Position numbers and translations under genes: made by a program. The notes under the pieces were generated by a model, which was not told where the DNA came from, ran no database searches, and saw only the letters and a program-made list of their open reading frames with translations. Source: Gemmatimonadaceae bacterium (GTDB lineage Bacteria; Gemmatimonadota; Gemmatimonadetes; Gemmatimonadales; Gemmatimonadaceae). From it: a stretch of 56,043 nt of DNA. Position 1 is the first letter of the stretch; every line of letters starts with the position of its first letter. Positions 1-56,043 of this stretch are shown here, piece after piece. The DNA lies in contig JAICKA010000011.1 of assembly GCA_025928185.1 (NCBI GenBank), positions 1 through 56,043 of the forward strand, in the 5' to 3' direction.

Positions 1-41
1 GCAAACGGGTGCTGGCTCGCCGCGATCGCGCAACGTGAGCG

Positions 42-662
42 CTACTCGCCGCTCGCCTTCCGGATTTCGGCCGCCAGCTCGTCGTACGCGTTCTGCGCGA
101 GTGGGTTGAAGCGCGTGTTCTCCCAGGCAATGCGCCCGTCCTTGCCGATGACGAACACCGTACGCCGGAAATAGGGACGCGCGCCGCCCTGCGAGCCGTA
201 CTTCGTCGCCAGCGCACTCTCCTGGTCGGAGATCATCACGAACGGAAAGTGCGCGTCCTTCGCCCAGCTCGCGTGCGACGCCAGACTGTCCACCGAGGCG
301 GGCAGCACCACGGCGTCGCTGCCGAACAGGGTCTTGTAGTCGTCGCGGAACTTGGATAATTCCGCCGTGCATCCCGACGACCGGTCGAGCGGATAGAACG
401 CGAGCACGACGACCTTGCCCTTGTACTGCGCGAGCGACACGGGAATTGGACGTCCCGTCGAATCCGTCGCAGTGGCGGTGAAATCAGGCGCTGTTGCACC
501 GACGGCCGGAAATGCCGCTGCCGCTCCACCCGCCTGGGTCTGAGCGCTGGTCATTCCAGGCGCGCCAACGAGCAGCAGCGCCGCGGCGCCGGCGGCTCCC
601 ACTCGAGAGGCGATGTGACGACCGCGAAGGGTGGGGAACGCTCGCGCAGGATTCAACGGCAT
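42..662 (-). CDS. Secreted 1-Cys peroxiredoxin (AhpC/TSA, Bcp-like)
   Basis: A 206-aa thioredoxin-fold peroxiredoxin that should reduce hydrogen peroxide or organic peroxides outside the cytoplasm. The N-terminus has a basic stretch, a hydrophobic Ala/Leu-rich segment (about 21-35) and an AQT cleavage-like site near residue 40, so I infer export. The active-site pattern PxxxSxxC is visible as P91, S95 and C98, inside FYPLDRSSGCT. C98 is the only cysteine, so resolution must use an external thiol. The start is well supported: GGAGAAG lies 8 bases upstream of the ATG. It is transcribed divergently from the acetyltransferase gene across about 115 bases. Bcp-type peroxiredoxins are usually cytoplasmic and about 150 aa; the extra length here is the leader. 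Confidence 0.88.
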   Translation of the reverse strand: MPLNPARAFPTLRGRHIASRVGAAGAAALLLVGAPGMTSAQTQAGGAAAAFPAVGATAPDFTATATDSTGRPIPVSLAQYKGKVVVLAFYPLDRSSGCTAELSKFRDDYKTLFGSDAVVLPASVDSLASHASWAKDAHFPFVMISDQESALATKYGSQGGARPYFRRTVFVIGKDGRIAWENTRFNPLAQNAYDELAAEIRKASGE

Positions 663-776
663 GTCAGGCTTCTCCAGGGTTCAAATGGTGTTCACAATTG
701 GAGACCGAGCGGCTTGATTCGGGTACATGGCTCGACCGCGCCTGCAGCGAATGGCACGAACGGACTCCCAGCTACC

Positions 777-1253
777 ATGAATCCGATCCGCACCCCGTTG
801 GTTCGACCCGCTCGTGACGCCGACATTCCGGCCCTCGCCCGACTTCGCTACGAGTTCCGCGCCGCGCTCAAGCCGGTCGACGAGCCGGAAGCCGAGTTCA
901 TTGCCCGGTGCAGTGCGTGGATGCTCGAGCGCATCGCCCCGCGCGGCGACTGGATGGCCTGGGTGCTCGATGCCGAGGGCGAGATCGCCGGCACGCTCTG
1001 GATGCACATCATGGACAAGATTCCGAATCCTGTCGTGGAGCTCGAGCGTCTTGCCTACGTGACGAACGTCTACGTCGCGCCGGCGCACCGCGGAGCGGGC
1101 GGCGGGTCGATGCTCCTGCGCGCCGCGATCGACGCCTGCGAGACGCTCGCGGTCGACAAGATGTTTCTCTGGCCCACCGCCCGCAGTCGTCCATTGTACG
1201 CGCGGCACGGCTTCGGAACACAGGACGACGTGCTGGTGCGACAGATCGACTGA
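777..1253 (+). CDS. GNAT family N-acetyltransferase
   Basis: A 158-aa protein with the GNAT fold: an N-terminal strand-helix start (PVRPARDADIPALARLR-like), a central strand ending in VTNVYVAP and the acetyl-CoA pyrophosphate-binding loop HRGAGGGS, then a helix and a C-terminal LYARHGF segment typical of the family. Substrate unknown. The reading frame is open further upstream to position 615, but the extra 54 residues are unlike a GNAT domain and cross into the peroxiredoxin gene, so I use the ATG at 777. The next gene follows after 40 bases on the same strand. Confidence 0.85.
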   Translation: MNPIRTPLVRPARDADIPALARLRYEFRAALKPVDEPEAEFIARCSAWMLERIAPRGDWMAWVLDAEGEIAGTLWMHIMDKIPNPVVELERLAYVTNVYVAPAHRGAGGGSMLLRAAIDACETLAVDKMFLWPTARSRPLYARHGFGTQDDVLVRQID

Positions 1254-1293
1254 CGTTCCATCGGCTCGCCCACGCGCGAGCAGGAGTCGGGGC

Positions 1294-1584
1294 ATGACCG
1301 AGCAGTGGGCGCATCTCATGACCGTGTACAGCGGGCTCGATGTGGACGTCGTGCGCGGCGCGCTCGAGCTGGAGAACATCCCCGTGCTCGTACGCGGCGA
1401 GCAGGTGGGCATGTTCGGCGCGGGCTTTCAGGGGCCGCTGACACGGGGCGCCGAGCTGCTCGTGCCGGCGGGAGCGCTCGAGCGGGCGCGGGCGATCGTC
1501 GCGGGCGAGGGTGGCGACCTGGACGACTCGGACTCGGACTCGGAGTCGGACTCGGACTCGGACGAAACGGACTCGGACGAGTAG
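1294..1584 (+). CDS. DUF2007 domain protein with acidic Ser-Asp tail
   Basis: A 96-aa protein. Residues about 8-70 look like the DUF2007 (putative signal-transducing) fold: LMTVYSGLDVDVVRGALE followed by a short strand IPVLVRGEQ and a C-terminal ELLVPAGALERARAIV segment. The last 20 or so residues are a run of alternating Ser and Asp/Glu encoded by a hexamer repeat. AGGAG about 8 bases upstream supports the ATG. Members of this family are often small partner proteins of membrane or proteolytic systems, but no function can be claimed. It ends 3 bases before the GTG of the first permease gene, so co-transcription is likely. Confidence 0.75.
   Translation: MTEQWAHLMTVYSGLDVDVVRGALELENIPVLVRGEQVGMFGAGFQGPLTRGAELLVPAGALERARAIVAGEGGDLDDSDSDSESDSDSDETDSDE
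1525..1581 (+). repeat. GACTCG hexamer repeat encoding a Ser-Asp tail
   Basis: Nine or so imperfect copies of GACTCG lie in the last 57 bases of the DUF2007 gene. The unit is a multiple of three, so copy-number change would only lengthen or shorten the acidic tail. Confidence 0.8.
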
Positions 1585-1587
1585 ATC

Positions 1588-4011
1588 GTGCGGCTGACAA
1601 TGCAACGCCTGCGTCTCGCGGCGCGCTCGTTCCTCCGCACGCCCGGGTTCACCGCGATCGCCGTGCTGTCGCTCGGACTCGGCATCGCGCTCAACACGAC
1701 GATGTACGGCGTCGTGGACGCGATGTTGTATCCTGAGATCGATGCACGGGCGCCTGAGCAGCTGTACGCGGTGAGGGCCCGTGGCGACTTTCGCTACGTC
1801 GTCGACCAGCGAACGCGGACCGCACTCCTGCGATCGGGCTTTCACGCATACGACGCCACCGGCGCGACGGCGGTCGGGGGCAGCGGTTACATCGAATCGC
1901 ACGTCGTTGGGTACGGCCGCCGCATGCAGCAGGCGCGCGCAACGACGGTTGCTCCAAACTATTTCGAGGTGCTCGGCGTGCGCCCGCTAATTGGGCGCGC
2001 GCTCACGACGTCAGACTACACGAATGGCGCCAGCCCGCTGATGATCAACGACGGTCTGGCCAACACACTCTTTCGCGACGGCGAATCGCCCCTTGGAAAG
2101 GTCATCGATGTCGACGGTACGCCCCACGTCGTAGTTGGCGTTCGTCGCACGCCGCCTGGGAGCGGCAACGCACTGTGGATGCTGCCAGCGGCTGGCCACG
2201 CGAATGACGTCGGCATCGATCTCATTCGCCTTCGCGACGGCGCTTCGCTTCGTCAAGCCGAGAGCGAGCTGGCCGTGCTCTCGGCGCGGTTTGCTCAGCT
2301 CGCCCATGTAGCTCCGAAGTTCGCATGGTTCGAGCTGCGACCGCTCGCCGGCTCGCAGTTCGGGTTCAACCACTTCGACTTTGCGTTGATCGCCTCGGTG
2401 CTGGCGATCCTGCTCATCGCGTGCGCGAATTTGGCCAACCTGCAGCTCGCGCGTGGCATCGGCCGCTCGCGCGAGCTGGCCGTGCGCTGCGCGCTTGGCG
2501 CATCGCGCCGGGACATCGTCGTGCAACTCATGCTCGAGAGCGCGTTGCTCGCGTTCGCCGGATTGTCGGTGGGCGTGCTACTCAGCGAATGGGGCGTCCG
2601 CCTCGCCCAGTCGCGAATTCCACCCGTCGTTGCCGACTACGTGATCGCGCCGCAGATGAGCTGGCGCGTGCTGACGTTTGCCGGAATCGCCTGCGTGCTC
2701 TGCGTGATGATCATTGGGCTCGTCCCGGCACTCCGCGTATCGCGCGTGGATCCCAACGAGCTTCTCAAGTCGGGCGCCGGCACCGGCGCCAATCGAAAGC
2801 ATCGCCGACAGTACGCGGTCATGGTCGCCGTCGAGATCGCACTCTCACTGGCGCTGCTCAGTGGAACGTCGATCGTCGTTCAGGCGACGATGGCGCTAGA
2901 GCAGACGCGAATGGGCTACGATCCCAAACCGATGGCCGTCGCGACGCTCGCGCTGCCGGTCAAGCACGACACGACGGTCTCGTACGTATCGCTCGCGAAC
3001 GCGTTGCTGGCGCGCGCGCGTTCGATGCCGAATATCGGCGATGCGACCGTCACGATGTCCGGCAACCCCCATGACGCAGTCACCGCGAACGACCCGAGTG
3101 GCGGCCCGCGCGAGTTCCCCGCGCCGATGTACCGATATCTGATCGTGACGCCGTCGTTCCTGCGGACGTTCCATCGACGGGTCATCGAAGGCAGGGATTT
3201 CCTCGACGGTCTTCCCGTCCAACCCGAAGTCATCATCGATCGGGTCACGGCGCGCTTCCTCTGGCCCAACGCCGATCCGATCGGAGCGCAGATCAAGCTC
3301 GGAAGTGCCGCGTCCGGCAAACCATGGGTGCGCGTTGTCGGCGTCGTCGACACCGACACCGCCGGCACGCTGTTCGATCCGGCAAACGCAAGCTTCATCA
3401 GGGCGACGTCGCTCGGCGCGATCTACTATCTCCCCACGGCGAGTGACAGCGTGCGAGTGCGCGGGATGCTCATGGTCGACGTCGTTACGCGAACGCAGTC
3501 CGCGCCGGGTCGGCTGCCGGTGGCGCTGCTGCGGGCGCTGCACGACGTGCCGCCGCTGCGAGCAGTGGGCGCGGAGTCGATGGAGGATCACCTGTCCATC
3601 ACGCGCGAGCGCCAGGCCCACGAATTCGTCGCCAGCACGTTCGTGGTCTTTTCCGCGCTCGCGCTCGGTCTTGCCGCCGTCGGCATTTACGGCATCGTCG
3701 TGCACTCGATCACGGAGCGCCGGCGTGAGCTGGGCGTTCGCATCGCGCTTGGCGCAAGCACGCGGCAGGTACTCGAAGCCGTGCTCCGCGAGGGCAATGT
3801 TGTCGCGCTCGCCGGAATTGCGCTCGGCCTGCTGCTCACGAAGCACACCGCCGATTGGCTGTACGCGTTCACACTGGAGGACGCCAAGTACAACGCGCCG
3901 TTGTTCGCCGCCATGGCGGCGTTGCTGTTCGTCGTCGTGGTGGTTGCCGCGCTGCTGCCCGCGCTCCGCGCCACACGCATCGATCCCGTCGAGTCACTTC
4001 GCAACGAGTAA
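1588..4011 (+). CDS. ADOP-type FtsX/MacB-like permease, copy A
   Basis: An 807-aa membrane protein of the acidobacterial duplicated orphan permease type. One N-terminal membrane segment (about 19-42) is followed by a MacB-like periplasmic domain, a first FtsX block starting near residue 263 (LIACANLANLQLARGIGRSR, then three more membrane segments), a second periplasmic domain, and a second FtsX block from about 685 (GIYGIVVHSITERRRELGVR) to the end RIDPVESLRNE. No ABC ATPase gene is adjacent, which is why these are called orphan; MacB-type relatives use ATP-driven conformational change to move substrates in the periplasm. The GTG start at 1588 is favoured over the ATG at 1600 because it aligns the N-terminus residue for residue with copy B. 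Confidence 0.88.
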   Translation: MRLTMQRLRLAARSFLRTPGFTAIAVLSLGLGIALNTTMYGVVDAMLYPEIDARAPEQLYAVRARGDFRYVVDQRTRTALLRSGFHAYDATGATAVGGSGYIESHVVGYGRRMQQARATTVAPNYFEVLGVRPLIGRALTTSDYTNGASPLMINDGLANTLFRDGESPLGKVIDVDGTPHVVVGVRRTPPGSGNALWMLPAAGHANDVGIDLIRLRDGASLRQAESELAVLSARFAQLAHVAPKFAWFELRPLAGSQFGFNHFDFALIASVLAILLIACANLANLQLARGIGRSRELAVRCALGASRRDIVVQLMLESALLAFAGLSVGVLLSEWGVRLAQSRIPPVVADYVIAPQMSWRVLTFAGIACVLCVMIIGLVPALRVSRVDPNELLKSGAGTGANRKHRRQYAVMVAVEIALSLALLSGTSIVVQATMALEQTRMGYDPKPMAVATLALPVKHDTTVSYVSLANALLARARSMPNIGDATVTMSGNPHDAVTANDPSGGPREFPAPMYRYLIVTPSFLRTFHRRVIEGRDFLDGLPVQPEVIIDRVTARFLWPNADPIGAQIKLGSAASGKPWVRVVGVVDTDTAGTLFDPANASFIRATSLGAIYYLPTASDSVRVRGMLMVDVVTRTQSAPGRLPVALLRALHDVPPLRAVGAESMEDHLSITRERQAHEFVASTFVVFSALALGLAAVGIYGIVVHSITERRRELGVRIALGASTRQVLEAVLREGNVVALAGIALGLLLTKHTADWLYAFTLEDAKYNAPLFAAMAALLFVVVVVAALLPALRATRIDPVESLRNE

Positions 4012-4023
4012 GGCTCTAATCGC

Positions 4024-6453
4024 ATGCGCATTTCACGTCAGAGCATCCGACTCGCGATTCGCTCCTTTCTCCGCAATCCGGGCTTCACCGCCATCGCGGT
4101 CCTGTCTCTCGGACTCGGCATCGCGCTGAACACGACGATGTACAGCATCATCGACGCGCTGGTGAATCCACGAATCGACATGCGCGCGCCGAACCAGCTG
4201 TATCGCCTCGACGTGTACGGCGACCTGCATCATCGCGTAGATGACCGAGCAATCGCCAAGCTCCTGCACTCCGGATTGCACAGCCTCGACGCGGTCACCG
4301 GCTCGCGTCGGAAGTCCTTCCTGAGTGGCGATGCCATCGAGTACAAACGCCGGTACGACCAGGGCATGACCGTCGTCGTGGCGCCGAATTATTTCGACGT
4401 CCTTGGCGTTCGACCCGTGGCCGGACGGATCTTCACGAATCTCGATTACACCAGCAACGCGAACGATGCGGTGATCAGCGATCGTCTGGCCGGATCGCTC
4501 TTTCCCGATGGCAACTCTCCGATCGGCAAGGTCATCGACTTGAATGGCGAACCGCGCACCGTGATTGGTGTGCTCGGGCGCGCGGCGCACTTTCCCGGCG
4601 ACCTCACCGACGTGTGGATCCTGCCAGGAGCCGGCGAGGCGCACGCGATCCCGCTCACGCTCGTCCGGCTCCGCGATGGGGCCACGATCGATCAGGCGAA
4701 CAGCGAAATGGCCGTGCTCGCGGCGCGCTTCGCTCAACTCGCAGGTGAGACACCCAAATACGTCCGCTTCCAACTGAAGCCCGCGGTGCAGCATCAGTTC
4801 AGCTACAGCCGATTCGATTTTGCGCTCGTCGCATCGGTGATCGCGATCCTGCTCATCGCCTGCGCGAATCTCGCCAACCTGCAGCTCGCGCGCGGCATCG
4901 GGCGCTCGCGAGAACTTGCCCTTCGCGCCGCACTCGGTGCATCGCGCGCCGACATCATCGCGCAATTGATGCTCGAGAGCGCGCTGCTTGCGATCGGCGG
5001 CCTCGTGGCCGGCCTGATGCTCAGCTTTTGGGGCATGCGCCTGCTGAGATCGCGCATTCCGCCCGTCATCGCCAACTACAGTGTGGATCCGCAGACGAGC
5101 TGGCGCGTCCTCGTGTTCGCGATCGTCGCCTGCCTGTCGTGCGTGATTTTCATTGGGCTCGTTCCGGCAATACGCGTGTCGCGGGTCGACCCGAACGAAT
5201 TGCTCAAGTCAGGCGCGGGCACCGGCGCGAGTCGCGGGCATCGCCGGCAATACGGCATCATGGTGGCGGCGCAGATCGCAGTATCTCTCGCCCTGCTCAG
5301 TGGCGCGGCGCTCGTCGTCCGTGCCGCGCTCGCGTTTCAGGCACCGGCCCTCGCATTCGACACCTCGCCGCTGTCGATTGCTTCCGTCGTCATGATCCCG
5401 CCGCACGACACGACGGTATCATACGCCACAGTGCTGAATCAACTCGTGTCGCGCACCCGTCGCTTTCCGGATGTCGTGGATGCCGCGGCGTCGACCTCGA
5501 GCCGCGTGGTAGGCGACGCGATCACGGCCAGCGACCCGAGTGGCGGCCCCCGCGAGTTCGACGCGCCAATGTATTCGGTACAGGTCGTGTCGTCGTCCTA
5601 CCTTCGCACGATTCGCCTGCCGCTGGTCAAGGGTCGTTATTTCCTCGACGGGGTGGCGGCGCAGGGCGAGGTGATTATCGACAAGCAGACGGCGCGCGCG
5701 CTCTGGCCGGGGGCCGACCCGATCGGCGCACAGATCAAATTGGGCAGTCCGGAGTCGAACCTACCGTGGGTACGCGTGGTCGGCGTCGTGGAGGATGCCG
5801 CCGGGCGTTCGCAATCCGACTTGTCGGAGGCCAGCAGCGTTTTGTCGCATCGGATCGGCGCGATCTACTATCTGCCGAGCGGGTCCGACAGCCTTCGAGT
5901 GCACCAGTCGGCGGTCTACACCGTCACAGTGCGCGCCAAGTCGGATCCACGTCGCATGCCCGTCACGCTGCTGAGCCATCTCCACGGTATGCCGCTCATG
6001 CGTGTCATCCTTGCCGAATCGTTCGATGAGCGGTCGGCGCACGGCGCGACACGTCGGCGACACGATTTCGTCGCGACGATGTTCTCCGTGTTCGCAGGGC
6101 TGGCCCTCAGTCTCGCCGCGCTCGGCATCTACGGCATCGTCGTGCACTCGGTCGCCGAGCGCCGTCGCGAGCTGGGCGTGCGCATCGCCCTCGGCGCCAG
6201 CGCACGGCATGTGCTGCACGCGGTGCTCCGCGAAGGCAACGTCGTCGCGCTCTCCGGCATCGCACTGGGGCTGCTGATCACCAAATACACCGTGTCGTGG
6301 CTACACGCGTTCACGCTCGAGGAAGCCGAGTACGATGCGCCGACGTTCGCCGCGATGGCGATCGTGCTGTTCGCCGTCGTGGTGCTCGCGGCGCTCCTCC
6401 CGGCGCTGCGCGCCACCCGCATCGATCCGGTGGAGTCGCTCCGCAACGAGTGA
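4024..6453 (+). CDS. ADOP-type FtsX/MacB-like permease, copy B
   Basis: An 809-aa paralogue of the preceding gene, separated by 12 bases. The same order of segments is visible: an N-terminal helix (FTAIAVLSLGLGIALNTTMY, identical to copy A over this stretch), a periplasmic MacB-like domain, an FtsX block near residue 265, a second periplasmic domain, a second FtsX block and the same RIDPVESLRNE ending. The periplasmic domains differ more than the membrane blocks, as expected if the copies have diverged in what they recognise. The pair looks like a tandem duplication, and the two proteins may work together. Substrate unknown; no ATPase is encoded nearby. Confidence 0.88.
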   Translation: MRISRQSIRLAIRSFLRNPGFTAIAVLSLGLGIALNTTMYSIIDALVNPRIDMRAPNQLYRLDVYGDLHHRVDDRAIAKLLHSGLHSLDAVTGSRRKSFLSGDAIEYKRRYDQGMTVVVAPNYFDVLGVRPVAGRIFTNLDYTSNANDAVISDRLAGSLFPDGNSPIGKVIDLNGEPRTVIGVLGRAAHFPGDLTDVWILPGAGEAHAIPLTLVRLRDGATIDQANSEMAVLAARFAQLAGETPKYVRFQLKPAVQHQFSYSRFDFALVASVIAILLIACANLANLQLARGIGRSRELALRAALGASRADIIAQLMLESALLAIGGLVAGLMLSFWGMRLLRSRIPPVIANYSVDPQTSWRVLVFAIVACLSCVIFIGLVPAIRVSRVDPNELLKSGAGTGASRGHRRQYGIMVAAQIAVSLALLSGAALVVRAALAFQAPALAFDTSPLSIASVVMIPPHDTTVSYATVLNQLVSRTRRFPDVVDAAASTSSRVVGDAITASDPSGGPREFDAPMYSVQVVSSSYLRTIRLPLVKGRYFLDGVAAQGEVIIDKQTARALWPGADPIGAQIKLGSPESNLPWVRVVGVVEDAAGRSQSDLSEASSVLSHRIGAIYYLPSGSDSLRVHQSAVYTVTVRAKSDPRRMPVTLLSHLHGMPLMRVILAESFDERSAHGATRRRHDFVATMFSVFAGLALSLAALGIYGIVVHSVAERRRELGVRIALGASARHVLHAVLREGNVVALSGIALGLLITKYTVSWLHAFTLEEAEYDAPTFAAMAIVLFAVVVLAALLPALRATRIDPVESLRNE

Positions 6454-6476
6454 ACGTGCGGCGATAGATTTCGCGC

Positions 6477-6938
6477 ATGCGGGATACGCTCGTCGAGCAG
6501 CGCCGGAATGCGCTGCTCCTATCCACGGACCGTGCGCGCGTCGATTTCGACGCCGTGCTGGCAATGTTGCACCGCTCGCACTGGGGTGGGTCCGTCACGC
6601 GCGACATACTCGAGCGCGCGGTCGAGAACTCGATCACCGTCGGCGTGTACTCGGACCGAACGCAGCTCGGCTTCGCCCGTGTCGTCACCGACCTCACCAC
6701 GTATGCGTACCTCACCGACGTGATCGTGGCGGAATCGGCGCGCGGCCAGGGCATCGGGTCGTGGATGGTCGAAGCGATCATCGCGCATCCCGATCTGCAG
6801 GGACTTCGGCGCATCGCCCTGCTCACGCGCGACGCGCAGGCGCTGTACGCCAAGTTCGGTTTCACGACCGACATGCCCGTGTCGACGTACATGGAACGAC
6901 GCGGGGCTGGCGTGCAGCCCGCGAGTGCTCGATCATAG
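6477..6938 (+). CDS. GNAT family N-acetyltransferase
   Basis: A 153-aa acetyltransferase resembling the small YjgM/PA2271-like GNAT proteins: an N-terminal HWGGSVTRDILERAVENS region, then GFARVVTDLTTYAYLTDVIV leading into the acetyl-CoA loop ARGQGIGSWM (consensus Q/RxxGxG), a helix, and a terminal ALYAKFGFT segment. It starts 23 bases after the second permease gene. Substrate not predictable from sequence. It is not closely similar to the acetyltransferase at 777, so this is not a local duplication. Confidence 0.85.
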   Translation: MRDTLVEQRRNALLLSTDRARVDFDAVLAMLHRSHWGGSVTRDILERAVENSITVGVYSDRTQLGFARVVTDLTTYAYLTDVIVAESARGQGIGSWMVEAIIAHPDLQGLRRIALLTRDAQALYAKFGFTTDMPVSTYMERRGAGVQPASARS

Positions 6939-6940
6939 GC

Positions 6941-7174
6941 ATGGCCGCGCGCAAGATCATCGGCTTTCACCAGGACGAGGAGCAGCACTGGGTGGCCGAC
7001 CTCGAGTGCGGGCACACGCAGCATGTGCGGCACGATCCGCCCTGGCAGGTGCGTCCGTGGGTCATTACGCCGGAGGGGCGGCAACGCTTCCTCGGTGCTA
7101 CCTTGAACTGCGTCATCTGCGATCGTGAACCGGAAGGACCATCCCCCACTGCGCCCAACGGAGGAACGCCATGA
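6941..7174 (+). CDS. DUF3565 family protein
   Basis: A 77-aa protein with the DUF3565 layout: KIIGFHQDEEQHWVADLECG, then H-rich HTQHVRHDPPWQ, the phrase RPWVITPEGR, and a terminal CVIC pair. The Cys/His pattern (C and H in LECGHTQHVRH, later CVIC) suggests a small metal-binding fold; this is inference. It starts 2 bases after the acetyltransferase stop, and its TGA overlaps the ATG of the next gene (ATGA), so the three are probably one transcript. The ATG at 6941 is chosen because the upstream extension of the frame runs antisense-like through the permease and GNAT genes. Confidence 0.75.
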   Translation: MAARKIIGFHQDEEQHWVADLECGHTQHVRHDPPWQVRPWVITPEGRQRFLGATLNCVICDREPEGPSPTAPNGGTP

Positions 7175-7377
7175 CCGCCAAGCTCGACAAGTCCATCAAG
7201 CGTGAGCTGGAGATCGACGGAAAGCTCTACACCATCGCGATCGCGCCCGACGGCCTGAAGGTGACGGAAAAGGGACGTCGCAACGGCCAGGAGCTCTCCT
7301 GGCGTTCGATCATCAACGGCGACGCGTCCCTGAATCAGAACCTGAGCGCGTCCGTCGACGCGTCGTCCGGCGAGTAG
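7171..7377 (+). CDS. Conserved-looking 68-aa protein, function unknown
   Basis: A 68-aa protein with a lysine-rich start (KLDKSIKRELEIDG) and a beta-hairpin-like core (YTIAIAPDGLKVTEKGRR, then QELSWRSIING). The ATG overlaps the stop of the DUF3565 gene by ATGA. Its last 65 bases overlap, tail to tail, the end of the DNA ligase gene on the other strand. Its alternating-strand core and translational coupling make it a convincing gene, and its position next to the end-joining operon is suggestive only. No enzymatic motif is visible. Confidence 0.65.
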   Translation: MTAKLDKSIKRELEIDGKLYTIAIAPDGLKVTEKGRRNGQELSWRSIINGDASLNQNLSASVDASSGE

Positions 7378-8416
7378 CACCGGTTTTCGGCGGAGCACGG
7401 CGCGCCGCCTCGCGGCGCGCCTCCGCCACCTGTGACAAGGTGCACTGCGACGGCGCTTTCTCCGGTCGCCAGCGCATGAACTTCGTGCCGTGACGAAACC
7501 GGCCGCCGGTGAAGTGATCGTACTCCACCTCGACGACGAGCTTCGGTTCGAGCGGCACCCACTCGCTTGATCGCTTCGTTGACCACCGGCTCGGACCGCC
7601 GGGCGCGCGACCGCTGAATCCCTCGCCGCCAGCGAGCTTCTCCACCATCGGCGTGATTCGCTTCCGCTCCTCCGCCGTGAAGCTCGACGTGAAACCGACG
7701 TGGTGCAGCAATCCGTCCTCGTCGTACAGTCCGAGCAGAAGCGAGCCGACCAGCTTGCCGCGCGTGGCGTAGCGAAAGCCGCCGACGACGCAGTCGGCGG
7801 TGCGCTTCCGCTTGATCTTGACCATCGCGGTCCGCTCGCCGGTCGCATACGGCACGTCGAGCCGCTTGGCCATCACGCCGTCCGTCCCTTCGCGACCCGC
7901 GAGCCACTGTCGCGCCTCGGCAATACGCCGCGTGGCGGGGCTGAGCATCACCCCATGCTGTTCTTTCAGCTGCGTGGCGGCGAAGGCCTCGAGCCGCTCG
8001 CGCCGGTCGGACAACTGCTTGCCCGTCAGATTGGTGCCGCGCGCGTCGACCAGCAGGTCGAAGACGAGGAACACCGCCGGCGTTTCGTTGGACAACTTGT
8101 CGATGCGGCTCTGCGCCGGGTGGATGCGCTGGAGCAACGCGTCGAACGAGAGGCCGTCGGGGGAAGGTACGACAATTTCGCCGTCGAGCACGAACCGCTT
8201 CGCGCGCAACGCACGCAGCGCGGCGACGACTTCCGGAAAATAGCGCGTCAGCGACTGGTCGGACTTGGACCGCAGCTCGACGGTGTCCCCATCACGAAAC
8301 GCTAAACAGCGGAAGCCGTCCCATTTGGGCTCGTACTGCCATTCCGGTCCCGTCGGGAGCGCCGCCACGACACGCGCTTCCATCGGCGCGTAGCCGGGTG
8401 TGACGGGAAGCGTCAC
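7313..8416 (-). CDS. ATP-dependent DNA ligase, LigC-like
   Basis: A 367-aa ATP-dependent DNA ligase. The adenylation motif EPKWDGFR places the catalytic lysine at K31; motif III (LVFDLLVDARG), motif IV (GTDGVMAKRLD) and motif V (MVKIKRKRT) follow, then an OB-fold domain. LigC enzymes seal nicks as a back-up in bacterial end joining and repair. It is the last gene of the ku-ligD operon; its ATG overlaps the stop of the 144-aa gene. The last 20 residues are very rich in Arg, Ser and Thr and may be a DNA-binding tail; this tail is the part that overlaps the opposing 68-aa gene. Confidence 0.9.
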   Translation of the reverse strand: MTLPVTPGYAPMEARVVAALPTGPEWQYEPKWDGFRCLAFRDGDTVELRSKSDQSLTRYFPEVVAALRALRAKRFVLDGEIVVPSPDGLSFDALLQRIHPAQSRIDKLSNETPAVFLVFDLLVDARGTNLTGKQLSDRRERLEAFAATQLKEQHGVMLSPATRRIAEARQWLAGREGTDGVMAKRLDVPYATGERTAMVKIKRKRTADCVVGGFRYATRGKLVGSLLLGLYDEDGLLHHVGFTSSFTAEERKRITPMVEKLAGGEGFSGRAPGGPSRWSTKRSSEWVPLEPKLVVEVEYDHFTGGRFRHGTKFMRWRPEKAPSQCTLSQVAEARREAARRAPPKTGATRRTTRRRTRSGSDSGTRRR

Positions 8417-8847
8417 GCCTCCGCGTCCTCGTCATCGGCCGCACCTTGCGGTCCATCCGCCTCGTCAGGTCCGTCCGCGTCACAGGCGGCCTGGCGCTCG
8501 GCCGCGGTGCGCCGTCTTGCCTGGCCGGCGCTGGCCGGCGGTTCGAGGCGGAGCTCGGTCTGCGCGGTGAGCAGCCGCTCGCCGCCGGCCGCGAGCTGCC
8601 GCATGCGATGTCGGAACCGCAGCAACTGCACCGGCGCGCGGTAACTCTCGCGCGGCGCGCGCGACAGCATGAGCAATTCCTCACGCACCTCGCGCGGCAG
8701 GTGCGACGCCGTGCGCTTGCGCAGCAGCGATGTGAGCCGCAGCGCATCGCGCCCCAGCACGGCGCGCTCGATGTCGTCGAGGTAGCCGAGAAAGCTCGTA
8801 AGGCCGCTCGCGCCGCTGCGCGCACGCGCTCCCTCGTGCCTAGCCAC
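8413..8847 (-). CDS. Unknown 144-aa protein inside the end-joining operon
   Basis: I do not recognise this family. The protein has a predicted helical N-terminal part (LTSFLGYLDDIERAVLGRDALRLTSLL begins near residue 16), an Arg-rich middle (SRAPRESYRAPVQLLRFRHRM) and a low-complexity Ala/Asp/Glu-rich end. It is fused tightly into the operon: its start overlaps the end of ligD by 8 bases and its stop overlaps the ATG of the second ligase by 4 bases. That spacing implies co-translation and suggests an accessory role in end joining, perhaps as a bridging or regulatory protein. The Ala/Arg-rich composition means the C-terminal third may be disordered. Confidence 0.65.
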   Translation of the reverse strand: MARHEGARARSGASGLTSFLGYLDDIERAVLGRDALRLTSLLRKRTASHLPREVREELLMLSRAPRESYRAPVQLLRFRHRMRQLAAGGERLLTAQTELRLEPPASAGQARRRTAAERQAACDADGPDEADGPQGAADDEDAEA

Positions 8848-10882
8848 GGGCGAGCACTCCGCGCAGCGAATTCGGCTTCGTCATGCCCTTTGCCCACAGA
8901 TCGCCCCTGGACCGCACGCGCTCGAGCACCGAGTCCATGGTGAAGTCGGCGGGATCGAGCTGTTCGTTCACCTCGGACCACTCGAGCGGCGTGGAGACGG
9001 TCGCCCCCGGCTTCGCGCGCACCGAGTACACGCCGGCCACCGTTTTGCCGCGAATGTTCTGGAGAAAGTCGACGTACACAGCGCCCGCCGCACGCGACTT
9101 CACCCATCGCTCGATGGTCGCGATTTTCGCGTGCGACTCGGCCACCATGGTCGCCACGAGCTCGGCCACCATGCGCGCGCCGTCGTTCGGCACGTGCGGT
9201 TCGAGCGGCACCACGATGTGCAGTCCGCTCGCGCCGGAGGTTTTCGGCACCGCGTGCAGGTCGAGCGAGTCGAGCACCTCCTTCACCGCAAGCGCGACCT
9301 CGACCACGCGCGCGAACTTCGCCCGCGGTCCGGGATCGAGGTCGATGATCGCGTAGTCGGCGAACTGCACCGAGCCGACGCGCGAGTGCCACGGATCGAT
9401 CGAGATCGCGCCGAGCTGGGCGACGTAGAGCAGCGTGGCGAGATCGCCGCCGATCAGGCGGGCCTGCGTCGTGAGTCCTTCGTCGGCGACCGATTCCACG
9501 CGTACCGACGCCGGCGGATCGCTCGGCGCGCGCTGCTGATAGAACGCCTTGCCGCGCACGCCATTCGGGTAGCGCTTCATCACCAGCGGGCGATCGGCGA
9601 TCGCCGGCAGGAGCAACGGCGAGATGCGAGCATAATAGCGCAGCAGGTCGCCCTTGGTCTGGCCGGTCTCCGGAAAGAACACCTTCTCGAGTTTCGAGAC
9701 TTCTAATGTCCCGGTCGGCAGCGCAAGCTCGCCCTCGCCCCGGCGATCCTCGATGTCCTGCAACTGCGCGACGATTGCGTCGATGTCGGCAGACGAGTTG
9801 CTCCTGGAGCGCGACGACTTGCGGGTGCCCGCCTTTTTCGCTTTGGGGCGGCGACCGTCGTGCGCCGCGCCGCCGCGGCCGTTCGCGCTTGCCCGCCGCG
9901 GGTCCGCGGCCAGCGATTCCGGCTCGTGCACCACTTCGCGCGGCTTCTTGTCGTCGCGCACGCCGACGAACACCGGCTGTCGCAGCTTTCCGTCGGCCGT
10001 CCATTCATTGAACTTGATCTCGACCACGACCGATGGCCGCGTCCAGTGAGGTGCCTCGTTGGTGCGCGGCGTCGTCGTGAACGGCGATGATTTGCGCTCG
10101 ACGCGGTGAAGCCGCTGGTACATGTCGCTCAACGACTGCCTGCCGAAGCCGGTGCCGGTATGGCCGGCATACACCAGCCCGCCCTCGGCGTTGTAGTAGC
10201 CGAGGAGAATCGCGCCAATGTGCTGGCGCGAGTTGCGCGGCTCGGTCCAGCCGCCGACGACGAACTCCTGTCGATGCTCGATCTTGAGCTTGAGCCAGGC
10301 GCGCGAGCGGTGTCCCGCTTCATAGGGCGCGTCGGCCTCCTTGGCGATGATGCCTTCCCAATCGTTCGCCCGCGCCGTGCGCAGCAGCGCGGCGCCGTTC
10401 TCACTCACGTCACTGAGCCGCAGCGCGTTGGAACGTCCCGGGGGTTGGAGGAGCGCGGCGAGATGTTTTCGCCGCACGCGCCACGGCTCAGCGACGAGTG
10501 AGTGCTTTCCATCGACCAGCATGTCGAACAACATCAACGCGGCCGGCGCGCTCTGCTCGTGCGCGGCGATCGCGGTTCGATCCGTCACGTGCATCCGGCC
10601 CTGCAATTCCTGAAAGCGCGCCGGCGAGTCGCCGTGCATCGCGACGATCTCGCCGTCGACGACGAACGGGCGCCGCGCGCGCTTCGACAGCGCCTGCAAC
10701 GCCTCTGCGACTTCCGGAAACTGCCGCGTCTTGTCCAATCCATTCCGGCTCAGCAGCCGCACCGTGCCCGGCGTGGCGAACGCCAGGATGCGGATGCCAT
10801 CGTACTTCGGTTCGAACACCCAGCCCTCGCCACGCGGCAGCTCCGTGCCGATCGTGGCGAGCATTGGGCGCGGTTCGGTCAT
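8840..10882 (-). CDS. ligD: LigD: ligase-polymerase of non-homologous end joining
   Basis: A 680-aa multifunctional end-joining enzyme. Residues about 1-310 are an ATP-dependent ligase: EPKYDGIR puts the nucleophile at K26, with LMLFDMLVDGK, EGIIAKEADAPYE and LKLKIEHRQEF as later motifs. A Lys/Arg/Ser-rich linker (about 330-390) joins it to a primase-like polymerase domain beginning near LEVSKLEKVFFPE; the metal-binding IDLDPG lies around residue 512 and the nucleotide-binding KTSGASGLHI around 545. The 3'-phosphoesterase domain found in mycobacterial and Pseudomonas LigD is absent, so the order is Lig-Pol. The polymerase fills gaps and adds ribonucleotides at breaks; the ligase seals them. 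ku lies directly upstream with a 4-base overlap. Confidence 0.93.
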   Translation of the reverse strand: MTEPRPMLATIGTELPRGEGWVFEPKYDGIRILAFATPGTVRLLSRNGLDKTRQFPEVAEALQALSKRARRPFVVDGEIVAMHGDSPARFQELQGRMHVTDRTAIAAHEQSAPAALMLFDMLVDGKHSLVAEPWRVRRKHLAALLQPPGRSNALRLSDVSENGAALLRTARANDWEGIIAKEADAPYEAGHRSRAWLKLKIEHRQEFVVGGWTEPRNSRQHIGAILLGYYNAEGGLVYAGHTGTGFGRQSLSDMYQRLHRVERKSSPFTTTPRTNEAPHWTRPSVVVEIKFNEWTADGKLRQPVFVGVRDDKKPREVVHEPESLAADPRRASANGRGGAAHDGRRPKAKKAGTRKSSRSRSNSSADIDAIVAQLQDIEDRRGEGELALPTGTLEVSKLEKVFFPETGQTKGDLLRYYARISPLLLPAIADRPLVMKRYPNGVRGKAFYQQRAPSDPPASVRVESVADEGLTTQARLIGGDLATLLYVAQLGAISIDPWHSRVGSVQFADYAIIDLDPGPRAKFARVVEVALAVKEVLDSLDLHAVPKTSGASGLHIVVPLEPHVPNDGARMVAELVATMVAESHAKIATIERWVKSRAAGAVYVDFLQNIRGKTVAGVYSVRAKPGATVSTPLEWSEVNEQLDPADFTMDSVLERVRSRGDLWAKGMTKPNSLRGVLARG

Positions 10883-11721
10883 GCGCTCTTACGCCGCTTT
10901 GCCGTTCGCGTGTGATGCGCGCGCGTCTTTGTCGTCCGCCCGCGCCGCTTGCCCATTTCCAGACTCTCCTGCAGCCGAGCCATGAGGTCGACCACCTGCG
11001 TGCTCTCGCGCTCCTCCGGTTCGGCCACCTCGATCTTCTTGCCCTTCATTTTCGCGCGAATGATCTTGCGCAGATTCGCCGCGTAGTCGTCGGTGTACTT
11101 GGACGGATCGAACGCCTGCGTCAGGTTGCCGACGAGCTGCTCGGCCATCTGCAGCTCCTGCGGCCGCACGCCGCTGTCGCTCGGGAACGAGAACTCGCTC
11201 GTATCCACCAGCTCGTCGGCGAAGCGCATGATGTCGAGCACGATCGCGTCGCCCACCGCCTTGACGCCGGCCAGGTGCAGCGCGTTCGAGCGCATCGTGA
11301 TCTTGCCAATGCCCACGGTTCCGGTGCGCTTGATCGCTTCGCGCAGCAGCGCATAGGGTTTTTCACCGCCCTTCGCCGGCACCACATAGTAGGGCGTCTC
11401 GAAGAAGCGTGGATCGATTTCGTCGGCGCTGGCGAAGTCGAGAATCTCGATCGTCTTCGACGATTCGATCGCTGCCGCCTTGAAGTCCGCGTCCGTCAGG
11501 ACGACGAACTTGCCTTTCGAGTACTCATATCCCTTGACGATGTCCTTCCACGGCACCGTCTCGCCTTCCTTCTGGCAGACGCGCTCGTACCGGATCGGCG
11601 AGAGATCCTGCTTGTGCAGCAAGCGGAAGCTGATGCGCTCCTTCGCCTGGATCGCCGTGTGCAGTCGCACCGGGATGTTCACGAGGCCGAACGTCAGAGC
11701 CCCTGTCCAGACTGGCCGCAT
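10879..11721 (-). CDS. ku: Ku homodimer, non-homologous end joining
   Basis: A 280-aa bacterial Ku. It starts with the family signature WTGALTFGLVNIPVRL, contains the HKQDLSPIRYERVCQKEGE segment and the GYEYSKGKFVVLTD core, and ends with a lysine/arginine-rich tail (MGKRRGRTTKTRAHHTRTAK). Ku threads onto double-strand break ends and recruits LigD through its C-terminal region; the basic tail is typical of Ku proteins that also bind internal DNA. It is the first gene of the operon, with its stop overlapping the ligD ATG. Upstream lies the DnaA-box-like cluster, so its promoter must be in or beside that region; I did not find a convincing -35/-10 pair. Confidence 0.95.
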   Translation of the reverse strand: MRPVWTGALTFGLVNIPVRLHTAIQAKERISFRLLHKQDLSPIRYERVCQKEGETVPWKDIVKGYEYSKGKFVVLTDADFKAAAIESSKTIEILDFASADEIDPRFFETPYYVVPAKGGEKPYALLREAIKRTGTVGIGKITMRSNALHLAGVKAVGDAIVLDIMRFADELVDTSEFSFPSDSGVRPQELQMAEQLVGNLTQAFDPSKYTDDYAANLRKIIRAKMKGKKIEVAEPEERESTQVVDLMARLQESLEMGKRRGRTTKTRAHHTRTAKRRKSA

Positions 11722-11812
11722 CGCTACTCCGAATCATCGAGAGAAAGTCTCGTCGCGCCCCTGGTGACGCGTCGTAGGAGGCTCCCGATGCAACTGCGGT
11801 GCTATCAACAGC

Positions 11813-12020
11813 GTGTCCACAATGGCGTGTGGATATCACCCGGTTTTCGACACGCTTTCGCGTTCTCGAACGGATGCGCACTCCGCAAAATGCAATGCAC
11901 AGTTTTCGATTTGGTACACATCTGTCCACAGTTGTTATCCACAGCATCTCGCATGGGCTTTGTGTCGACGCGGTGCGCACTTAGCGTTTTATCGACATAT
12001 GTCCACATGCGCTATCCACA
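11813..12020. promoter_or_regulatory. Cluster of DnaA-box-like sites, candidate origin or DnaA-control site
   Basis: Against TTATCCACA I find one perfect site at 11935-11943 (+) and three with one mismatch: ATATCCACA at 11828-11836 (-), TTATCGACA at 11989-11997 (+) and CTATCCACA at 12012-12020 (+). Three more share the core TGTCCACA used by high-GC actinobacterial boxes: 11813-11821, 11922-11930 and 11999-12007, all (+). At random, sites with at most one mismatch are expected about 0.04 times in 200 bases on both strands; four are present. The cluster sits in the 458-base gene-poor stretch between ku and the next gene. dnaA, dnaN and gyrB are not in the window, so an origin is a hypothesis, with ku-operon regulation as the alternative. 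Confidence 0.6.
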
Positions 12021-12080
12021 GTAATGACAACGACTTATGGAAAACTTTTCTATTGCGCTTTGAATCAGTGTTTTCTAGGT
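12021..12080. other. AT-rich stretch next to the DnaA-box cluster
   Basis: 39 of these 60 bases are A or T, in a region otherwise strongly GC-rich. It abuts the last DnaA-box-like site, the position expected for a DNA-unwinding element. It could instead be promoter sequence for the following small gene. The remaining 12081-12179 holds nothing I recognise. Confidence 0.5.
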
Positions 12081-12179
12081 TGCCCTCCCTTCCTGTTGCG
12101 ACGTCGTCTGCAAGCGCTCTTCGCACGTTCATCGACGGCTTTCCCCCCACTCGCGACCATGCATCTCGTCAGTTGCGCC

Positions 12180-12485
12180 ATGCCCCAGGAGCCTCTCGAA
12201 GACGCGCCGCGTTCGGCGCTCCTCGCCGACCGCGCGGACGCGGATCGGTGGGACGGCTTCTGGTCGCAGCAGTCGGACGCGTACTATGTCCGCCGCACTG
12301 CGGCCGATGGCGGCGTCGAATGGTACAGTCTTTCGGATGACGACGAGCCCGCGCACGTCGGCGAGACGCGCGTACTCACGCTGCGCACGCCGACGCGACC
12401 GCATGCGCGCGTCAGTGTCGTCGTGGCGCAATCACCCGCGGGCCGGCGCATGCTGGTGGGAAGCGCCGGACGGTCGCACCGGTGA
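12180..12485 (+). CDS. Hypothetical 101-aa protein
   Basis: Unrecognised. From the ATG at 12180 the protein begins MPQEPLEDAPRSALLADR and has a compact beta-rich middle (GFWSQQSDAYYVRR, then GGVEWYSLSDDDEP, then TRVLTLRTP) and an Arg-rich end. No signal peptide or enzyme motif is seen. The frame stays open upstream, with ATGs at 12159 and 12024, but the latter would read through the AT-rich stretch and gives an atypical sequence, so the start is uncertain. No clear ribosome-binding site precedes any of the three. It converges with the minus-strand gene ending at 12497. Confidence 0.45.
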   Translation: MPQEPLEDAPRSALLADRADADRWDGFWSQQSDAYYVRRTAADGGVEWYSLSDDDEPAHVGETRVLTLRTPTRPHARVSVVVAQSPAGRRMLVGSAGRSHR

Positions 12486-12496
12486 GCGACGTGCGC

Positions 12497-13390
12497 TCAG
12501 GCGCTGGGTTCGGGAAGCAGCTCGAGCTGCGCCGTGCGCTGCGCGACGACGCGGCGAGACGCTTCGTACAACCAATCGAAGCTCGCGTCGAGTCGCGGAT
12601 CACCGCCGGCGGCATCGCGCGCCAGCGTGAAGTGACCATACAGCCGTGCATCGATTCGCTCGGGCTCTCCGTGCAAGCGGAACAGCAGCAGCTCGGTGGC
12701 GGCTTCGGTGAGATGGAACAGCGTGAACAGATAGAAGCGCGTGCGCGCCTCGTCCGCCTCCGACACGGTGGCGAGAAACGCCGGCTCGCGGACGGGCCGC
12801 TCTTCGCGAATCGATGCGACGAGCTCCATCGCGTGCTGCAGGCCGGACGGTCCGGCGCCGCGCAACAGATGCGTCCACAGCTCGGCGACGCGCCGCAGAA
12901 TCACAATGTCCCAGCGCGCCTCGTCTTCGCGCGCCGGAAAGAGTACGTCTTCGTGCGCGCGCAACCAGTTGCGGAACTCCGTCTGCTTGTGCCCGAGCTG
13001 CGCGAGACCGGCGAGGAGCAGCGTGCGATAAAGCGCGGCGACCCGCTCGTTGCGTTCGATCGGCAGCGCGGCGGTGAGAATGAACGCGCGGTCGGCGCCG
13101 GACTCGATGTGTGCGGTGCGTTGCGCTTCCTGTTCGCCGGAGAGTCGTGCGGTGGGCGACGCGGCGCCTTCGAAGTCGAGCCATTCGCTGGCGGCGATCA
13201 CGTAGGCGCCGGCGAGCGGCACGACGAATTCCGGAACGTCCGCCTCGACCGGCATCGGTGCGCCGGTCGCCATACGCGTCAGCACGCTCATCGCGTACTG
13301 CACGGCTGCGGCGCGGTCCTCGGGCGTGACCACCTTGACCGCCCAATGGCGATCGAGCGTGTCGAGTGCGTTCGGGAAGGGCGTGGTCAT
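12497..13390 (-). CDS. Hypothetical 297-aa mostly helical protein
   Basis: Unrecognised. It reads as a soluble, largely alpha-helical protein with many Ala/Leu/Arg heptad-like stretches, for example LAGLAQLGHKQTEFRNWL, WDIVILRRVAELWTHLL and RFYLFTLFHLTEAATEL. No signal peptide, no membrane segment and no metal-binding or nucleotide-binding motif is visible; cysteines are absent. The codon use looks like that of its neighbours. It faces the gene at 13498 across a 107-base divergent gap that could hold both promoters. A helical-repeat scaffold is possible but not claimed. Confidence 0.6.
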   Translation of the reverse strand: MTTPFPNALDTLDRHWAVKVVTPEDRAAAVQYAMSVLTRMATGAPMPVEADVPEFVVPLAGAYVIAASEWLDFEGAASPTARLSGEQEAQRTAHIESGADRAFILTAALPIERNERVAALYRTLLLAGLAQLGHKQTEFRNWLRAHEDVLFPAREDEARWDIVILRRVAELWTHLLRGAGPSGLQHAMELVASIREERPVREPAFLATVSEADEARTRFYLFTLFHLTEAATELLLFRLHGEPERIDARLYGHFTLARDAAGGDPRLDASFDWLYEASRRVVAQRTAQLELLPEPSA

Positions 13391-13497
13391 CAGGTGGACG
13401 CGACGAACTGCAGTGAGCGGCGGACCTCAAATTCGCATACGAATCTGACGGGCAGCACGAGTCGGAGTAACACCGCGGACGCGCGACGGAGGGACTC

Positions 13498-14001
13498 ATG
13501 AGCATCGAGCCCCACGCCCGGCGGCGGCTGCAGCTGGTCTACGAAACGACTCGCGACGCCCAATTGATCAAAGAACTTCGACAAGTACTAGAGGCAGCGC
13601 AGATGTCCTTCGTTCCGAGTGCAGACGTGTTGCGCGACATCGCCATGTGCGCGGCATGCACCCAGGACGCTCCACGCACCGGACGCGCCGGGCTCTGTCC
13701 CGACCACCGCGCCCGGTGGAATCTCGAAGCATGCATGGCGGACATGTCCGCCCACGTCGAGCACGAGGTCTCGCTCCAGCGGCTCGTCGATGACGTGTTG
13801 TCCACCGGCGACGGCGCGCAGTTGTTGTCCGCCTTCGACCGGCAGCGGCGTGCGTTGCAGTTGGTGATGGAAGCCCACGCGCGGGGAGCCGTGCAGTTGC
13901 CGGAGAGCATCGCGGCCACCGTCGAGCGGGCGTGTACGAGCGGTCCCCGCTTCCTCACGGGTGGATCGTCGAATTCGGTCGTGCAGCAGCAGGCGAGCTA
14001 A
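13498..14001 (+). CDS. Hypothetical 167-aa protein with Cys/His cluster
   Basis: Unrecognised. An N-terminal helix (RRRLQLVYETTRDAQLIKEL) leads to a Cys/His-containing centre: CAAC near residues 51-54, then a lone Cys and CPDH about 15 residues later, which together could bind zinc. The C-terminal half is helical and acidic. The start has a strong ribosome-binding site, GGAGGG, 5 bases before the ATG. A 62-aa gene follows 26 bases downstream on the same strand. Nothing in the sequence shows its role. Confidence 0.55.
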   Translation: MSIEPHARRRLQLVYETTRDAQLIKELRQVLEAAQMSFVPSADVLRDIAMCAACTQDAPRTGRAGLCPDHRARWNLEACMADMSAHVEHEVSLQRLVDDVLSTGDGAQLLSAFDRQRRALQLVMEAHARGAVQLPESIAATVERACTSGPRFLTGGSSNSVVQQQAS

Positions 14002-14027
14002 CGCCAAATCGCCGGGAGAATACGCTC

Positions 14028-14216
14028 ATGATTCAAGTCAAATGCGTCGGCGGTGAATGCAACGGACTTACGGTGCGGGTCGAGCCGCTTCCGACGTACT
14101 ACGAAGTCGTCGATCCGCGCGATGCATCGCGCCGCGATTACTATATCCTCGAAGTAGGCCAGTGGGGCGCCCGGCTCGTGCCGGAAGCAACGGCGGAGTG
14201 GCGCGCGAGGGTGTGA
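14028..14216 (+). CDS. Hypothetical 62-aa protein
   Basis: Unrecognised. A short beta-rich protein (MIQVKCVGGECNGLTVRV, then a YYEVVDPRD segment and YYILEVGQWGARLVPE). GGGAG lies about 10 bases before the ATG. Two cysteines sit five residues apart near the start. It is probably co-transcribed with the preceding gene. The stop codon is followed at once by a purine-rich repeat and a hairpin. Confidence 0.55.
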   Translation: MIQVKCVGGECNGLTVRVEPLPTYYEVVDPRDASRRDYYILEVGQWGARLVPEATAEWRARV

Positions 14217-14243
14217 TCGAGAGAGGAGAGAGGAGAGAGGAGC
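14217..14243 (+). repeat. Purine-rich GAGAGGA 7-base tandem repeat
   Basis: Three tandem copies of GAGAGGA begin right behind the stop codon of the 62-aa gene. Similar purine-rich runs occur at other intergenic sites in the window. Confidence 0.75.
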
Positions 14244-14249
14244 AAAAGA

Positions 14250-14282
14250 CCGAGATTTCAGGCGTCAGCGCTGAGATCTCGG
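14250..14282. terminator. Hairpin between convergent genes
   Basis: A 12-base stem with one mismatch (14250-14261 pairs with 14271-14282, outer arms CCGAGAT and ATCTCGG) around a 9-base loop. It sits between convergent genes and could stop transcription from either side, although neither side carries a T-run, so factor-independent termination would be weak. Confidence 0.5.
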
Positions 14283-14299
14283 CCGCAGGATTTCAGAGC

Positions 14300-14719
14300 T
14301 CACGAAATCGGGAGATCGTAATCCTCGATCGCCCACTCGAGCACTTCGGTCTCGAACCAGCCGTTGTCGTCGTCGAGCGCACCGGCGTGCACGAGCACAT
14401 GAAGCATGGATCGTAGCTGCCGCAGCACGTTGAGCAGCGGTTCTCGTCTTCCCCGTGCCGCCTGAACGAACCGGCGAATGTGCGCGCGGAACTCCATCCG
14501 CGCCGATCTCGCCTCCTCCACACACGCTCGGGCATTCAGCACCGTTTCTCGGACCTGGGCGTTCCATTCATCCAGCAGGTTGTGGCGCGCCATCAACTCC
14601 AGATGCTGCGCTTCGACTCGTCGTAATCGACGGTACAGCGACGCGCACGCGGCAAAATCCGACGGAACGCCGAGTGCGCCCGGACTGTCGCCGGCAACGA
14701 TCTGTTGGTGGGGGACCAT
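14300..14719 (-). CDS. Hypothetical 139-aa helical protein
   Basis: Unrecognised. After an N-terminal linker the protein is a run of amphipathic helices (SLYRRLRRVEAQHLELMARH, then ACVEEARSARMEFRAHIRRF, then LLNVLRQLRSMLHVLV) ending in an acidic stretch (WFETEVLEWAIEDYD). It looks like a small helical-bundle protein and could bind a partner. I place the start at the ATG at 14719 because GGAGGG lies 6 bases upstream; an ATG at 14737 and a GTG at 14752 are in frame but poorly placed. No signal peptide. Confidence 0.55.
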   Translation of the reverse strand: MVPHQQIVAGDSPGALGVPSDFAACASLYRRLRRVEAQHLELMARHNLLDEWNAQVRETVLNARACVEEARSARMEFRAHIRRFVQAARGRREPLLNVLRQLRSMLHVLVHAGALDDDNGWFETEVLEWAIEDYDLPIS

Positions 14720-14878
14720 CGTCGACCCTCCGGCCATGGATGGATGATGCACGAAGTGGCAGGACGTCCGACAAATTCGGCAGAGATCCCCGGAGCCGCA
14801 AGACTCAATTGTCGCCGATTTCGGACAGTCGAGCTTGCTAAAGTTTTGATTTGCTGCGGCTCACCGCGGCCGCTGGCC

Positions 14879-15223
14879 TTACCTCGCGCCGTCGCGAGGC
14901 TCCTCTGTGCGCTCCTCCGCACGCTCGTCGACGCGCTCGATCGTTCGGTCGTCGGCGCTTGCATCCGTTGCCTCGATACCGCGGTCCTCGCGCAACGACT
15001 CCACCACTTGCGCGCGCTCGTCGATCTCCGACGGCCACATCGCGATCGGGACGGGAATCTCGTCGTTCGGGTCGCGGGTGCTGGCGCCCGCCGACGGATC
15101 GACCGCGCTCGCGTCGGCGAGCGGCAGATCGTCGTTCGTCTCATCGGCATTTTCCCCGCGGGCGATTCCCGCCAGCGGATTGCGACGGCTGTTCTCGTGT
15201 CGGTGGGATTCGGAATTCATCAT
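14879..15223 (-). CDS. Hypothetical 114-aa acidic, probably disordered protein
   Basis: Unrecognised. Very hydrophilic, rich in Asp, Glu, Arg and Ala, with few hydrophobic residues, so it is likely disordered or only weakly folded. The start at 15223 is supported by AGGAG upstream, and its ATG overlaps the stop of the aminotransferase gene by 4 bases, which implies translational coupling. Despite the coupling nothing suggests an enzymatic link. The ending (ERVDERAEERTEEPRDGAR) is charged and repetitive. Confidence 0.5.
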   Translation of the reverse strand: MMNSESHRHENSRRNPLAGIARGENADETNDDLPLADASAVDPSAGASTRDPNDEIPVPIAMWPSEIDERAQVVESLREDRGIEATDASADDRTIERVDERAEERTEEPRDGAR

Positions 15224-16482
15224 GCTCTCCTGAGCGACGCGTCGCCCATGTTGTCGTAGCGAATACCGGCGTCTCGCAGCCGCTCGATCGCTTGATTCAG
15301 CAGCGGCGCATCGCCGATCAGGGACAGGCGGAAGAAGTGCTCCCCACCTGGGCCGAACGCGTTGCCGGGCGTCACCACCACGCCGGCTCGATCGATCAGC
15401 AATCGCGTCCATTCCTGCGCGCCGTATCCTCGAGGGATCGGCAGCCACACGAACATCGTGGCGTGCGGCGGCTCGGCCGTCCAGCCGAGCGAACGGAATC
15501 CGGCGAGCAGCGCGTCGCGCCGCTCGCGGTAGCGCGCGACGATCGGGCCCTCGAGCTGCTCGATGTGATCGAGCGCGTACGCTGCGCCGGCCTGGATCGG
15601 CGCAGGCGTGCCGTATCCCATGTTCGTGCGCACCCCATGCAGCGCGTCGATCAGATCGCGTCCGCCAACGGCGAACGCGATCCGCGACCCCGCCATGTTG
15701 AACGTCTTCGAGAACGAATGGAACTCGAGCACCACGTCCTTCGCTCCGGGCACCTCGAGCGCACTCGGCGCAACCCGGTCGTCGAACGTGAGCTCGCTGT
15801 ACGCGAGATCCGAGATCAGCAGAATGCCGTGGCGCCGACACAGCGCGACGGCTTCCTCGAACATCTCCAGCGGGGCCACCGCACCCGTGGGATTGTGCGG
15901 ATAGTTGAGCACCATCACGCGCGCGCGCCGCAGCACGTCGGCCGGAATGGTGTTGAAATCCGGCAGGAAGCCGCGTTCGGGCGCGAGGTGCATCAGATAC
16001 GTTTCGCCGCCGATTAAACCGGTCGCCCGTCCGTGCACCGGGTAATAGATGTCGGGCACGAGCGTGACGGTGGACTCATCGGCGAACGCCATCGTCGCGT
16101 GCGCGATTCCTTCCTTCGCGCCGCTCAAACACACGACCTCGTACTCCGGATCGATCGACACGTCGAAACGCCGCTTCATGAAGGCGGCGGCTGCCTGGCG
16201 AAACTGCTTCGTGCCGCGGAATGGCGGGTAGCCGTGCGTTCGCGGATCCGCGTACGCAGCGGCGATCGCGTCGACGATCGGCTTGGGCGTCGGCTGGTCG
16301 GGATTCCCCATCCCCAAGTCGATGAGGTCGGCTCCGCCGGCGAGCGCCTCCGCCTTCAGCTCATCGAGCCAGGCAAACACATAGGTCGGCAGGTCGGTGA
16401 GCCGGCGCGACGGAACGAGCCGTGCGACGACATGGTCCGACTCCGTCGCGGGAGAGGAGCGCCGAGACGTGGTTGATGACAT
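15220..16482 (-). CDS. PLP-dependent class I/II aminotransferase
   Basis: A 420-aa fold-type I aminotransferase in the group that contains AlaC-like alanine transaminases and LL-diaminopimelate aminotransferase relatives. Visible family features are LIDLGMGNPDQPTPK near the N-terminus, the substrate segment HGYPPFRGTKQFRQAA, NYPHNPTGA, DLAYSEL, and SFSKTFNMAGSR with the PLP-binding lysine at K259; the conserved terminal arginine is in FFRLSLI. The substrate cannot be fixed from sequence. The frame extends 16 codons further upstream, but those codons lie in the GGTCCATGG repeat element, so I use the ATG at 16482. The small gene downstream is translationally coupled. Confidence 0.88.
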   Translation of the reverse strand: MSSTTSRRSSPATESDHVVARLVPSRRLTDLPTYVFAWLDELKAEALAGGADLIDLGMGNPDQPTPKPIVDAIAAAYADPRTHGYPPFRGTKQFRQAAAAFMKRRFDVSIDPEYEVVCLSGAKEGIAHATMAFADESTVTLVPDIYYPVHGRATGLIGGETYLMHLAPERGFLPDFNTIPADVLRRARVMVLNYPHNPTGAVAPLEMFEEAVALCRRHGILLISDLAYSELTFDDRVAPSALEVPGAKDVVLEFHSFSKTFNMAGSRIAFAVGGRDLIDALHGVRTNMGYGTPAPIQAGAAYALDHIEQLEGPIVARYRERRDALLAGFRSLGWTAEPPHATMFVWLPIPRGYGAQEWTRLLIDRAGVVVTPGNAFGPGGEHFFRLSLIGDAPLLNQAIERLRDAGIRYDNMGDASLRRA

Positions 16483-16511
16483 GAATGGAAGTGGAGGCAG
16501 GTATTGGGCCG

Positions 16512-16606
16512 AATTTGGTCCATGGTCCATAGTCCTGGTCCATGGTGGAGGTCGACGGACTACGGTCTACGGCCCAAGGGCCACGGTCCACGGACCACGG
16601 ACCAAT
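16512..16606. repeat. GGTCCATGG palindromic repeat element, copy 1
   Basis: A block built from GGTCCATGG, GGTCCAC and GGACCAC units in both orientations, lying between the divergent aminotransferase and arsR genes. The first 19 bases (16512-16530) are identical to 49235-49253 upstream of dnaX, and both copies end in an ACCAA motif. Confidence 0.75.
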
Positions 16607-16621
16607 CCGGCCCTTGCGCTG

Positions 16622-16641
16622 TACAATTAGACGATTATCTA
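16622..16641 (+). promoter_or_regulatory. Possible -10 and ArsR operator
   Basis: TACAAT at 16622-16627 matches the -10 consensus at five of six bases, and TAGA-N6-TCTA at 16628-16641 forms an inverted repeat just 13 bases before the arsR ATG. AT-rich inverted repeats at the start of transcription are typical ArsR-family operators, so autoregulation is plausible. No good -35 is visible. Confidence 0.4.
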
Positions 16642-16654
16642 TGCGTCGTACGTC

Positions 16655-17032
16655 ATGAGCGGGGTAGCTGTGGATTCTGAGCAGTTCCAACGGATCGCCA
16701 AGGCATTGGCCGATCCCAGACGATTCGAGATTCTCGAACACATCGCGCAGCAGGCGGAGGTCGGATGTCAGCGCCTCTGCGGCTGCTTTCCAGTGCGACA
16801 GGCGACGATCTCTCATCATCTGAAGGAGCTGGCGAGTGCCGGGCTCGTGGAATCCCGGCGCGACGGTCAGTTCGTGTACTACCGAACGCGACCGGCGGTG
16901 CTCGATCAGTACATGGCTGAGCTCCGGCGTCGAATGACGAGCGACGTGTCGAGCGACTCGACATGTGAATCGAACGAACAAAGTCTGGCGCCTGTGGCGC
17001 TGGGGGTGAGCGATGTACATGACAGGGGATGA
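16655..17032 (+). CDS. ArsR family winged-helix transcriptional regulator
   Basis: A 125-aa regulator. The core is FQRIAKALADPRRFEILEHI, the recognition helix region RQATISHHLKELASAGLV and the wing ESRRDGQFVYYR, all typical of ArsR/SmtB proteins. Three cysteines lie just before and inside helix 3 (VGCQRLCGC), near the position of the alpha-3 CxC metal site of ArsR/CadC sensors, so metal or redox sensing is possible. The last 20 bases overlap the start of the sigma-factor gene, so the regulator and the sigma factor are very probably co-expressed and its own operator would control both. Confidence 0.8.
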   Translation: MSGVAVDSEQFQRIAKALADPRRFEILEHIAQQAEVGCQRLCGCFPVRQATISHHLKELASAGLVESRRDGQFVYYRTRPAVLDQYMAELRRRMTSDVSSDSTCESNEQSLAPVALGVSDVHDRG

Positions 17033-17885
17033 TCGCGACCTGCTGGATCTCTACATCGAGGAGCTGCGCGGCGAGCCGGTGCTCTCGGCGCAGGAACAGA
17101 AGGAGCTCGCGCGGGCCATGCGGCGCGCGACGTCGGACGACGTCCGCGAGCAGGCGCGCTCGGAGCTGATTCGCGCCAACCTGCGTTTCGCCTTCTCGGT
17201 GGCCAAGCAGTACCAGAACCGCGGCGTGCCGCTCGGCGATCTGGTCAGCGAGGCCAACGCCGGACTCGTGCGCGCGGCCGACAAGTACGATCCGGAAGTT
17301 GGCGTGAACTTCATCAGCTACGCTGTGTGGTGGATTCGCCAGGCGCTGCACTCGGCCGTACAGCGGCAGTCGCGCACGGTGCAGGTGCCGCTGAATCGCG
17401 CCGCCGATCTCACGCGCGTGTCGCGCGCGCAGGAAGTGCTGCGGCAGAAGCTGTCGCGCGAGCCGCACGACGAGGAGATCGCCACCGTGGCGAACCTCTC
17501 GCTCGATGTCACGCGTGGGCTGGTCGCGTTGTTGCAGCCGACGCGCTCGCTCGACGAGCCGGCCAACGCCATCGACGGCGGCCGGACGCTCGGCGAAACG
17601 ATCGTGATCGATCGCGGCGAGGACGAGGATGTGCTGCCCGGCGGTGTGGAAAGCGATTCGCGTCGCGAGGCGATCGCGCGCGCGCTTGAAGTGCTGACGC
17701 CGCGTGACCGTCGGGTGCTCATGCTGTACTTCGGGTTGGAAGGCAGCCGCCCGATGACGCTGCAGGAAATCGCCCGCGAGCTGGGTGTGACGCGGGAGCG
17801 CGTCCGTCAGCTTCGCGATCGCGCGCTCAAGCGGTTGCGCGAGAGCGACACCGCCGACGTTCTGCGCGACGGCATGGCCGCGTAG
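17013..17885 (+). CDS. RNA polymerase sigma-70 family factor (group 2-like)
   Basis: A 290-aa sigma factor with regions 1.2 to 4.2. Region 1.2 begins DLYIEELRGEPVLSAQEQ; region 2 carries ELIRANLRFAFSVAKQYQ, GVPLGDLVSEANAGLVRA, and the promoter-melting FISYAVWWIRQAL; region 4.2 has LQEIARELGVTRERVRQLRD. It is shorter than a housekeeping RpoD (no long non-conserved region), so it is probably an alternative factor of the RpoS/SigB-like group 2 rather than the primary sigma. The ATG at 17013 has GGGGG upstream. It shares its transcript with the arsR gene and is followed 7 bases later by msrA, which suggests a stress-response operon. Confidence 0.88.
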   Translation: MYMTGDDRDLLDLYIEELRGEPVLSAQEQKELARAMRRATSDDVREQARSELIRANLRFAFSVAKQYQNRGVPLGDLVSEANAGLVRAADKYDPEVGVNFISYAVWWIRQALHSAVQRQSRTVQVPLNRAADLTRVSRAQEVLRQKLSREPHDEEIATVANLSLDVTRGLVALLQPTRSLDEPANAIDGGRTLGETIVIDRGEDEDVLPGGVESDSRREAIARALEVLTPRDRRVLMLYFGLEGSRPMTLQEIARELGVTRERVRQLRDRALKRLRESDTADVLRDGMAA

Positions 17886-17892
17886 CTGGCGC

Positions 17893-18438
17893 ATGTCAGG
17901 AAAGACGGAGACCGCCACGCTGGGCGGTGGCTGCTTCTGGTGTCTCGACGCCGTGTTCCGCGAGTTGCGCGGCGTCGAGACCGTGGTCTCCGGCTACTCG
18001 GGCGGACTGCTCGAGAACCCCACATATCGCGACGTCTGCTCCGGAATGACGGGGCACGCCGAAGTGATCCAGATCACATTTGATCCCGACGTGATCTCGT
18101 TTCGGGACCTGCTGGGCGTGTTCTTCACCATCCACGATCCGACTACGCTCAATCGCCAGGGCGCCGACGTCGGCACGCAGTACCGCTCTGTCGTCTTCTA
18201 CCACTCGCCCGAGCAGCGCGAGACGGCGGAGCAGGTCATCGACGACGTGAATCGGCACCACGTCTGGGACGATCCGATCGTGACCCAACTGATGCCATTC
18301 ACGGCGTTCCATCCCGGCGAGCGCTATCACCAGGATTACTACGCCGAGAACCCCGACCAGGCCTACTGCCAGATCGTGATCGCCCCGAAGGTCGCCAAGT
18401 TCCGGAAGCGCTATCTGGATCGACTCGCGAAGCGGTAG
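17893..18438 (+). CDS. msrA: Peptide-methionine (S)-S-oxide reductase MsrA
   Basis: A 181-aa enzyme that reduces methionine-S-sulfoxide in oxidised proteins. The active site is GGGCFWC with catalytic C14 and C17; family signatures GYSGGLLENPTYRDVCSG, EVIQITFDP and GADVGTQYRSVVFY follow, and HPGERYHQDYY ends the domain. Length matches typical MsrA. It is the last gene of the arsR-sigma-msrA cluster (7-base gap), linking that operon to oxidative damage repair. An octamer repeat starts directly behind its stop codon. Confidence 0.95.
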   Translation: MSGKTETATLGGGCFWCLDAVFRELRGVETVVSGYSGGLLENPTYRDVCSGMTGHAEVIQITFDPDVISFRDLLGVFFTIHDPTTLNRQGADVGTQYRSVVFYHSPEQRETAEQVIDDVNRHHVWDDPIVTQLMPFTAFHPGERYHQDYYAENPDQAYCQIVIAPKVAKFRKRYLDRLAKR

Positions 18439-18462
18439 AGCGGGGGAGCGGGGGAGCGGCGG
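18439..18462 (+). repeat. AGCGGGGG octamer tandem repeat
   Basis: Two perfect copies and one imperfect copy of AGCGGGGG start immediately after the msrA stop codon. The period of 8 matches the arrays at 45761 and 45911. Confidence 0.7.
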
Positions 18463-18761
18463 AACGCGTCTCCCGGACGAGCAGTTCGGGGGTGGCGCTC
18501 AACTTTTCCGAAAGCCCTACCGATAAACGTCCGAGTTGGCGGCGGGCCGGTGCATGTGCCCGAAGGTTGCATATTGCGAAACCGGTGTCATTTTCGTTGT
18601 CAATGAGGCCGAGTACATCCTGTTTCGTGGCGCACAGTTACACTGTGTCCCACGGATCAAGGGCGTGACCCGACCGGCAAGGCGGGCGTCCTGTTCGTGA
18701 ACGACCACGTGCTGTATCAACCCTGGCGAGCCGATTTTCCGGCGAAGTCCGTCGTTCTCCT
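18463..18761 (+). other. Gene-poor stretch before the L,D-transpeptidase gene
   Basis: Together with the octamer repeat this is a 323-base gap. It is less GC-rich than its surroundings around 18560-18660. The only thing of note is a 48-codon frame at 18554-18700; I see no tRNA, no terminator with a T-run and no clear promoter. Confidence 0.5.
18554..18700 (+). CDS. Possible 48-aa protein
   Basis: A short open frame starting MCPKVAYCETGVIFVVNEAE and ending in an Arg/Ala/Cys-rich tail. The first 35 residues have a plausible beta-strand pattern (GVIFVVNEAEYILFRGAQ) and cysteines at 2, 8 and 31; the sequence is not low-complexity and does not mirror a gene on the other strand. There is no strong ribosome-binding site. 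It may be a real small gene, a decayed gene or chance. Confidence 0.3.
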   Translation: MCPKVAYCETGVIFVVNEAEYILFRGAQLHCVPRIKGVTRPARRASCS

Positions 18762-19331
18762 ATGCTGCTACCCCTGCTCGGCATTGCGGTCTCACTGATT
18801 CATACAGCTGGCCCGGTACGATTCGTCAGCGACACGTCGATCGCGCTGTCGAAGGTCGTGACCCCGACGATTCTCCACACGCCGGTCATCGGCGTGAAGA
18901 GCATCATGGTCGCCGACAGCATCGTCGTGGAAAAGGGCAAGCACACTCTGACGCTGTACGCCGCCGGCATGCCGGTGCGGACCTATCAGATCGCGCTCGG
19001 CAAGCAGCCGAAGGGCGACAAGGTTCGCATGGGCGACAACCGCACCCCGGAAGGCCTGTTCCGGATCGATTACAAGAATCCTGATAGTAAATATCACATG
19101 TCGCTGCACATCTCCTATCCGGACGAGGCGCACATCGAGCGCGCACGCCGGATGGGCTACAAGGCGGGCGGCGACATCATGATTCACGGTCTGCCGAAGC
19201 AGTTCGAGAGCTTCGGCGCGGCCCAGGCGGAGTACGACTGGACCGAGGGCTGCATCGCCGTCACCAATCAGGAGATCGAAGAGATCTGGCGCGCCGTTCC
19301 GCAGGGCTCGCCGATCCAGATCAAGCCCTGA
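18762..19331 (+). CDS. L,D-transpeptidase (YkuD/YafK type), exported
   Basis: A 189-aa protein with a short hydrophobic leader (MLLPLLGIAVSLIHTAG) and a YkuD catalytic domain: VEKGKHTLTLYAAG, TPEG at 95-98 (GDNRTPEGLF), then IHG with H142 and the catalytic cysteine C164 in TEGCIAVTN. Such enzymes form or edit peptidoglycan cross-links or attach proteins to the wall in the periplasm. The spacing between H142 and C164 is in the normal range. There is no LysM or other wall-binding domain, as in YafK-like members. A small membrane-protein gene follows after 16 bases. Confidence 0.87.
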   Translation: MLLPLLGIAVSLIHTAGPVRFVSDTSIALSKVVTPTILHTPVIGVKSIMVADSIVVEKGKHTLTLYAAGMPVRTYQIALGKQPKGDKVRMGDNRTPEGLFRIDYKNPDSKYHMSLHISYPDEAHIERARRMGYKAGGDIMIHGLPKQFESFGAAQAEYDWTEGCIAVTNQEIEEIWRAVPQGSPIQIKP

Positions 19332-19347
19332 TCGCGGCGCCGCCGGC

Positions 19348-19578
19348 GTGCGCGCGTCGATCCTGCTCTGGAGCGCGTTGTCCGGCATCGTCATGGGCAT
19401 CGTCGCCGACGCCATGCTGGTGGGCGTGGCACTGCTCGCGAGCTTCGTCGCTCCCTCGGCGGTCGATCGCCTGATCCACGCTCGCTGGGCCGTCGCGATT
19501 GCCGCGATCGTTCTCGCGCTGGTACTCGTTGCCGGCGCGGTGCTGGGCTATCTCGAGGGCGAGCTCAAGGCGGTCTGA
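19348..19578 (+). CDS. Small two-helix membrane protein, 76 aa
   Basis: Starts with GTG. Two hydrophobic helices fill most of the protein (about 5-33, LWSALSGIVMGIVADAMLVG, and about 47-68, VAIAAIVLALVLVAGAVLG) with a short polar hairpin and an EGELKAV end. Co-oriented with the L,D-transpeptidase gene 16 bases upstream. Function unknown; it resembles generic small inner-membrane proteins. It converges with the transporter gene on the other strand. Confidence 0.6.
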   Translation: MRASILLWSALSGIVMGIVADAMLVGVALLASFVAPSAVDRLIHARWAVAIAAIVLALVLVAGAVLGYLEGELKAV

Positions 19579-19595
19579 GCGACCGCCGCGCGCGG

Positions 19596-21017
19596 TCAGG
19601 CGCCGGCGAACCATGACCAGATCAGCGCCACGCCGGCGCCGGTCATCATCAGCGCCGCGAGTCCGCCGAGCACGTTCATCGCGCGGCTGTTGCGGTGGGC
19701 GCCCATCACCTCGCGGTTGTTGCAGACGACGAGAATGATCGCAATGAGCGGCGGCGCGAGGAGTCCGTTGATCACCGCCGACCAGATGAGCAGCTTGATC
19801 GCGTTTACGTGGGCGAAGTTCAGCACCATGCCGACGATCATTGCGAACGCGATGACGGCGTAGAACTGCCGCGCCGTATGAACTTTTTCATCCATTCCCG
19901 CGCGCCAGGCGGCGGCTTCGGCCACCGCGTACGCGGCGGATCCGGCGAGCACCGGGACGCCCAGCATGCCCGTGCCGACGAGCCCCGCGGTGAAGAGCAG
20001 GGCGGCGGCGGGACCCGCCATCGGCCGCAATGCCGCCGCGGCCTCCTGGGCCGTCGCGACGTTCGTGATGCCGGCGCGGTGCAGCGTCGCCGCGGCGGTG
20101 AGCACGATGAAGTACATGATCGCGTTCGAGAAGAACATGCCGGCGTTCACGTCGCGGCCAGCGGCGCGCAGCTCGCGCTCGAGCGCGCGTTGCGGACGTC
20201 CGATCAGCCGTTGGCGCCAGTACGCGTCCTGCTCGGCGCTCTGCGCGGCTTGCCAGAAGAAGAGATATGGCGAGATCGTGGTGCCGAGAATCGCCACGAA
20301 CATCAGCAGGAATTCGCGCGACCACTGGATGTGCGGCACGAGCGTGCCCCTGAGTACCTTCACACCGTCCGGATGCGCGAGAAACCCGGCGAGCACGTAG
20401 CTGAACAGCGCGAGCGTGAGCCATTTCAGCACCCGCGTCATTCGCTCGTACGACGCGAGCACCAGCAGTGCGAGAATGAGCGCCGTGAACGCCGGCACGA
20501 ACCACACGGCGCTCACGCCGGTCAACAGCGCCGCGCCGGCTGCCATGCCGCCGAGGTCCGCCGCGATGTTGACGGTGTTGCCGAACAGGAGCAGCGCGCA
20601 GGCGAGCCAGAGCAGCCAGCGCGGATAGTGCTGCCGGAGTACGCTGGCCAACCCGCTGCGCGCGACGATGCCGACGCGAGCGCACATCAACTGCACGGAG
20701 GCCATCAGCGGCAGCGTGATGAGCGCGATCCACAGCATGCCGTAGCCGAAGGCGGCGCCGGCTTGCGAGTAGGTCGCGATGCCGGATGGATCGTCGTCGG
20801 CGGCGCCGGTAATGAGGCCCGGGCCCAGCTCGCGCGCGCGTGTCTGCATGCGATCGCGGGGCCGCTCGATGCGCACGCGATACGGCCGCGCCACGCCGCG
20901 CCGATCGGTCGGCCCCGCGGGATGATTCGGCGTCGCGGACGTCAGCGGCGCGTCAGGCGCTGACGGGTCGGCTGGTGGGGGCGGGTCGTTGATCGGCGGT
21001 TGTTCGATCGGCTCCAT
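19596..21017 (-). CDS. NRAMP family divalent-metal transporter homologue
   Basis: A 473-aa membrane protein with about 11 hydrophobic helices and a 65-residue proline-rich N-terminal tail. The first helix has the NRAMP pattern GPGLITGAADDDPSGIAT, with D76 and P77 where canonical proteins have DPGN; the helix 6 motif reads SPY (249-251) where manganese and iron transporters have MPH. The metal-coordinating methionine and the DPGN asparagine are therefore missing. Family members that lack this methionine include magnesium transporters (NRMT), so the ion may not be Mn or Fe. A TTG upstream would add 7 residues; I use the ATG at 21017. tRNA-Asn lies just upstream on the same strand. Confidence 0.85.
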   Translation of the reverse strand: MEPIEQPPINDPPPPADPSAPDAPLTSATPNHPAGPTDRRGVARPYRVRIERPRDRMQTRARELGPGLITGAADDDPSGIATYSQAGAAFGYGMLWIALITLPLMASVQLMCARVGIVARSGLASVLRQHYPRWLLWLACALLLFGNTVNIAADLGGMAAGAALLTGVSAVWFVPAFTALILALLVLASYERMTRVLKWLTLALFSYVLAGFLAHPDGVKVLRGTLVPHIQWSREFLLMFVAILGTTISPYLFFWQAAQSAEQDAYWRQRLIGRPQRALERELRAAGRDVNAGMFFSNAIMYFIVLTAAATLHRAGITNVATAQEAAAALRPMAGPAAALLFTAGLVGTGMLGVPVLAGSAAYAVAEAAAWRAGMDEKVHTARQFYAVIAFAMIVGMVLNFAHVNAIKLLIWSAVINGLLAPPLIAIILVVCNNREVMGAHRNSRAMNVLGGLAALMMTGAGVALIWSWFAGA

Positions 21018-21087
21018 AGCCGGTGGAGAATGGCACAAGGTGCGCCACCGCTCGCATCCAAGCCGACGTCTGTGCAGATGCGGAGTA

Positions 21088-21160
21088 CTGGGGCGGGAGG
21101 ACTCGAACCTCCAACTTCCGGATTAACAGTCCGGCGGTCTGCCAATTGACCTACGCCCCA
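21088..21160 (-). tRNA. tRNA-Asn (anticodon GTT)
   Basis: On the minus strand the sequence folds as a full cloverleaf: acceptor TGGGGCG pairs with CGCCCCA, the anticodon arm is CCGGA-CTGTTAA-TCCGG with anticodon GTT, and the T arm contains GGTTCGAGTCC. 73 bases with G as discriminator; the CCA end is not encoded. The NRAMP-like gene starts 71 bases downstream on the same strand. Confidence 0.97.
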
Positions 21161-21180
21161 TCACGAGTCGATCACAGTTC

Positions 21181-21304
21181 AACAAAAAGGCCCGCCATGT
21201 TCTGGCAGGCCGCGGTCAATCGATCACCACACGCGCGCTAGCCAGAACATCGGGCGGAGCTCCGATTATTCGTACGATTGAGATTGCCGGCGCGATTCAT
21301 CATG
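21181..21304 (-). ncRNA. Candidate leader or small RNA with alternative hairpins upstream of tRNA-Asn
   Basis: Downstream of a promoter-like pair, the minus strand carries ATGTTCTGGC (21250-21241) that is perfectly complementary to GCCAGAACAT (21206-21197). The second segment is also the 5' arm end and loop of a terminator hairpin (21211-21189), so pairing with the first would prevent the terminator from forming. This is the layout of a transcription attenuator, or a small RNA of about 120 bases that ends at the terminator. No known riboswitch consensus is visible. Confidence 0.4.
21184..21211 (-). terminator. Rho-independent terminator, minus strand
   Basis: GGCCTGCC and GGCGGGCC pair over 8 bases (one G-T pair) around a 7-base loop and are followed by TTTTTGTT. 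It ends 21 bases before the tRNA-Asn gene on the same strand, and no protein gene on the minus strand lies immediately upstream of it. Confidence 0.75.
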
Positions 21305-21310
21305 CGCGCC

Positions 21311-21339
21311 AAGATACGGTCGGTGCACGCGGCCGTCAA
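21311..21339 (-). promoter_or_regulatory. Sigma-70-like promoter, minus strand
   Basis: TTGACG (21339-21334), a 17-base spacer and TATCTT (21316-21311). It points towards the hairpins and the tRNA-Asn gene, with a start expected near 21304. Confidence 0.5.
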
Positions 21340-21368
21340 TGAGAATCGCGCCTAAATAGATTGGGCGC

Positions 21369-22571
21369 ATGAGCATTCCGAACGTGCCGATCTGGCGACC
21401 GTCGGATCGGCTGCAACCGCCGCGGCTGGAGCAGGAGCTCACGGCGGACGCGTGCGTCGTGGGACTTGGCGGTTCAGGCCTCACCTGCATCGCGGCGCTG
21501 CTCGATGCAGGCAAATCGGTCATCGGCATCGATGCCGGCGTGATCGCCGACGGCGCGGCGGGTCGGAACGGCGGCTTTCTGCTCGGCGGGTTGGCGATGT
21601 TTCACCACGATGCGGTGGCGCGGATCGGCCGGCGCGAGGCGGTCGCCATCTATGAGAAAACGCTCGAGCAGATCGGCCGAATGGCCGATGAGACGCCGGC
21701 GGCAGTGCGGCGCACGGGATCGCTGCGCATTGCCGTATCGGCGGAGGAACGCGACGACTGCGCGCGACAGCTCGAAGCGATGCGTCGCGACGCGCTGCCG
21801 GTGGACCCGTATGAGGGGCCCGAGGGCACCGGGCTCCTCTTTCCGCACGACGCGGCGTTCGATCCGGGCGCGCGCTGCCAGGCGCTGGCGCGCCGCGCCA
21901 CCGCGCGCGGCGCGCGGCTATTCGAACAATCGCCGGCGGTGACGATCGGCGACGGCGCCGTCGAGACGCCGAGCGGGCGCGTGCAGGCCGAGCACATCGT
22001 GGTGGCGGTGGACGGCCGTCTCGATTGTGTGCTGCCGGAGCTCGCGCCACGCGTTCGCACGGCGCGCCTGCAGATGCTGGCGACTGCCCCAACGCGCGAG
22101 ATCAAGCTGCCGCGTCCGGTGTACGCACGTTGGGGCATGGACTACTGGCAGCAGCGCGCCGACGGCTCCGTCGTACTCGGCGGCTGTCGCGACGTCGGCG
22201 GCGACGCCGAGTGGACGACCGACGCGACACCGACGGCGTCGGTGCAGGACGCATTGACCTCGTTGCTCCGCGAACGTCTGGGCGTGCACGCACCCGTGAC
22301 CCATCGATGGGCGGCGAGCGTCGGTTATACGGGGAATGGAATGCCAGTTCTCGAACAGCCGCGTCCGGGTGTGTGGGCGATCGGCGGCTACTCGGGCACG
22401 GGCAACGTCATCGGCGCACTCTGCGCACGTGCAGTCGCCGAGCTGATCACGGGAGAGGCGACCGAGCTGGCAGAGCTGTTGCGCACGCGAGAAGCGAGAG
22501 GGGAGAGGATAGAGGATAGAGAAGCGACAAGCGACCTCCGGATGGAAAAAGGTCAGACGCCTGACCACTGA
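21369..22571 (+). CDS. FAD-dependent oxidoreductase (DAO family)
   Basis: A 400-aa flavoprotein of the D-amino-acid-oxidase/glycine-oxidase superfamily. The dinucleotide-binding start is ACVVGLGGSGLTCIAALLDAG followed by an acidic ID at the strand end; the substrate region and the C-terminal FAD contact (GVWAIGGYSGTGNVIGALCA) are also clear. It should oxidise an amine or amino-acid-like substrate; which one is unknown. The last 20 or so residues (from about REARGERIEDRE) are encoded by the purine-rich intergenic repeat and lie beyond the fold, so the C-terminus looks extended by repeat insertion. Confidence 0.85.
   Translation: MSIPNVPIWRPSDRLQPPRLEQELTADACVVGLGGSGLTCIAALLDAGKSVIGIDAGVIADGAAGRNGGFLLGGLAMFHHDAVARIGRREAVAIYEKTLEQIGRMADETPAAVRRTGSLRIAVSAEERDDCARQLEAMRRDALPVDPYEGPEGTGLLFPHDAAFDPGARCQALARRATARGARLFEQSPAVTIGDGAVETPSGRVQAEHIVVAVDGRLDCVLPELAPRVRTARLQMLATAPTREIKLPRPVYARWGMDYWQQRADGSVVLGGCRDVGGDAEWTTDATPTASVQDALTSLLRERLGVHAPVTHRWAASVGYTGNGMPVLEQPRPGVWAIGGYSGTGNVIGALCARAVAELITGEATELAELLRTREARGERIEDREATSDLRMEKGQTPDH
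22490..22525 (+). repeat. Purine-rich repeat at the 3' end of the oxidoreductase gene
   Basis: Runs of GAGAGGGGAGAGGATAGAGG. A near-inverse copy (CTATCCTCTC and TCCCCTCTC) lies at 22597-22627, so the two could pair into a long hairpin between the convergent genes. Confidence 0.7.
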
Positions 22572-22580
22572 CGTCTGACC
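22551..22580. terminator. Hairpin spanning the oxidoreductase stop codon
   Basis: GGTCAGACG (22551-22559) and CGTCTGACC (22572-22580) form a perfect 9-base stem with a 12-base loop that contains the TGA stop. No T-run follows. Probably limits read-through between convergent genes. Confidence 0.5.
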
Positions 22581-22596
22581 TCTGATGTCTCGGTAG

Positions 22597-22627
22597 TTCC
22601 TATCCTCTCTCCTCTCTCCCCTCTCCT
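22597..22627 (+). repeat. Pyrimidine-rich inverse copy of the purine repeat
   Basis: TATCCTCTCTCC and CTCTCCCCTCTCC, the near-inverse of the run at 22490-22525, placed directly at the stop codon of the PRC-barrel gene on the minus strand. Confidence 0.7.
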
Positions 22628-23182
22628 TCAGATCTCCGTACTGATCCGATCGATCTTCCTGCGTTCGGCGCGCCGGCGCTCGACTGTCGACTGCGGCGGC
22701 GAGACGTCGTCCGGCGGCAGCACGTCATCGGGCGTCGCGCTCGCATTGCGGGTGTTCTCGACGGCGACTTCGCGGTCGCTGTTCGGATAGTGGACCACGC
22801 CGGTTTCGCCAGGATTGCCCGATGCCGGGCTTGGTGCCACTCGACTCAGGTCGGTCTCCGGCATGTCAGCCGAATCCATGAGCACGATGCGGCGGCCTCG
22901 ATCGATCTGCGTCGCGCGGATTGGCACGAAGGTGTGGCGGGTGCTCCCGGGAAGGTCGACGTCGAGCAGCACCACTTCTCCCGCATCGGAGTCGATGAGA
23001 AGATCCTGAACCGTGCCGAGCTGGCGTCCGCTCACCGTGCGGACCTCCCAGCCCCGAATGTCCGGCTCGCCGTCGGACACCGTCCATTTGTCCAGCGTGC
23101 TGAGCGCCACGAGGTGCTCGCGCTCGCGCGCGTATGGGCCGACACCGGCTGCGTCGCGTCCGTCACGATCATCATTCTTCAT
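22628..23182 (-). CDS. PRC-barrel domain protein
   Basis: A 184-aa protein. Residues about 30-110 fit a PRC-barrel: DIRGWEVRTVSGRQLGTVQD, LLIDSDAGEVVLLDVDL, then HTFVPIRATQIDRGRRIVLM. PRC-barrels bind RNA or photosynthetic/respiratory partners, but the fold alone does not define a function here. The rest is a hydrophilic, probably disordered tail ending RRRAERRKIDRISTEI. GGGAGCAG precedes the ATG. It is followed upstream on the same strand by a 38-aa membrane protein gene 38 bases away. Confidence 0.8.
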   Translation of the reverse strand: MKNDDRDGRDAAGVGPYAREREHLVALSTLDKWTVSDGEPDIRGWEVRTVSGRQLGTVQDLLIDSDAGEVVLLDVDLPGSTRHTFVPIRATQIDRGRRIVLMDSADMPETDLSRVAPSPASGNPGETGVVHYPNSDREVAVENTRNASATPDDVLPPDDVSPPQSTVERRRAERRKIDRISTEI

Positions 23183-23220
23183 AATTCTGCTCCCGCGAAA
23201 ATGCGTGCGCCGCGCGACTC

Positions 23221-23337
23221 TCAGGCGGCGCGATAATAGCCGAAGTAATAGATCAGCAGCGCGGCGATGATGATCACCAGCAGGATCCAGAGCCACGCCA
23301 GACTGCGGCGTCGGGGCTCGACGTGTATCTCGGCCAT
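23221..23337 (-). CDS. Small single-helix membrane protein, 38 aa
   Basis: Reads MAEIHVEPRRRSLAW, then a hydrophobic helix (WILLVIIIAALLIYYF) and GYYRAA. The positive N-terminus and tight helix suggest a single-pass inner-membrane protein with its N-terminus inside. Similar tiny proteins with a MAEIHVE-type start are familiar to me from related genomes, but I cannot name a function. It is encoded 38 bases upstream of the PRC-barrel gene on the same strand. Confidence 0.65.
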   Translation of the reverse strand: MAEIHVEPRRRSLAWLWILLVIIIAALLIYYFGYYRAA

Positions 23338-23445
23338 GGGGTTCCGGGACGATGGAGTATCTGCAAGTGCTGCGGCGGTCACCTCCACGTCTGCAAGCCG
23401 GGCGCCACCGTGGCGGAATCCGGAAAATCCGTTCCGGATCGGTGG

Positions 23446-25980
23446 TCAGCGCGGCCGCGCCGGCTTTCGCGGCTTCGCGCGGCGCGTGGGAGCGGCGGTC
23501 AGCGGATTCTCCGGCCACTCGTGCTTGGGATACCGGCCGCGCAACTCCTTGCGTACCTCGAAATAGCTCGTGGCCCAGAACCCCGCCAGATCCCGCGTGA
23601 CCTGCACCGGCCGATGCGCCGGCGACAAAAGGCACATCGTCACCGGGACGCGGCCATCGGCCACTCGCGGCGATTCCGTCAGGCCGAACACCTCCTGAAG
23701 GCGCACGGCGAGCGTCGGCGCGGCCGGGTCGGCGTAGTCGACGGGAATGCGTGAGCCCGTCGGCACGACGAGATGTGTCGGCGCGAGCTCGTCCAGCCGA
23801 ATGCGCTGTCGCCAATCCAGCAGCGACAACAGGCCGTCCGCCAGATCGATGCGGCCGATGTCGCTCAGTCGGCGCGATCCGGCGAGCCGCGGCGCGAGCC
23901 AGCGGTCGAGCGTTGCCGCGAGGCCTTCGTCGGAGACATCCGGCCAACCAGGTTCGTACCGGCCGACGAACGCGATTCGCTCGCGCACGCGCCGCGCCGC
24001 ATCGGACCACGGAATCGTGGCGACTCCCGCGCGGCGTAGCGCGGCCAGGAGTGCCTCGCTCGTGCGCTCGGCAGGCGGATTCGCGAGGCGCACGTCTCGG
24101 AGAACGATCTCACCGAGACGCTCGCGCCGGCGAGCCTCGACGGCGCCGGTGGCCTCATCGAGCTCGACGACATCCTCGATCGTGATCTGCGCGCCGAATT
24201 CGCCGCGGAGCTCGTCGAGCGTCAGTGCAGCCGCGAGAAAGATCCTGCCGTCCGCCCCGACATCGTCGAGATTGGCCGCGACGATGTACGGAGCATCGAA
24301 CAACGATTGTCCGGCCGACAGCTCGGCACCGCGGCCGTTCCGCAGCACGTACCGCGCGCGGGATCCAGCGCGCCGTTGGCCGATGCGATCGGGATACGCG
24401 CGCGCCAGCAGGAGCCCGGCCTCGGACGTGTCCAGCATGGCGCGTTCGCCCGGACTGATCCGCAACTGACGCGCGAACCGGTCCGATTCGGCGCGGACGC
24501 GCCGTACCGCGTCGCGATCGATCTCCGCAGTCGCGAGGATGTGACCGTCGCGTCTGTCGGCGCGCTCGTCCCGCAGCAGCTGCAGGCGCAGCGCGAGATC
24601 GGCGTCGAGCGGCGCACCGGTGGACCGCAGGATGTCTCGTTCCGAGAGCAGCGCGGCGACATCGCACGCGAGCGCGGCGTCCGGCGTGTCACGCGCCGCG
24701 AGCACCATCGCGCCGAGGCGTGGATGCATCGGAAGCGCCGCCATGGCGCGTCCGTGGTCCGTGAGCACGTGTGCTTCATTGAGCGCCCCCAGCTCGCGCA
24801 GCAGCTCGCGCGCCTGCGTGAACGCGGCGGGCGATGGCGGGTCGATCCAGCGGAGCTCGCGCGGGTCGTCGACACCAGCCGCGGCGAGATCGAGGGCGAG
24901 CGGCGCGAGATCGGCCTGCCGGATCTCGGGCGGTGCGTGCGCCAGCAATTGAGCATTCTCATATTCCGGCCACAATCGGTAGCAGACGCCGGGGCCGAGG
25001 CGGCCCGCCCGGCCGCGGCGCTGGTCGGCCGCGGCGCGAGACACGCGCACCGTCTCGAGCCGCGCCATACCGCTGGCCGGCGAAAAGCGCGGCTGCCGCG
25101 CCAGCCCGCTGTCGATCACGACTCGCACGCCTTCGATCGTGAGACTCGTTTCGGCGATCGAGGTCGAGAGTACGACGCGGCGGCGCCCATGCGGGTCGGG
25201 ACGAATGGCGCGGTCCTGGGCGTCGTGCGGCAGTGCACCATACAGTGGCGCGACCAGTGCGTCGCCGACGTCACGCTCAGCGAGCAGCGCTTCCGCACGC
25301 CGGATCTCGCCGGCGCCCGGGAGGAACACGAGCACGTCACCGTTCTCGCGGCGAAGCGCGTCAGCGGCTGCTGCGACGACGGCCGTTTCGATGCGTGTGC
25401 CGGCGCGCGGCGGCATGTACCGGGTTTCGATCGGATACACGCGACCTTCGCTCGTGATCACCGGGGCGCCGCCGAGCACGGCGGCGGCCGCGTCGCCGTC
25501 GAGCGTCGCGGACATGATGAGAACTCTCAGATCGTCGCGCAACAGCGCCACCGTGCGCAGCGTGAGCGCGAGGCCGACGTCGGCGTCGAGGCTGCGCTCG
25601 TGAAATTCGTCGAACAGCACGGCGCCGACCCCGTGGAGGGTCGGATCGCGTTGCAGGCGGCGGGTGAGCACGCCTTCGGTGACGACCTCGATGCGCGTTG
25701 CGGCGCTCACGCGCGAGTCGCCGCGCATTCGATAGCCGACCGTGGTCCCGAGCGCCGTCCCGTGCAATTCAGCGAGGCGCGCCGCCGCGGCGCGGGTCGC
25801 GAGCCGGCGCGGCTCGAGCATCACGATCGACTGATCGCCGAGCCATGGGGCGTCGAGCAGCGCGAGCGGCACCAGCGTCGTCTTGCCCGCGCCGGGGGGC
25901 GCCTGCACGACGGCGCGTCGCGCGGTGGCGAGCGCGTCGCGAATGTCGGGGAGGATCGACTCGATCGGGAGGTGCGGCAC
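23446..25980 (-). CDS. hrpB: ATP-dependent helicase HrpB
   Basis: An 844-aa DEAH/RHA-type RNA helicase. The N-terminal motor has Walker A APPGAGKT (27-34), motif Ia LEPRRLATRAAA, Walker B DEFH (124-127) and SAT (157-159); the second RecA domain carries VVLSTSIAETSLTIEGV and DQRRGRAGRLGPG. The HrpB-specific C-terminal domain follows, ending in the family phrase GSRIPVDYADP and FGLTESPRVADGRVPVTMCLLSP (positions about 770-810). Full length. Its exact cellular role in bacteria is unclear; it is thought to act on RNA. GTG start. A 100-aa gene lies 40 bases upstream on the same strand. Confidence 0.93.
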   Translation of the reverse strand: MPHLPIESILPDIRDALATARRAVVQAPPGAGKTTLVPLALLDAPWLGDQSIVMLEPRRLATRAAAARLAELHGTALGTTVGYRMRGDSRVSAATRIEVVTEGVLTRRLQRDPTLHGVGAVLFDEFHERSLDADVGLALTLRTVALLRDDLRVLIMSATLDGDAAAAVLGGAPVITSEGRVYPIETRYMPPRAGTRIETAVVAAAADALRRENGDVLVFLPGAGEIRRAEALLAERDVGDALVAPLYGALPHDAQDRAIRPDPHGRRRVVLSTSIAETSLTIEGVRVVIDSGLARQPRFSPASGMARLETVRVSRAAADQRRGRAGRLGPGVCYRLWPEYENAQLLAHAPPEIRQADLAPLALDLAAAGVDDPRELRWIDPPSPAAFTQARELLRELGALNEAHVLTDHGRAMAALPMHPRLGAMVLAARDTPDAALACDVAALLSERDILRSTGAPLDADLALRLQLLRDERADRRDGHILATAEIDRDAVRRVRAESDRFARQLRISPGERAMLDTSEAGLLLARAYPDRIGQRRAGSRARYVLRNGRGAELSAGQSLFDAPYIVAANLDDVGADGRIFLAAALTLDELRGEFGAQITIEDVVELDEATGAVEARRRERLGEIVLRDVRLANPPAERTSEALLAALRRAGVATIPWSDAARRVRERIAFVGRYEPGWPDVSDEGLAATLDRWLAPRLAGSRRLSDIGRIDLADGLLSLLDWRQRIRLDELAPTHLVVPTGSRIPVDYADPAAPTLAVRLQEVFGLTESPRVADGRVPVTMCLLSPAHRPVQVTRDLAGFWATSYFEVRKELRGRYPKHEWPENPLTAAPTRRAKPRKPARPR

Positions 25981-26020
25981 GGCGGATCGCGCGCTCAGCC
26001 CGGCGAGCGCCGCGAACCGC

Positions 26021-26323
26021 TCACTCCGCGTAGTACTGCTGGATGCAGCGGCTGATCAGTTCCTGCAACAACGCGTTTTCCGCGTCGGACGACGTCGCGC
26101 TCGCTATCTGCGGCAATCCGTACCAGATGTCCTTGAGAATGAGCAGCAGGCGCTCGGCTTGAATGCCCTTGTCTCGCGCTTCAGCGGCGGCGCTGCAGAG
26201 CAGGTCGCGCAGATCGTCGGAGTGATTGCCCTGCCGCGCCGATCGCGTCAACGATTGGCGAAGCGCCTCGACCGTTTCCGGCGCAAGCGTGGGTTGAGAG
26301 GGCGTGCGGTCGAATGCCATCAT
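26021..26323 (-). CDS. Hypothetical 100-aa helical protein upstream of hrpB
   Basis: Unrecognised. Three helices can be read: PETVEALRQSLTRSARQG, RDLLCSAAAEARDKGIQAER and NALLQELISRCIQQYY. GGAGCG lies 7 bases before the ATG. It is probably co-transcribed with hrpB. Small, soluble and without a metal-binding or catalytic motif; the sequence LLILKDIWYGLP in the middle is distinctive and could be used to look for homologues. Confidence 0.6.
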   Translation of the reverse strand: MMAFDRTPSQPTLAPETVEALRQSLTRSARQGNHSDDLRDLLCSAAAEARDKGIQAERLLLILKDIWYGLPQIASATSSDAENALLQELISRCIQQYYAE

Positions 26324-26449
26324 GCGTGAGCGCTCCGCGGCGTGATGCGCAGGATTGATCGATCTCCGACCAGGTCGGTCGGGTCAATGTCTCCCCCCAT
26401 TCGGCGCGCGTCAAGGCGGCTGGTTCGCGCTTTGCGGCACCACGCGAGA

Positions 26450-26845
26450 ATGTCTCCCTCGACGTCGACGACGGGCGTGCAGGCGGGCCCGCTGGTGCTG
26501 ATCTTCTCCGCCGATGCCGTGGCCGCGGCGCTCCTCGGCGCACTCATCGAAACGCTCGGATATGCCGTGCGATTTGCGCGTCCACCGGAAACGGCCGATC
26601 AGAGCATGCGCCGAGTTCGGCCGACCATCGCGCTCCTCGACTGTCAGGATCCGGCCGCTTGCAACGACGAAGTGCTCGGCCATGCCGCAATGCGCGGCAT
26701 CTCCGTTGTAATCTTCGGGACGCCGGAGGCGCTCGAAGAGGTGAGAGCGCTGGCGCTCGAGCACAACATCGACATGTTGCTGATGCCGCCGGAACCCGAC
26801 GAGCTCGACGAAATTCTAAAGCGTGCGCTCGAGGCCGCGAACTGA
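26450..26845 (+). CDS. Degenerate receiver-domain protein
   Basis: A 131-aa protein that looks like a stand-alone two-component receiver. The strand-helix rhythm is right: VLIFSADAVAAALLGALIE, then RPTIALLDCQD with a phosphoacceptor-like Asp, then GISVVIFGTPEALEEV and LLMPPEPDELDEIL. However, the acidic pair at the end of strand 1 is reduced to one Asp, and the conserved lysine before the last strand-loop is replaced by proline. It is therefore probably not phosphorylated in the normal way and may act as a pseudo-receiver. Frame continues 36 codons upstream, but that part is Arg-rich and atypical. Confidence 0.55.
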   Translation: MSPSTSTTGVQAGPLVLIFSADAVAAALLGALIETLGYAVRFARPPETADQSMRRVRPTIALLDCQDPAACNDEVLGHAAMRGISVVIFGTPEALEEVRALALEHNIDMLLMPPEPDELDEILKRALEAAN

Positions 26846-26868
26846 TGCGTGACGCCGGCGCATCAGTT
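26840..26868. terminator. Hairpin between convergent genes
   Basis: AACTGATGCG (26840-26849) and CGCATCAGTT (26859-26868) form a perfect 10-base stem with a 9-base loop. It includes the stop codon of the receiver-like gene and lies just behind the stop of the lipoprotein gene on the other strand, so it can serve both. Confidence 0.6.
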
Positions 26869-26882
26869 CGCGCGGCTCGCGC

Positions 26883-27818
26883 TCACGCCTTGAGAATGAC
26901 CAGGAACGGGGACGTTTCCCAGAAGCGATCCGGCTGCTCGATGCGGAGTCCGCCAGCAAGCTTGCCGTCGTGGGCCGCGAACGGCGAGGCGTACGCGGGA
27001 TCCTGCCGCGTGAAGATCGTGTAGTCGCCGGACGGAAACGCGATCGTTCGATCGCGCAGCCGGTCGATGCGCGTGAACTTGGACGGATCCAGATTGCGCG
27101 CCAGCGAGACCGAGCGGCCGCCGGCGATCAGGAATCGGCGATGGCCTTCCTCGACGAGAATGCCCTGCTTGATCAGCTCGTCCTTCGTGCCGATCACGTA
27201 GTAGGCGGTGTTCTTCTCCGTCGTCAGCGCGCCGACGGTGTCCGCGAGGGCGAGCTTTTCGCCGGCGAGGCGCACGTTGTCCGTCGTCACGGTGTCGACG
27301 CGGGCATTGAGGGCGGCGATCTGGGTGTTCTGCCTGGCGATCACCGCCTCGAACTCGGCCTTCTGATCCTCGACCGTCTGCCGGAGGTCGGCCACGGTCT
27401 TCTCGTACCAGGCGACCTGCGCCATGAGCGTCGAGTCGCGCCGTGCGAGCTTTGCAGCGCGGCTGCGCAGGGATTCGACGCGCGCCTCGCTCGAGTCGAG
27501 GCGAGCGACGAGCTCCGAGAGCCGCTTCACGACCGCGGCGCGCTCCTCCTTGACCGCGGCGAGATCCGATTCGCTCGTGAGCCGAGTGGAGAGCGTGGCC
27601 GGCGAGTGCGATTTCAGCTTCGTCATCTCGCCGTTCAGGTCGTTGACGAACTGCGTCGACGTCATCAGCTCGCTGAGCAGGTCGTTCTTGATGGCGAGCA
27701 GCGAGTCCGTACGCAGCGAATCGGCGTGTGCCAACTGGGCGAGCTGCTGCTTGGCGCCGCGATCGCACGCGGCGGCGAGCACCACGACGGCCGGAACCAA
27801 CAGACGAAGGAAACGCAT
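26883..27818 (-). CDS. Coiled-coil lipoprotein, function unknown
   Basis: A 311-aa exported protein. The leader MRFLRLLVPAVVVLAAAC has an AAAC lipobox-like end with C18 as the likely lipidated cysteine. A long coiled coil follows from about 25 to 200 (heptads such as AVVKRLSELVARLDSSEARV and VADLRQTVEDQKAEFEAVIA), then a globular C-terminal domain containing NTAYYVIGTKDELIKQGIL, a beta-rich GRSVSLARNLDP region and FWETSPFLVILKA. It probably sits at the envelope and spans part of the periplasm. GTG at 27827 would add three residues. The family is unknown to me. Confidence 0.7.
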   Translation of the reverse strand: MRFLRLLVPAVVVLAAACDRGAKQQLAQLAHADSLRTDSLLAIKNDLLSELMTSTQFVNDLNGEMTKLKSHSPATLSTRLTSESDLAAVKEERAAVVKRLSELVARLDSSEARVESLRSRAAKLARRDSTLMAQVAWYEKTVADLRQTVEDQKAEFEAVIARQNTQIAALNARVDTVTTDNVRLAGEKLALADTVGALTTEKNTAYYVIGTKDELIKQGILVEEGHRRFLIAGGRSVSLARNLDPSKFTRIDRLRDRTIAFPSGDYTIFTRQDPAYASPFAAHDGKLAGGLRIEQPDRFWETSPFLVILKA

Positions 27819-27850
27819 GTCGAGCACGTGAAGGAGTGGGCGTTACGCGC

Positions 27851-28576
27851 TCAGCGGACGCGGCCCGCCGGCAGTGAATACAGAAGCCGAATGGTGTTGC
27901 GATCGGCTGGGCTCAACCCGTCGACGCGCACGAGCGGAGCCATGATGTCCGCCGCGTCCGTGCTGTGGCTGAGCCCGAGCGCGTGTCCGACCTCGTGCAG
28001 CGCGATGGCGCGCATGCCGCGGCTGTCCAGCGGATGACCGTCGCTGATGTGGGTGGCGAGCGTGATGTCGCCGGACAGCAGCCAGCCGTTGTCATCCGTG
28101 CGCCACGTCGTCGAACCGGTCTTGTGCGAGAGGTAGCTCGTCCAGTGGACTTTGACGTCGGCGTCGCGCGACGAGCTCACGAACGTGAACCGCAGCGGGA
28201 TGCCGGTGCTCACCCACTGGCCGAATGCCGCGCGAACGGCCGCTGGGAAGCTGGCCTGTGCGCCGCCGACCGTCGACGACGAATCGATCCAGACGCGGAG
28301 CGGCTGCGCGACGTGATTCGGCCAACGCTCGATCGTCGAATCGCGATCGGCGAGCAGCCGGTCGATGTAGGTGCCGCGCGCGTCGGACATGATCTCGCCA
28401 ACCGTGGCACTGGCGCGCGACGGCGTGCGCGCCTCGGGCGACGAGAGTGTGCCGCTCAGGATTCCGTCACGAGCGGACTGGAACCCGGCGCAGTCGCTTG
28501 CGGCGAACGCAGCAAGCATGGCTGCGACCAGCGCGAACGCGTGCCCCGACGCGGGGAACAACCGACGGTGTGGCAT
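27851..28576 (-). CDS. Matrixin-type zinc metalloprotease, secreted
   Basis: A 241-aa protein with a signal-peptide-like N-terminus (HRRLFPASGHAFALVAAMLA). The metzincin zinc motif HEVGHALGLSH gives zinc ligands H194, H198 and H204 and catalytic E195; the Met-turn follows at IMAPLV. This is the M10/matrixin pattern. It presumably cuts protein outside the cytoplasm. It lies 33 bases upstream of the coiled-coil lipoprotein on the same strand, so the two could form an operon. A longer frame upstream to 28666 lacks leader features, so I use the ATG at 28576. Confidence 0.82.
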   Translation of the reverse strand: MPHRRLFPASGHAFALVAAMLAAFAASDCAGFQSARDGILSGTLSSPEARTPSRASATVGEIMSDARGTYIDRLLADRDSTIERWPNHVAQPLRVWIDSSSTVGGAQASFPAAVRAAFGQWVSTGIPLRFTFVSSSRDADVKVHWTSYLSHKTGSTTWRTDDNGWLLSGDITLATHISDGHPLDSRGMRAIALHEVGHALGLSHSTDAADIMAPLVRVDGLSPADRNTIRLLYSLPAGRVR

Positions 28577-28884
28577 GGGGACTACCAGCGAGGAGGGAGC
28601 GTACTGAAGCGGCGTGCGGAAATACCGTTCGGAAGGGGAGAACGGACTTCGATCCAGCAGTGCCATACGCCGGGGAGGCGTACGTGATCGTACCCGAAAC
28701 CAGAGGCAAGGTTCGGATTCTGAAATCTAGTATTTGGAGTGAATAGAGGCGAGAGGGCGGAGGATAGAGAATAGGGAATGAAGGCGGCCTCTGGTGTGCA
28801 CGTGAACTCCCTTATTTTGCCGTCGTCGTTCAGCGGCCGCAGGGGCGCCGTTTCGCGGCGCCCCGCGCCCGCCAGTTCGCCGTT
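28577..28884. other. Intergenic stretch with purine run and hairpin
   Basis: 308 bases between the protease gene and the M14 gene, both on the minus strand. It holds a purine-rich run at 28741-28784 and a perfect 9-base hairpin, GGGGCGCCG (28842-28850) with CGGCGCCCC (28856-28864), about 20 bases behind the M14 stop codon. The hairpin has no T-run. No small gene was recognised here. Confidence 0.55.
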
Positions 28885-31236
28885 TTACCGCCCGCTCGCC
28901 GTGGCGACCCGTAGTGCTCCCCAGATCAGCGGGTACGTCGCCATCGACTGGCCACGGTACTGTGGTCGGAAGCCGTAGAGCACCACGTGTCCCTGGCCAT
29001 GCTTGACGTCGACGAGCGCGGCCTTGCCGTTCAGGTGTGATCCGCCGAGCAGCCAGCCGGAGAGCAGCGGGTCGCCCGAGGCAGGGTACGTTGCCACGGC
29101 GGTCGCCTGGCTGGGATCAGAGATCTCGAATGCGGGGCCGTTCTCGAACCAGATCGCCGGCACGGGTGCCGTGAAGCCGCTCGCAATCGGACTGGCGCGG
29201 TTGATCTCGACCGACAGAATCGATCCCGGCGCATAGAACTCGGTGTTCCGCACGCCGGCCAGCACGTTCTTCACCGGGAGATGCAGCCCGTCGATCATCG
29301 CGGTCGAGGTGCCGTTGAAGGCGAGCACAGTTCCGCCCGCGTTCACGAACGCGTCGATCGGGCCGAACACGTCGACCGCCTTGGGGCCGCGTCCTCCGCG
29401 GCCACCCCGTCCGCCGCGACCGCCGCGTCCAATCACGCCGTCGGGGAACACGATCGCGTCGAAGCGCGCGTTCAGGTTGCCGGTGGCGAGATCCTTTTCC
29501 GTGATCGTCGTGAACGGAACCCGATACGTATCGAACACATACCGCGTCCAGCCCTCGTCGATCGGCTCATTGGTGCTCGGCCGATAGATCGCGATGCGCT
29601 CGGTACGCGCGCCGCTCAACGGCGCACTGTACACCGGGTCCGGCAACCCGGCGATCGGCTTGCTCGTCGTTGCCGGCGGCGTGCCCATGACGTGCGCCAC
29701 GTTCACCCCGAAGATGAGCGGCAGCGTGTGTGCGGTGACGTCGTACGGCCGCTTCGGCGGACCGCCGGGATACTCGAACAGATTCGGATAGTGCTGGCGC
29801 TCGAGCAGCGCCTTGGCGAAGCTGCCGAACGGTTGCCGGGTGAGAATCGCGTAGCTGCGTGCGGGATACGTCGTCCCATCCACCGACACGGGCGTCGTGG
29901 TCTCGCGCACTTCCACTTGTCCGTGCTGCAGCGTCCAGATGAGCCGGCGAAGCGCCTGCGTGTCCGGCTGCGTTTTCGGGATCACAATGGCCGACGGCCA
30001 CGCATCCGTGTGCCAGGCGGGCACCGGTCCGAGCGCGCGGTCAGCCTGCGCGGCGTAGCCCTCCAGCCACTCGCGGCGGTTGGTCGCCGCCTGCACGAAG
30101 AGCGCCCAGCTTGCCTCCGTCTGATAGCGCACGATGTCACCGTACGACCAGTGGCCGCCCGGCCAGACGGACGGGAAGTTCCACGTTTCGACCTTGGCGT
30201 CGTAGCCGCGGCCCAGCCCAAGGCTGTCGAACGGCAGATCGATCGCCGTGGCGAGGCGCACGCTCGCGGTCTCGGTGAGCAGCCGCGCGCCGCGGTGATA
30301 GAGCGAGTACTGGCGCGCCGGCGACCACATGTCGTACGACGCGTTGCTGGCGACGCCGGTGAAGCCGTCGTTGGTCATCCGCCAGACGATCGACTGGCCG
30401 AGTCCATTGATCGCGGCCGTGAGGATGGGATCGATGTTCGGCTCGATCGGGTCCATGTACGGCGGAATGAAGATGCGGCCGGCGTTGGATCCCTGTTGAT
30501 GAATGTCGTTGCTGATCTCGGGATCCCACGGCGTGTAGAGCGAATCGACGGTGTAGCGCGTTTCGGGCTGGGTGAACGCGTACCAGTCGCGATTGTCGTC
30601 GTGGCCGACGTACTTGGCGTAGAGCTCCGGCGGATCGCGTCCCTCGAGCGGCGTGCCGAGCGTCTTGCGGTAGTAGTCGCCGACGATGTCCACGCCATCA
30701 GGATTCTGTGATGGCACCAGGATGATGATGGTGTTGGCGAGGATCGCGCGCGCCTCGGCGTCGCTGCCTCGCGCGAGCCGGTCGGCCAGCACGAGCGGCG
30801 TCGTGAAGCCGCCGCTTTCGTTCGAGTGGATCGCCGATGTCACGAGGATGATGTTCTTGCCCTGATCGATCAGCGACTGCCGCTCGCCCGGGCGCTGGAG
30901 CCGCGGGTCCATGAGCTTTCTTTGAATTTGCCGGTAGTGCTCGAGGTTGGCGAGCGTGCTCGAGTCGGAGATGAAGGCGGCGATGAACGGGCGGCCGAAC
31001 TGCGTCTTGCCGAGCGTGCGCACGCTCACGCGGGGGCTCGCGGCGTCGAGCGCGTGGAAGTAGCGGACGATCTGGTCCCAGCTCGGCAGGTGCCGGTCGG
31101 CGCCCGGCGCAAAGCCGAGGATGGATTCCGGCGTGGGAATGGCGCGCTGCGCCGCGGCGGGAAGCGAGCGGCCGGCCAGCGCCAACGGCACGAGACAGGC
31201 GGCGGCGCGAAGCATCGAAGTGTGGGTGCGATCCAT
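28885..31236 (-). CDS. Secreted M14 family zinc carboxypeptidase
   Basis: A 783-aa exported metallopeptidase. After a signal peptide (LRAAACLVPLALAGRSLPA with an AAAQR end) the M14 domain starts: the zinc-binding HxxE is IHSNE with H137 and E140, and the third ligand is H246 in NDIHQQG. SQNPDGVDIVG is a further family phrase. Beyond about residue 390 a beta-rich C-terminal half follows, with a Gly/Arg-rich spacer (GRGGRGGRGGRGGRG) and a glutamine-amidotransferase-like segment after it. Large M14 proteins of this layout are common in Gemmatimonadota and Bacteroidota and probably trim peptides extracellularly. It is divergent from the propeller-protein gene. Confidence 0.87.
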   Translation of the reverse strand: MDRTHTSMLRAAACLVPLALAGRSLPAAAQRAIPTPESILGFAPGADRHLPSWDQIVRYFHALDAASPRVSVRTLGKTQFGRPFIAAFISDSSTLANLEHYRQIQRKLMDPRLQRPGERQSLIDQGKNIILVTSAIHSNESGGFTTPLVLADRLARGSDAEARAILANTIIILVPSQNPDGVDIVGDYYRKTLGTPLEGRDPPELYAKYVGHDDNRDWYAFTQPETRYTVDSLYTPWDPEISNDIHQQGSNAGRIFIPPYMDPIEPNIDPILTAAINGLGQSIVWRMTNDGFTGVASNASYDMWSPARQYSLYHRGARLLTETASVRLATAIDLPFDSLGLGRGYDAKVETWNFPSVWPGGHWSYGDIVRYQTEASWALFVQAATNRREWLEGYAAQADRALGPVPAWHTDAWPSAIVIPKTQPDTQALRRLIWTLQHGQVEVRETTTPVSVDGTTYPARSYAILTRQPFGSFAKALLERQHYPNLFEYPGGPPKRPYDVTAHTLPLIFGVNVAHVMGTPPATTSKPIAGLPDPVYSAPLSGARTERIAIYRPSTNEPIDEGWTRYVFDTYRVPFTTITEKDLATGNLNARFDAIVFPDGVIGRGGRGGRGGRGGRGPKAVDVFGPIDAFVNAGGTVLAFNGTSTAMIDGLHLPVKNVLAGVRNTEFYAPGSILSVEINRASPIASGFTAPVPAIWFENGPAFEISDPSQATAVATYPASGDPLLSGWLLGGSHLNGKAALVDVKHGQGHVVLYGFRPQYRGQSMATYPLIWGALRVATASGR

Positions 31237-31357
31237 GGAGAGTCGGTGATGGTGCGGAGACGATACCCATCGCACCGGACTCGCGGAAGACGCGACCGCG
31301 GCCCATCATTACACGGTTCGCCCATCCTTGCCCATTTCGACTCCGAGGAATTGCAGA

Positions 31358-34300
31358 ATGCGGGTTTCGTTTCGCGCTGCCGCAGGTCTCCTGTCCGCGA
31401 TCGCCTTGCCGGGCGCCGCGCTGTCCGCCCAGACGCGCGTCGCGTCGGCTTCGGCACGCGCGCCGATGATGGCCTCCGTCGACACGTCGTTGTTCCATGG
31501 ACTTCACTTCCGCATGGTCGGGCCGCCGCGCGGCGGACGCGTCACCACGGTGACCGGCGTGCCGTCGCAACCGCGCACGTTCTACATGGGGGTGGCGAGC
31601 GGCGGCGTGTTCCGCACCACCGACGCCGGTGCCTCGTGGCACCCGATCACCGACGGCAAGGTGCCGCTCGGCTCGACGGGCTCCATTGCCGTAGCGGAGT
31701 CGGACCCGAACATCATCTATCTCGGCACCGGCTCCGACGACATTCGCAGCAACGTGTCCACCGGTCGGGGCGTGTACAAGTCGACCGACGGGGGAGACAC
31801 GTGGCAGTTCGTCGGCCTGTATGACGCGGGCCAGATCGGCGCGGTGCGCATTCATCCGACCAATCCGAACATCGTGTGGGTCGCGGCGATCGGAAACGCG
31901 TTCAAGCCGAACGATCAGCGCGGCGTGTTCAAGACGACGGACGGCGGCAAGACCTGGCGCAAGGTGCTGTATCTCTCGGACAGCACCGGCGCGGCGGATC
32001 TCGAGCTGAATCCCGCGAATCCGGACATCGTGTACGCGTGGATGTGGCACGGCGAGCGCAAGCCGTGGACGATCATCAGCGGCGCGCCGGACGCGGTGAA
32101 CGGCAGCTTCTACAAGAGCACCGACGGCGGCGAGCACTGGACCAAGATCACGAACGGCCTGCCGACGGGTCTCGTGGGCAAGGGCAATCTCGCCGTCACG
32201 GCGGCGAATCCGAATCGGGTATACGCGCTCGTCGAAGCCAAGCCCGGTGGCGGCATGTACCGCTCCGACGATGCCGGCCAGTCGTGGAAGCAGGTGAGCA
32301 GCTTCGCGCAGCTCATCACGCGTCCGTTCTACTACACGACGATCGGCGCGGATCCGACCAATGCCGACGTGCTGTACGCCGGCGCGGAGAACTTCTACAA
32401 GTCGACCGACGGCGGCGTGACGTGGAACGCGCTGCGCACGCCGCACGGCGACAACCACGACATCTGGATCAATCCGCACGACGGCAAGATCATGATCCAG
32501 GCGAACGACGGCGGCGCGAACGTGTCGTTCGACGGCGGCCGCACGTGGTCGACGCAAATGAACCAGCCCACGGCCGAGATCTACGGCGTGTGGCTCGACG
32601 ACCAGTTCCCATATCGCCTCTACGGCGCGCAGCAGGACGCGAGCACGGTGATCGTGCCGAGCGAGCCGCTGCCGGGGCAGTCGGCGCCTTTCGAGGACGG
32701 GCCGGGCTGCGAGACGGGGCCGATCATTCCGCACCCGAAGAATCCCAACGTCGTCTACGGTGCGTGCAAAGGGCAGTTCGGGCGCATGTTCATGAACACG
32801 CGCCAGGAGCAGAACTACTGGGTCGGCGGGCAGTCGTTGTACGGCAACGACGCCAAGGATCTGATCTATCGCTTCCAGCGCGTTTCGCCGATGGAAGTCG
32901 GCGTGTTCGACACGAGCACGGTCTACTACGGTTCACAGTATCTGCATCGCTCGCACGATGGCGGCGTGCACTGGGAAACCATCTCGCCCGATCTCACCGC
33001 GCATCCGGCCTGCTGCCAGGGCGCGAGCGGCGAACCGATCACGCGCGACGTGACCGGCGAGGAGTTCTACAGCACGCTCTACGCGATCAGCGAATCGAAG
33101 CTCGAGCCGGGCGTAATCTGGACGGGCTCGAACGACGGCCCGTTCTACGTGACGCGCGACAACGGAAAGACGTGGAAGAACGTCACGCCGAAGGATCTGC
33201 AGTCGGGCGGCCGCGTGCAGTACATCGAGACGTCGCCGCACCACAAGGGCACCGCCTACTACGCGGTCTACCGCTACCTGCTCGGCGATTTCGCACCTTA
33301 TATATATAAAACTGATAACTACGGCGCGAGCTGGAAGCGGCTCACGACGGGCAACAACGGGATTCCCGCCGACTGGCCGACGCGCGTCGTGCGCGAGGAT
33401 CCGGTGCGCGAAGGGCTGCTGTACGCCGGCACGGAATTCGGCCTGTTCATCTCGTTCGACGACGGCGCGCACTGGCAGCCGTTCGAGCTGAATCTGCCGC
33501 GCGTGCCGATCACGGACATCAAGATTCACGACAACGATCTGATTCTCGCGACCCAGGGTCGCTCGTTCTGGATTCTCGACGACGTGACGCCTTTGCGGCA
33601 GATCGGCCAGCAGACGGCGGCGCAGGACGCGGTGCTGTTTGCACCGGGCGACGCGATCCGCGCGCGCATCGGCGGCGGTCGCGGCTTTGGCGGCGGTCGC
33701 GGCGGCGCGACGGCGGCAGGTCAGCCCGAGTTCGGCCAGTACGGCGCGACGATCAACTACTACCTCGGCCACACGCCGGCCGCGCCCCTGAGCCTCGAGA
33801 TTCGCGACGCGAGTGGACGCGTCGTCCGCACGTACGGCAGCCAGGGCACGGCACGGGGCGGGGAACGTGGGGCCGCCCAACCCGATGAGGACGAAGCACC
33901 GGCATTCCGCCGCGGTCCACCGCCGGTCCGGTTGACGACGAACGTCGGGATGAATCGAGTCGTGTGGGATTTCAATGATGGCGAAGGCGTCATGGTGCCG
34001 CCGGGCACGTATTCGGTGAAGCTGACGAGCGGCGGATGGAGCTCGACGCATCCGCTGACGCTGCGCATCGATCCACGACTCGCGCCGGACGGAATCACGG
34101 CGGCCGATCTGCGCGAGCAGTACGCGCACAACGACCGCATGCGCGCGATGGTGGCCGAAGTCGGACGCGTCGCCAATCGCGTTCGGGACGCACGCACGCG
34201 CTTGCGCGCCAGCGGCAATGCGGATTCGCTCGCGAAGGTGAACGCGCTTGCCGAAACGCTGTTCGGGGCCGGTGAAGGAGTGCGATACGGCAGTCCCGGA

Positions 34301-34456
34301 CTCCAGACCCAGATCACCTATCTCGCCGGCATGACGATGCGCGCCGATCAGAAGGTCGGCCACGACGCCGTGACGCGATATCAGGAACTTCGAAAGGAGC
34401 TCGACGCACTCGAAGCGCGAGTCAACCAGGTGCTCGGCCCCGAGTCGCGGCGCTAG
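31358..34456 (+). CDS. Secreted VPS10/BNR-type beta-propeller protein
   Basis: A 1032-aa protein with a signal peptide (SFRAAAGLLSAIALPGAALSAQT). Repeated Asp-box phrases, such as SGGVFRTTDAGASWHP, GVYKSTDGGDTWQF and GVFKTTDGGKTWRKV, mark a sortilin/VPS10-like ten-bladed or double seven-bladed propeller in residues about 40-730. A Gly/Arg-rich linker (GGGRGFGGGRGG) and a C-terminal FN3-like then helical region follow. Such proteins bind or cut carbohydrate or peptide ligands; no catalytic residues can be assigned. GAGGAA about 8 bases upstream supports the ATG at 31358. The sugar-dehydrogenase gene follows. Confidence 0.82.
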   Translation: MRVSFRAAAGLLSAIALPGAALSAQTRVASASARAPMMASVDTSLFHGLHFRMVGPPRGGRVTTVTGVPSQPRTFYMGVASGGVFRTTDAGASWHPITDGKVPLGSTGSIAVAESDPNIIYLGTGSDDIRSNVSTGRGVYKSTDGGDTWQFVGLYDAGQIGAVRIHPTNPNIVWVAAIGNAFKPNDQRGVFKTTDGGKTWRKVLYLSDSTGAADLELNPANPDIVYAWMWHGERKPWTIISGAPDAVNGSFYKSTDGGEHWTKITNGLPTGLVGKGNLAVTAANPNRVYALVEAKPGGGMYRSDDAGQSWKQVSSFAQLITRPFYYTTIGADPTNADVLYAGAENFYKSTDGGVTWNALRTPHGDNHDIWINPHDGKIMIQANDGGANVSFDGGRTWSTQMNQPTAEIYGVWLDDQFPYRLYGAQQDASTVIVPSEPLPGQSAPFEDGPGCETGPIIPHPKNPNVVYGACKGQFGRMFMNTRQEQNYWVGGQSLYGNDAKDLIYRFQRVSPMEVGVFDTSTVYYGSQYLHRSHDGGVHWETISPDLTAHPACCQGASGEPITRDVTGEEFYSTLYAISESKLEPGVIWTGSNDGPFYVTRDNGKTWKNVTPKDLQSGGRVQYIETSPHHKGTAYYAVYRYLLGDFAPYIYKTDNYGASWKRLTTGNNGIPADWPTRVVREDPVREGLLYAGTEFGLFISFDDGAHWQPFELNLPRVPITDIKIHDNDLILATQGRSFWILDDVTPLRQIGQQTAAQDAVLFAPGDAIRARIGGGRGFGGGRGGATAAGQPEFGQYGATINYYLGHTPAAPLSLEIRDASGRVVRTYGSQGTARGGERGAAQPDEDEAPAFRRGPPPVRLTTNVGMNRVVWDFNDGEGVMVPPGTYSVKLTSGGWSSTHPLTLRIDPRLAPDGITAADLREQYAHNDRMRAMVAEVGRVANRVRDARTRLRASGNADSLAKVNALAETLFGAGEGVRYGSPGLQTQITYLAGMTMRADQKVGHDAVTRYQELRKELDALEARVNQVLGPESRR

Positions 34457-34561
34457 CGCGACCGTCGACACATCGAAATGCACTTCAGTCAGCTCGGTCG
34501 CGCGCGCGACGACCGGGCTGGCGCTCCCGCGCCGGCGAACACTTTTCCTCAGGACGTGACG

Positions 34562-35890
34562 ATGCGACGGAATCCTCTGATGCTGCTGCTCGCGGTGCTC
34601 TGGGTATCGGCGTGCTCCAGGCCGAACGACAAAGCGAAGATGCAAACGGCCAGTGGCGACGTTCCGGCTGCCGATTCGGGCGCGACGAACGCGCAGGCGG
34701 TCCACTGCGCGCCGGACAACGCCGGACTCAAGCTGCCCACCGGATTCTGCGCGACGCTGTTCGCCGATTCCGTGGCCGGCGCCCGACACATGTGGGTCGC
34801 GCCGAACGGCGACGTGTACGTCTCGTCCGAAGCGCGGAACGCCGGCGGTATCTGGCTGCTGCGCGATGCGAATCACGACGGCCGAGCCGACGCGCGCGCC
34901 AAGATCGCGAGCGGCTTCCGCTCCTCCGAAGTGCGGATGTACGACGGCTATCTGTACACGGAGGATCTCACCGGCGTGCTGCGTTTTCCGTACAAGCCCG
35001 GTTCGATGGAGCCCGCGACCGCGCTCGATACGGTCGTGCAGGGTCTCGCGGGAGGCGGCGACCACTTCAACAAGACGTTCACCATCGCGGGCGACGGGAC
35101 GATCTACCTGAACATCGGATCTCCGAGCAACGCGTGTCAGGAGAAGAATCGCGCCAAGAGCTCGGCGGGCATCGATCCATGTACCCAGCTCGACACGCGC
35201 GCCGGCATCTGGACGTTCGACGCGCACAAGCTGCATCAGAGCTACGCGACAGGCGTTCACTTCGCCACCGGAATTCGCAACGCCGTGGGCGTGGCGATCA
35301 ATCCGATGGACAACAGGCTGTGGGTGACGCAGCATGGGCGCGATCAGCTCGGCGGCCCGAATGGAAACTGGTCGTTCGACGCGAAGTACAGCGCCGAAAA
35401 TCCGGCCGAAGAGTTGCTGCAGGTGAACAAGGGCGACGACTTCGGCTGGCCGTACTGCTACTACGCATTCCCCGAGCATCGTCTCGTGCTCGCCCCCGAG
35501 TACGGCGGCGACGGCACGAAGGTGGGCCGGTGTGCGGACAAGAAGGAGCCGGTCGCCGTCTTTCCGGCGCACTGGGCGCCGAACGGCCTGCTGTTCTACA
35601 CGGGCTCGCAATTTCCGGCACGTTACAAGCGTGGTGCATTCATCGCGTTCCACGGATCCTGGAATCGCGCGCCGGAGCCGCAGGCGGGATACAACGTCAC
35701 GTTCCAGCCGCTGAACGGCGAGAAGGCCGCCGGTGCGTACGAGATCTTTGCCAGCGGTTTTGCGCCGCAGTCCGGCGGCATGAGCGGCAACCATCGGCCG
35801 ACCGGGCTCGCGCAGGGACCGGACGGTTCGCTCTATGTAGCCGACGATGCCGGCGGTCACATCTGGAAGATTTCCTACAAGGGAAAATGA
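34562..35890 (+). CDS. Lipoprotein PQQ-type sugar (glucose/sorbosone) dehydrogenase
   Basis: A 442-aa lipoprotein with a six-bladed propeller of the glucose/sorbosone dehydrogenase family. The leader LMLLLAVLWVSAC gives a VSAC lipobox with C18. Family segments: HMWVAPNGDVYVSS, GGDHFNKTFTIAGDGTIYLNIG, ATGIRNAVGVAINPMDNRLW, GDDFGWPYCYYAFP and PDGSLYVADDAGGHIWKI. It oxidises sugars in the periplasm, using PQQ if the bound cofactor matches relatives. Extra cysteine pairs (for example CAPDN, GFCATLF) may form disulfides. An upstream in-frame ATG (34478) has no leader, so the ATG at 34562 is used. Confidence 0.83.
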   Translation: MRRNPLMLLLAVLWVSACSRPNDKAKMQTASGDVPAADSGATNAQAVHCAPDNAGLKLPTGFCATLFADSVAGARHMWVAPNGDVYVSSEARNAGGIWLLRDANHDGRADARAKIASGFRSSEVRMYDGYLYTEDLTGVLRFPYKPGSMEPATALDTVVQGLAGGGDHFNKTFTIAGDGTIYLNIGSPSNACQEKNRAKSSAGIDPCTQLDTRAGIWTFDAHKLHQSYATGVHFATGIRNAVGVAINPMDNRLWVTQHGRDQLGGPNGNWSFDAKYSAENPAEELLQVNKGDDFGWPYCYYAFPEHRLVLAPEYGGDGTKVGRCADKKEPVAVFPAHWAPNGLLFYTGSQFPARYKRGAFIAFHGSWNRAPEPQAGYNVTFQPLNGEKAAGAYEIFASGFAPQSGGMSGNHRPTGLAQGPDGSLYVADDAGGHIWKISYKGK

Positions 35891-35933
35891 TCGCGACTAA
35901 CTTACCGATATTCCTCGAGCGTACGGGTTCACG

Positions 35934-37076
35934 ATGAGCGACAACACCCTGCAGCGGCTCCACGAGGCCGGACAATCGATCTGGCTCGACTACATCGATC
36001 GCACGATGCTGCACAATGGCGATCTGCAGCGGCGGATTCGCGAGGATGCGCTCACGGGCATGACGTCGAATCCGTCGATCTTCGAGAAGGCTCTTGCCGA
36101 AGGCACGGCGTACGACGCGCAGATCAAGGCCGAGGACGGCGAGCTGACCGGCATGCAGCTGTTCGAGAAGATCGCGACGACGGACGTACGCGATGCCTGC
36201 GACGCGTTTCGACAGGTTCACGAGCGCATGCACGGCGCGGACGGCTTCGTGTCGATCGAGGTGTCGCCCGGCGCGGCGCACGACGCGCGCGCCACGGTTG
36301 CGGAGGGCACGCGGCTGTGGAAAGCCGTCGACCGGCCGAACGTCATGATCAAGGTGCCGGGCACGAACGAAGGCGCCGTCGCGGTGCGGCAGCTCACGGC
36401 CGCGGGTGTGAACGTGAACATCACGCTGCTGTTCTCAATCGACGCGTACAAGTCGGTAATGGACGCGTACATGGCCGGTCTCGAGGACCGCGTGTCGGCC
36501 GGGCAGGACATCTCCCGCATTCACTCCGTCGCCAGCTTCTTCGTGAGCCGCGTCGACACGGAAGTGGACAAGCGGCTCGACGCCGCGGCCGCCGCGCACC
36601 CGGCCAATGAGAAAACGCTCAAGGCGCTGCGCGGCAAGGCGGCGATCGCCAACGCGAAGCTGGCCTACCGCACGTTCCAGGACGGACTCGCCTCCCCGCG
36701 CTGGAAGGCGCTCGCCGCGAAGGGCGCCACGGTGCAGCGGCCGCTCTGGGCGAGCACCAGCACCAAGAACCCGGCGTACCGCGACGTCATGTACGTCGAG
36801 GAGCTGATCGGGCCGGACACCGTGAACACGATGCCGCCGCAGACGATCGATGCATTCCGCGATCACGGCAAGGTGGAACGCACGGTCGACAAGAACCTGG
36901 ACGCCGCACGCCAGGAGCTGCAGGCGCTCGAGCAGAACGGCGTGTCGCTGGAGGCGGTCACCGACAAGCTGCTGGTCGACGGGTTGGCGAGCTTTCAGAA
37001 GGCGTTCGAAACGCTGCTCGTCGGCCTGCAGAAGAAGACCGCCTCACTGGGACGGCAACTGGTCGCGAGCCGTTAG
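35934..37076 (+). CDS. tal: Transaldolase
   Basis: A 380-aa transaldolase of the long bacterial/actinobacterial type. TSNPSIFEKAL at the N-terminus, the Schiff-base lysine K140 in NVMIKVPGTNEG, the sequence NVNITLLFSIDAYK and ASFFVSRVDTEVDKR are diagnostic. It transfers a dihydroxyacetone group between sedoheptulose-7-phosphate and glyceraldehyde-3-phosphate in the non-oxidative pentose-phosphate pathway. It starts the plus-strand central-carbon cluster, 43 bases behind the sugar-dehydrogenase gene and 54 bases before pyk. Confidence 0.94.
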   Translation: MSDNTLQRLHEAGQSIWLDYIDRTMLHNGDLQRRIREDALTGMTSNPSIFEKALAEGTAYDAQIKAEDGELTGMQLFEKIATTDVRDACDAFRQVHERMHGADGFVSIEVSPGAAHDARATVAEGTRLWKAVDRPNVMIKVPGTNEGAVAVRQLTAAGVNVNITLLFSIDAYKSVMDAYMAGLEDRVSAGQDISRIHSVASFFVSRVDTEVDKRLDAAAAAHPANEKTLKALRGKAAIANAKLAYRTFQDGLASPRWKALAAKGATVQRPLWASTSTKNPAYRDVMYVEELIGPDTVNTMPPQTIDAFRDHGKVERTVDKNLDAARQELQALEQNGVSLEAVTDKLLVDGLASFQKAFETLLVGLQKKTASLGRQLVASR

Positions 37077-37130
37077 ACGCCGTACGTTGTCCGCATGAGC
37101 GGCGCCTGAACGACTTCAACACGAGACACG

Positions 37131-38534
37131 TTGCGTTACTGCCGAACCAAGATCGTCTGCACGCTGGGGCCCGCGAGCTCGTCGCGCGATGCGCTCCGGA
37201 ATCTCATGGATGCGGGCCTGAACGTGGCCCGCATCAATTTTTCCCACAGCACGCACGAGCAGCACGCGGCCACGATCGCGCTCGTCCGCGACGTCGCCCG
37301 CGAGATGGGCCGCCCCGTCGCCATCCTCGGCGACCTGCAGGGGCCGCGCATCCGCATCGGCGACCTGCCGGCGCCCCGCGAGCTGGCCGACGGCAGCGAC
37401 GTGGTGCTCGTGCCCGAGCACGAAGCGCGCGGCGACGAGATTCCCGTCACGTACGCGAGGCTGCCGGACGACGTGCACGTCGGCGATCGCATCCTGATCA
37501 ACGACGGCCTCATCGAGCTCGTGGCGCTCGACGTCCACAAGCCGCGCGTCACCGCGCGCGTCTTGCATGGCGGCATGCTCACCAGCCACAAGGGCATCAA
37601 CCTGCCGGGCGTGCAGGTGTCCGCGCCGTCGATCACCGACAAGGATCGCGAGGACGTCGCGTTCGCGGTGGCGCAGGAGCTGGAGTACGTCGCGCTCAGC
37701 TTCGTGCGCCGCGGCGAGGACATTGCCGAGCTGCGCACCATGATTCCGAGCTCCACGCTCGTCGTCGCCAAGATCGAGAAGGACTCTGCTTTAGAGAACA
37801 TTGAAGAGATCGTCCGCGCCTCGGACGGCGTGATGGTCGCCCGCGGGGATCTCGGCGTCGAGCTGCCGTTCGAGGAGGTGCCGTACGCGCAGAAGCGCAT
37901 CATCGCCGTCAGCAACCGCCTCGGCCGGCCGGTGATCACCGCGACGCAGATGCTCGAGTCGATGATCACCCATCCTCGGCCGACGCGCGCCGAGGCGAGC
38001 GACGTCGCCAACGCGATCCTCGACGGCACCGACGCCGTGATGCTGTCGGCGGAAACGGCGGCCGGCCAGTATCCGCGCCTCGCGGTCGAAGCGATGAGCC
38101 GGATCATCGGCGAGATCGAGAGCAAGGCGCAGACGTGGCGGCGCGACGACCGCCGGCGCGACGACACCGCCGTATCGACGGAGTTCGCCATCGCCGCCGC
38201 GAGCAACGCCGCCGTCAACATGCTCGGCGCCCCGGTGCTGATCGTCATCACGAAGAGCGGCTTCAGCGCGCGCGTCGTCGCGGCGCATCGGCCGAGCGTG
38301 CCGATCCTGGCGCTCACCGACAGCCCGCGCACGTTCCGGCAGCTCGCGCTCGTCTGGGGTGTCGTTCCGGAGCTGGTGCCGCACTGCAACACCTACGACG
38401 AGATGCTGACGTTCGCCCTCGAGACCGTGAAGCGGCGCGAGCTGGCGCGCACGGGCGACCGCGTCGTCGTCACCGCCGGCGTGCCGTTCGACACGCCCGG
38501 CACGACGAATCTGCTCAAGGTCGAAACGGTGTGA
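37131..38534 (+). CDS. pyk: Pyruvate kinase
   Basis: A 467-aa glycolytic enzyme that makes pyruvate and ATP from phosphoenolpyruvate and ADP. N-terminal CRTKIVCTLGPASS, ARINFSHSTHEQH, the active-site loop VVAKIEKDSALENIEEIV, MVARGDLGVELPFEEVP, and the C-terminal regulatory domain (RDDTAVSTEFAIAAASNAA on) are all present. The start is a TTG with no better in-frame codon; homology begins at residue 2. Its TGA overlaps the GTG of the next gene by 4 bases, so the two are coupled. Confidence 0.95.
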   Translation: MRYCRTKIVCTLGPASSSRDALRNLMDAGLNVARINFSHSTHEQHAATIALVRDVAREMGRPVAILGDLQGPRIRIGDLPAPRELADGSDVVLVPEHEARGDEIPVTYARLPDDVHVGDRILINDGLIELVALDVHKPRVTARVLHGGMLTSHKGINLPGVQVSAPSITDKDREDVAFAVAQELEYVALSFVRRGEDIAELRTMIPSSTLVVAKIEKDSALENIEEIVRASDGVMVARGDLGVELPFEEVPYAQKRIIAVSNRLGRPVITATQMLESMITHPRPTRAEASDVANAILDGTDAVMLSAETAAGQYPRLAVEAMSRIIGEIESKAQTWRRDDRRRDDTAVSTEFAIAAASNAAVNMLGAPVLIVITKSGFSARVVAAHRPSVPILALTDSPRTFRQLALVWGVVPELVPHCNTYDEMLTFALETVKRRELARTGDRVVVTAGVPFDTPGTTNLLKVETV

Positions 38535-39310
38535 AGCTCACGTTCCTCGGCACCGGCACGAGCTTCGGCGTGCCGCAGCTCGGCTGCTCGTGCGCGGTGT
38601 GCCGATCGACCGACCCGCGCGATCGCCGCACGCGCGTCGGTGCCGTCGTCGAGAGCGACGGCGGCACGCGCGTATTGATCGACACGCCGCCCGAGCTGCG
38701 CCTGCAACTGCTCGCCGCGCACATCGACCAGGTGGACGCGGTGCTCTACACGCACGACCACGCCGATCACACCCACGGGATCGACGACCTGCGCGCCATC
38801 ACCAACCGTCGCGACACGGCGCTTCCGGTGTTCGGCCCGGCCGACACGCTCGAGCATCTCGCGTCGCGCTTCCAGTACATCTTCGACGAGTCGATGCGTC
38901 CGCTGCCCGGCACGTCGAAGCCGCGCGCGGTGGCGCACCCCGTCCAGTCGGGCGAGCCGTTCACCGTGGGCGACCTGACGATCACGCCGGTGCGCGTGCC
39001 GCATGGCGCTGTCACGGTCTTTGCATATCGGATTGGCCCGCTGGCGTACGTGACCGACGCCAAGTCGCTGCCGCCGGACGCCGTGCAACTGCTGCGTGGA
39101 GCGCGCGTGCTGGTGATCAACGCACTCTTCCGCACGGAGCACCCGACTCATCTCAGTCTCGATCAAGCGCTGGCCGCCGCCCGCGAGGTCGGTGCCGCGC
39201 AGACGTATCTCACGCACCTGACGCACGACAACTTTCACGCCGCCCTCGAAGCCGAGTTGCCCAGCAACATCACTCCGGCGTTCGACGGCCTCACCGTTCG
39301 TATCGACTGA
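38531..39310 (+). CDS. MBL-fold metallo-hydrolase (PhnP-like)
   Basis: A 259-aa beta-lactamase-fold hydrolase. The metal motif HDHADH is in YTHDHADHTHGID, and LGTGTSFGVPQLGC opens the fold, with the Cys pair of the PhnP-like group (GCSCAVC) just after it. TDAKSLPP supplies the Asp, and the terminal HLTHDN supplies the last His. PhnP itself is a cyclic-phosphodiester hydrolase, so a phosphodiester substrate is the best guess. It is coupled to pyk by a GTGA overlap and precedes pgi by 11 bases, which hints at clearing a phosphorylated sugar side product, an inference only. Confidence 0.85.
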   Translation: MKLTFLGTGTSFGVPQLGCSCAVCRSTDPRDRRTRVGAVVESDGGTRVLIDTPPELRLQLLAAHIDQVDAVLYTHDHADHTHGIDDLRAITNRRDTALPVFGPADTLEHLASRFQYIFDESMRPLPGTSKPRAVAHPVQSGEPFTVGDLTITPVRVPHGAVTVFAYRIGPLAYVTDAKSLPPDAVQLLRGARVLVINALFRTEHPTHLSLDQALAAAREVGAAQTYLTHLTHDNFHAALEAELPSNITPAFDGLTVRID

Positions 39311-39321
39311 GATCGACCGCC

Positions 39322-40707
39322 ATGGCGCTTCGAATCGATTACACCAACATGATGGGCGACGTCATTGACGGCGGCATCGCCCGTGCCGACTGGGACGCCG
39401 CGCCGGCGATGTTCACCAAAGCGCACGGCGGATTCGGAAAGCGCCGCGATGCCGGCGAGCTCGGATTTCTCGCGCTGCCCACGGACGAGGCCCTGCATCG
39501 CCAGTCCGCCGATTACGCCAAACGCATGCGCGGAAAGTTCGACGACGTCGTCATCCTCGGCATCGGCGGCTCGGCGCTCGGGCCGATCGCGCTCCGCTCC
39601 GCGCTGCTCGCACCCGACTGGAATGCGCTGGATGCGAAGGAGCGCGGCGGCCAGCCGCGCCTGCACGTGCTCGACAACGTCGACCCGCACACCATCGCGG
39701 CGCTGCTGGAGCGACTCTCGCTCGAGCGCGCGCTGTTCGTCGTCATCTCCAAGTCGGGCGGCACGGCCGAAACGATGGCGCAGTATCTGGTGGTGCTCGA
39801 GCGGCTGAAGCAGGCGAAGCTCGCGCTCGCCGACCACCTCGTGTTCGTGACGGATCCGAAGAAGGGCGCGCTCCGCACGATCGCCAATCGCGAAGGGATT
39901 CCCGCGCTCGACATTCCCGAGATGGTGGGCGGACGGTATAGCGTGCTCACGCCGGTAGGCATTCTGCCGGCGGCGCTCGTCGGAATCGACACGGCGCAAC
40001 TCCTCGCCGGCGCGAGGGACATCGCCGAGCGGTGCGATGGCGACAAGCTGGCGAAAAACCCGGCCGGCGTGTTCGCCACGCTTCAATATCTGGCGGACAC
40101 GAAGCTCGGGCGACACATCCACGTGCTCATGCCCTACTCGGATCCGCTGCGCAACGTCGCCGACTGGTTCGTGCAACTCTGGTCCGAAAGTCTGGGCAAG
40201 CATCGGCAAAAGGGCGACAAGGGCGTCGGCCCGACGCCACTCGCCGCGCTTGGGGCCACCGATCAGCACAGCAAGGTGCAGCTCTTCATGGAAGGTCCAG
40301 GTGACAAGACAGTGAGCTTCATCGCCGTGCGGGAGGGTGGCGTGGACGTGCCGATCCCGAAGCTGCACTCGGACGTGAAGGAGCTCGGTTATCTTGGCGG
40401 GCACCAACTCGGCGAGCTGCTGTCGATCGAACAGCGGGCGACCGCCGGGGCGCTGGCCCGGCGCGGCCGGCCGAACCTGACGATCCACATCGACAAGGTC
40501 GACGCGTGGCACCTGGGCGCGATCTTCATGCTCCTGGAGATCGCCACGATCTACGCCGGCGAGTTGTATGGAGTGAATCCGCTCGATCAACCCGGCGTGG
40601 AGCTGGGTAAGCAATTCACCTACGCCATGCTCGGCCGCGCGGACGCCGAGCAGGCGCGGCAGGAATGGAACCTGCTTCCAAAACCGGATGACCGATACGC
40701 CGTGTAG
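39322..40707 (+). CDS. pgi: Glucose-6-phosphate isomerase
   Basis: A 461-aa isomerase interconverting glucose-6-phosphate and fructose-6-phosphate. The sugar-phosphate-binding ISKSGGTAETMAQY, LGIGGSALGPIALRSA, GGRYSVLTPVGILPAA and GATDQHSKVQLFMEGP patterns are clear. Shorter than the eukaryotic enzyme, typical of the bacterial type. ATG at 39322, 11 bases after the hydrolase stop; upstream of the fructose-bisphosphate aldolase-like gene. It links the cluster to upper glycolysis and gluconeogenesis. Confidence 0.94.
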   Translation: MALRIDYTNMMGDVIDGGIARADWDAAPAMFTKAHGGFGKRRDAGELGFLALPTDEALHRQSADYAKRMRGKFDDVVILGIGGSALGPIALRSALLAPDWNALDAKERGGQPRLHVLDNVDPHTIAALLERLSLERALFVVISKSGGTAETMAQYLVVLERLKQAKLALADHLVFVTDPKKGALRTIANREGIPALDIPEMVGGRYSVLTPVGILPAALVGIDTAQLLAGARDIAERCDGDKLAKNPAGVFATLQYLADTKLGRHIHVLMPYSDPLRNVADWFVQLWSESLGKHRQKGDKGVGPTPLAALGATDQHSKVQLFMEGPGDKTVSFIAVREGGVDVPIPKLHSDVKELGYLGGHQLGELLSIEQRATAGALARRGRPNLTIHIDKVDAWHLGAIFMLLEIATIYAGELYGVNPLDQPGVELGKQFTYAMLGRADAEQARQEWNLLPKPDDRYAV

Positions 40708-40779
40708 CCGGCCTTGCCGCTGCCGGTGTGGGCGCGCAGCTTCCGGTTTCGGTCACGCGAAAGCCACTTCAACGCACTC

Positions 40780-42186
40780 ATGAACTCGATCGACTCTCTG
40801 AATTCCCTGTTTGGCAACGACATCACGGTTCGGGATGGCCGGGTCAGCGTCGCGCGCGACGCAGCACTGAAGTCGGCCGCGATGGACCGCCTCGTGCGCG
40901 CCGCCGCGTTCGGCGACGGCGGCGAGAAGGAGCATGCCCGCTGGCTGATCTGGGAGATTGGCCAGGCCGTGGGTGTGCAGCCGGCATCGATTCAGGATCT
41001 GTACATGGCGCGCGGCCGCGGCGAGATCCACGGCTTCACCGTGCCGGCGATCAACGTGCGCGGCATGGCGTACGATACCGCGCGCGCGATCTTCCGCACG
41101 GCGATCGCGCTCGACGCGGGCGCGTTCATTCTCGAGATTGCGCGTTCCGAGATCGCATACACCGATCAACGTCCGGCCGAGTACGTCGCGGTCGTGCTGG
41201 CGGCGGCGATGCGCGAGGGATTCCGCGGGCCGGTGTTCATCCAGGGCGATCACTTCCAGGTGAACGCGAAGAAGTATGGGTCCGACCCGTCCGGCGAGGT
41301 GGACGCGGTCAAGGCGCTCGTGCGCGAAGCGGTTGCAGCGGGCTTCTACAACATCGACATCGACACGTCCACGCTCGTGGATGTGTCCCGGCCGAGTCTC
41401 GCCGAGCAGCAGAAGCTGAACGTGCAGGTCGGCGCCGACATTCTCACGACGGTGCGACAGGTGCAGCCGCGCGGCGTCACCATTTCCGTCGGCGGCGAGA
41501 TCGGCGAGGTCGGAACGCAGAACAGCACCGTGGAAGAGCTGCGCGCGTACATGGACGGGCTCAACGCGGCCAAGCCGGCGGGCACGATCGGCCTGTCGAA
41601 GATCAGCGTGCAGTCGGGTACGTCGCATGGCGGCGTCGTGCTGCCGGACGGTTCGATCGCCGACGTCAAGCTCGACCTCGATACGCTGCAGCGCCTCTCG
41701 AAGGTGGCGCGCGACGGCTACGGTCTGGCCGGCGCGGTACAGCACGGCGCGTCGACGCTGCCGGACAGCGCGTTCCACAACTTTCCCGAGCGCGAAACGG
41801 CGGAGATCCACCTGGCGACGAATTTCCAGAACATGCTGTTCGACCACATGCCGGCGGAGCTGCGCAACAGCATCTACCGCTGGCTGGACGAGCACGCGAC
41901 GGGCGAACGCAAGGCCACGGACTCCGACGAACAGTTCTATTACAAGACTCGAAAAAAGGCGATCGGGCCGTTCAAGCGGCAGGTGTGGGATCTGCCGGAG
42001 GACGCGAAGCGTACGCTCGCACGAGCGTACGACGACAAGTTCACGTTCCTGTTCAATCAGCTCGCGATCGGCGGCACGGCGCCGGTGGTTGCGAAGTACG
42101 TCAAGGCACCCGCCATTCATCGGGCCGATCCCAGCGAAGCGGTGGCGGTGGCCGCGGCGCCGGACGATGCGGAGCTGAGTGACTAG
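40780..42186 (+). CDS. Class II fructose-bisphosphate aldolase-like enzyme
   Basis: A 468-aa protein with a class II (metal-dependent) aldolase barrel. The zinc-binding GDHFQ (G156, D157, H158) resembles the canonical DH motif, the acidic ISVGGEIGEVG stands where other members have GGEEDG, and SVQSGTSHGG and KLDLDTLQRLSK correspond to the remaining metal and phosphate contacts. It probably cleaves or forms fructose-1,6-bisphosphate, but the sequence diverges from the usual Fba and is about 120 residues longer, with a charged C-terminal extension. The upstream ATG at 40714 is less likely. Stop overlaps the histidine-kinase-like gene by 8 bases. Confidence 0.78.
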   Translation: MNSIDSLNSLFGNDITVRDGRVSVARDAALKSAAMDRLVRAAAFGDGGEKEHARWLIWEIGQAVGVQPASIQDLYMARGRGEIHGFTVPAINVRGMAYDTARAIFRTAIALDAGAFILEIARSEIAYTDQRPAEYVAVVLAAAMREGFRGPVFIQGDHFQVNAKKYGSDPSGEVDAVKALVREAVAAGFYNIDIDTSTLVDVSRPSLAEQQKLNVQVGADILTTVRQVQPRGVTISVGGEIGEVGTQNSTVEELRAYMDGLNAAKPAGTIGLSKISVQSGTSHGGVVLPDGSIADVKLDLDTLQRLSKVARDGYGLAGAVQHGASTLPDSAFHNFPERETAEIHLATNFQNMLFDHMPAELRNSIYRWLDEHATGERKATDSDEQFYYKTRKKAIGPFKRQVWDLPEDAKRTLARAYDDKFTFLFNQLAIGGTAPVVAKYVKAPAIHRADPSEAVAVAAAPDDAELSD

Positions 42187-42769
42187 TCCCGAGGCATTGT
42201 GGCTCGACACGCTGCAGCGGATCTGTGGGCGTGCCGCGCACGAGGTGAAGGGTGCGCTGAACGGAGTGTCGGTGAATCTCGAGGTGGTGCGGTCGCGGTC
42301 GGAGAAGCCCAACGCGTCCGCAGCCGCCGTGAATCGATATGCCGAAACGGCGTCGGAGCAGCTCGGTGCCGTGATCACCATGACGGATGCGCTGCTGGCG
42401 CTGGCGCGGCCGCTGCGTGAACCGGTCGAGCTGACTCCGCTGGTGCGGCGCATTTGCGCGTTGATCGCTCCGGCGGCACGAGCCGACAATCGCCGGTTCG
42501 ATTTGCAGGAGTCGGAAGATCTGGGCGTGAGCTCGGCGAATGGCGACGCGATACGCATCGCGATCGGCGGCTCGATCGTGGATGCGATCGATGGCTCGGC
42601 GCACGTGATCTGCCGGACGGACGGCGCCGCTGACGCGCCAACCATTCGGCTCGAGAGTTGTGACGGGGGCGTGCTCGCGATCCGGGACGAGATCGTGGCC
42701 GCGTCGGCAGACGCCGGCATCCGCATCGAGGCGGGAACGGCCGGCATTTCCATCACCTTCCCCCGTTGA
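42179..42769 (+). CDS. Histidine-kinase-like protein with degenerate ATPase part
   Basis: A 196-aa protein. Residues about 10-70 look like a HisKA dimerisation domain, with an H-box AAHEVKGALNGVSVNLEVV and phosphoacceptor candidate H21. The following part has the shape of a HATPase domain (ending AAGISITFPR), but the N-box asparagines are gone (IGGSIVDAIDG) and no DxGxG loop or G2 box is seen, so ATP binding is doubtful. It may be phosphorylated by another kinase or only scaffold the downstream regulator. It begins with a GTG that overlaps the aldolase stop by 8 bases and ends 23 bases before the NtrC-type gene. Confidence 0.6.
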   Translation: MTSPEALWLDTLQRICGRAAHEVKGALNGVSVNLEVVRSRSEKPNASAAAVNRYAETASEQLGAVITMTDALLALARPLREPVELTPLVRRICALIAPAARADNRRFDLQESEDLGVSSANGDAIRIAIGGSIVDAIDGSAHVICRTDGAADAPTIRLESCDGGVLAIRDEIVAASADAGIRIEAGTAGISITFPR

Positions 42770-42792
42770 GCGGGGGCGCGGGACGGCAACTG

Positions 42793-44322
42793 ATGAAGCA
42801 ACCTAATGCGAAAGTGCTCATCGCCGACGATGAGCAGGCGATCACCTCCGGGCTGAGCGCGATCCTGTCCGACGAGGGCTACGACGTCGAGATCGCGGGC
42901 GACGGCCAAAAAGCACTCGAGCGTCTCTCCGACGACCGCTTCGGCGTCGTGCTCGCCGACCTCAAGATGCCCAAGATCGACGGCCTGAGTCTCCTGCGCG
43001 AGCTGCAGCAGAAGGAGATTCCGACCGAATGCATCATCATTACGGGCCAGGCCACGGTCGACTCGGCCGTGCAGGCGATGCAGCAGGGCGCGTATGATTA
43101 CATCGAAAAGCCGCTGAACGCGGACAAGCTGAACCGGCTCAAGGCGCTGATCCCCAAGGCGATCGAGAAATTCACGGTGCAGCAGAAGAATCGCGAGCTG
43201 ACGTCGCGCCTCGAGGGGCTCACGCACTATGGCGAGCTCACGGGCCAGTCCGACGTCATGCGCGAGGTCTATCAAGTCATCGACGCAGTGGCGCCATCTA
43301 CCGCGAGCGTGCTCATACTCGGCGAGTCCGGCACCGGCAAGGAACTGGTCGCGCGCGCGGTTCACTCGAAGAGCGAGCGCGCCAAGGGGCCGTTCTTCGC
43401 TCTGAATTGCGCCGCTCTGCCCAAGGAGATCCTCGAGAACGAGCTGTTCGGCCACGAGAAGGGCGCGTTCACCGGTTCGACCAACGAAAAGCCAGGCGCG
43501 TTCGAGATGGCGAGCGGCGGCACCATCTTCCTCGACGAAGTCGCGGAGATGTCGCCGGACATCCAGGTCAAGCTGCTGCGCGCGCTCGAGACCCGCATGG
43601 TGCGCCGGCTCGGCGGCAAGAAGGAGATCCAGGTCGACATCCGGATCGTCGCCGCGACGAACCGGGATTTGCAGAAGGCGTTGGCCGAAGGCGAGCTGCG
43701 CGAAGATCTGTACTATCGTCTCGCGGTCGTGCAGATCGATCTCCCACCGCTGCGCGAGCGCTCCCAGGATGCCCAGCTGCTCGCCACCGAATTCCTGGCG
43801 CGCTACGCAAATCAGAACGGAAAGCAGATCACTGATTTCGACACGGCGGCGTGGGACTGGATCCTCTCGTATGCCTGGCCGGGCAACGTGCGCGAGCTGA
43901 AGAACGCGGTCGAGCGCGCGGTCATCATGGCGCGCGGCGACACGATCGGATTGAACGACATCATGCCGCGGCACCTGCGCAACGCGCCCGAGGCCGCGAC
44001 GTCGGTCACGATTCCGGTCGGAGCAACGGTGTCGGCCGCACGGCAGCAACTGGTGCTCAGCACCTTCACGTCGACTGGCGCGGACTTCGCCCGCACCGCC
44101 AAGTTGCTCGGCGTGAGCGAGGACGAGGTGCGCCACGATCTGATGGCATTGTTCGACAACGGCGGCCAAGCCGAGTCGGCCGCGGTACCGACGCAGACGG
44201 CGACCGCTGGCGCCGGCGTTGGCAATGGCAGGACGGTGCGAAGCGCCGACGTGCCGCCAGCCGCCGCGCGGGCGGCGGCACCCGCATCGCCGTCGAAGAA
44301 GGCCCCCACCCGCAAGCGCTGA
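42793..44322 (+). CDS. NtrC-type sigma-54-dependent response regulator
   Basis: A 509-aa regulator with three parts: receiver (1-125) with phosphorylation site D56 in VLADLKMP and the conserved lysine in IEKPL; AAA+ ATPase with Walker A GESGTGKE (177-184), the sigma-54-contacting loop GAFTGS (224-229, normally GAFTGA) and MSPDIQVKLLRALE; then a C-terminal HTH of the Fis kind (ADFARTAKLLGVSEDEVRHD). It should activate promoters of the sigma-54 polymerase. No sigma-54 gene is in the window. The kinase-like gene upstream is the natural partner. The tail after the HTH is Ala/Pro/Lys-rich. Confidence 0.92.
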   Translation: MKQPNAKVLIADDEQAITSGLSAILSDEGYDVEIAGDGQKALERLSDDRFGVVLADLKMPKIDGLSLLRELQQKEIPTECIIITGQATVDSAVQAMQQGAYDYIEKPLNADKLNRLKALIPKAIEKFTVQQKNRELTSRLEGLTHYGELTGQSDVMREVYQVIDAVAPSTASVLILGESGTGKELVARAVHSKSERAKGPFFALNCAALPKEILENELFGHEKGAFTGSTNEKPGAFEMASGGTIFLDEVAEMSPDIQVKLLRALETRMVRRLGGKKEIQVDIRIVAATNRDLQKALAEGELREDLYYRLAVVQIDLPPLRERSQDAQLLATEFLARYANQNGKQITDFDTAAWDWILSYAWPGNVRELKNAVERAVIMARGDTIGLNDIMPRHLRNAPEAATSVTIPVGATVSAARQQLVLSTFTSTGADFARTAKLLGVSEDEVRHDLMALFDNGGQAESAAVPTQTATAGAGVGNGRTVRSADVPPAAARAAAPASPSKKAPTRKR

Positions 44323-44341
44323 CGCTCACGAGGAGCCGAGC

Positions 44342-44809
44342 ATGTCTCAATATGAGTATGATGATGAAGATCCCCTGATCGTGATCGAGAAGCACGAGCC
44401 GGGAATCGGGTCGTTTCTTCTCGGACTGGCGATCGGCGCCGGCGTCGCGCTGCTGGTCGCGCCGCGCTCCGGCGCGGCGACGCGGCGGCGCATCACACGC
44501 CGGGCTCGTCGCGTGCAACGAGCCGCCGAGCAGATGGCGAACGACGTCACCGACGGCGTGGCCGGCACGTTCCAGGACGCGCGCCGGCGCGTGGAGGAGC
44601 AGATCGATTCCGCGCGCCAGGCGATCGATCTCAAGCGACAGCAGATGCACCGCGCGATGGACGCGGGCCGCATGGCGGCGCAGGACGCACGCGACGAGCT
44701 CGAGCAGCGCATCGCCGAGCGCAAGATGGCGTACCAGGCCGGCGGGACGGGCGCGGGGAACGGCCGCGCCGCCGACGACGGAATAGAGGATGACGTCGAC
44801 GGCGGCTGA
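44342..44809 (+). CDS. YtxH domain protein
   Basis: A 155-aa protein with an acidic N-terminal tail, one membrane or amphipathic helix (about 23-42: GSFLLGLAIGAGVALLVAP), and then a long Ala/Arg/Glu-rich region with coiled-coil-like periodicity (RRRVEEQIDSARQAIDLKRQ). This is the YtxH layout, often linked to stress and envelope functions. GAGGAG lies 8 bases before the ATG. It overlaps the downstream BrkB-family gene by 20 bases. Confidence 0.72.
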   Translation: MSQYEYDDEDPLIVIEKHEPGIGSFLLGLAIGAGVALLVAPRSGAATRRRITRRARRVQRAAEQMANDVTDGVAGTFQDARRRVEEQIDSARQAIDLKRQQMHRAMDAGRMAAQDARDELEQRIAERKMAYQAGGTGAGNGRAADDGIEDDVDGG

Positions 44810-45758
44810 CGAGTCGGTCACGCAACCCTCGCGCGCCCGGACGAAGGCGCGGCCGTTCTATGTCAGCATCGGCTGGACGCTGCGCGATTACGCCAAGCGC
44901 GTCTGGGACAACGCGGGCGAGGACAATGTCCTCTTCATGGCGGGCGGCATCGCGTTCAACATCATGCTCGCCGCGCTGCCGTTCATCCTGCTGCTCGTCG
45001 CCGGCATCACGTACATCCTGCCGCTGTTCGTGCACTCGGCGATCGACTCGACGCAGACGATCAACGACATCATGGATCGGCTGCTGCCCGCCCATCCGGA
45101 GACGCCGGATTCACCCTACCACAAGCTGATCGACGACCTGCTGAGCAAGCGCGGATCGATCACCATCTACAGCGCGATCGGCTTCGTCTGGTTCTCGACG
45201 CGGCTGTTCGGCTCGTTGCGGACCGTGCTGGCGAGCGTATTCGACATCGAAAGCGAGCGGGGCATTGTCGCCGGCAAGATCTTCGATATCGAGATCACCG
45301 TCGTGTCGACGCTGTTGTTCATCGCCAGCGTGACGATCACCACGTACGTGATGCTCGGCGCCTCTCGCGGCGCGCGCGCGCTGACCACGCTCGGGCTGCG
45401 CAACGACGTGATGGGCGGCTTGGAGTACTGGGTGGGGCGCGCGCTCGGCGCGACGTTCCTCGCGCTGATGTTCTTTGCGCTCTACAAGTACCTGCCGGTC
45501 CGCCGCGTGCGGGCGAGCTCGGCCTGGGTGGCGGCGCTGTTCACGAGCATCTGCTTCGAGTTGGCGCGCTCGGCCTTCTTCTACTACACGTCGCACTTCA
45601 ACCCGGCCTCGTTGTACACGGGCACGCTCACCGTGCTGATCGTGATCGTCGTCTGGTTCTATTACGCGGCGCTGATCTTCATCCTCGGCGGGGAAGTGGG
45701 GCAGGTGTACGAGTTGAGGCGGGTGCGCAAGCTCCAGCGCGAGGTGTTTACGGGATAG
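44790..45758 (+). CDS. YihY/BrkB family membrane protein
   Basis: A 322-aa integral membrane protein with five or six hydrophobic helices. The family signatures are GIAFNIMLAALPFILLLVAG, SAIGFVWFSTRLFGSLRTVL and the tail VVWFYYAALIFILGGEVGQVY. Members were once called RNase BN but are now regarded as membrane proteins of uncertain, possibly transport, function. The start overlaps the YtxH-protein gene by 20 bases, so the pair is coupled. An octamer repeat array starts 3 bases after its stop. Confidence 0.85.
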   Translation: MTSTAADESVTQPSRARTKARPFYVSIGWTLRDYAKRVWDNAGEDNVLFMAGGIAFNIMLAALPFILLLVAGITYILPLFVHSAIDSTQTINDIMDRLLPAHPETPDSPYHKLIDDLLSKRGSITIYSAIGFVWFSTRLFGSLRTVLASVFDIESERGIVAGKIFDIEITVVSTLLFIASVTITTYVMLGASRGARALTTLGLRNDVMGGLEYWVGRALGATFLALMFFALYKYLPVRRVRASSAWVAALFTSICFELARSAFFYYTSHFNPASLYTGTLTVLIVIVVWFYYAALIFILGGEVGQVYELRRVRKLQREVFTG

Positions 45759-45760
45759 CG

Positions 45761-45864
45761 CTGGAATGGTGGAACGCTGGAACGCTGGAACGCTGGAACG
45801 CTGGAACGCTGGAACGGTGGAACGCTGGAACGGTGGAACGGTGGAACGGTGGAACGCTGGAAGG
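45761..45864 (+). repeat. 13-copy octamer tandem repeat (STGGAACG)
   Basis: Thirteen consecutive 8-base units of the form CTGGAACG or GTGGAACG, with one TG variant at the start and one GG variant at the end. It begins 3 bases behind the brkB stop. Because 8 is not a multiple of 3, all three frames are open across it, which creates spurious long reading frames on both strands. Confidence 0.95.
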
Positions 45865-45910
45865 GGACTACGAACCGGCACGGTTCTTTCCTGCCCGTCG
45901 TTCGGTCGTT

Positions 45911-45982
45911 CATCCGTTCATCAGCTCATCCGTTCCTCCGCTCATCCGTTCATCCGTTCATCCGTTCATCCGCTCATCCGCA
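45911..45982 (+). repeat. 9-copy octamer tandem repeat (CATCCGTT-like)
   Basis: Nine consecutive units of CATCCGTT/CATCCGCT with a few changes, unrelated in sequence to the array just upstream but with the same period of 8. It ends directly before the ATG of the small exported-protein gene, replacing its normal ribosome-binding region. Confidence 0.95.
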
Positions 45983-45983
45983 A

Positions 45984-46244
45984 ATGCGCCCACTCCTCGC
46001 CGTCGCTCTCATTCTCTGCTTCGCCTGCTCCCGGACCGACGACGGGAGCCTCGTGGTGAAGCGTCCGGCTTCCGTCAGCGTCAAGACGACGGAGGACACG
46101 CTGCACATGCCAACGATCGGGTCGCACACCGACACCGTGAACACGCCCGTTGTCGGCACGCAGAAGGAAACCCTGATCGTCAACAAGCCGGTGATCGGCA
46201 CGAAGAAGAAAGCCGTGCAAGTGCCCGACGTTCGCAAGCCGTAG
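45984..46244 (+). CDS. Small exported protein, 86 aa, possible lipoprotein
   Basis: Unrecognised. A hydrophobic N-terminus (MRPLLAVALILCFACS) leads to a mature part made of beta-like repeats (TIGSHTDTVNTPVVGTQKET, then VNKPVIGTKKKAVQVPD). The end of the leader (CFAC) is not a standard lipobox, so secretion is likely but lipidation uncertain. The internal short repeats PVVGT/PVIGT are noticeable. Its expression must come through or from the octamer repeat region, since no gene separates it from that array. Confidence 0.55.
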   Translation: MRPLLAVALILCFACSRTDDGSLVVKRPASVSVKTTEDTLHMPTIGSHTDTVNTPVVGTQKETLIVNKPVIGTKKKAVQVPDVRKP

Positions 46245-46267
46245 CCGGGCCGCTCGCAGCTCGGTTG

Positions 46268-46302
46268 CCCTCTCTACCCTCTCCACTCTCCTCGCTCCCC
46301 TC
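46268..46302 (+). repeat. Pyrimidine-rich run (CTCT type)
   Basis: CCCTCTCTACCCTCTCC and CTCTCC-type runs between the small exported-protein gene and the threonine aldolase gene; same base composition, on the opposite strand, as the purine-rich runs elsewhere. Confidence 0.65.
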
Positions 46303-46338
46303 TGACGCAAGGAATGTGGCGTTCGCCATATTCCCCTG

Positions 46339-47361
46339 ATGATCGATCTTCGTAGCGATACCGTCACGAAGCCCACGCCAGCCATGCGCGCCGCCATGGC
46401 GGCGGCGGACGTCGGCGACGACGAGCGCGACGGCGATCCGACGACGCGCCGTCTCGAGCAGCGCGTCGCGGCGCTCCTCGGCAAGGAGGACGCGCTGTTC
46501 TTTCCGAGCGGCGTCATGGCGAACCAGGCCGCCGTCTGGGTGCATACGCCGCGGGGCACCGAAGTCCTGCTCGACGTCGACGCGCACATGGTGCACAGCG
46601 AGATCGCCGGCATCGCGGCCCTGAGTGGCGCGCAGGTGCTGCCCGTTGTGCCGACGGGTTTGGTCATGTCGGCGGACGATCTCTGTCGTGCGCTGCGGCC
46701 GGCGTCGCGCTACCTGCCCGCGGCGAGTCTCGTGTGCGTGGAGAACACGCACAACGGCGCCGGCGGCAAGATCACCGAGCTGCCCGAGCTTCGCGCCATT
46801 CGGCGCGTCGCCGCCGAACACGGACTGCCCGTGCACATGGACGGCGCGCGGCTCTGGAACGCGAGCATCGCGAGCGGCATCGCGCTATCAGAATATGCTG
46901 ATTGCGCCGACACGGTGATGGTCGCGCTGTCCAAGGGACTCGGCGCGCCGATCGGCGCCATGCTCGCCGGCACGCACGCGCAGATGGAGCGCGCGTGGAC
47001 GGCGCGCAAGCTGTTCGGCGGCGCGATGCGCCAGACGGGGATCCTGGCCGCCGCCGCGCCCCATGCGCTGGATCATCACATCGACCGGCTCGCCGACGAT
47101 CACGCCAACGCGCGGCTGCTCGCCGATGCCGTCGACGGGGCCGGCGGCGCGACCGTCGTTCCGCCCGATACGAACATCGTGATGATCGATCTGCCGCCGG
47201 GCATCTCGTCGGCGACGATCGTCGAAGCCGCGAACGAGGCTGGTGTGCTCGCGGCCGACTGGTCGCCGACGCGCATTCGCCTCGTCACCCACCTCGACGT
47301 GAGCACCGCCGACGCAAAGCGCGCCGGCGCCGTGCTCCGCCACATCCTTTCACACGCCTGA
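46339..47361 (+). CDS. Low-specificity L-threonine aldolase
   Basis: A 340-aa fold-type I PLP enzyme that splits L-threonine to glycine and acetaldehyde. IDLRSDTVTKPTPAMR at the N-terminus, GDPTTRRLEQRVAALLG, ENTHNGAGG, HMDGARLWNA and the PLP lysine K199 in ALSKGLGAPIG agree with the family. It is followed 3 bases later by a threonine dehydratase gene, so the pair handles threonine or related hydroxy-amino acids. The initiating ATG is preceded by no strong ribosome-binding site. Confidence 0.9.
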   Translation: MIDLRSDTVTKPTPAMRAAMAAADVGDDERDGDPTTRRLEQRVAALLGKEDALFFPSGVMANQAAVWVHTPRGTEVLLDVDAHMVHSEIAGIAALSGAQVLPVVPTGLVMSADDLCRALRPASRYLPAASLVCVENTHNGAGGKITELPELRAIRRVAAEHGLPVHMDGARLWNASIASGIALSEYADCADTVMVALSKGLGAPIGAMLAGTHAQMERAWTARKLFGGAMRQTGILAAAAPHALDHHIDRLADDHANARLLADAVDGAGGATVVPPDTNIVMIDLPPGISSATIVEAANEAGVLAADWSPTRIRLVTHLDVSTADAKRAGAVLRHILSHA

Positions 47362-47364
47362 CCC

Positions 47365-48324
47365 ATGCTCACGCTCACCCGACGCGATTTCGAGGAAGCG
47401 CGCGCCCGCATCGCGCCGCACATCAAGCACACGCCGCTGCTCACGTCGCGGCAATTGAGCGAGCTGACGGGCTTCGACGTGCGGTTGAAGGCCGAGTGCT
47501 TTCAGCGCGTCGGCTCGTACAAGATTCGCGGGCCGCTGAACAAGTTCGCGCTCATGCCGGAGGAGCAGAAACGGCGCGGCGTCGTGTGCTCGTCGGCGGG
47601 CAATCACGCGCAGGGCGTTGCCCTGGCGGCGAAGATTCACGGCATTCGCGCCGTAGTCTGCATGGCGGAGAACGCCACGCCGGCCAAGATCGCCGCCACC
47701 AAAGGCTACGGCGCCGAGGTGGTGCTGCACGGCACGATTTGGGATGAAGCGAACGAAAAGGCGAAGGAGCTCGTGCGCACGCAGGGGCTCACGTACGTGC
47801 ATCCGTTCGACGACGAGCAGCTGATCGCGGGGCAGGGAACGCTCGGTCTGGAGATCGTGCAGGACTGGCCCGAAGTGGACGCGGTGATCGTGCCGATCGG
47901 TGGCGGCGGGCTGATCTCGGGCGTGTCGATGGCCGTGAAGAGCCACAACCCGAACGCCAAGGTGATCGGCGTCGAGTCGTCGGATGGTCCGGCGATGCAG
48001 CGCAGCCTGCAGTCGGGCAAGCTCGAGACGATCGACTGTCGCACGATCATCGACGGATTGCGCGTGCGGCGCGCCGGCGAGATCAACTTCTCGGTCGTGC
48101 AGCGCTTCGTCGACGAGATCGTGGCGCTCCCGGATCGCGAAATTTTCGAGGCGATGATCTGGGTGATGGAGCGCTGCAAGCTGATGATCGAAGGGGCCGC
48201 CGCGGCACCAGTCGCCGCGCTGATGCATGGACTCGTCAAGCTTCCCGCGGGCTCGCGGGTCGCCGTCGTGCTCTCGGGTGGCAACCTGAATCTGGATCAG
48301 CTTCGCGGGCTCACCTGGAACTGA
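47365..48324 (+). CDS. Threonine ammonia-lyase (TdcB/IlvA type)
   Basis: A 319-aa PLP enzyme that deaminates threonine or serine. The lysine K53 lies in GSYKIRG, the cofactor phosphate loop is GGGG in VIVPIGGGGLISG, and SSAGNHAQGVALAA holds the substrate-binding motif. It lacks the C-terminal ACT-like regulatory domain of biosynthetic IlvA, so it resembles catabolic TdcB; alternatively it could be a serine racemase-type relative. Next to the aldolase gene with a 3-base gap, probably one operon. Confidence 0.9.
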   Translation: MLTLTRRDFEEARARIAPHIKHTPLLTSRQLSELTGFDVRLKAECFQRVGSYKIRGPLNKFALMPEEQKRRGVVCSSAGNHAQGVALAAKIHGIRAVVCMAENATPAKIAATKGYGAEVVLHGTIWDEANEKAKELVRTQGLTYVHPFDDEQLIAGQGTLGLEIVQDWPEVDAVIVPIGGGGLISGVSMAVKSHNPNAKVIGVESSDGPAMQRSLQSGKLETIDCRTIIDGLRVRRAGEINFSVVQRFVDEIVALPDREIFEAMIWVMERCKLMIEGAAAAPVAALMHGLVKLPAGSRVAVVLSGGNLNLDQLRGLTWN

Positions 48325-48362
48325 TCGTAGAAGTCACCGAATACTCGCAGCATCGCAGCGAA

Positions 48363-48429
48363 GCCGCTGATTCACCAGATCGACGCTGATTGAAACGAAC
48401 GATCGGCGTTCATCTGCGGAATCGGCGGC
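48363..48429. repeat. Imperfect 67-base inverted repeat
   Basis: GCCGCTGATTC (48363-48373) pairs with GAATCGGCGGC (48419-48429) at 10 of 11 bases; inside it CAGAT pairs with ATCTG and the centre can pair further. It lies in the convergent gap between threonine dehydratase and the MmcQ-like gene and may act as terminator or be a mobile intergenic repeat copy. Confidence 0.6.
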
Positions 48430-48435
48430 TCATGC

Positions 48436-48960
48436 TTACTTGCCCTTTCGTCGCCGCTCGTACGCGTCCTCGATCAGCACCGCGAGCTCGGTCCACGGCG
48501 GATTCTTGTCGATCCACGCGCCGATCCAGCCGCTCGGACCGACGTACGGCGGCTTGAAGTAACGGTCCGGCCGCGCGCGGATCACCAGATCCTGCTCGAC
48601 GTGCACCGAGTAGATCCACACCGCCGGCCGTCCGCCACCGTGATGCGAGCCGGAGCTGGCGTGCATCGCGAAACTCTTGTTGTTCACGCGAAACGTCGGC
48701 TCGCCCCACGACTCGACCTCGTGCGCGCCGGCAAACGACAGACAAATCTTGCGCAGGCGGCCGAGCGACGATCGCGGCCCGGCGAGTCGATTGCGCCGCG
48801 AACGCTCGGCGATCTCCGCAGCCCAGCGCTCGGCGCGTTCCGCTCGAAGGGCGGCTCGCGACTTCGTAGCCGCTCCACGCTTCGCGGGCTTCGCTGTCGT
48901 CCGCTTCTTCGCGGCTTTCGTGGTCCTCGCGCCCTTCGCGGCCTTCTTGCGAGACGCCAT
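48436..48960 (-). CDS. MmcQ/YjbR family protein
   Basis: A 174-aa protein. The first 45 residues are extremely rich in Lys, Arg and Ala (KKAAKGARTTKAAKKRTTA), like a histone-type DNA-binding tail; the rest is the MmcQ/YjbR domain (RKICLSFAGAHEVESWGEPT, then FRVNNKSFAM, then PPYVGPSGWIGAWID). The family has a DNA-binding-like fold, but its function is not well known. It faces the SRP RNA gene; its start codon is 88 bases upstream of the SRP RNA. Confidence 0.78.
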   Translation of the reverse strand: MASRKKAAKGARTTKAAKKRTTAKPAKRGAATKSRAALRAERAERWAAEIAERSRRNRLAGPRSSLGRLRKICLSFAGAHEVESWGEPTFRVNNKSFAMHASSGSHHGGGRPAVWIYSVHVEQDLVIRARPDRYFKPPYVGPSGWIGAWIDKNPPWTELAVLIEDAYERRRKGK

Positions 48961-49013
48961 GCGGTGCTTCCCTCTGATCAGGTCGTTCGGTCGACGGAAC
49001 CCGCCACGCGCCG

Positions 49014-49041
49014 TTGCTCGCCGCCGTTCACCGGCTAAATT
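49014..49041 (+). promoter_or_regulatory. Promoter of the SRP RNA gene
   Basis: TTGCTC (49014-49019), a 16-base spacer and TAAATT (49036-49041), placed 7 bases before the 5' end expected from the RNA stem. Confidence 0.6.
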
Positions 49042-49048
49042 TATCCGT

Positions 49049-49146
49049 GCCCCAGGTCCCGGAGGGCGTCAGCCTTCTAACTCCGTCAGGACCCCGAAGG
49101 TAGCAGCGGCATGAGGTGTCTGATGTCGCTTCGTCAGACCTGGGGT
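49049..49146 (+). ncRNA. ffs: SRP RNA (4.5S-type)
   Basis: About 98 bases. The 5' CCCCAGGTC (49050-49058) pairs with GACCTGGGG (49137-49145) as the terminal stem. The conserved apical SRP domain is visible as GTCAGGACC, then a short loop, then GGTAGCAGC, matching the CAGG...AGCAGC pattern of the Ffh-binding helix 8. The RNA binds Ffh to target nascent membrane proteins. It lies directly upstream of dnaX, as in Bacillus subtilis. End points are inferred from the stem. Confidence 0.9.
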
Positions 49147-49234
49147 ATTACGCGGGAGACGCGCTCACGAGCGACGTCCCCGCGTTTTTCATTCGGCGAC
49201 CACGTCCGCTTTGTGCCGCTGCCCGCCGCGGCGT

Positions 49235-49297
49235 AATTTGGTCCATGGTCCATGGACAATGGACCATGGACGTTCGTCCACGGACTACCGACCAAAT
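49235..49297. repeat. GGTCCATGG palindromic element, copy 2, at the dnaX start
   Basis: GTCCATGGTCCAT (49241-49253) and ATGGACCATGGAC (49259-49271) form a perfect 13-base stem with a 5-base loop; outside it ATTTGGT (49236-49242) and ACCAAAT (49291-49297) are also complementary. The first 19 bases are shared with the copy at 16512. The dnaX ATG begins inside the last arm. Confidence 0.8.
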
Positions 49298-51077
49298 GCC
49301 CCTCGCCCTCGCCCGCAAATACCGCCCGAAGCGCTTCGACGACGTCGCCGTGCAGTCGCACGTGTCGACGACGTTGAAGGGCGCCATCGAGCGCGGCCGG
49401 GTCGCGCACGGCTATCTGCTGTGCGGCCCGCGCGGCGTCGGCAAGACGACGCTCGCCCGCGTGCTCGCGATGGCGCTCAATTGCGAGCGGCGTGGCGATC
49501 CGGCGCTCGGCGGCGAACCGTGCGGGGAATGCGCGTCGTGCACGCGGATCTGGAGCGGGTCGGCGAGTCTCGACGTCGTCGAGATCGACGCCGCGTCCAA
49601 CCGCGGCGTCGACGACGCCCGCGAGCTGCGCGAGCGCGCGATGTACGCGCCCTCGGGCGAGGATCATTATAAAGTTTATATCGTCGACGAAGCGCACATG
49701 CTCACGCGCGAGGCGTGGAATGCGCTGCTCAAGATTCTCGAGGAGCCGCCGCCGCGCGTCGTGTTCGTCTTTGCCACGACCGAGCCGCAGCGCATCGCCC
49801 AGTCGGCGGCGCCGGTGCTCAGCCGTCTTCAGCGGTTCGACTTCAAACGCATCGGCTCGGGTGACATTCGGCAGCGCCTGGTGCACGTGCTCGCGGGCGA
49901 AGGCATCAGCGCGGAGCCCGAAGCGCTGGCCGCGATCGCGCGTGCGGCCGACGGTTCGATGCGCGATGCCCTGAGCCTCACCGATCAGGTGCTGTCGATG
50001 GGCGACGGCGCCGTCACGGCCGAGCGGGTGCGCGAAGCACTCGGCATCGTGCCGGAAGATGAGCTGATTGCGCTGCTCGATCTCATCGCCGATCGTCGGG
50101 CGGCCGACGTGTTCCCGACGGTGGCGCGCCTCGCCGAGGGTGGCGTCGACTTCGGCGGATTCCTGACCGGCTTTGCCGACATGCTGCGGGCGCAGCTCGC
50201 GGTGGTGCTGGGCGGGTCGGCGCCGGACGTGTCCGAGCGCGCGCGCGACGCGCTCGATGCGAGACGCGACCGCTTCGCCGCCGCCGATCTGTTGCGCATG
50301 CTGCAGGCGATCGCCGAGCTGGAGCCGCGATTCAGAAAGAGCGGTCAGCAGCAGCTGTTGCTGGAAACGCTCCTCGTGCGGTTCGCGCTGCTCGATCGCT
50401 CGGTGGATCTCGAGGAAGTGTTGCGAACGCTCGGCGGGCAGTCTGCGTCGGGCAGCTCGAGCAGCGGCGGAGGAAGCGGCGGTGGGGGCACCGGAAGCGG
50501 AGGCGGCGGTTCCCTCCCTTTCGTTCGTCCGGAGCCGCGTCCCGCCCGCGCTGACGGCTCCGGAAATCGCGCGGAGCCGACGCCAGCGGCGGCGTCGGCG
50601 CCATCGGCGCCCGTCGCACGGAAACCATCGCCGGCCGCGGCGCCAGTGGAATCCGCACGACCCGCTCCGTCGCCAACCGCAGGCGAACCACTCGAGGTCA
50701 ATCGTCTCGCGGGACGGTGGGACGCGCTCGTCGAGCATCTTCGCGCGGCGGGCAAGCCATTGCTGGCTACGGCGCTCGAGCACTCGTCACCGCGCGCGGT
50801 CACCGCGAAAGGCGACGTAACGATCGAGCTCGACGAAGCGATCGACTTCTATGCGCGCGCCGTCACCGACGGTGCGTCCGACGTTCTCGCCGCGTTGCGC
50901 GAATGGTTTCCCGCCGTTCAGCGCATCCAGCTTGCGCCGCTCTCCGACGCAGCCGCCACACCGCCCAAGCGCATGACGACGGAGATGGTGCGCGCCGAGC
51001 GCATTGCCTCGCTTCGCAAGCGCGATCCGATCCTGAGCGCCGCGATCGACGCGCTGGATCTCGACGTGGCAGATTGA
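49296..51077 (+). CDS. dnaX: DNA polymerase III subunit tau/gamma
   Basis: A 593-aa clamp-loader ATPase. Walker A GPRGVGKTT has K50, the zinc-binding cysteines are C63, C76, C79 and C82, and Walker B is DEAH (131-134). The C-terminal part has a Gly/Ser linker (GGGSGGGGTGSGGGG), then a tau-specific region that contacts polymerase. I looked for the A-rich slippage site used by some bacteria to make gamma and found none, so a single product is likely. An in-frame codon at 49116 would read through the SRP RNA and palindrome; the family start is MPLALARKYRP at 49296. Confidence 0.94.
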   Translation: MPLALARKYRPKRFDDVAVQSHVSTTLKGAIERGRVAHGYLLCGPRGVGKTTLARVLAMALNCERRGDPALGGEPCGECASCTRIWSGSASLDVVEIDAASNRGVDDARELRERAMYAPSGEDHYKVYIVDEAHMLTREAWNALLKILEEPPPRVVFVFATTEPQRIAQSAAPVLSRLQRFDFKRIGSGDIRQRLVHVLAGEGISAEPEALAAIARAADGSMRDALSLTDQVLSMGDGAVTAERVREALGIVPEDELIALLDLIADRRAADVFPTVARLAEGGVDFGGFLTGFADMLRAQLAVVLGGSAPDVSERARDALDARRDRFAAADLLRMLQAIAELEPRFRKSGQQQLLLETLLVRFALLDRSVDLEEVLRTLGGQSASGSSSSGGGSGGGGTGSGGGGSLPFVRPEPRPARADGSGNRAEPTPAAASAPSAPVARKPSPAAAPVESARPAPSPTAGEPLEVNRLAGRWDALVEHLRAAGKPLLATALEHSSPRAVTAKGDVTIELDEAIDFYARAVTDGASDVLAALREWFPAVQRIQLAPLSDAAATPPKRMTTEMVRAERIASLRKRDPILSAAIDALDLDVAD

Positions 51078-51154
51078 GTGCAGGTGTGGGGCGGGGTAGG
51101 TTTTGGGTGGAACGCAGGCGTCCCATTTCGCTTAACAGCCCCCAGTACCCGCCG

Positions 51155-51472
51155 ATGCCCGATTTCATGAAGATCCTGCAGCAGGCGCAGGAGATGCAGG
51201 GCCGATTTCAGAAAGTGCAGGAAGAGTTGCAGGGCGTCACCGTTGCCGGTTCGGCGGGCGGCGGCATGGTCAGCGTCGAGGTCACCGGGACCGGGCAGAT
51301 CAAGAAGGTCAAGCTCGATCCCAGCGTCGTGAACCCTGCCGATGTCGAGATGCTGGAGGATCTCGTCGTCGTCGCGATGGCTGACGCGCAGAAGAAGGCC
51401 CAGGCACAGGCGCAGGAGCAGATGGGCAAGATCACCGGCGGCCTTCCTCTGCCGTTCAAGTTGCCGTTCTGA
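51155..51472 (+). CDS. ebfC: YbaB/EbfC nucleoid-associated protein
   Basis: A 105-aa DNA-binding protein. The sequence MKILQQAQEMQGRFQKVQEE and the central VSVEVTGTGQIKKVKLDPS are family hallmarks, as is the VEMLEDLVVVAMADAQKKAQ helix. Forms a dimer that binds DNA and often lies between dnaX and recR, as here. Spacing is 77 bases after dnaX and 66 before recR. Confidence 0.92.
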   Translation: MPDFMKILQQAQEMQGRFQKVQEELQGVTVAGSAGGGMVSVEVTGTGQIKKVKLDPSVVNPADVEMLEDLVVVAMADAQKKAQAQAQEQMGKITGGLPLPFKLPF

Positions 51473-51538
51473 GCTCGATGCCGTGGAACGCGCGGTCGCC
51501 GGCTCGCATCACCCTGATTCACCCACGTTCGCTACCGG

Positions 51539-52183
51539 ATGTCCGCGATCGATGATCTCGCGACGGAGCTGTCGCGCCTGCCGGGAATTGGACGCAAGAC
51601 CGCACTCCGGCTGACTTACCACCTGCTTCGCCAGCCCGCCGATCAGACGCGCCGTCTGGCCGCGGCGCTCGTCACGCTCGGCGAACGCGTGCGGCCGTGC
51701 GCGCGCTGCTTCAATCTCACCGAGGAAGAGCTCTGCGCCATTTGCCGCGATCCGCGGCGCGACGCGACCATGATCTGCGTGGTCGAGCAGGCGTCGGACA
51801 TCGGGGCGATCGAGCGGGCGGGCGAATTTCGCGGGCTCTATCACGTCCTCGGCGGCCGGCTGTCGCCGCTGGATGGCGTCGGGCCGGAGGATCTGACGAT
51901 CGATGCGCTGCTCGCGCGGCTGGACGCACGAGACGCGGAGAGCAGGCCGTCGCCCGAGGTGGGCGACCCAACGACGAATCCGGGGGAAGCCGTGCGTGAG
52001 GTCATCATCGCCACCAATCCGAGCCTGGAAGGGGAGGCCACCGCGCTCTACGTCCAGGGGCAGCTTGCCGGACGAGCGGTGACCGTGTCTCGCATCGCCC
52101 GCGGGCTGCCGGTCGGCGGGGATCTCGAGTACGCCGACGGAGTCACCATCGCCCAGGCGCTGGCCGCCAGGAGGGCCATGTGA
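51539..52183 (+). CDS. recR: Recombination mediator RecR
   Basis: A 214-aa protein with an N-terminal helix-hairpin-helix (LSRLPGIGRKTALRL), the four-cysteine zinc finger C54, C57, C66 and C69 (CARC...CAIC), a Toprim domain (ICVVEQASDIGAIERAG) and the C-terminal GLPVGGDLEYAD phrase. It helps load RecA onto single-stranded DNA with RecF/RecO. It is slightly longer than typical RecR because of an extra 15-20 residues in the Toprim region (around DARDAESRPSPEVGD). Its stop overlaps the next gene. Confidence 0.93.
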   Translation: MSAIDDLATELSRLPGIGRKTALRLTYHLLRQPADQTRRLAAALVTLGERVRPCARCFNLTEEELCAICRDPRRDATMICVVEQASDIGAIERAGEFRGLYHVLGGRLSPLDGVGPEDLTIDALLARLDARDAESRPSPEVGDPTTNPGEAVREVIIATNPSLEGEATALYVQGQLAGRAVTVSRIARGLPVGGDLEYADGVTIAQALAARRAM

Positions 52184-52464
52184 GCGGCCGGCGCGCCTCG
52201 AATGGCGCCGCCGCAGTGACCGTAGGCTTTCTTGGCGGTCTACTGTTAGGCGCCTTCGCGTGGAGCGGTCAGATTCGACGCTCGCGCCGGGATCTGTTCA
52301 GTAAGAGTCCGGTGCGACGGTTTGCCGCGCTCGGTTATCTTAGCGGACAGCCCGGGCTCGACAGCGCTCGACTTCTCACCGACTACGTCGGCTGGGAGCG
52401 TCACCCGGTGTTACGACGCCGCGGCGAACGCCTCCTTCGCCGCATGCAGACCCACCTCGAGTAA
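52180..52464 (+). CDS. Small membrane protein between recR and mglB
   Basis: A 94-aa protein beginning with GTG that overlaps the recR stop (ATGTGA). It has one hydrophobic helix (AAVTVGFLGGLLLGAFAW, about 10-28) and a basic, Arg-rich cytoplasmic part (SRRDLFSKSPVRRFAALGYL). The sequence is not a recognised family. Coupling to recR and closeness to mglB suggest it belongs to this transcript, with unknown function. Confidence 0.55.
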   Translation: MSGRRASNGAAAVTVGFLGGLLLGAFAWSGQIRRSRRDLFSKSPVRRFAALGYLSGQPGLDSARLLTDYVGWERHPVLRRRGERLLRRMQTHLE

Positions 52465-52496
52465 TACCGTCCCACCCCGATCAGGACAGGAGCGCG

Positions 52497-52979
52497 ATGC
52501 CGGTTGGCGCAGCCAGTTGGTCCTTTACCGAAGACGATTTTGCGGCGATCACGCGCGCGCTCGAGCGATTCCTCACCGACTGCAATGCCCGGTGCGCGCT
52601 GCTCGTCGATCGCACGGGACAGCTCGTCGCCACCGTCGGCGAGCGGCCGAGCTTCGATCCGACCGCGTTCGCCACGCTGACCGCGGCCGATTTCAGCGCC
52701 AACGACCAGCTGGCGAAGCTGATCGGCGAGAGCGATTTCAACTCGCTCTTCCATCAGGGCGAAAAGGAGTCGATGTACCTGGCCGACATCGCGCGGCGCG
52801 TCATTCTGGTCGTCCTGTTCGACAACCGGACCACCCTTGGACTCGTCCGGCTCAAGATGCGCCAGACCGTAAATGAGCTTGCCCAGTTGTTCGAGACCGT
52901 TTTCTCGCGCGCGGCAGGAGCCGCGGGTCCCAGTATTCTCGCCGGCGCCGACGACGAGATCGACAAGCTGTTTCAGTAA
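52497..52979 (+). CDS. mglB: Roadblock/LC7 protein, MglB-like
   Basis: A 160-aa Roadblock/LC7 domain protein, the GTPase-activating partner of MglA in polarity control. Visible: RALERFLTDCNARCALLVDR, the VDRTGQLVATVG strand pair, SANDQLAKLIGESDFNSLFH and IARRVILVVLFDNRTTLGLVR. AGGAG lies 5 bases before the ATG. It directly precedes mglA by 12 bases, the standard arrangement. No motility genes lie in the window. Confidence 0.85.
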   Translation: MPVGAASWSFTEDDFAAITRALERFLTDCNARCALLVDRTGQLVATVGERPSFDPTAFATLTAADFSANDQLAKLIGESDFNSLFHQGEKESMYLADIARRVILVVLFDNRTTLGLVRLKMRQTVNELAQLFETVFSRAAGAAGPSILAGADDEIDKLFQ

Positions 52980-52991
52980 GGGAGAACAGCC

Positions 52992-53669
52992 ATGTCGATG
53001 ATCAACTACGCCTCGCGCGAGATCAACTGCAAGATCGTCTATTACGGCCCAGGTCTGGGCGGCAAGACGACGAACCTCGAGCACGTGTACGGCAAGGTCA
53101 CGCCGGACACGCGCGGCAAGCTCATCTCGCTCGCCACCGAGACCGAACGCACGCTCTTCTTCGATTTTCTGCCCGTGGACCTCGGCACCATCCGCGGCTT
53201 CAAGACGCGTTTCCATCTCTACACCGTGCCGGGCCAGGTGTACTACAACGCCAGCCGCAAGCTCATTCTCAAGGGCGTCGACGGCATCGTGTTCGTTGGC
53301 GACTCGCAGATCGAGCGCATGGAAGCGAACCAGGAAGCGATGCAGAACCTGTACGACAACATGGCGGAGTACGGCTACGATCTCACGAAGATGCCGTTCA
53401 TCATCCAGTACAACAAACGGGATCTGCCGAACGCGTCGACGATCAGAGATCTCCAATCGGGGCTCAACCCCGGCTGGGAAGTCACCGATCCGGCACGCAT
53501 GCGCGTGGCGCCCGATCCGTATCACGCTGGCGAGAACCTCGTCGAGCAGCTGCCGACGGGCGAATGGATCGAGCGCGCGCCATATTTCGAGGCGGTGGCC
53601 GTCACGGGGGAAGGGGTGTTCGATACGCTCAAGGCCGTGAGCAAACTGGTGCTGAAGTCGCTGGCCTGA
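52992..53669 (+). CDS. mglA: MglA-like small GTPase
   Basis: A 225-aa Ras-like GTPase. P-loop GPGLGGKTT (K25), switch region [17 protein letters not shown] and NKRD (from N141) are clear; [17 protein letters not shown] closes the protein. It controls cell polarity, gliding or type IV pili with MglB as its activator. Relative to typical MglA (about 195 aa) there is an extra 30 or so residues between NKRDLPNA and [12 protein letters not shown] (about [17 protein letters not shown]), which sit near the guanine-binding region. GGGAGAAC precedes the ATG. Confidence 0.92.
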
Positions 53670-53678
53670 GGCCGGCCG

Positions 53679-54308
53679 ATGAACCTTCCAAACGCGCTGA
53701 CCGTCGGTCGCATTGTGATCACGCCGCTGATCGCGGTGCTGCCCTTCTCGGATTCCTGGGGACTCCGGCTGGCGGCGTTCGTGCTGTTCGTCATCGCCGC
53801 GGTCAGCGACTATATCGACGGCAAGCTCGCACGCTCGCGCAAACAGGAAACGGATTTCGGACGGCTGCTCGATCCGCTCGCTGACAAGCTGCTGCTCGTC
53901 GGCACGTTCGTGCCGATGTACCTGCTCTCCGATCGATTTCCATTCGCCACGCCGTTTGGCGACGTCGGCCTCGCGTGGTGGGTGATCGCCATCGTCCTCG
54001 GGCGCGAGCTGTTCATGACGATCTTCCGCCAAGCCGCCGCGCGGCGCGGCGTCGTCATCGCGGCGATCGGACCCGCCAAGTGGAAGACCGGCTTACAGCT
54101 CGTCTGGCAGGGCAGCGCGTACTTCTGGTTCTTCGCGGCGACACTCGCGCACGATCGCGGCTGGCGGAACCCGGCCTGGAACGGCTTCGCGCTGTTCAAC
54201 GGCACGGTCGGCACGACCGTCATGACGGCGGCCGTGATTCTCACGATCTACTCGTTCGTGATCTACCTCCGCAGCTTCGGCCGCGTTTTCACCACGCCGG
54301 CCAAGTAG
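53679..54308 (+). CDS. pgsA: CDP-diacylglycerol-glycerol-3-phosphate 3-phosphatidyltransferase
   Basis: A 209-aa CDP-alcohol phosphotransferase. The signature D(x2)DG(x2)AR(x8)G(x3)D(x3)D is perfect: D44, D47, G48, A51, R52, G61, D65 and D69. It starts MNLPNALTVGRIVITPLIAV, typical of PgsA, and has four to six membrane helices. It makes phosphatidylglycerophosphate, the precursor of phosphatidylglycerol. Ten bases after mglA and ten before cinA. Confidence 0.93.
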   Translation: MNLPNALTVGRIVITPLIAVLPFSDSWGLRLAAFVLFVIAAVSDYIDGKLARSRKQETDFGRLLDPLADKLLLVGTFVPMYLLSDRFPFATPFGDVGLAWWVIAIVLGRELFMTIFRQAAARRGVVIAAIGPAKWKTGLQLVWQGSAYFWFFAATLAHDRGWRNPAWNGFALFNGTVGTTVMTAAVILTIYSFVIYLRSFGRVFTTPAK

Positions 54309-54318
54309 CTTCCCTCGC

Positions 54319-55566
54319 ATGACGCAAGTCGAAGTCGTGACGATCGGCGACGAGCTGTTGCTCGGCTTCACGGTCGATACGAACGCCGCGCACCTGGCGC
54401 GCGCGCTGGCGGGGATTGGCATGCACATCGAGCGGCGGACCACCGTCGGCGACGACCCGGCCGAGATCGAGCACGTCGTGCGCGAAGCGCTCGAGCGCAG
54501 CGGTGCCGTCATCACCACCGGTGGTCTCGGCCCAACCTCCGACGATCTGACCCGGCAGTCCATCGCTGGCGTATTCGGACGCGGCATGCATCTGGACGAG
54601 GCGCATCTCGCGTGGATGGAGGAGCGGTGGCGGCGTCGCTTCGACCGTCCGCTGCCGGCGGCCAATCGCCAGCAGGCCATGATTCCCGATGGCGCCGAGA
54701 AACTGGAGAATCGGCACGGATCGGCGCCTGGGATCTGGCTGGAAGACGAGCGCGGACGCTGGGTGGCGATGCTGCCGGGCGTTCCGCGCGAGATGCGCGG
54801 CATGCTTGCGGACACGCTGCTCCCGCGGCTCGTGCAACGCACCACCGCGGGGATCGTCGTCCGATCCACGACGCTGCGGACCACCGGCATCGGCGAGTCG
54901 GCGCTCGCCGATCAGATCGACTCGATGGGTGGCGGACCGCTCGGCGTCTCGCTCGCCTATCTGCCCTCCATCGCCGGCGTCGACCTGCGGCTCACGGTCA
55001 AGGACGTTCCACCCGCGGAAGCCGACGCGTTGCTCGCCAGGGCGGCGGCGCGATTGCGCGCGCGGGTCGGCCAGGCCATGTATGGAGAAGACGACGCTGA
55101 TCTCGCCGCCGTGGTGCTCGAGGCCTGTCGCACTCGCAAGCTCACCATCGCCGTGGCCGAGAGCTGTACGGGCGGACTGCTCGGCGCCCGGCTCACGGCC
55201 ATTCCCGGCTCGAGCGACGTGGTGCTCGGCGGCGTGATCGCCTATGCGAATTCTGTAAAGCGCGATCTGCTCGGCGTGCGCGAGGAGTCGCTGCGCGAGC
55301 ATGGCGCGGTGAGCGAGCCGGTCGTGCGCGAGATGGCCGCGGGCGCGCGGCGTGTCACCGGCGCGTCTGTCGGCCTCGCGATCACCGGCGTGGCCGGCCC
55401 GTCGGGCGGCACGCCGGACAAGCCGGTGGGCACGGTGTGGATTGCCGCCGACGTCGAGGGCGCCGTCGAGGCGCGGCTGCACAAGCTGTGGGGCGATCGC
55501 GACGAGATCCGACAGCGCGCCGCGCAATGGACGATGGAGCTGCTGCGGCAGCGGCTGCGCGCCTGA
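54319..55566 (+). CDS. cinA: CinA-like protein, NMN deamidase
   Basis: A 415-aa two-domain protein. The N-terminal molybdopterin-binding-like domain carries EVVTIGDELLLGFTVDTNA and TTGGLGPTSDDLTRQS; the C-terminal deamidase domain has AESCTGGLLGARL (S282, C283, T284) and VIAYANSVKRDLLGV. It should recycle nicotinamide mononucleotide in NAD metabolism; in some bacteria it is part of the recA/competence operon. It lies 10 bases after pgsA. Confidence 0.93.
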   Translation: MTQVEVVTIGDELLLGFTVDTNAAHLARALAGIGMHIERRTTVGDDPAEIEHVVREALERSGAVITTGGLGPTSDDLTRQSIAGVFGRGMHLDEAHLAWMEERWRRRFDRPLPAANRQQAMIPDGAEKLENRHGSAPGIWLEDERGRWVAMLPGVPREMRGMLADTLLPRLVQRTTAGIVVRSTTLRTTGIGESALADQIDSMGGGPLGVSLAYLPSIAGVDLRLTVKDVPPAEADALLARAAARLRARVGQAMYGEDDADLAAVVLEACRTRKLTIAVAESCTGGLLGARLTAIPGSSDVVLGGVIAYANSVKRDLLGVREESLREHGAVSEPVVREMAAGARRVTGASVGLAITGVAGPSGGTPDKPVGTVWIAADVEGAVEARLHKLWGDRDEIRQRAAQWTMELLRQRLRA

Positions 55567-55702
55567 CGCTGGTTCGTCCGGCTAGCTTTCGGGCAGCGAC
55601 ATGGGGCACGGCCGTTGCACCCCGTTGCCCGTGACGCGAACATTCACGGATCGCCGCACCGTTCGGCACGCGTCGGCGACTCTCTCGTACGTCCAGAGCG
55701 AC

Positions 55703-56043
55703 ATGAACCACGACAGAAGCGACTTCGATTCCGAAGGCGAGCCGGATTCCGACGACGCCTTCGCTCGCGCCGCCGGCGCCGCTCCGCAGGACGAGGGCGC
55801 GGTGGACGATGCGCCCGCCACCGGCGCCTCCTCTGAGCTCCAGCGGCAGCTCGCCGACCAGCAGGATCGCTACCTGCGGCTCGCCGCCGAGTACGACAAC
55901 TTCCGCAAGCGCACGACTCGCGAGCGGGCCGAGTTGCAGGCGCGCGCGCAAGGCGATCTGGTGCGGCAGTTTCTCGACGCGCTCGACGACCTCGCGCGCT
56001 TTGCCCACGTGGATCCCGCCACGGTGGACGCCGGCACCCTCGC
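55703..56043 (+). CDS. grpE: GrpE, truncated at the window end
   Basis: The first 113 residues of a GrpE-type nucleotide-exchange factor for DnaK. After an acidic N-terminal tail comes the coiled coil: QRQLADQQDRYLRLAAEYDN followed by FRKRTTRERAELQ and LDALDDLARFAHV. The stop is outside the window. An in-frame ATG at 55601 would add 34 residues, but they are not GrpE-like, so I use 55703. No CIRCE-type inverted repeat is seen upstream, so HrcA control is not indicated. Confidence 0.87.
   Translation, partial: MNHDRSDFDSEGEPDSDDAFARAAGAAPQDEGAVDDAPATGASSELQRQLADQQDRYLRLAAEYDNFRKRTTRERAELQARAQGDLVRQFLDALDDLARFAHVDPATVDAGTL

Follow-up and report, generated by a model that had tools for sequence, protein, structure and literature searches.

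Seven DnaA-box-like sites are packed into 208 bases of non-coding DNA (11813-12020) in a Gemmatimonadaceae genome. We argue that this cluster is probably a conserved array bound by DnaA, which would serve as the upstream control region of a promoter, and that it is most likely not the chromosomal origin. The array is strongly conserved in relatives and as a rule there is one per genome. The window, by which we mean the whole stretch of DNA analysed (56,043 nucleotides), is the complete contig C86 of a draft genome (288 contigs, 3.71 Mb in total).

The DnaA-box array

The array lies between ku and a small gene that we call gene S. It starts with an inverted pair of box-like sites, GTGTCCACA at 11813-11821 on the forward strand and ATATCCACA at 11828-11836 on the reverse strand. 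The pair occurs at the same 15-base offset in all 6 genomes of the genus, with an extra mismatch in some copies. All of the remaining sites are on the forward strand. Box A (11935-11943) is an exact TTATCCACA, and the box-like site CTGTCCACA is 13 bp ahead of it at 11922-11930. Box B, TTATCGACA (11989-11997), is 54 bp past box A, and box C, CTATCCACA (12012-12020), is 23 bp past box B. Each of these two has one mismatch to TTATCCACA, as does ATATCCACA of the inverted pair. Box C also has a box-like site 13 bp ahead of it, ATGTCCACA at 11999-12007. Three TGTCCACA cores are supplied by GTGTCCACA (11813), CTGTCCACA (11922) and ATGTCCACA (11999). A preliminary description of this DNA had reported one exact box, three single-mismatch boxes and three cores, and all of them are where it placed them. 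The AT-rich stretch that it saw next to them is also there. Bases 12021-12080 are 65% A+T versus 33% for the window as a whole, and this is rare, since only 10 of its 55,983 60-base segments reach 65%.

The same description held that such a cluster would hardly arise by chance. The rarity stands, and the expectation of 0.04 sites given for it corresponds, by our arithmetic, to equal base frequencies. In shuffles of the 56 kb window the mean was 2.04 sites with no more than one mismatch, which is about 0.008 per 208 bases. Across the 3.71 Mb genome there are 107 sites with at most one mismatch to the 9-mer, 3 of them exact, versus 129 for a reversed control pattern, so the genome as a whole is not enriched for the 9-mer. 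Among 100 listed of the 107 sites, the array is the only place with at least 3 sites per 300 bases, and there are two other pairs of sites, on C79 and C122. The pattern of two direct boxes 13 bp apart matches in 11 of 99 genomes, and its control in 3. In the 6 genus genomes and the two genomes of genus g20 the matches are at the array only, and in G018, G084 and G019 they are away from it. An Rfam scan of 11500-12700 gave nothing useful.

Two further elements follow the boxes on the same strand. The motif CAACGACTTA, which is CAACRACTTA-like, is at 12028-12037, exactly 7 nt past box C. A promoter-like element, TTGCGC-N17-TAGGTT, spans 12053-12081. A strict sigma-70 promoter and terminator scan found none in 11600-12600, and the promoter pattern is weak by the E. 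coli consensus.

Neighbouring genes

The preliminary description named ku and genes of unknown function as the neighbours, with dnaA elsewhere, and this is what we find. The gene ku (PF02735) is at 10879-11721 on the reverse strand, and dnaA is on contig C225. Two LigD-type genes stand in tandem by ku at 7313-10882, one with ligase and primase-polymerase domains and the other with ligase domains only. Further out, at 1588-6453, there are two consecutive large permeases, of FtsX/MacB type by eye.

Gene S (12159-12485, forward strand) encodes 108 aa beginning MHLVSC. It has no family in Pfam or NCBIfam and matches one weak unknown family in PHROGs. Its structure model is poor (pLDDT 60). The gene S family was found in 19 of 98 genomes and 7 of 35 genera, with lengths of 104-139 aa, and it adjoins gene X in 17 of the 19. 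Its product is small, as is that of sda.

Gene X (12497-13390, reverse strand) encodes 297 aa, is predicted to be all-helical and runs towards gene S and the array. Homologs are in 23 of 99 genomes and 10 of 35 genera. Matches in Pfam and NCBIfam are weak only. Its model has a pLDDT of 80, and a PDB fold search found no match at E <= 0.001. Neither gene X nor gene S has a hit below E 0.2 among PDB sequences.

Conservation in the family

Gene X was used to find the array in relatives. The 23 of 99 family genomes with gene X gave 21 testable loci from 8 genera. One of the two dropped loci is at a contig end (L071). The other (L082, in G020) matched 16 of 27 box letters, as many as its reverse strand did; genes X and S are present in G020, but no array is recognisable. 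In all 21 testable loci the array is beyond the 3' end of gene X and has the layout A-(52-56)-B-(22-23)-C, when best-fit spacings of 50-57 (A to B) and 21-24 (B to C) were allowed. The boxes match at 21-25 of 27 letters, versus 15-18 on the reverse strand. A CAACRACTTA-like motif is exactly 7 nt past box C in 21/21, and TTGNNN-N17-TANNNT (N18 once) is 31-35 nt past box C in 21/21, versus a background of 0.18 per kb per strand. It must be said that the motif and promoter patterns were composed after viewing the sequences, and that the 21 loci are related and do not count as 21 independent events.

A search that does not depend on gene X gives a similar picture. Of 288 genomes of the order, 34 contain the signature TNTCNACA-N7-CAACRACTTA, each a single time, and none contains the control. 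This family, with 179 genomes in the set, accounts for all but one of the 34. The exception, G149, belongs to a different family, shows no additional box on the same strand within 3 kb and has the appearance of a chance match. The exact signature misses known variants (G005, G024, G026 and G071), so 34 is an undercount. In G028 and G053 the signature adjoins gene S, and gene X was not found there. Contig C37 of G014 has two copies of gene S 6 kb apart (52432-52785 and 58103-58491) with the exact signature beside the second, so this genome seems to carry two arrays. A match to the core element in G014 (L019) was rejected as chance.

The gene on the ku side varies while the array stays. Within the genus, ku is beside the array in 5/6 genomes, and by eye it is also there in one locus each of g20, g10 and g3. 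The sixth genus member, G005, has kept the array with a different gene and no ku ortholog there. Among the 10 loci viewed by eye, the corresponding genes are ATP-grasp-like in g22 and g24 and kinase-like in g4 and g27. Conservation upstream of ku had been proposed as a check on the cluster. The array is indeed kept in relatives, but ku itself is missing from beside it in G005 and in the loci viewed from four other genera.

A probable DnaA-controlled promoter

We argue that the fixed order of boxes, motif and promoter pattern across genera, amid changing surroundings, has the look of an upstream control region. In all 21 loci the boxes stand at a promoter pattern, as judged by comparison, and where gene S exists this pattern reads towards gene S and away from ku. 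The preliminary description offered a DnaA-titration locus and a DnaA-regulated ku promoter among its readings. The conserved array, its spacing and the promoter pattern support a locus that DnaA binds or controls, but one with the opposite direction, in which the promoter pattern faces gene S (12159-12485) and not ku. A promoter for gene X was also considered and was dropped because gene X runs towards the array.

The scenario would be as follows. DnaA would load on boxes A, B and C and on the flanking sites. By a hand count in the window the three boxes are centred near -149, -95 and -72 of the expected transcription start. Their spacing is about 5 and 2 helical turns, which would place a bound complex on roughly the same face of the helix. 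The complex could then act on RNA polymerase at TTGCGC-N17-TAGGTT, either as an activator or as a repressor, and another factor perhaps binds CAACRACTTA. The output would depend on how much DnaA is present or on its nucleotide state. It would drive gene S where that gene is present, and elsewhere a short transcript or a tiny frame. Binding may additionally remove part of the free DnaA pool.

Gene S is unlikely to be the only purpose of the array. It was not found in three genomes of g4 and one of g27, although the array and promoter pattern remain there. The search scored at most 44 candidates per genome, so its absence from g4 and g27 is not proved. By eye, g4 has a tiny frame downstream of the promoter pattern.

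The array and the chromosomal origin

One can imagine that the array is the working chromosome origin in the window's genus, displaced from dnaA. The preliminary description suggested a displaced oriC, and it was also our first reading of the skew plots. A cluster of boxes with adjacent AT-rich DNA is present, as at an origin. The cumulative GC-skew minimum of the fetched stretch is at the array or within about 5 kb of it in the window, G002, G003 and G004. In G005 the skew passes from about zero to positive at the array, with the minimum one 5 kb bin off. Third-position GC skew of genes on both strands goes up across the array in 5/5 genomes (10/10 comparisons, 60 kb). Regression t values at the array are 2.3, 3.6, 4.3 and 4.6 in four long contigs, where it ranks 29 of 324 (G003), 5 of 123, 2 of 136 and 1 of 77. 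A plain regulatory site would not predict this turn. However, these congeners share synteny and are not independent evidence for it.

The skew is also not peculiar to the array. On the same four contigs t drops to between -3.2 and -4.4 elsewhere. Third-position skew rises at dnaA too (6/6), with regression t there of 1.3-1.6. On the dnaA contigs of G003, G002 and G005 the skew of the fetched part reaches a minimum of its own, on the dnaN side of dnaA and about 23-51 kb away from it (10-25 kb on C9, 30-35 kb on C11 and 235-250 kb on C17 respectively). None of these minima is exactly at dnaA-dnaN, and the one in G005 is near a parS-like site.

Skew along the whole chromosome was assessed in two closed relatives of a single contig each, G026 and G051, which were sampled at 42 and 20 stretches and given a two-arm fit. 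The fitted origin is at 0.16 Mb in G026 and 0.28 Mb in G051, with dnaA at 0 and gene X at 1.63 and 1.82 Mb. Squared errors in G026 are 0.194 at the best position, 0.207 at dnaA and 0.226 at gene X; in G051 they are 0.106, 0.109 and 0.136. When the data were resampled, the fitted origin came to lie less than 0.3 Mb from gene X in 6 of 100 cases for G026 and 0 of 100 for G051. The skew check proposed with the preliminary description thus comes out divided: there is a local turn at the array in the window's genus, but there are similar swings elsewhere and the skew of the two closed relatives points away from it. In Gemmatimonadota the terminus has been placed roughly opposite the predicted origin, from origin prediction and GC skew (PMC11237797). 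Our literature search, which covered its sources in part, found no paper on the DnaA boxes of Gemmatimonas.

Genes of the window's genus were matched at >=50% identity to the sampled part of G026. Of 18 matched G003 genes, eight (75-90 kb from the array) fall in a single G026 block at 1.32-1.34 Mb, another lies at 1.64 Mb and 9 are scattered. Of 12 matched G002 genes, eight (44-55 kb from the array) fall in that block, and 4 are scattered. On the G003 contig that carries dnaA, all 13 matched genes have their counterparts at 0-43 kb in G026. This implies that the array in the window's genus is most likely in the same neighbourhood far from dnaA.

The region between dnaA and dnaN is a better candidate for the origin. 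By eye, dnaA is preceded by rpmH-rnpA and followed by dnaN. In 6/6 genus genomes the spacer has conserved CCACA boxes, then a CTACTAC...CTACTAG run and AT-rich DNA. The box immediately ahead of the CTACTAC run is a variant in G001, G003 and G005. G026 has the same design. Boxes, DnaA-trios and AT-rich DNA in this arrangement are the layout of the basal unwinding system (PMC6669920). DnaA-trios are 3'-GAT-5' repeats, read as CTA on the box strand, and our strict pattern for them has a background of 0.027 per kb per strand. It was found in 11 of 18 dnaA-dnaN regions. It missed three genus members (G001, G003 and G005) that were recognised by eye in the alignment, and the trio is absent from 4 of the 18 (G018, G008, G048 and G020). 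Next to boxes A-C there is a trio in 0/21 array loci; the one stray CTGCTG, in L066, is inside gene S.

The parS-like sites, with at most one mismatch, also side with dnaA. They are 20-41 kb from dnaA in G026, G051, G098, G018, G072 and G027, and about 22 kb from it in G005. None is on the array contigs of G000-G005, and G000-G004 have none at all. There are some strays: G026 has three more one-mismatch sites elsewhere, and G051 has one at 1.70 Mb, 119 kb from the array. G024 has an exact site, which is not counted among those near dnaA.

What led us to drop the displaced origin were the positions of the parS-like sites, the alignment of dnaA-dnaN and the skew sampled in the two closed relatives. 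Together with the missing trio, these make it most likely that the array is not the chromosomal origin, and we regard a working origin at this place as highly improbable.

Less likely readings: titration, another regulator and ku

The array could instead be a titration or nucleotide-state locus of the datA, DARS or B. subtilis cluster type, where DnaA binding is the function and the promoter is incidental. The array persists where gene S was not found, and by eye it is better conserved than gene S. In G026 it holds the only TTNTCCACA pair closer than 1 kb among 45 sites. In 123 sampled stretches (2.44 Mb from six genomes) there are six places with at least 3 TNTCCACA per 300 bp, and five of them are the array (G003, G002, G004, G005 and G051). 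The sixth is a looser group of three in G026 at 1633361-1633575 (L159 13361-13575), 2.7 kb from the array of that genome. The distance from array to dnaA is 35.2% of the chromosome in G026 and 38.6% in G051, and a conserved relative distance is typical of E. coli datA and DARS (PMC4585315). These are two closed genomes of one genus, so local synteny could explain the agreement. Against this reading, the motif and promoter pattern keep fixed spacing in 21/21 loci, a constraint that titration by itself would not require. The datA and DARS loci are reported to suffer when they are transcribed through (PMC5010248). E. coli boxes are enriched near oriC (PMC12371093), so the position of the array far from oriC also argues against titration as its main role. 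We consider titration unlikely as the explanation of the array. A titration or datA/DARS-like role is possible, perhaps as one that was added on.

Two other alternatives keep the promoter but change the regulator or the target. A different regulator with a similar site might bind the boxes and control the same promoter. In many loci box B is TTATCGACA or has some other GACA form, and CAACRACTTA does not resemble a DnaA box. However, there are seven DnaA-box-like sites here including an exact TTATCCACA, and exact or one-mismatch 9-mers stand just before dnaA in many of 18 dnaA loci and in the dnaA-dnaN spacer as well. This makes another regulator very unlikely. The preliminary description also suggested a DnaA-regulated ku promoter. 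The inverted pair does start 92 bp ahead of the ku start codon, and ku adjoins the array in most of the genus. The evidence does not support this as the main role, because the array survives without ku in G005 and in the loci viewed from g22, g24, g4 and g27, which have other genes, and its promoter pattern points away from ku. We dropped this reading for that survival and give it almost no weight. A DnaA-controlled promoter facing away from ku is the explanation that we prefer.

Comparison with known systems

DnaA boxes at a promoter are known from E. coli nrdAB and dnaA, B. subtilis sda and Caulobacter gcrA (PMC8203912), and here they are at a promoter pattern. At DnaA-controlled promoters like that of nrdAB, the response depends on how much DnaA there is or on its nucleotide state, and the sda promoter is bound by DnaA (PMC8203912). 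Unlike those promoters the array has strict spacing and an extra fixed motif across 8 genera, and its regulation is predicted. As in E. coli datA, DARS1 and DARS2 (PMC4585315, PMC5010248), it is a compact conserved cluster that lies away from oriC, and its relative distance is similar in the two closed genomes. Unlike them it is coupled to a conserved promoter pattern. The DnaA-box clusters of B. subtilis also lie outside the origin and can hold free DnaA (PMC5295017). There are six of those clusters (PMC5295017), whereas the array is one per genome as a rule and is not near the origin. It shares with oriC and the basal unwinding system a cluster of boxes by AT-rich DNA (PMC6669920), but it differs from oriC in having no DnaA-trio adjoining the boxes and in the better candidate at dnaA-dnaN.

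A second DnaA-related gene was seen in these genomes. In G000 a gene on C78 at about 17.7-19.6 kb (L002 1492-3408) encodes 638 aa with two DnaA-type AAA+ domains (PF00308 twice). The best 25 of its 27 matches include no DnaA DNA-binding domain. It directly follows a gene that by eye encodes an MglA-type GTPase. All 6 genus genomes have two-domain matches, as do 8 of the 12 other family genomes that the search covered. The gene is about 62-63 kb from the array in G026 and G051 and about 108 kb from it in G098. The protein could be an Hda-like regulator of DnaA.

Implications

Replication control is known mainly from a few models (E. coli, B. subtilis and Caulobacter), and the array is a case of strict geometry in a different phylum. 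There is also a caution for origin prediction in draft genomes. Dense DnaA boxes with AT-rich DNA, and even a local turn in GC skew, may sit far from the origin and mislead. The array offers a ready test of how DnaA is read out to transcription, and it points to an uncharacterised small gene. We put forward a wider proposal, although we doubt it somewhat more than we believe it. Many Gemmatimonadaceae may have a dedicated switch that reads DnaA, as a rule one on each chromosome and distant from the origin, made of the array, a CAACRACTTA co-factor site and the promoter. Through this switch replication status would set how strongly gene S is expressed, and the gene S products would be a new family of small cell-cycle proteins, a counterpart of Sda with an independent origin.
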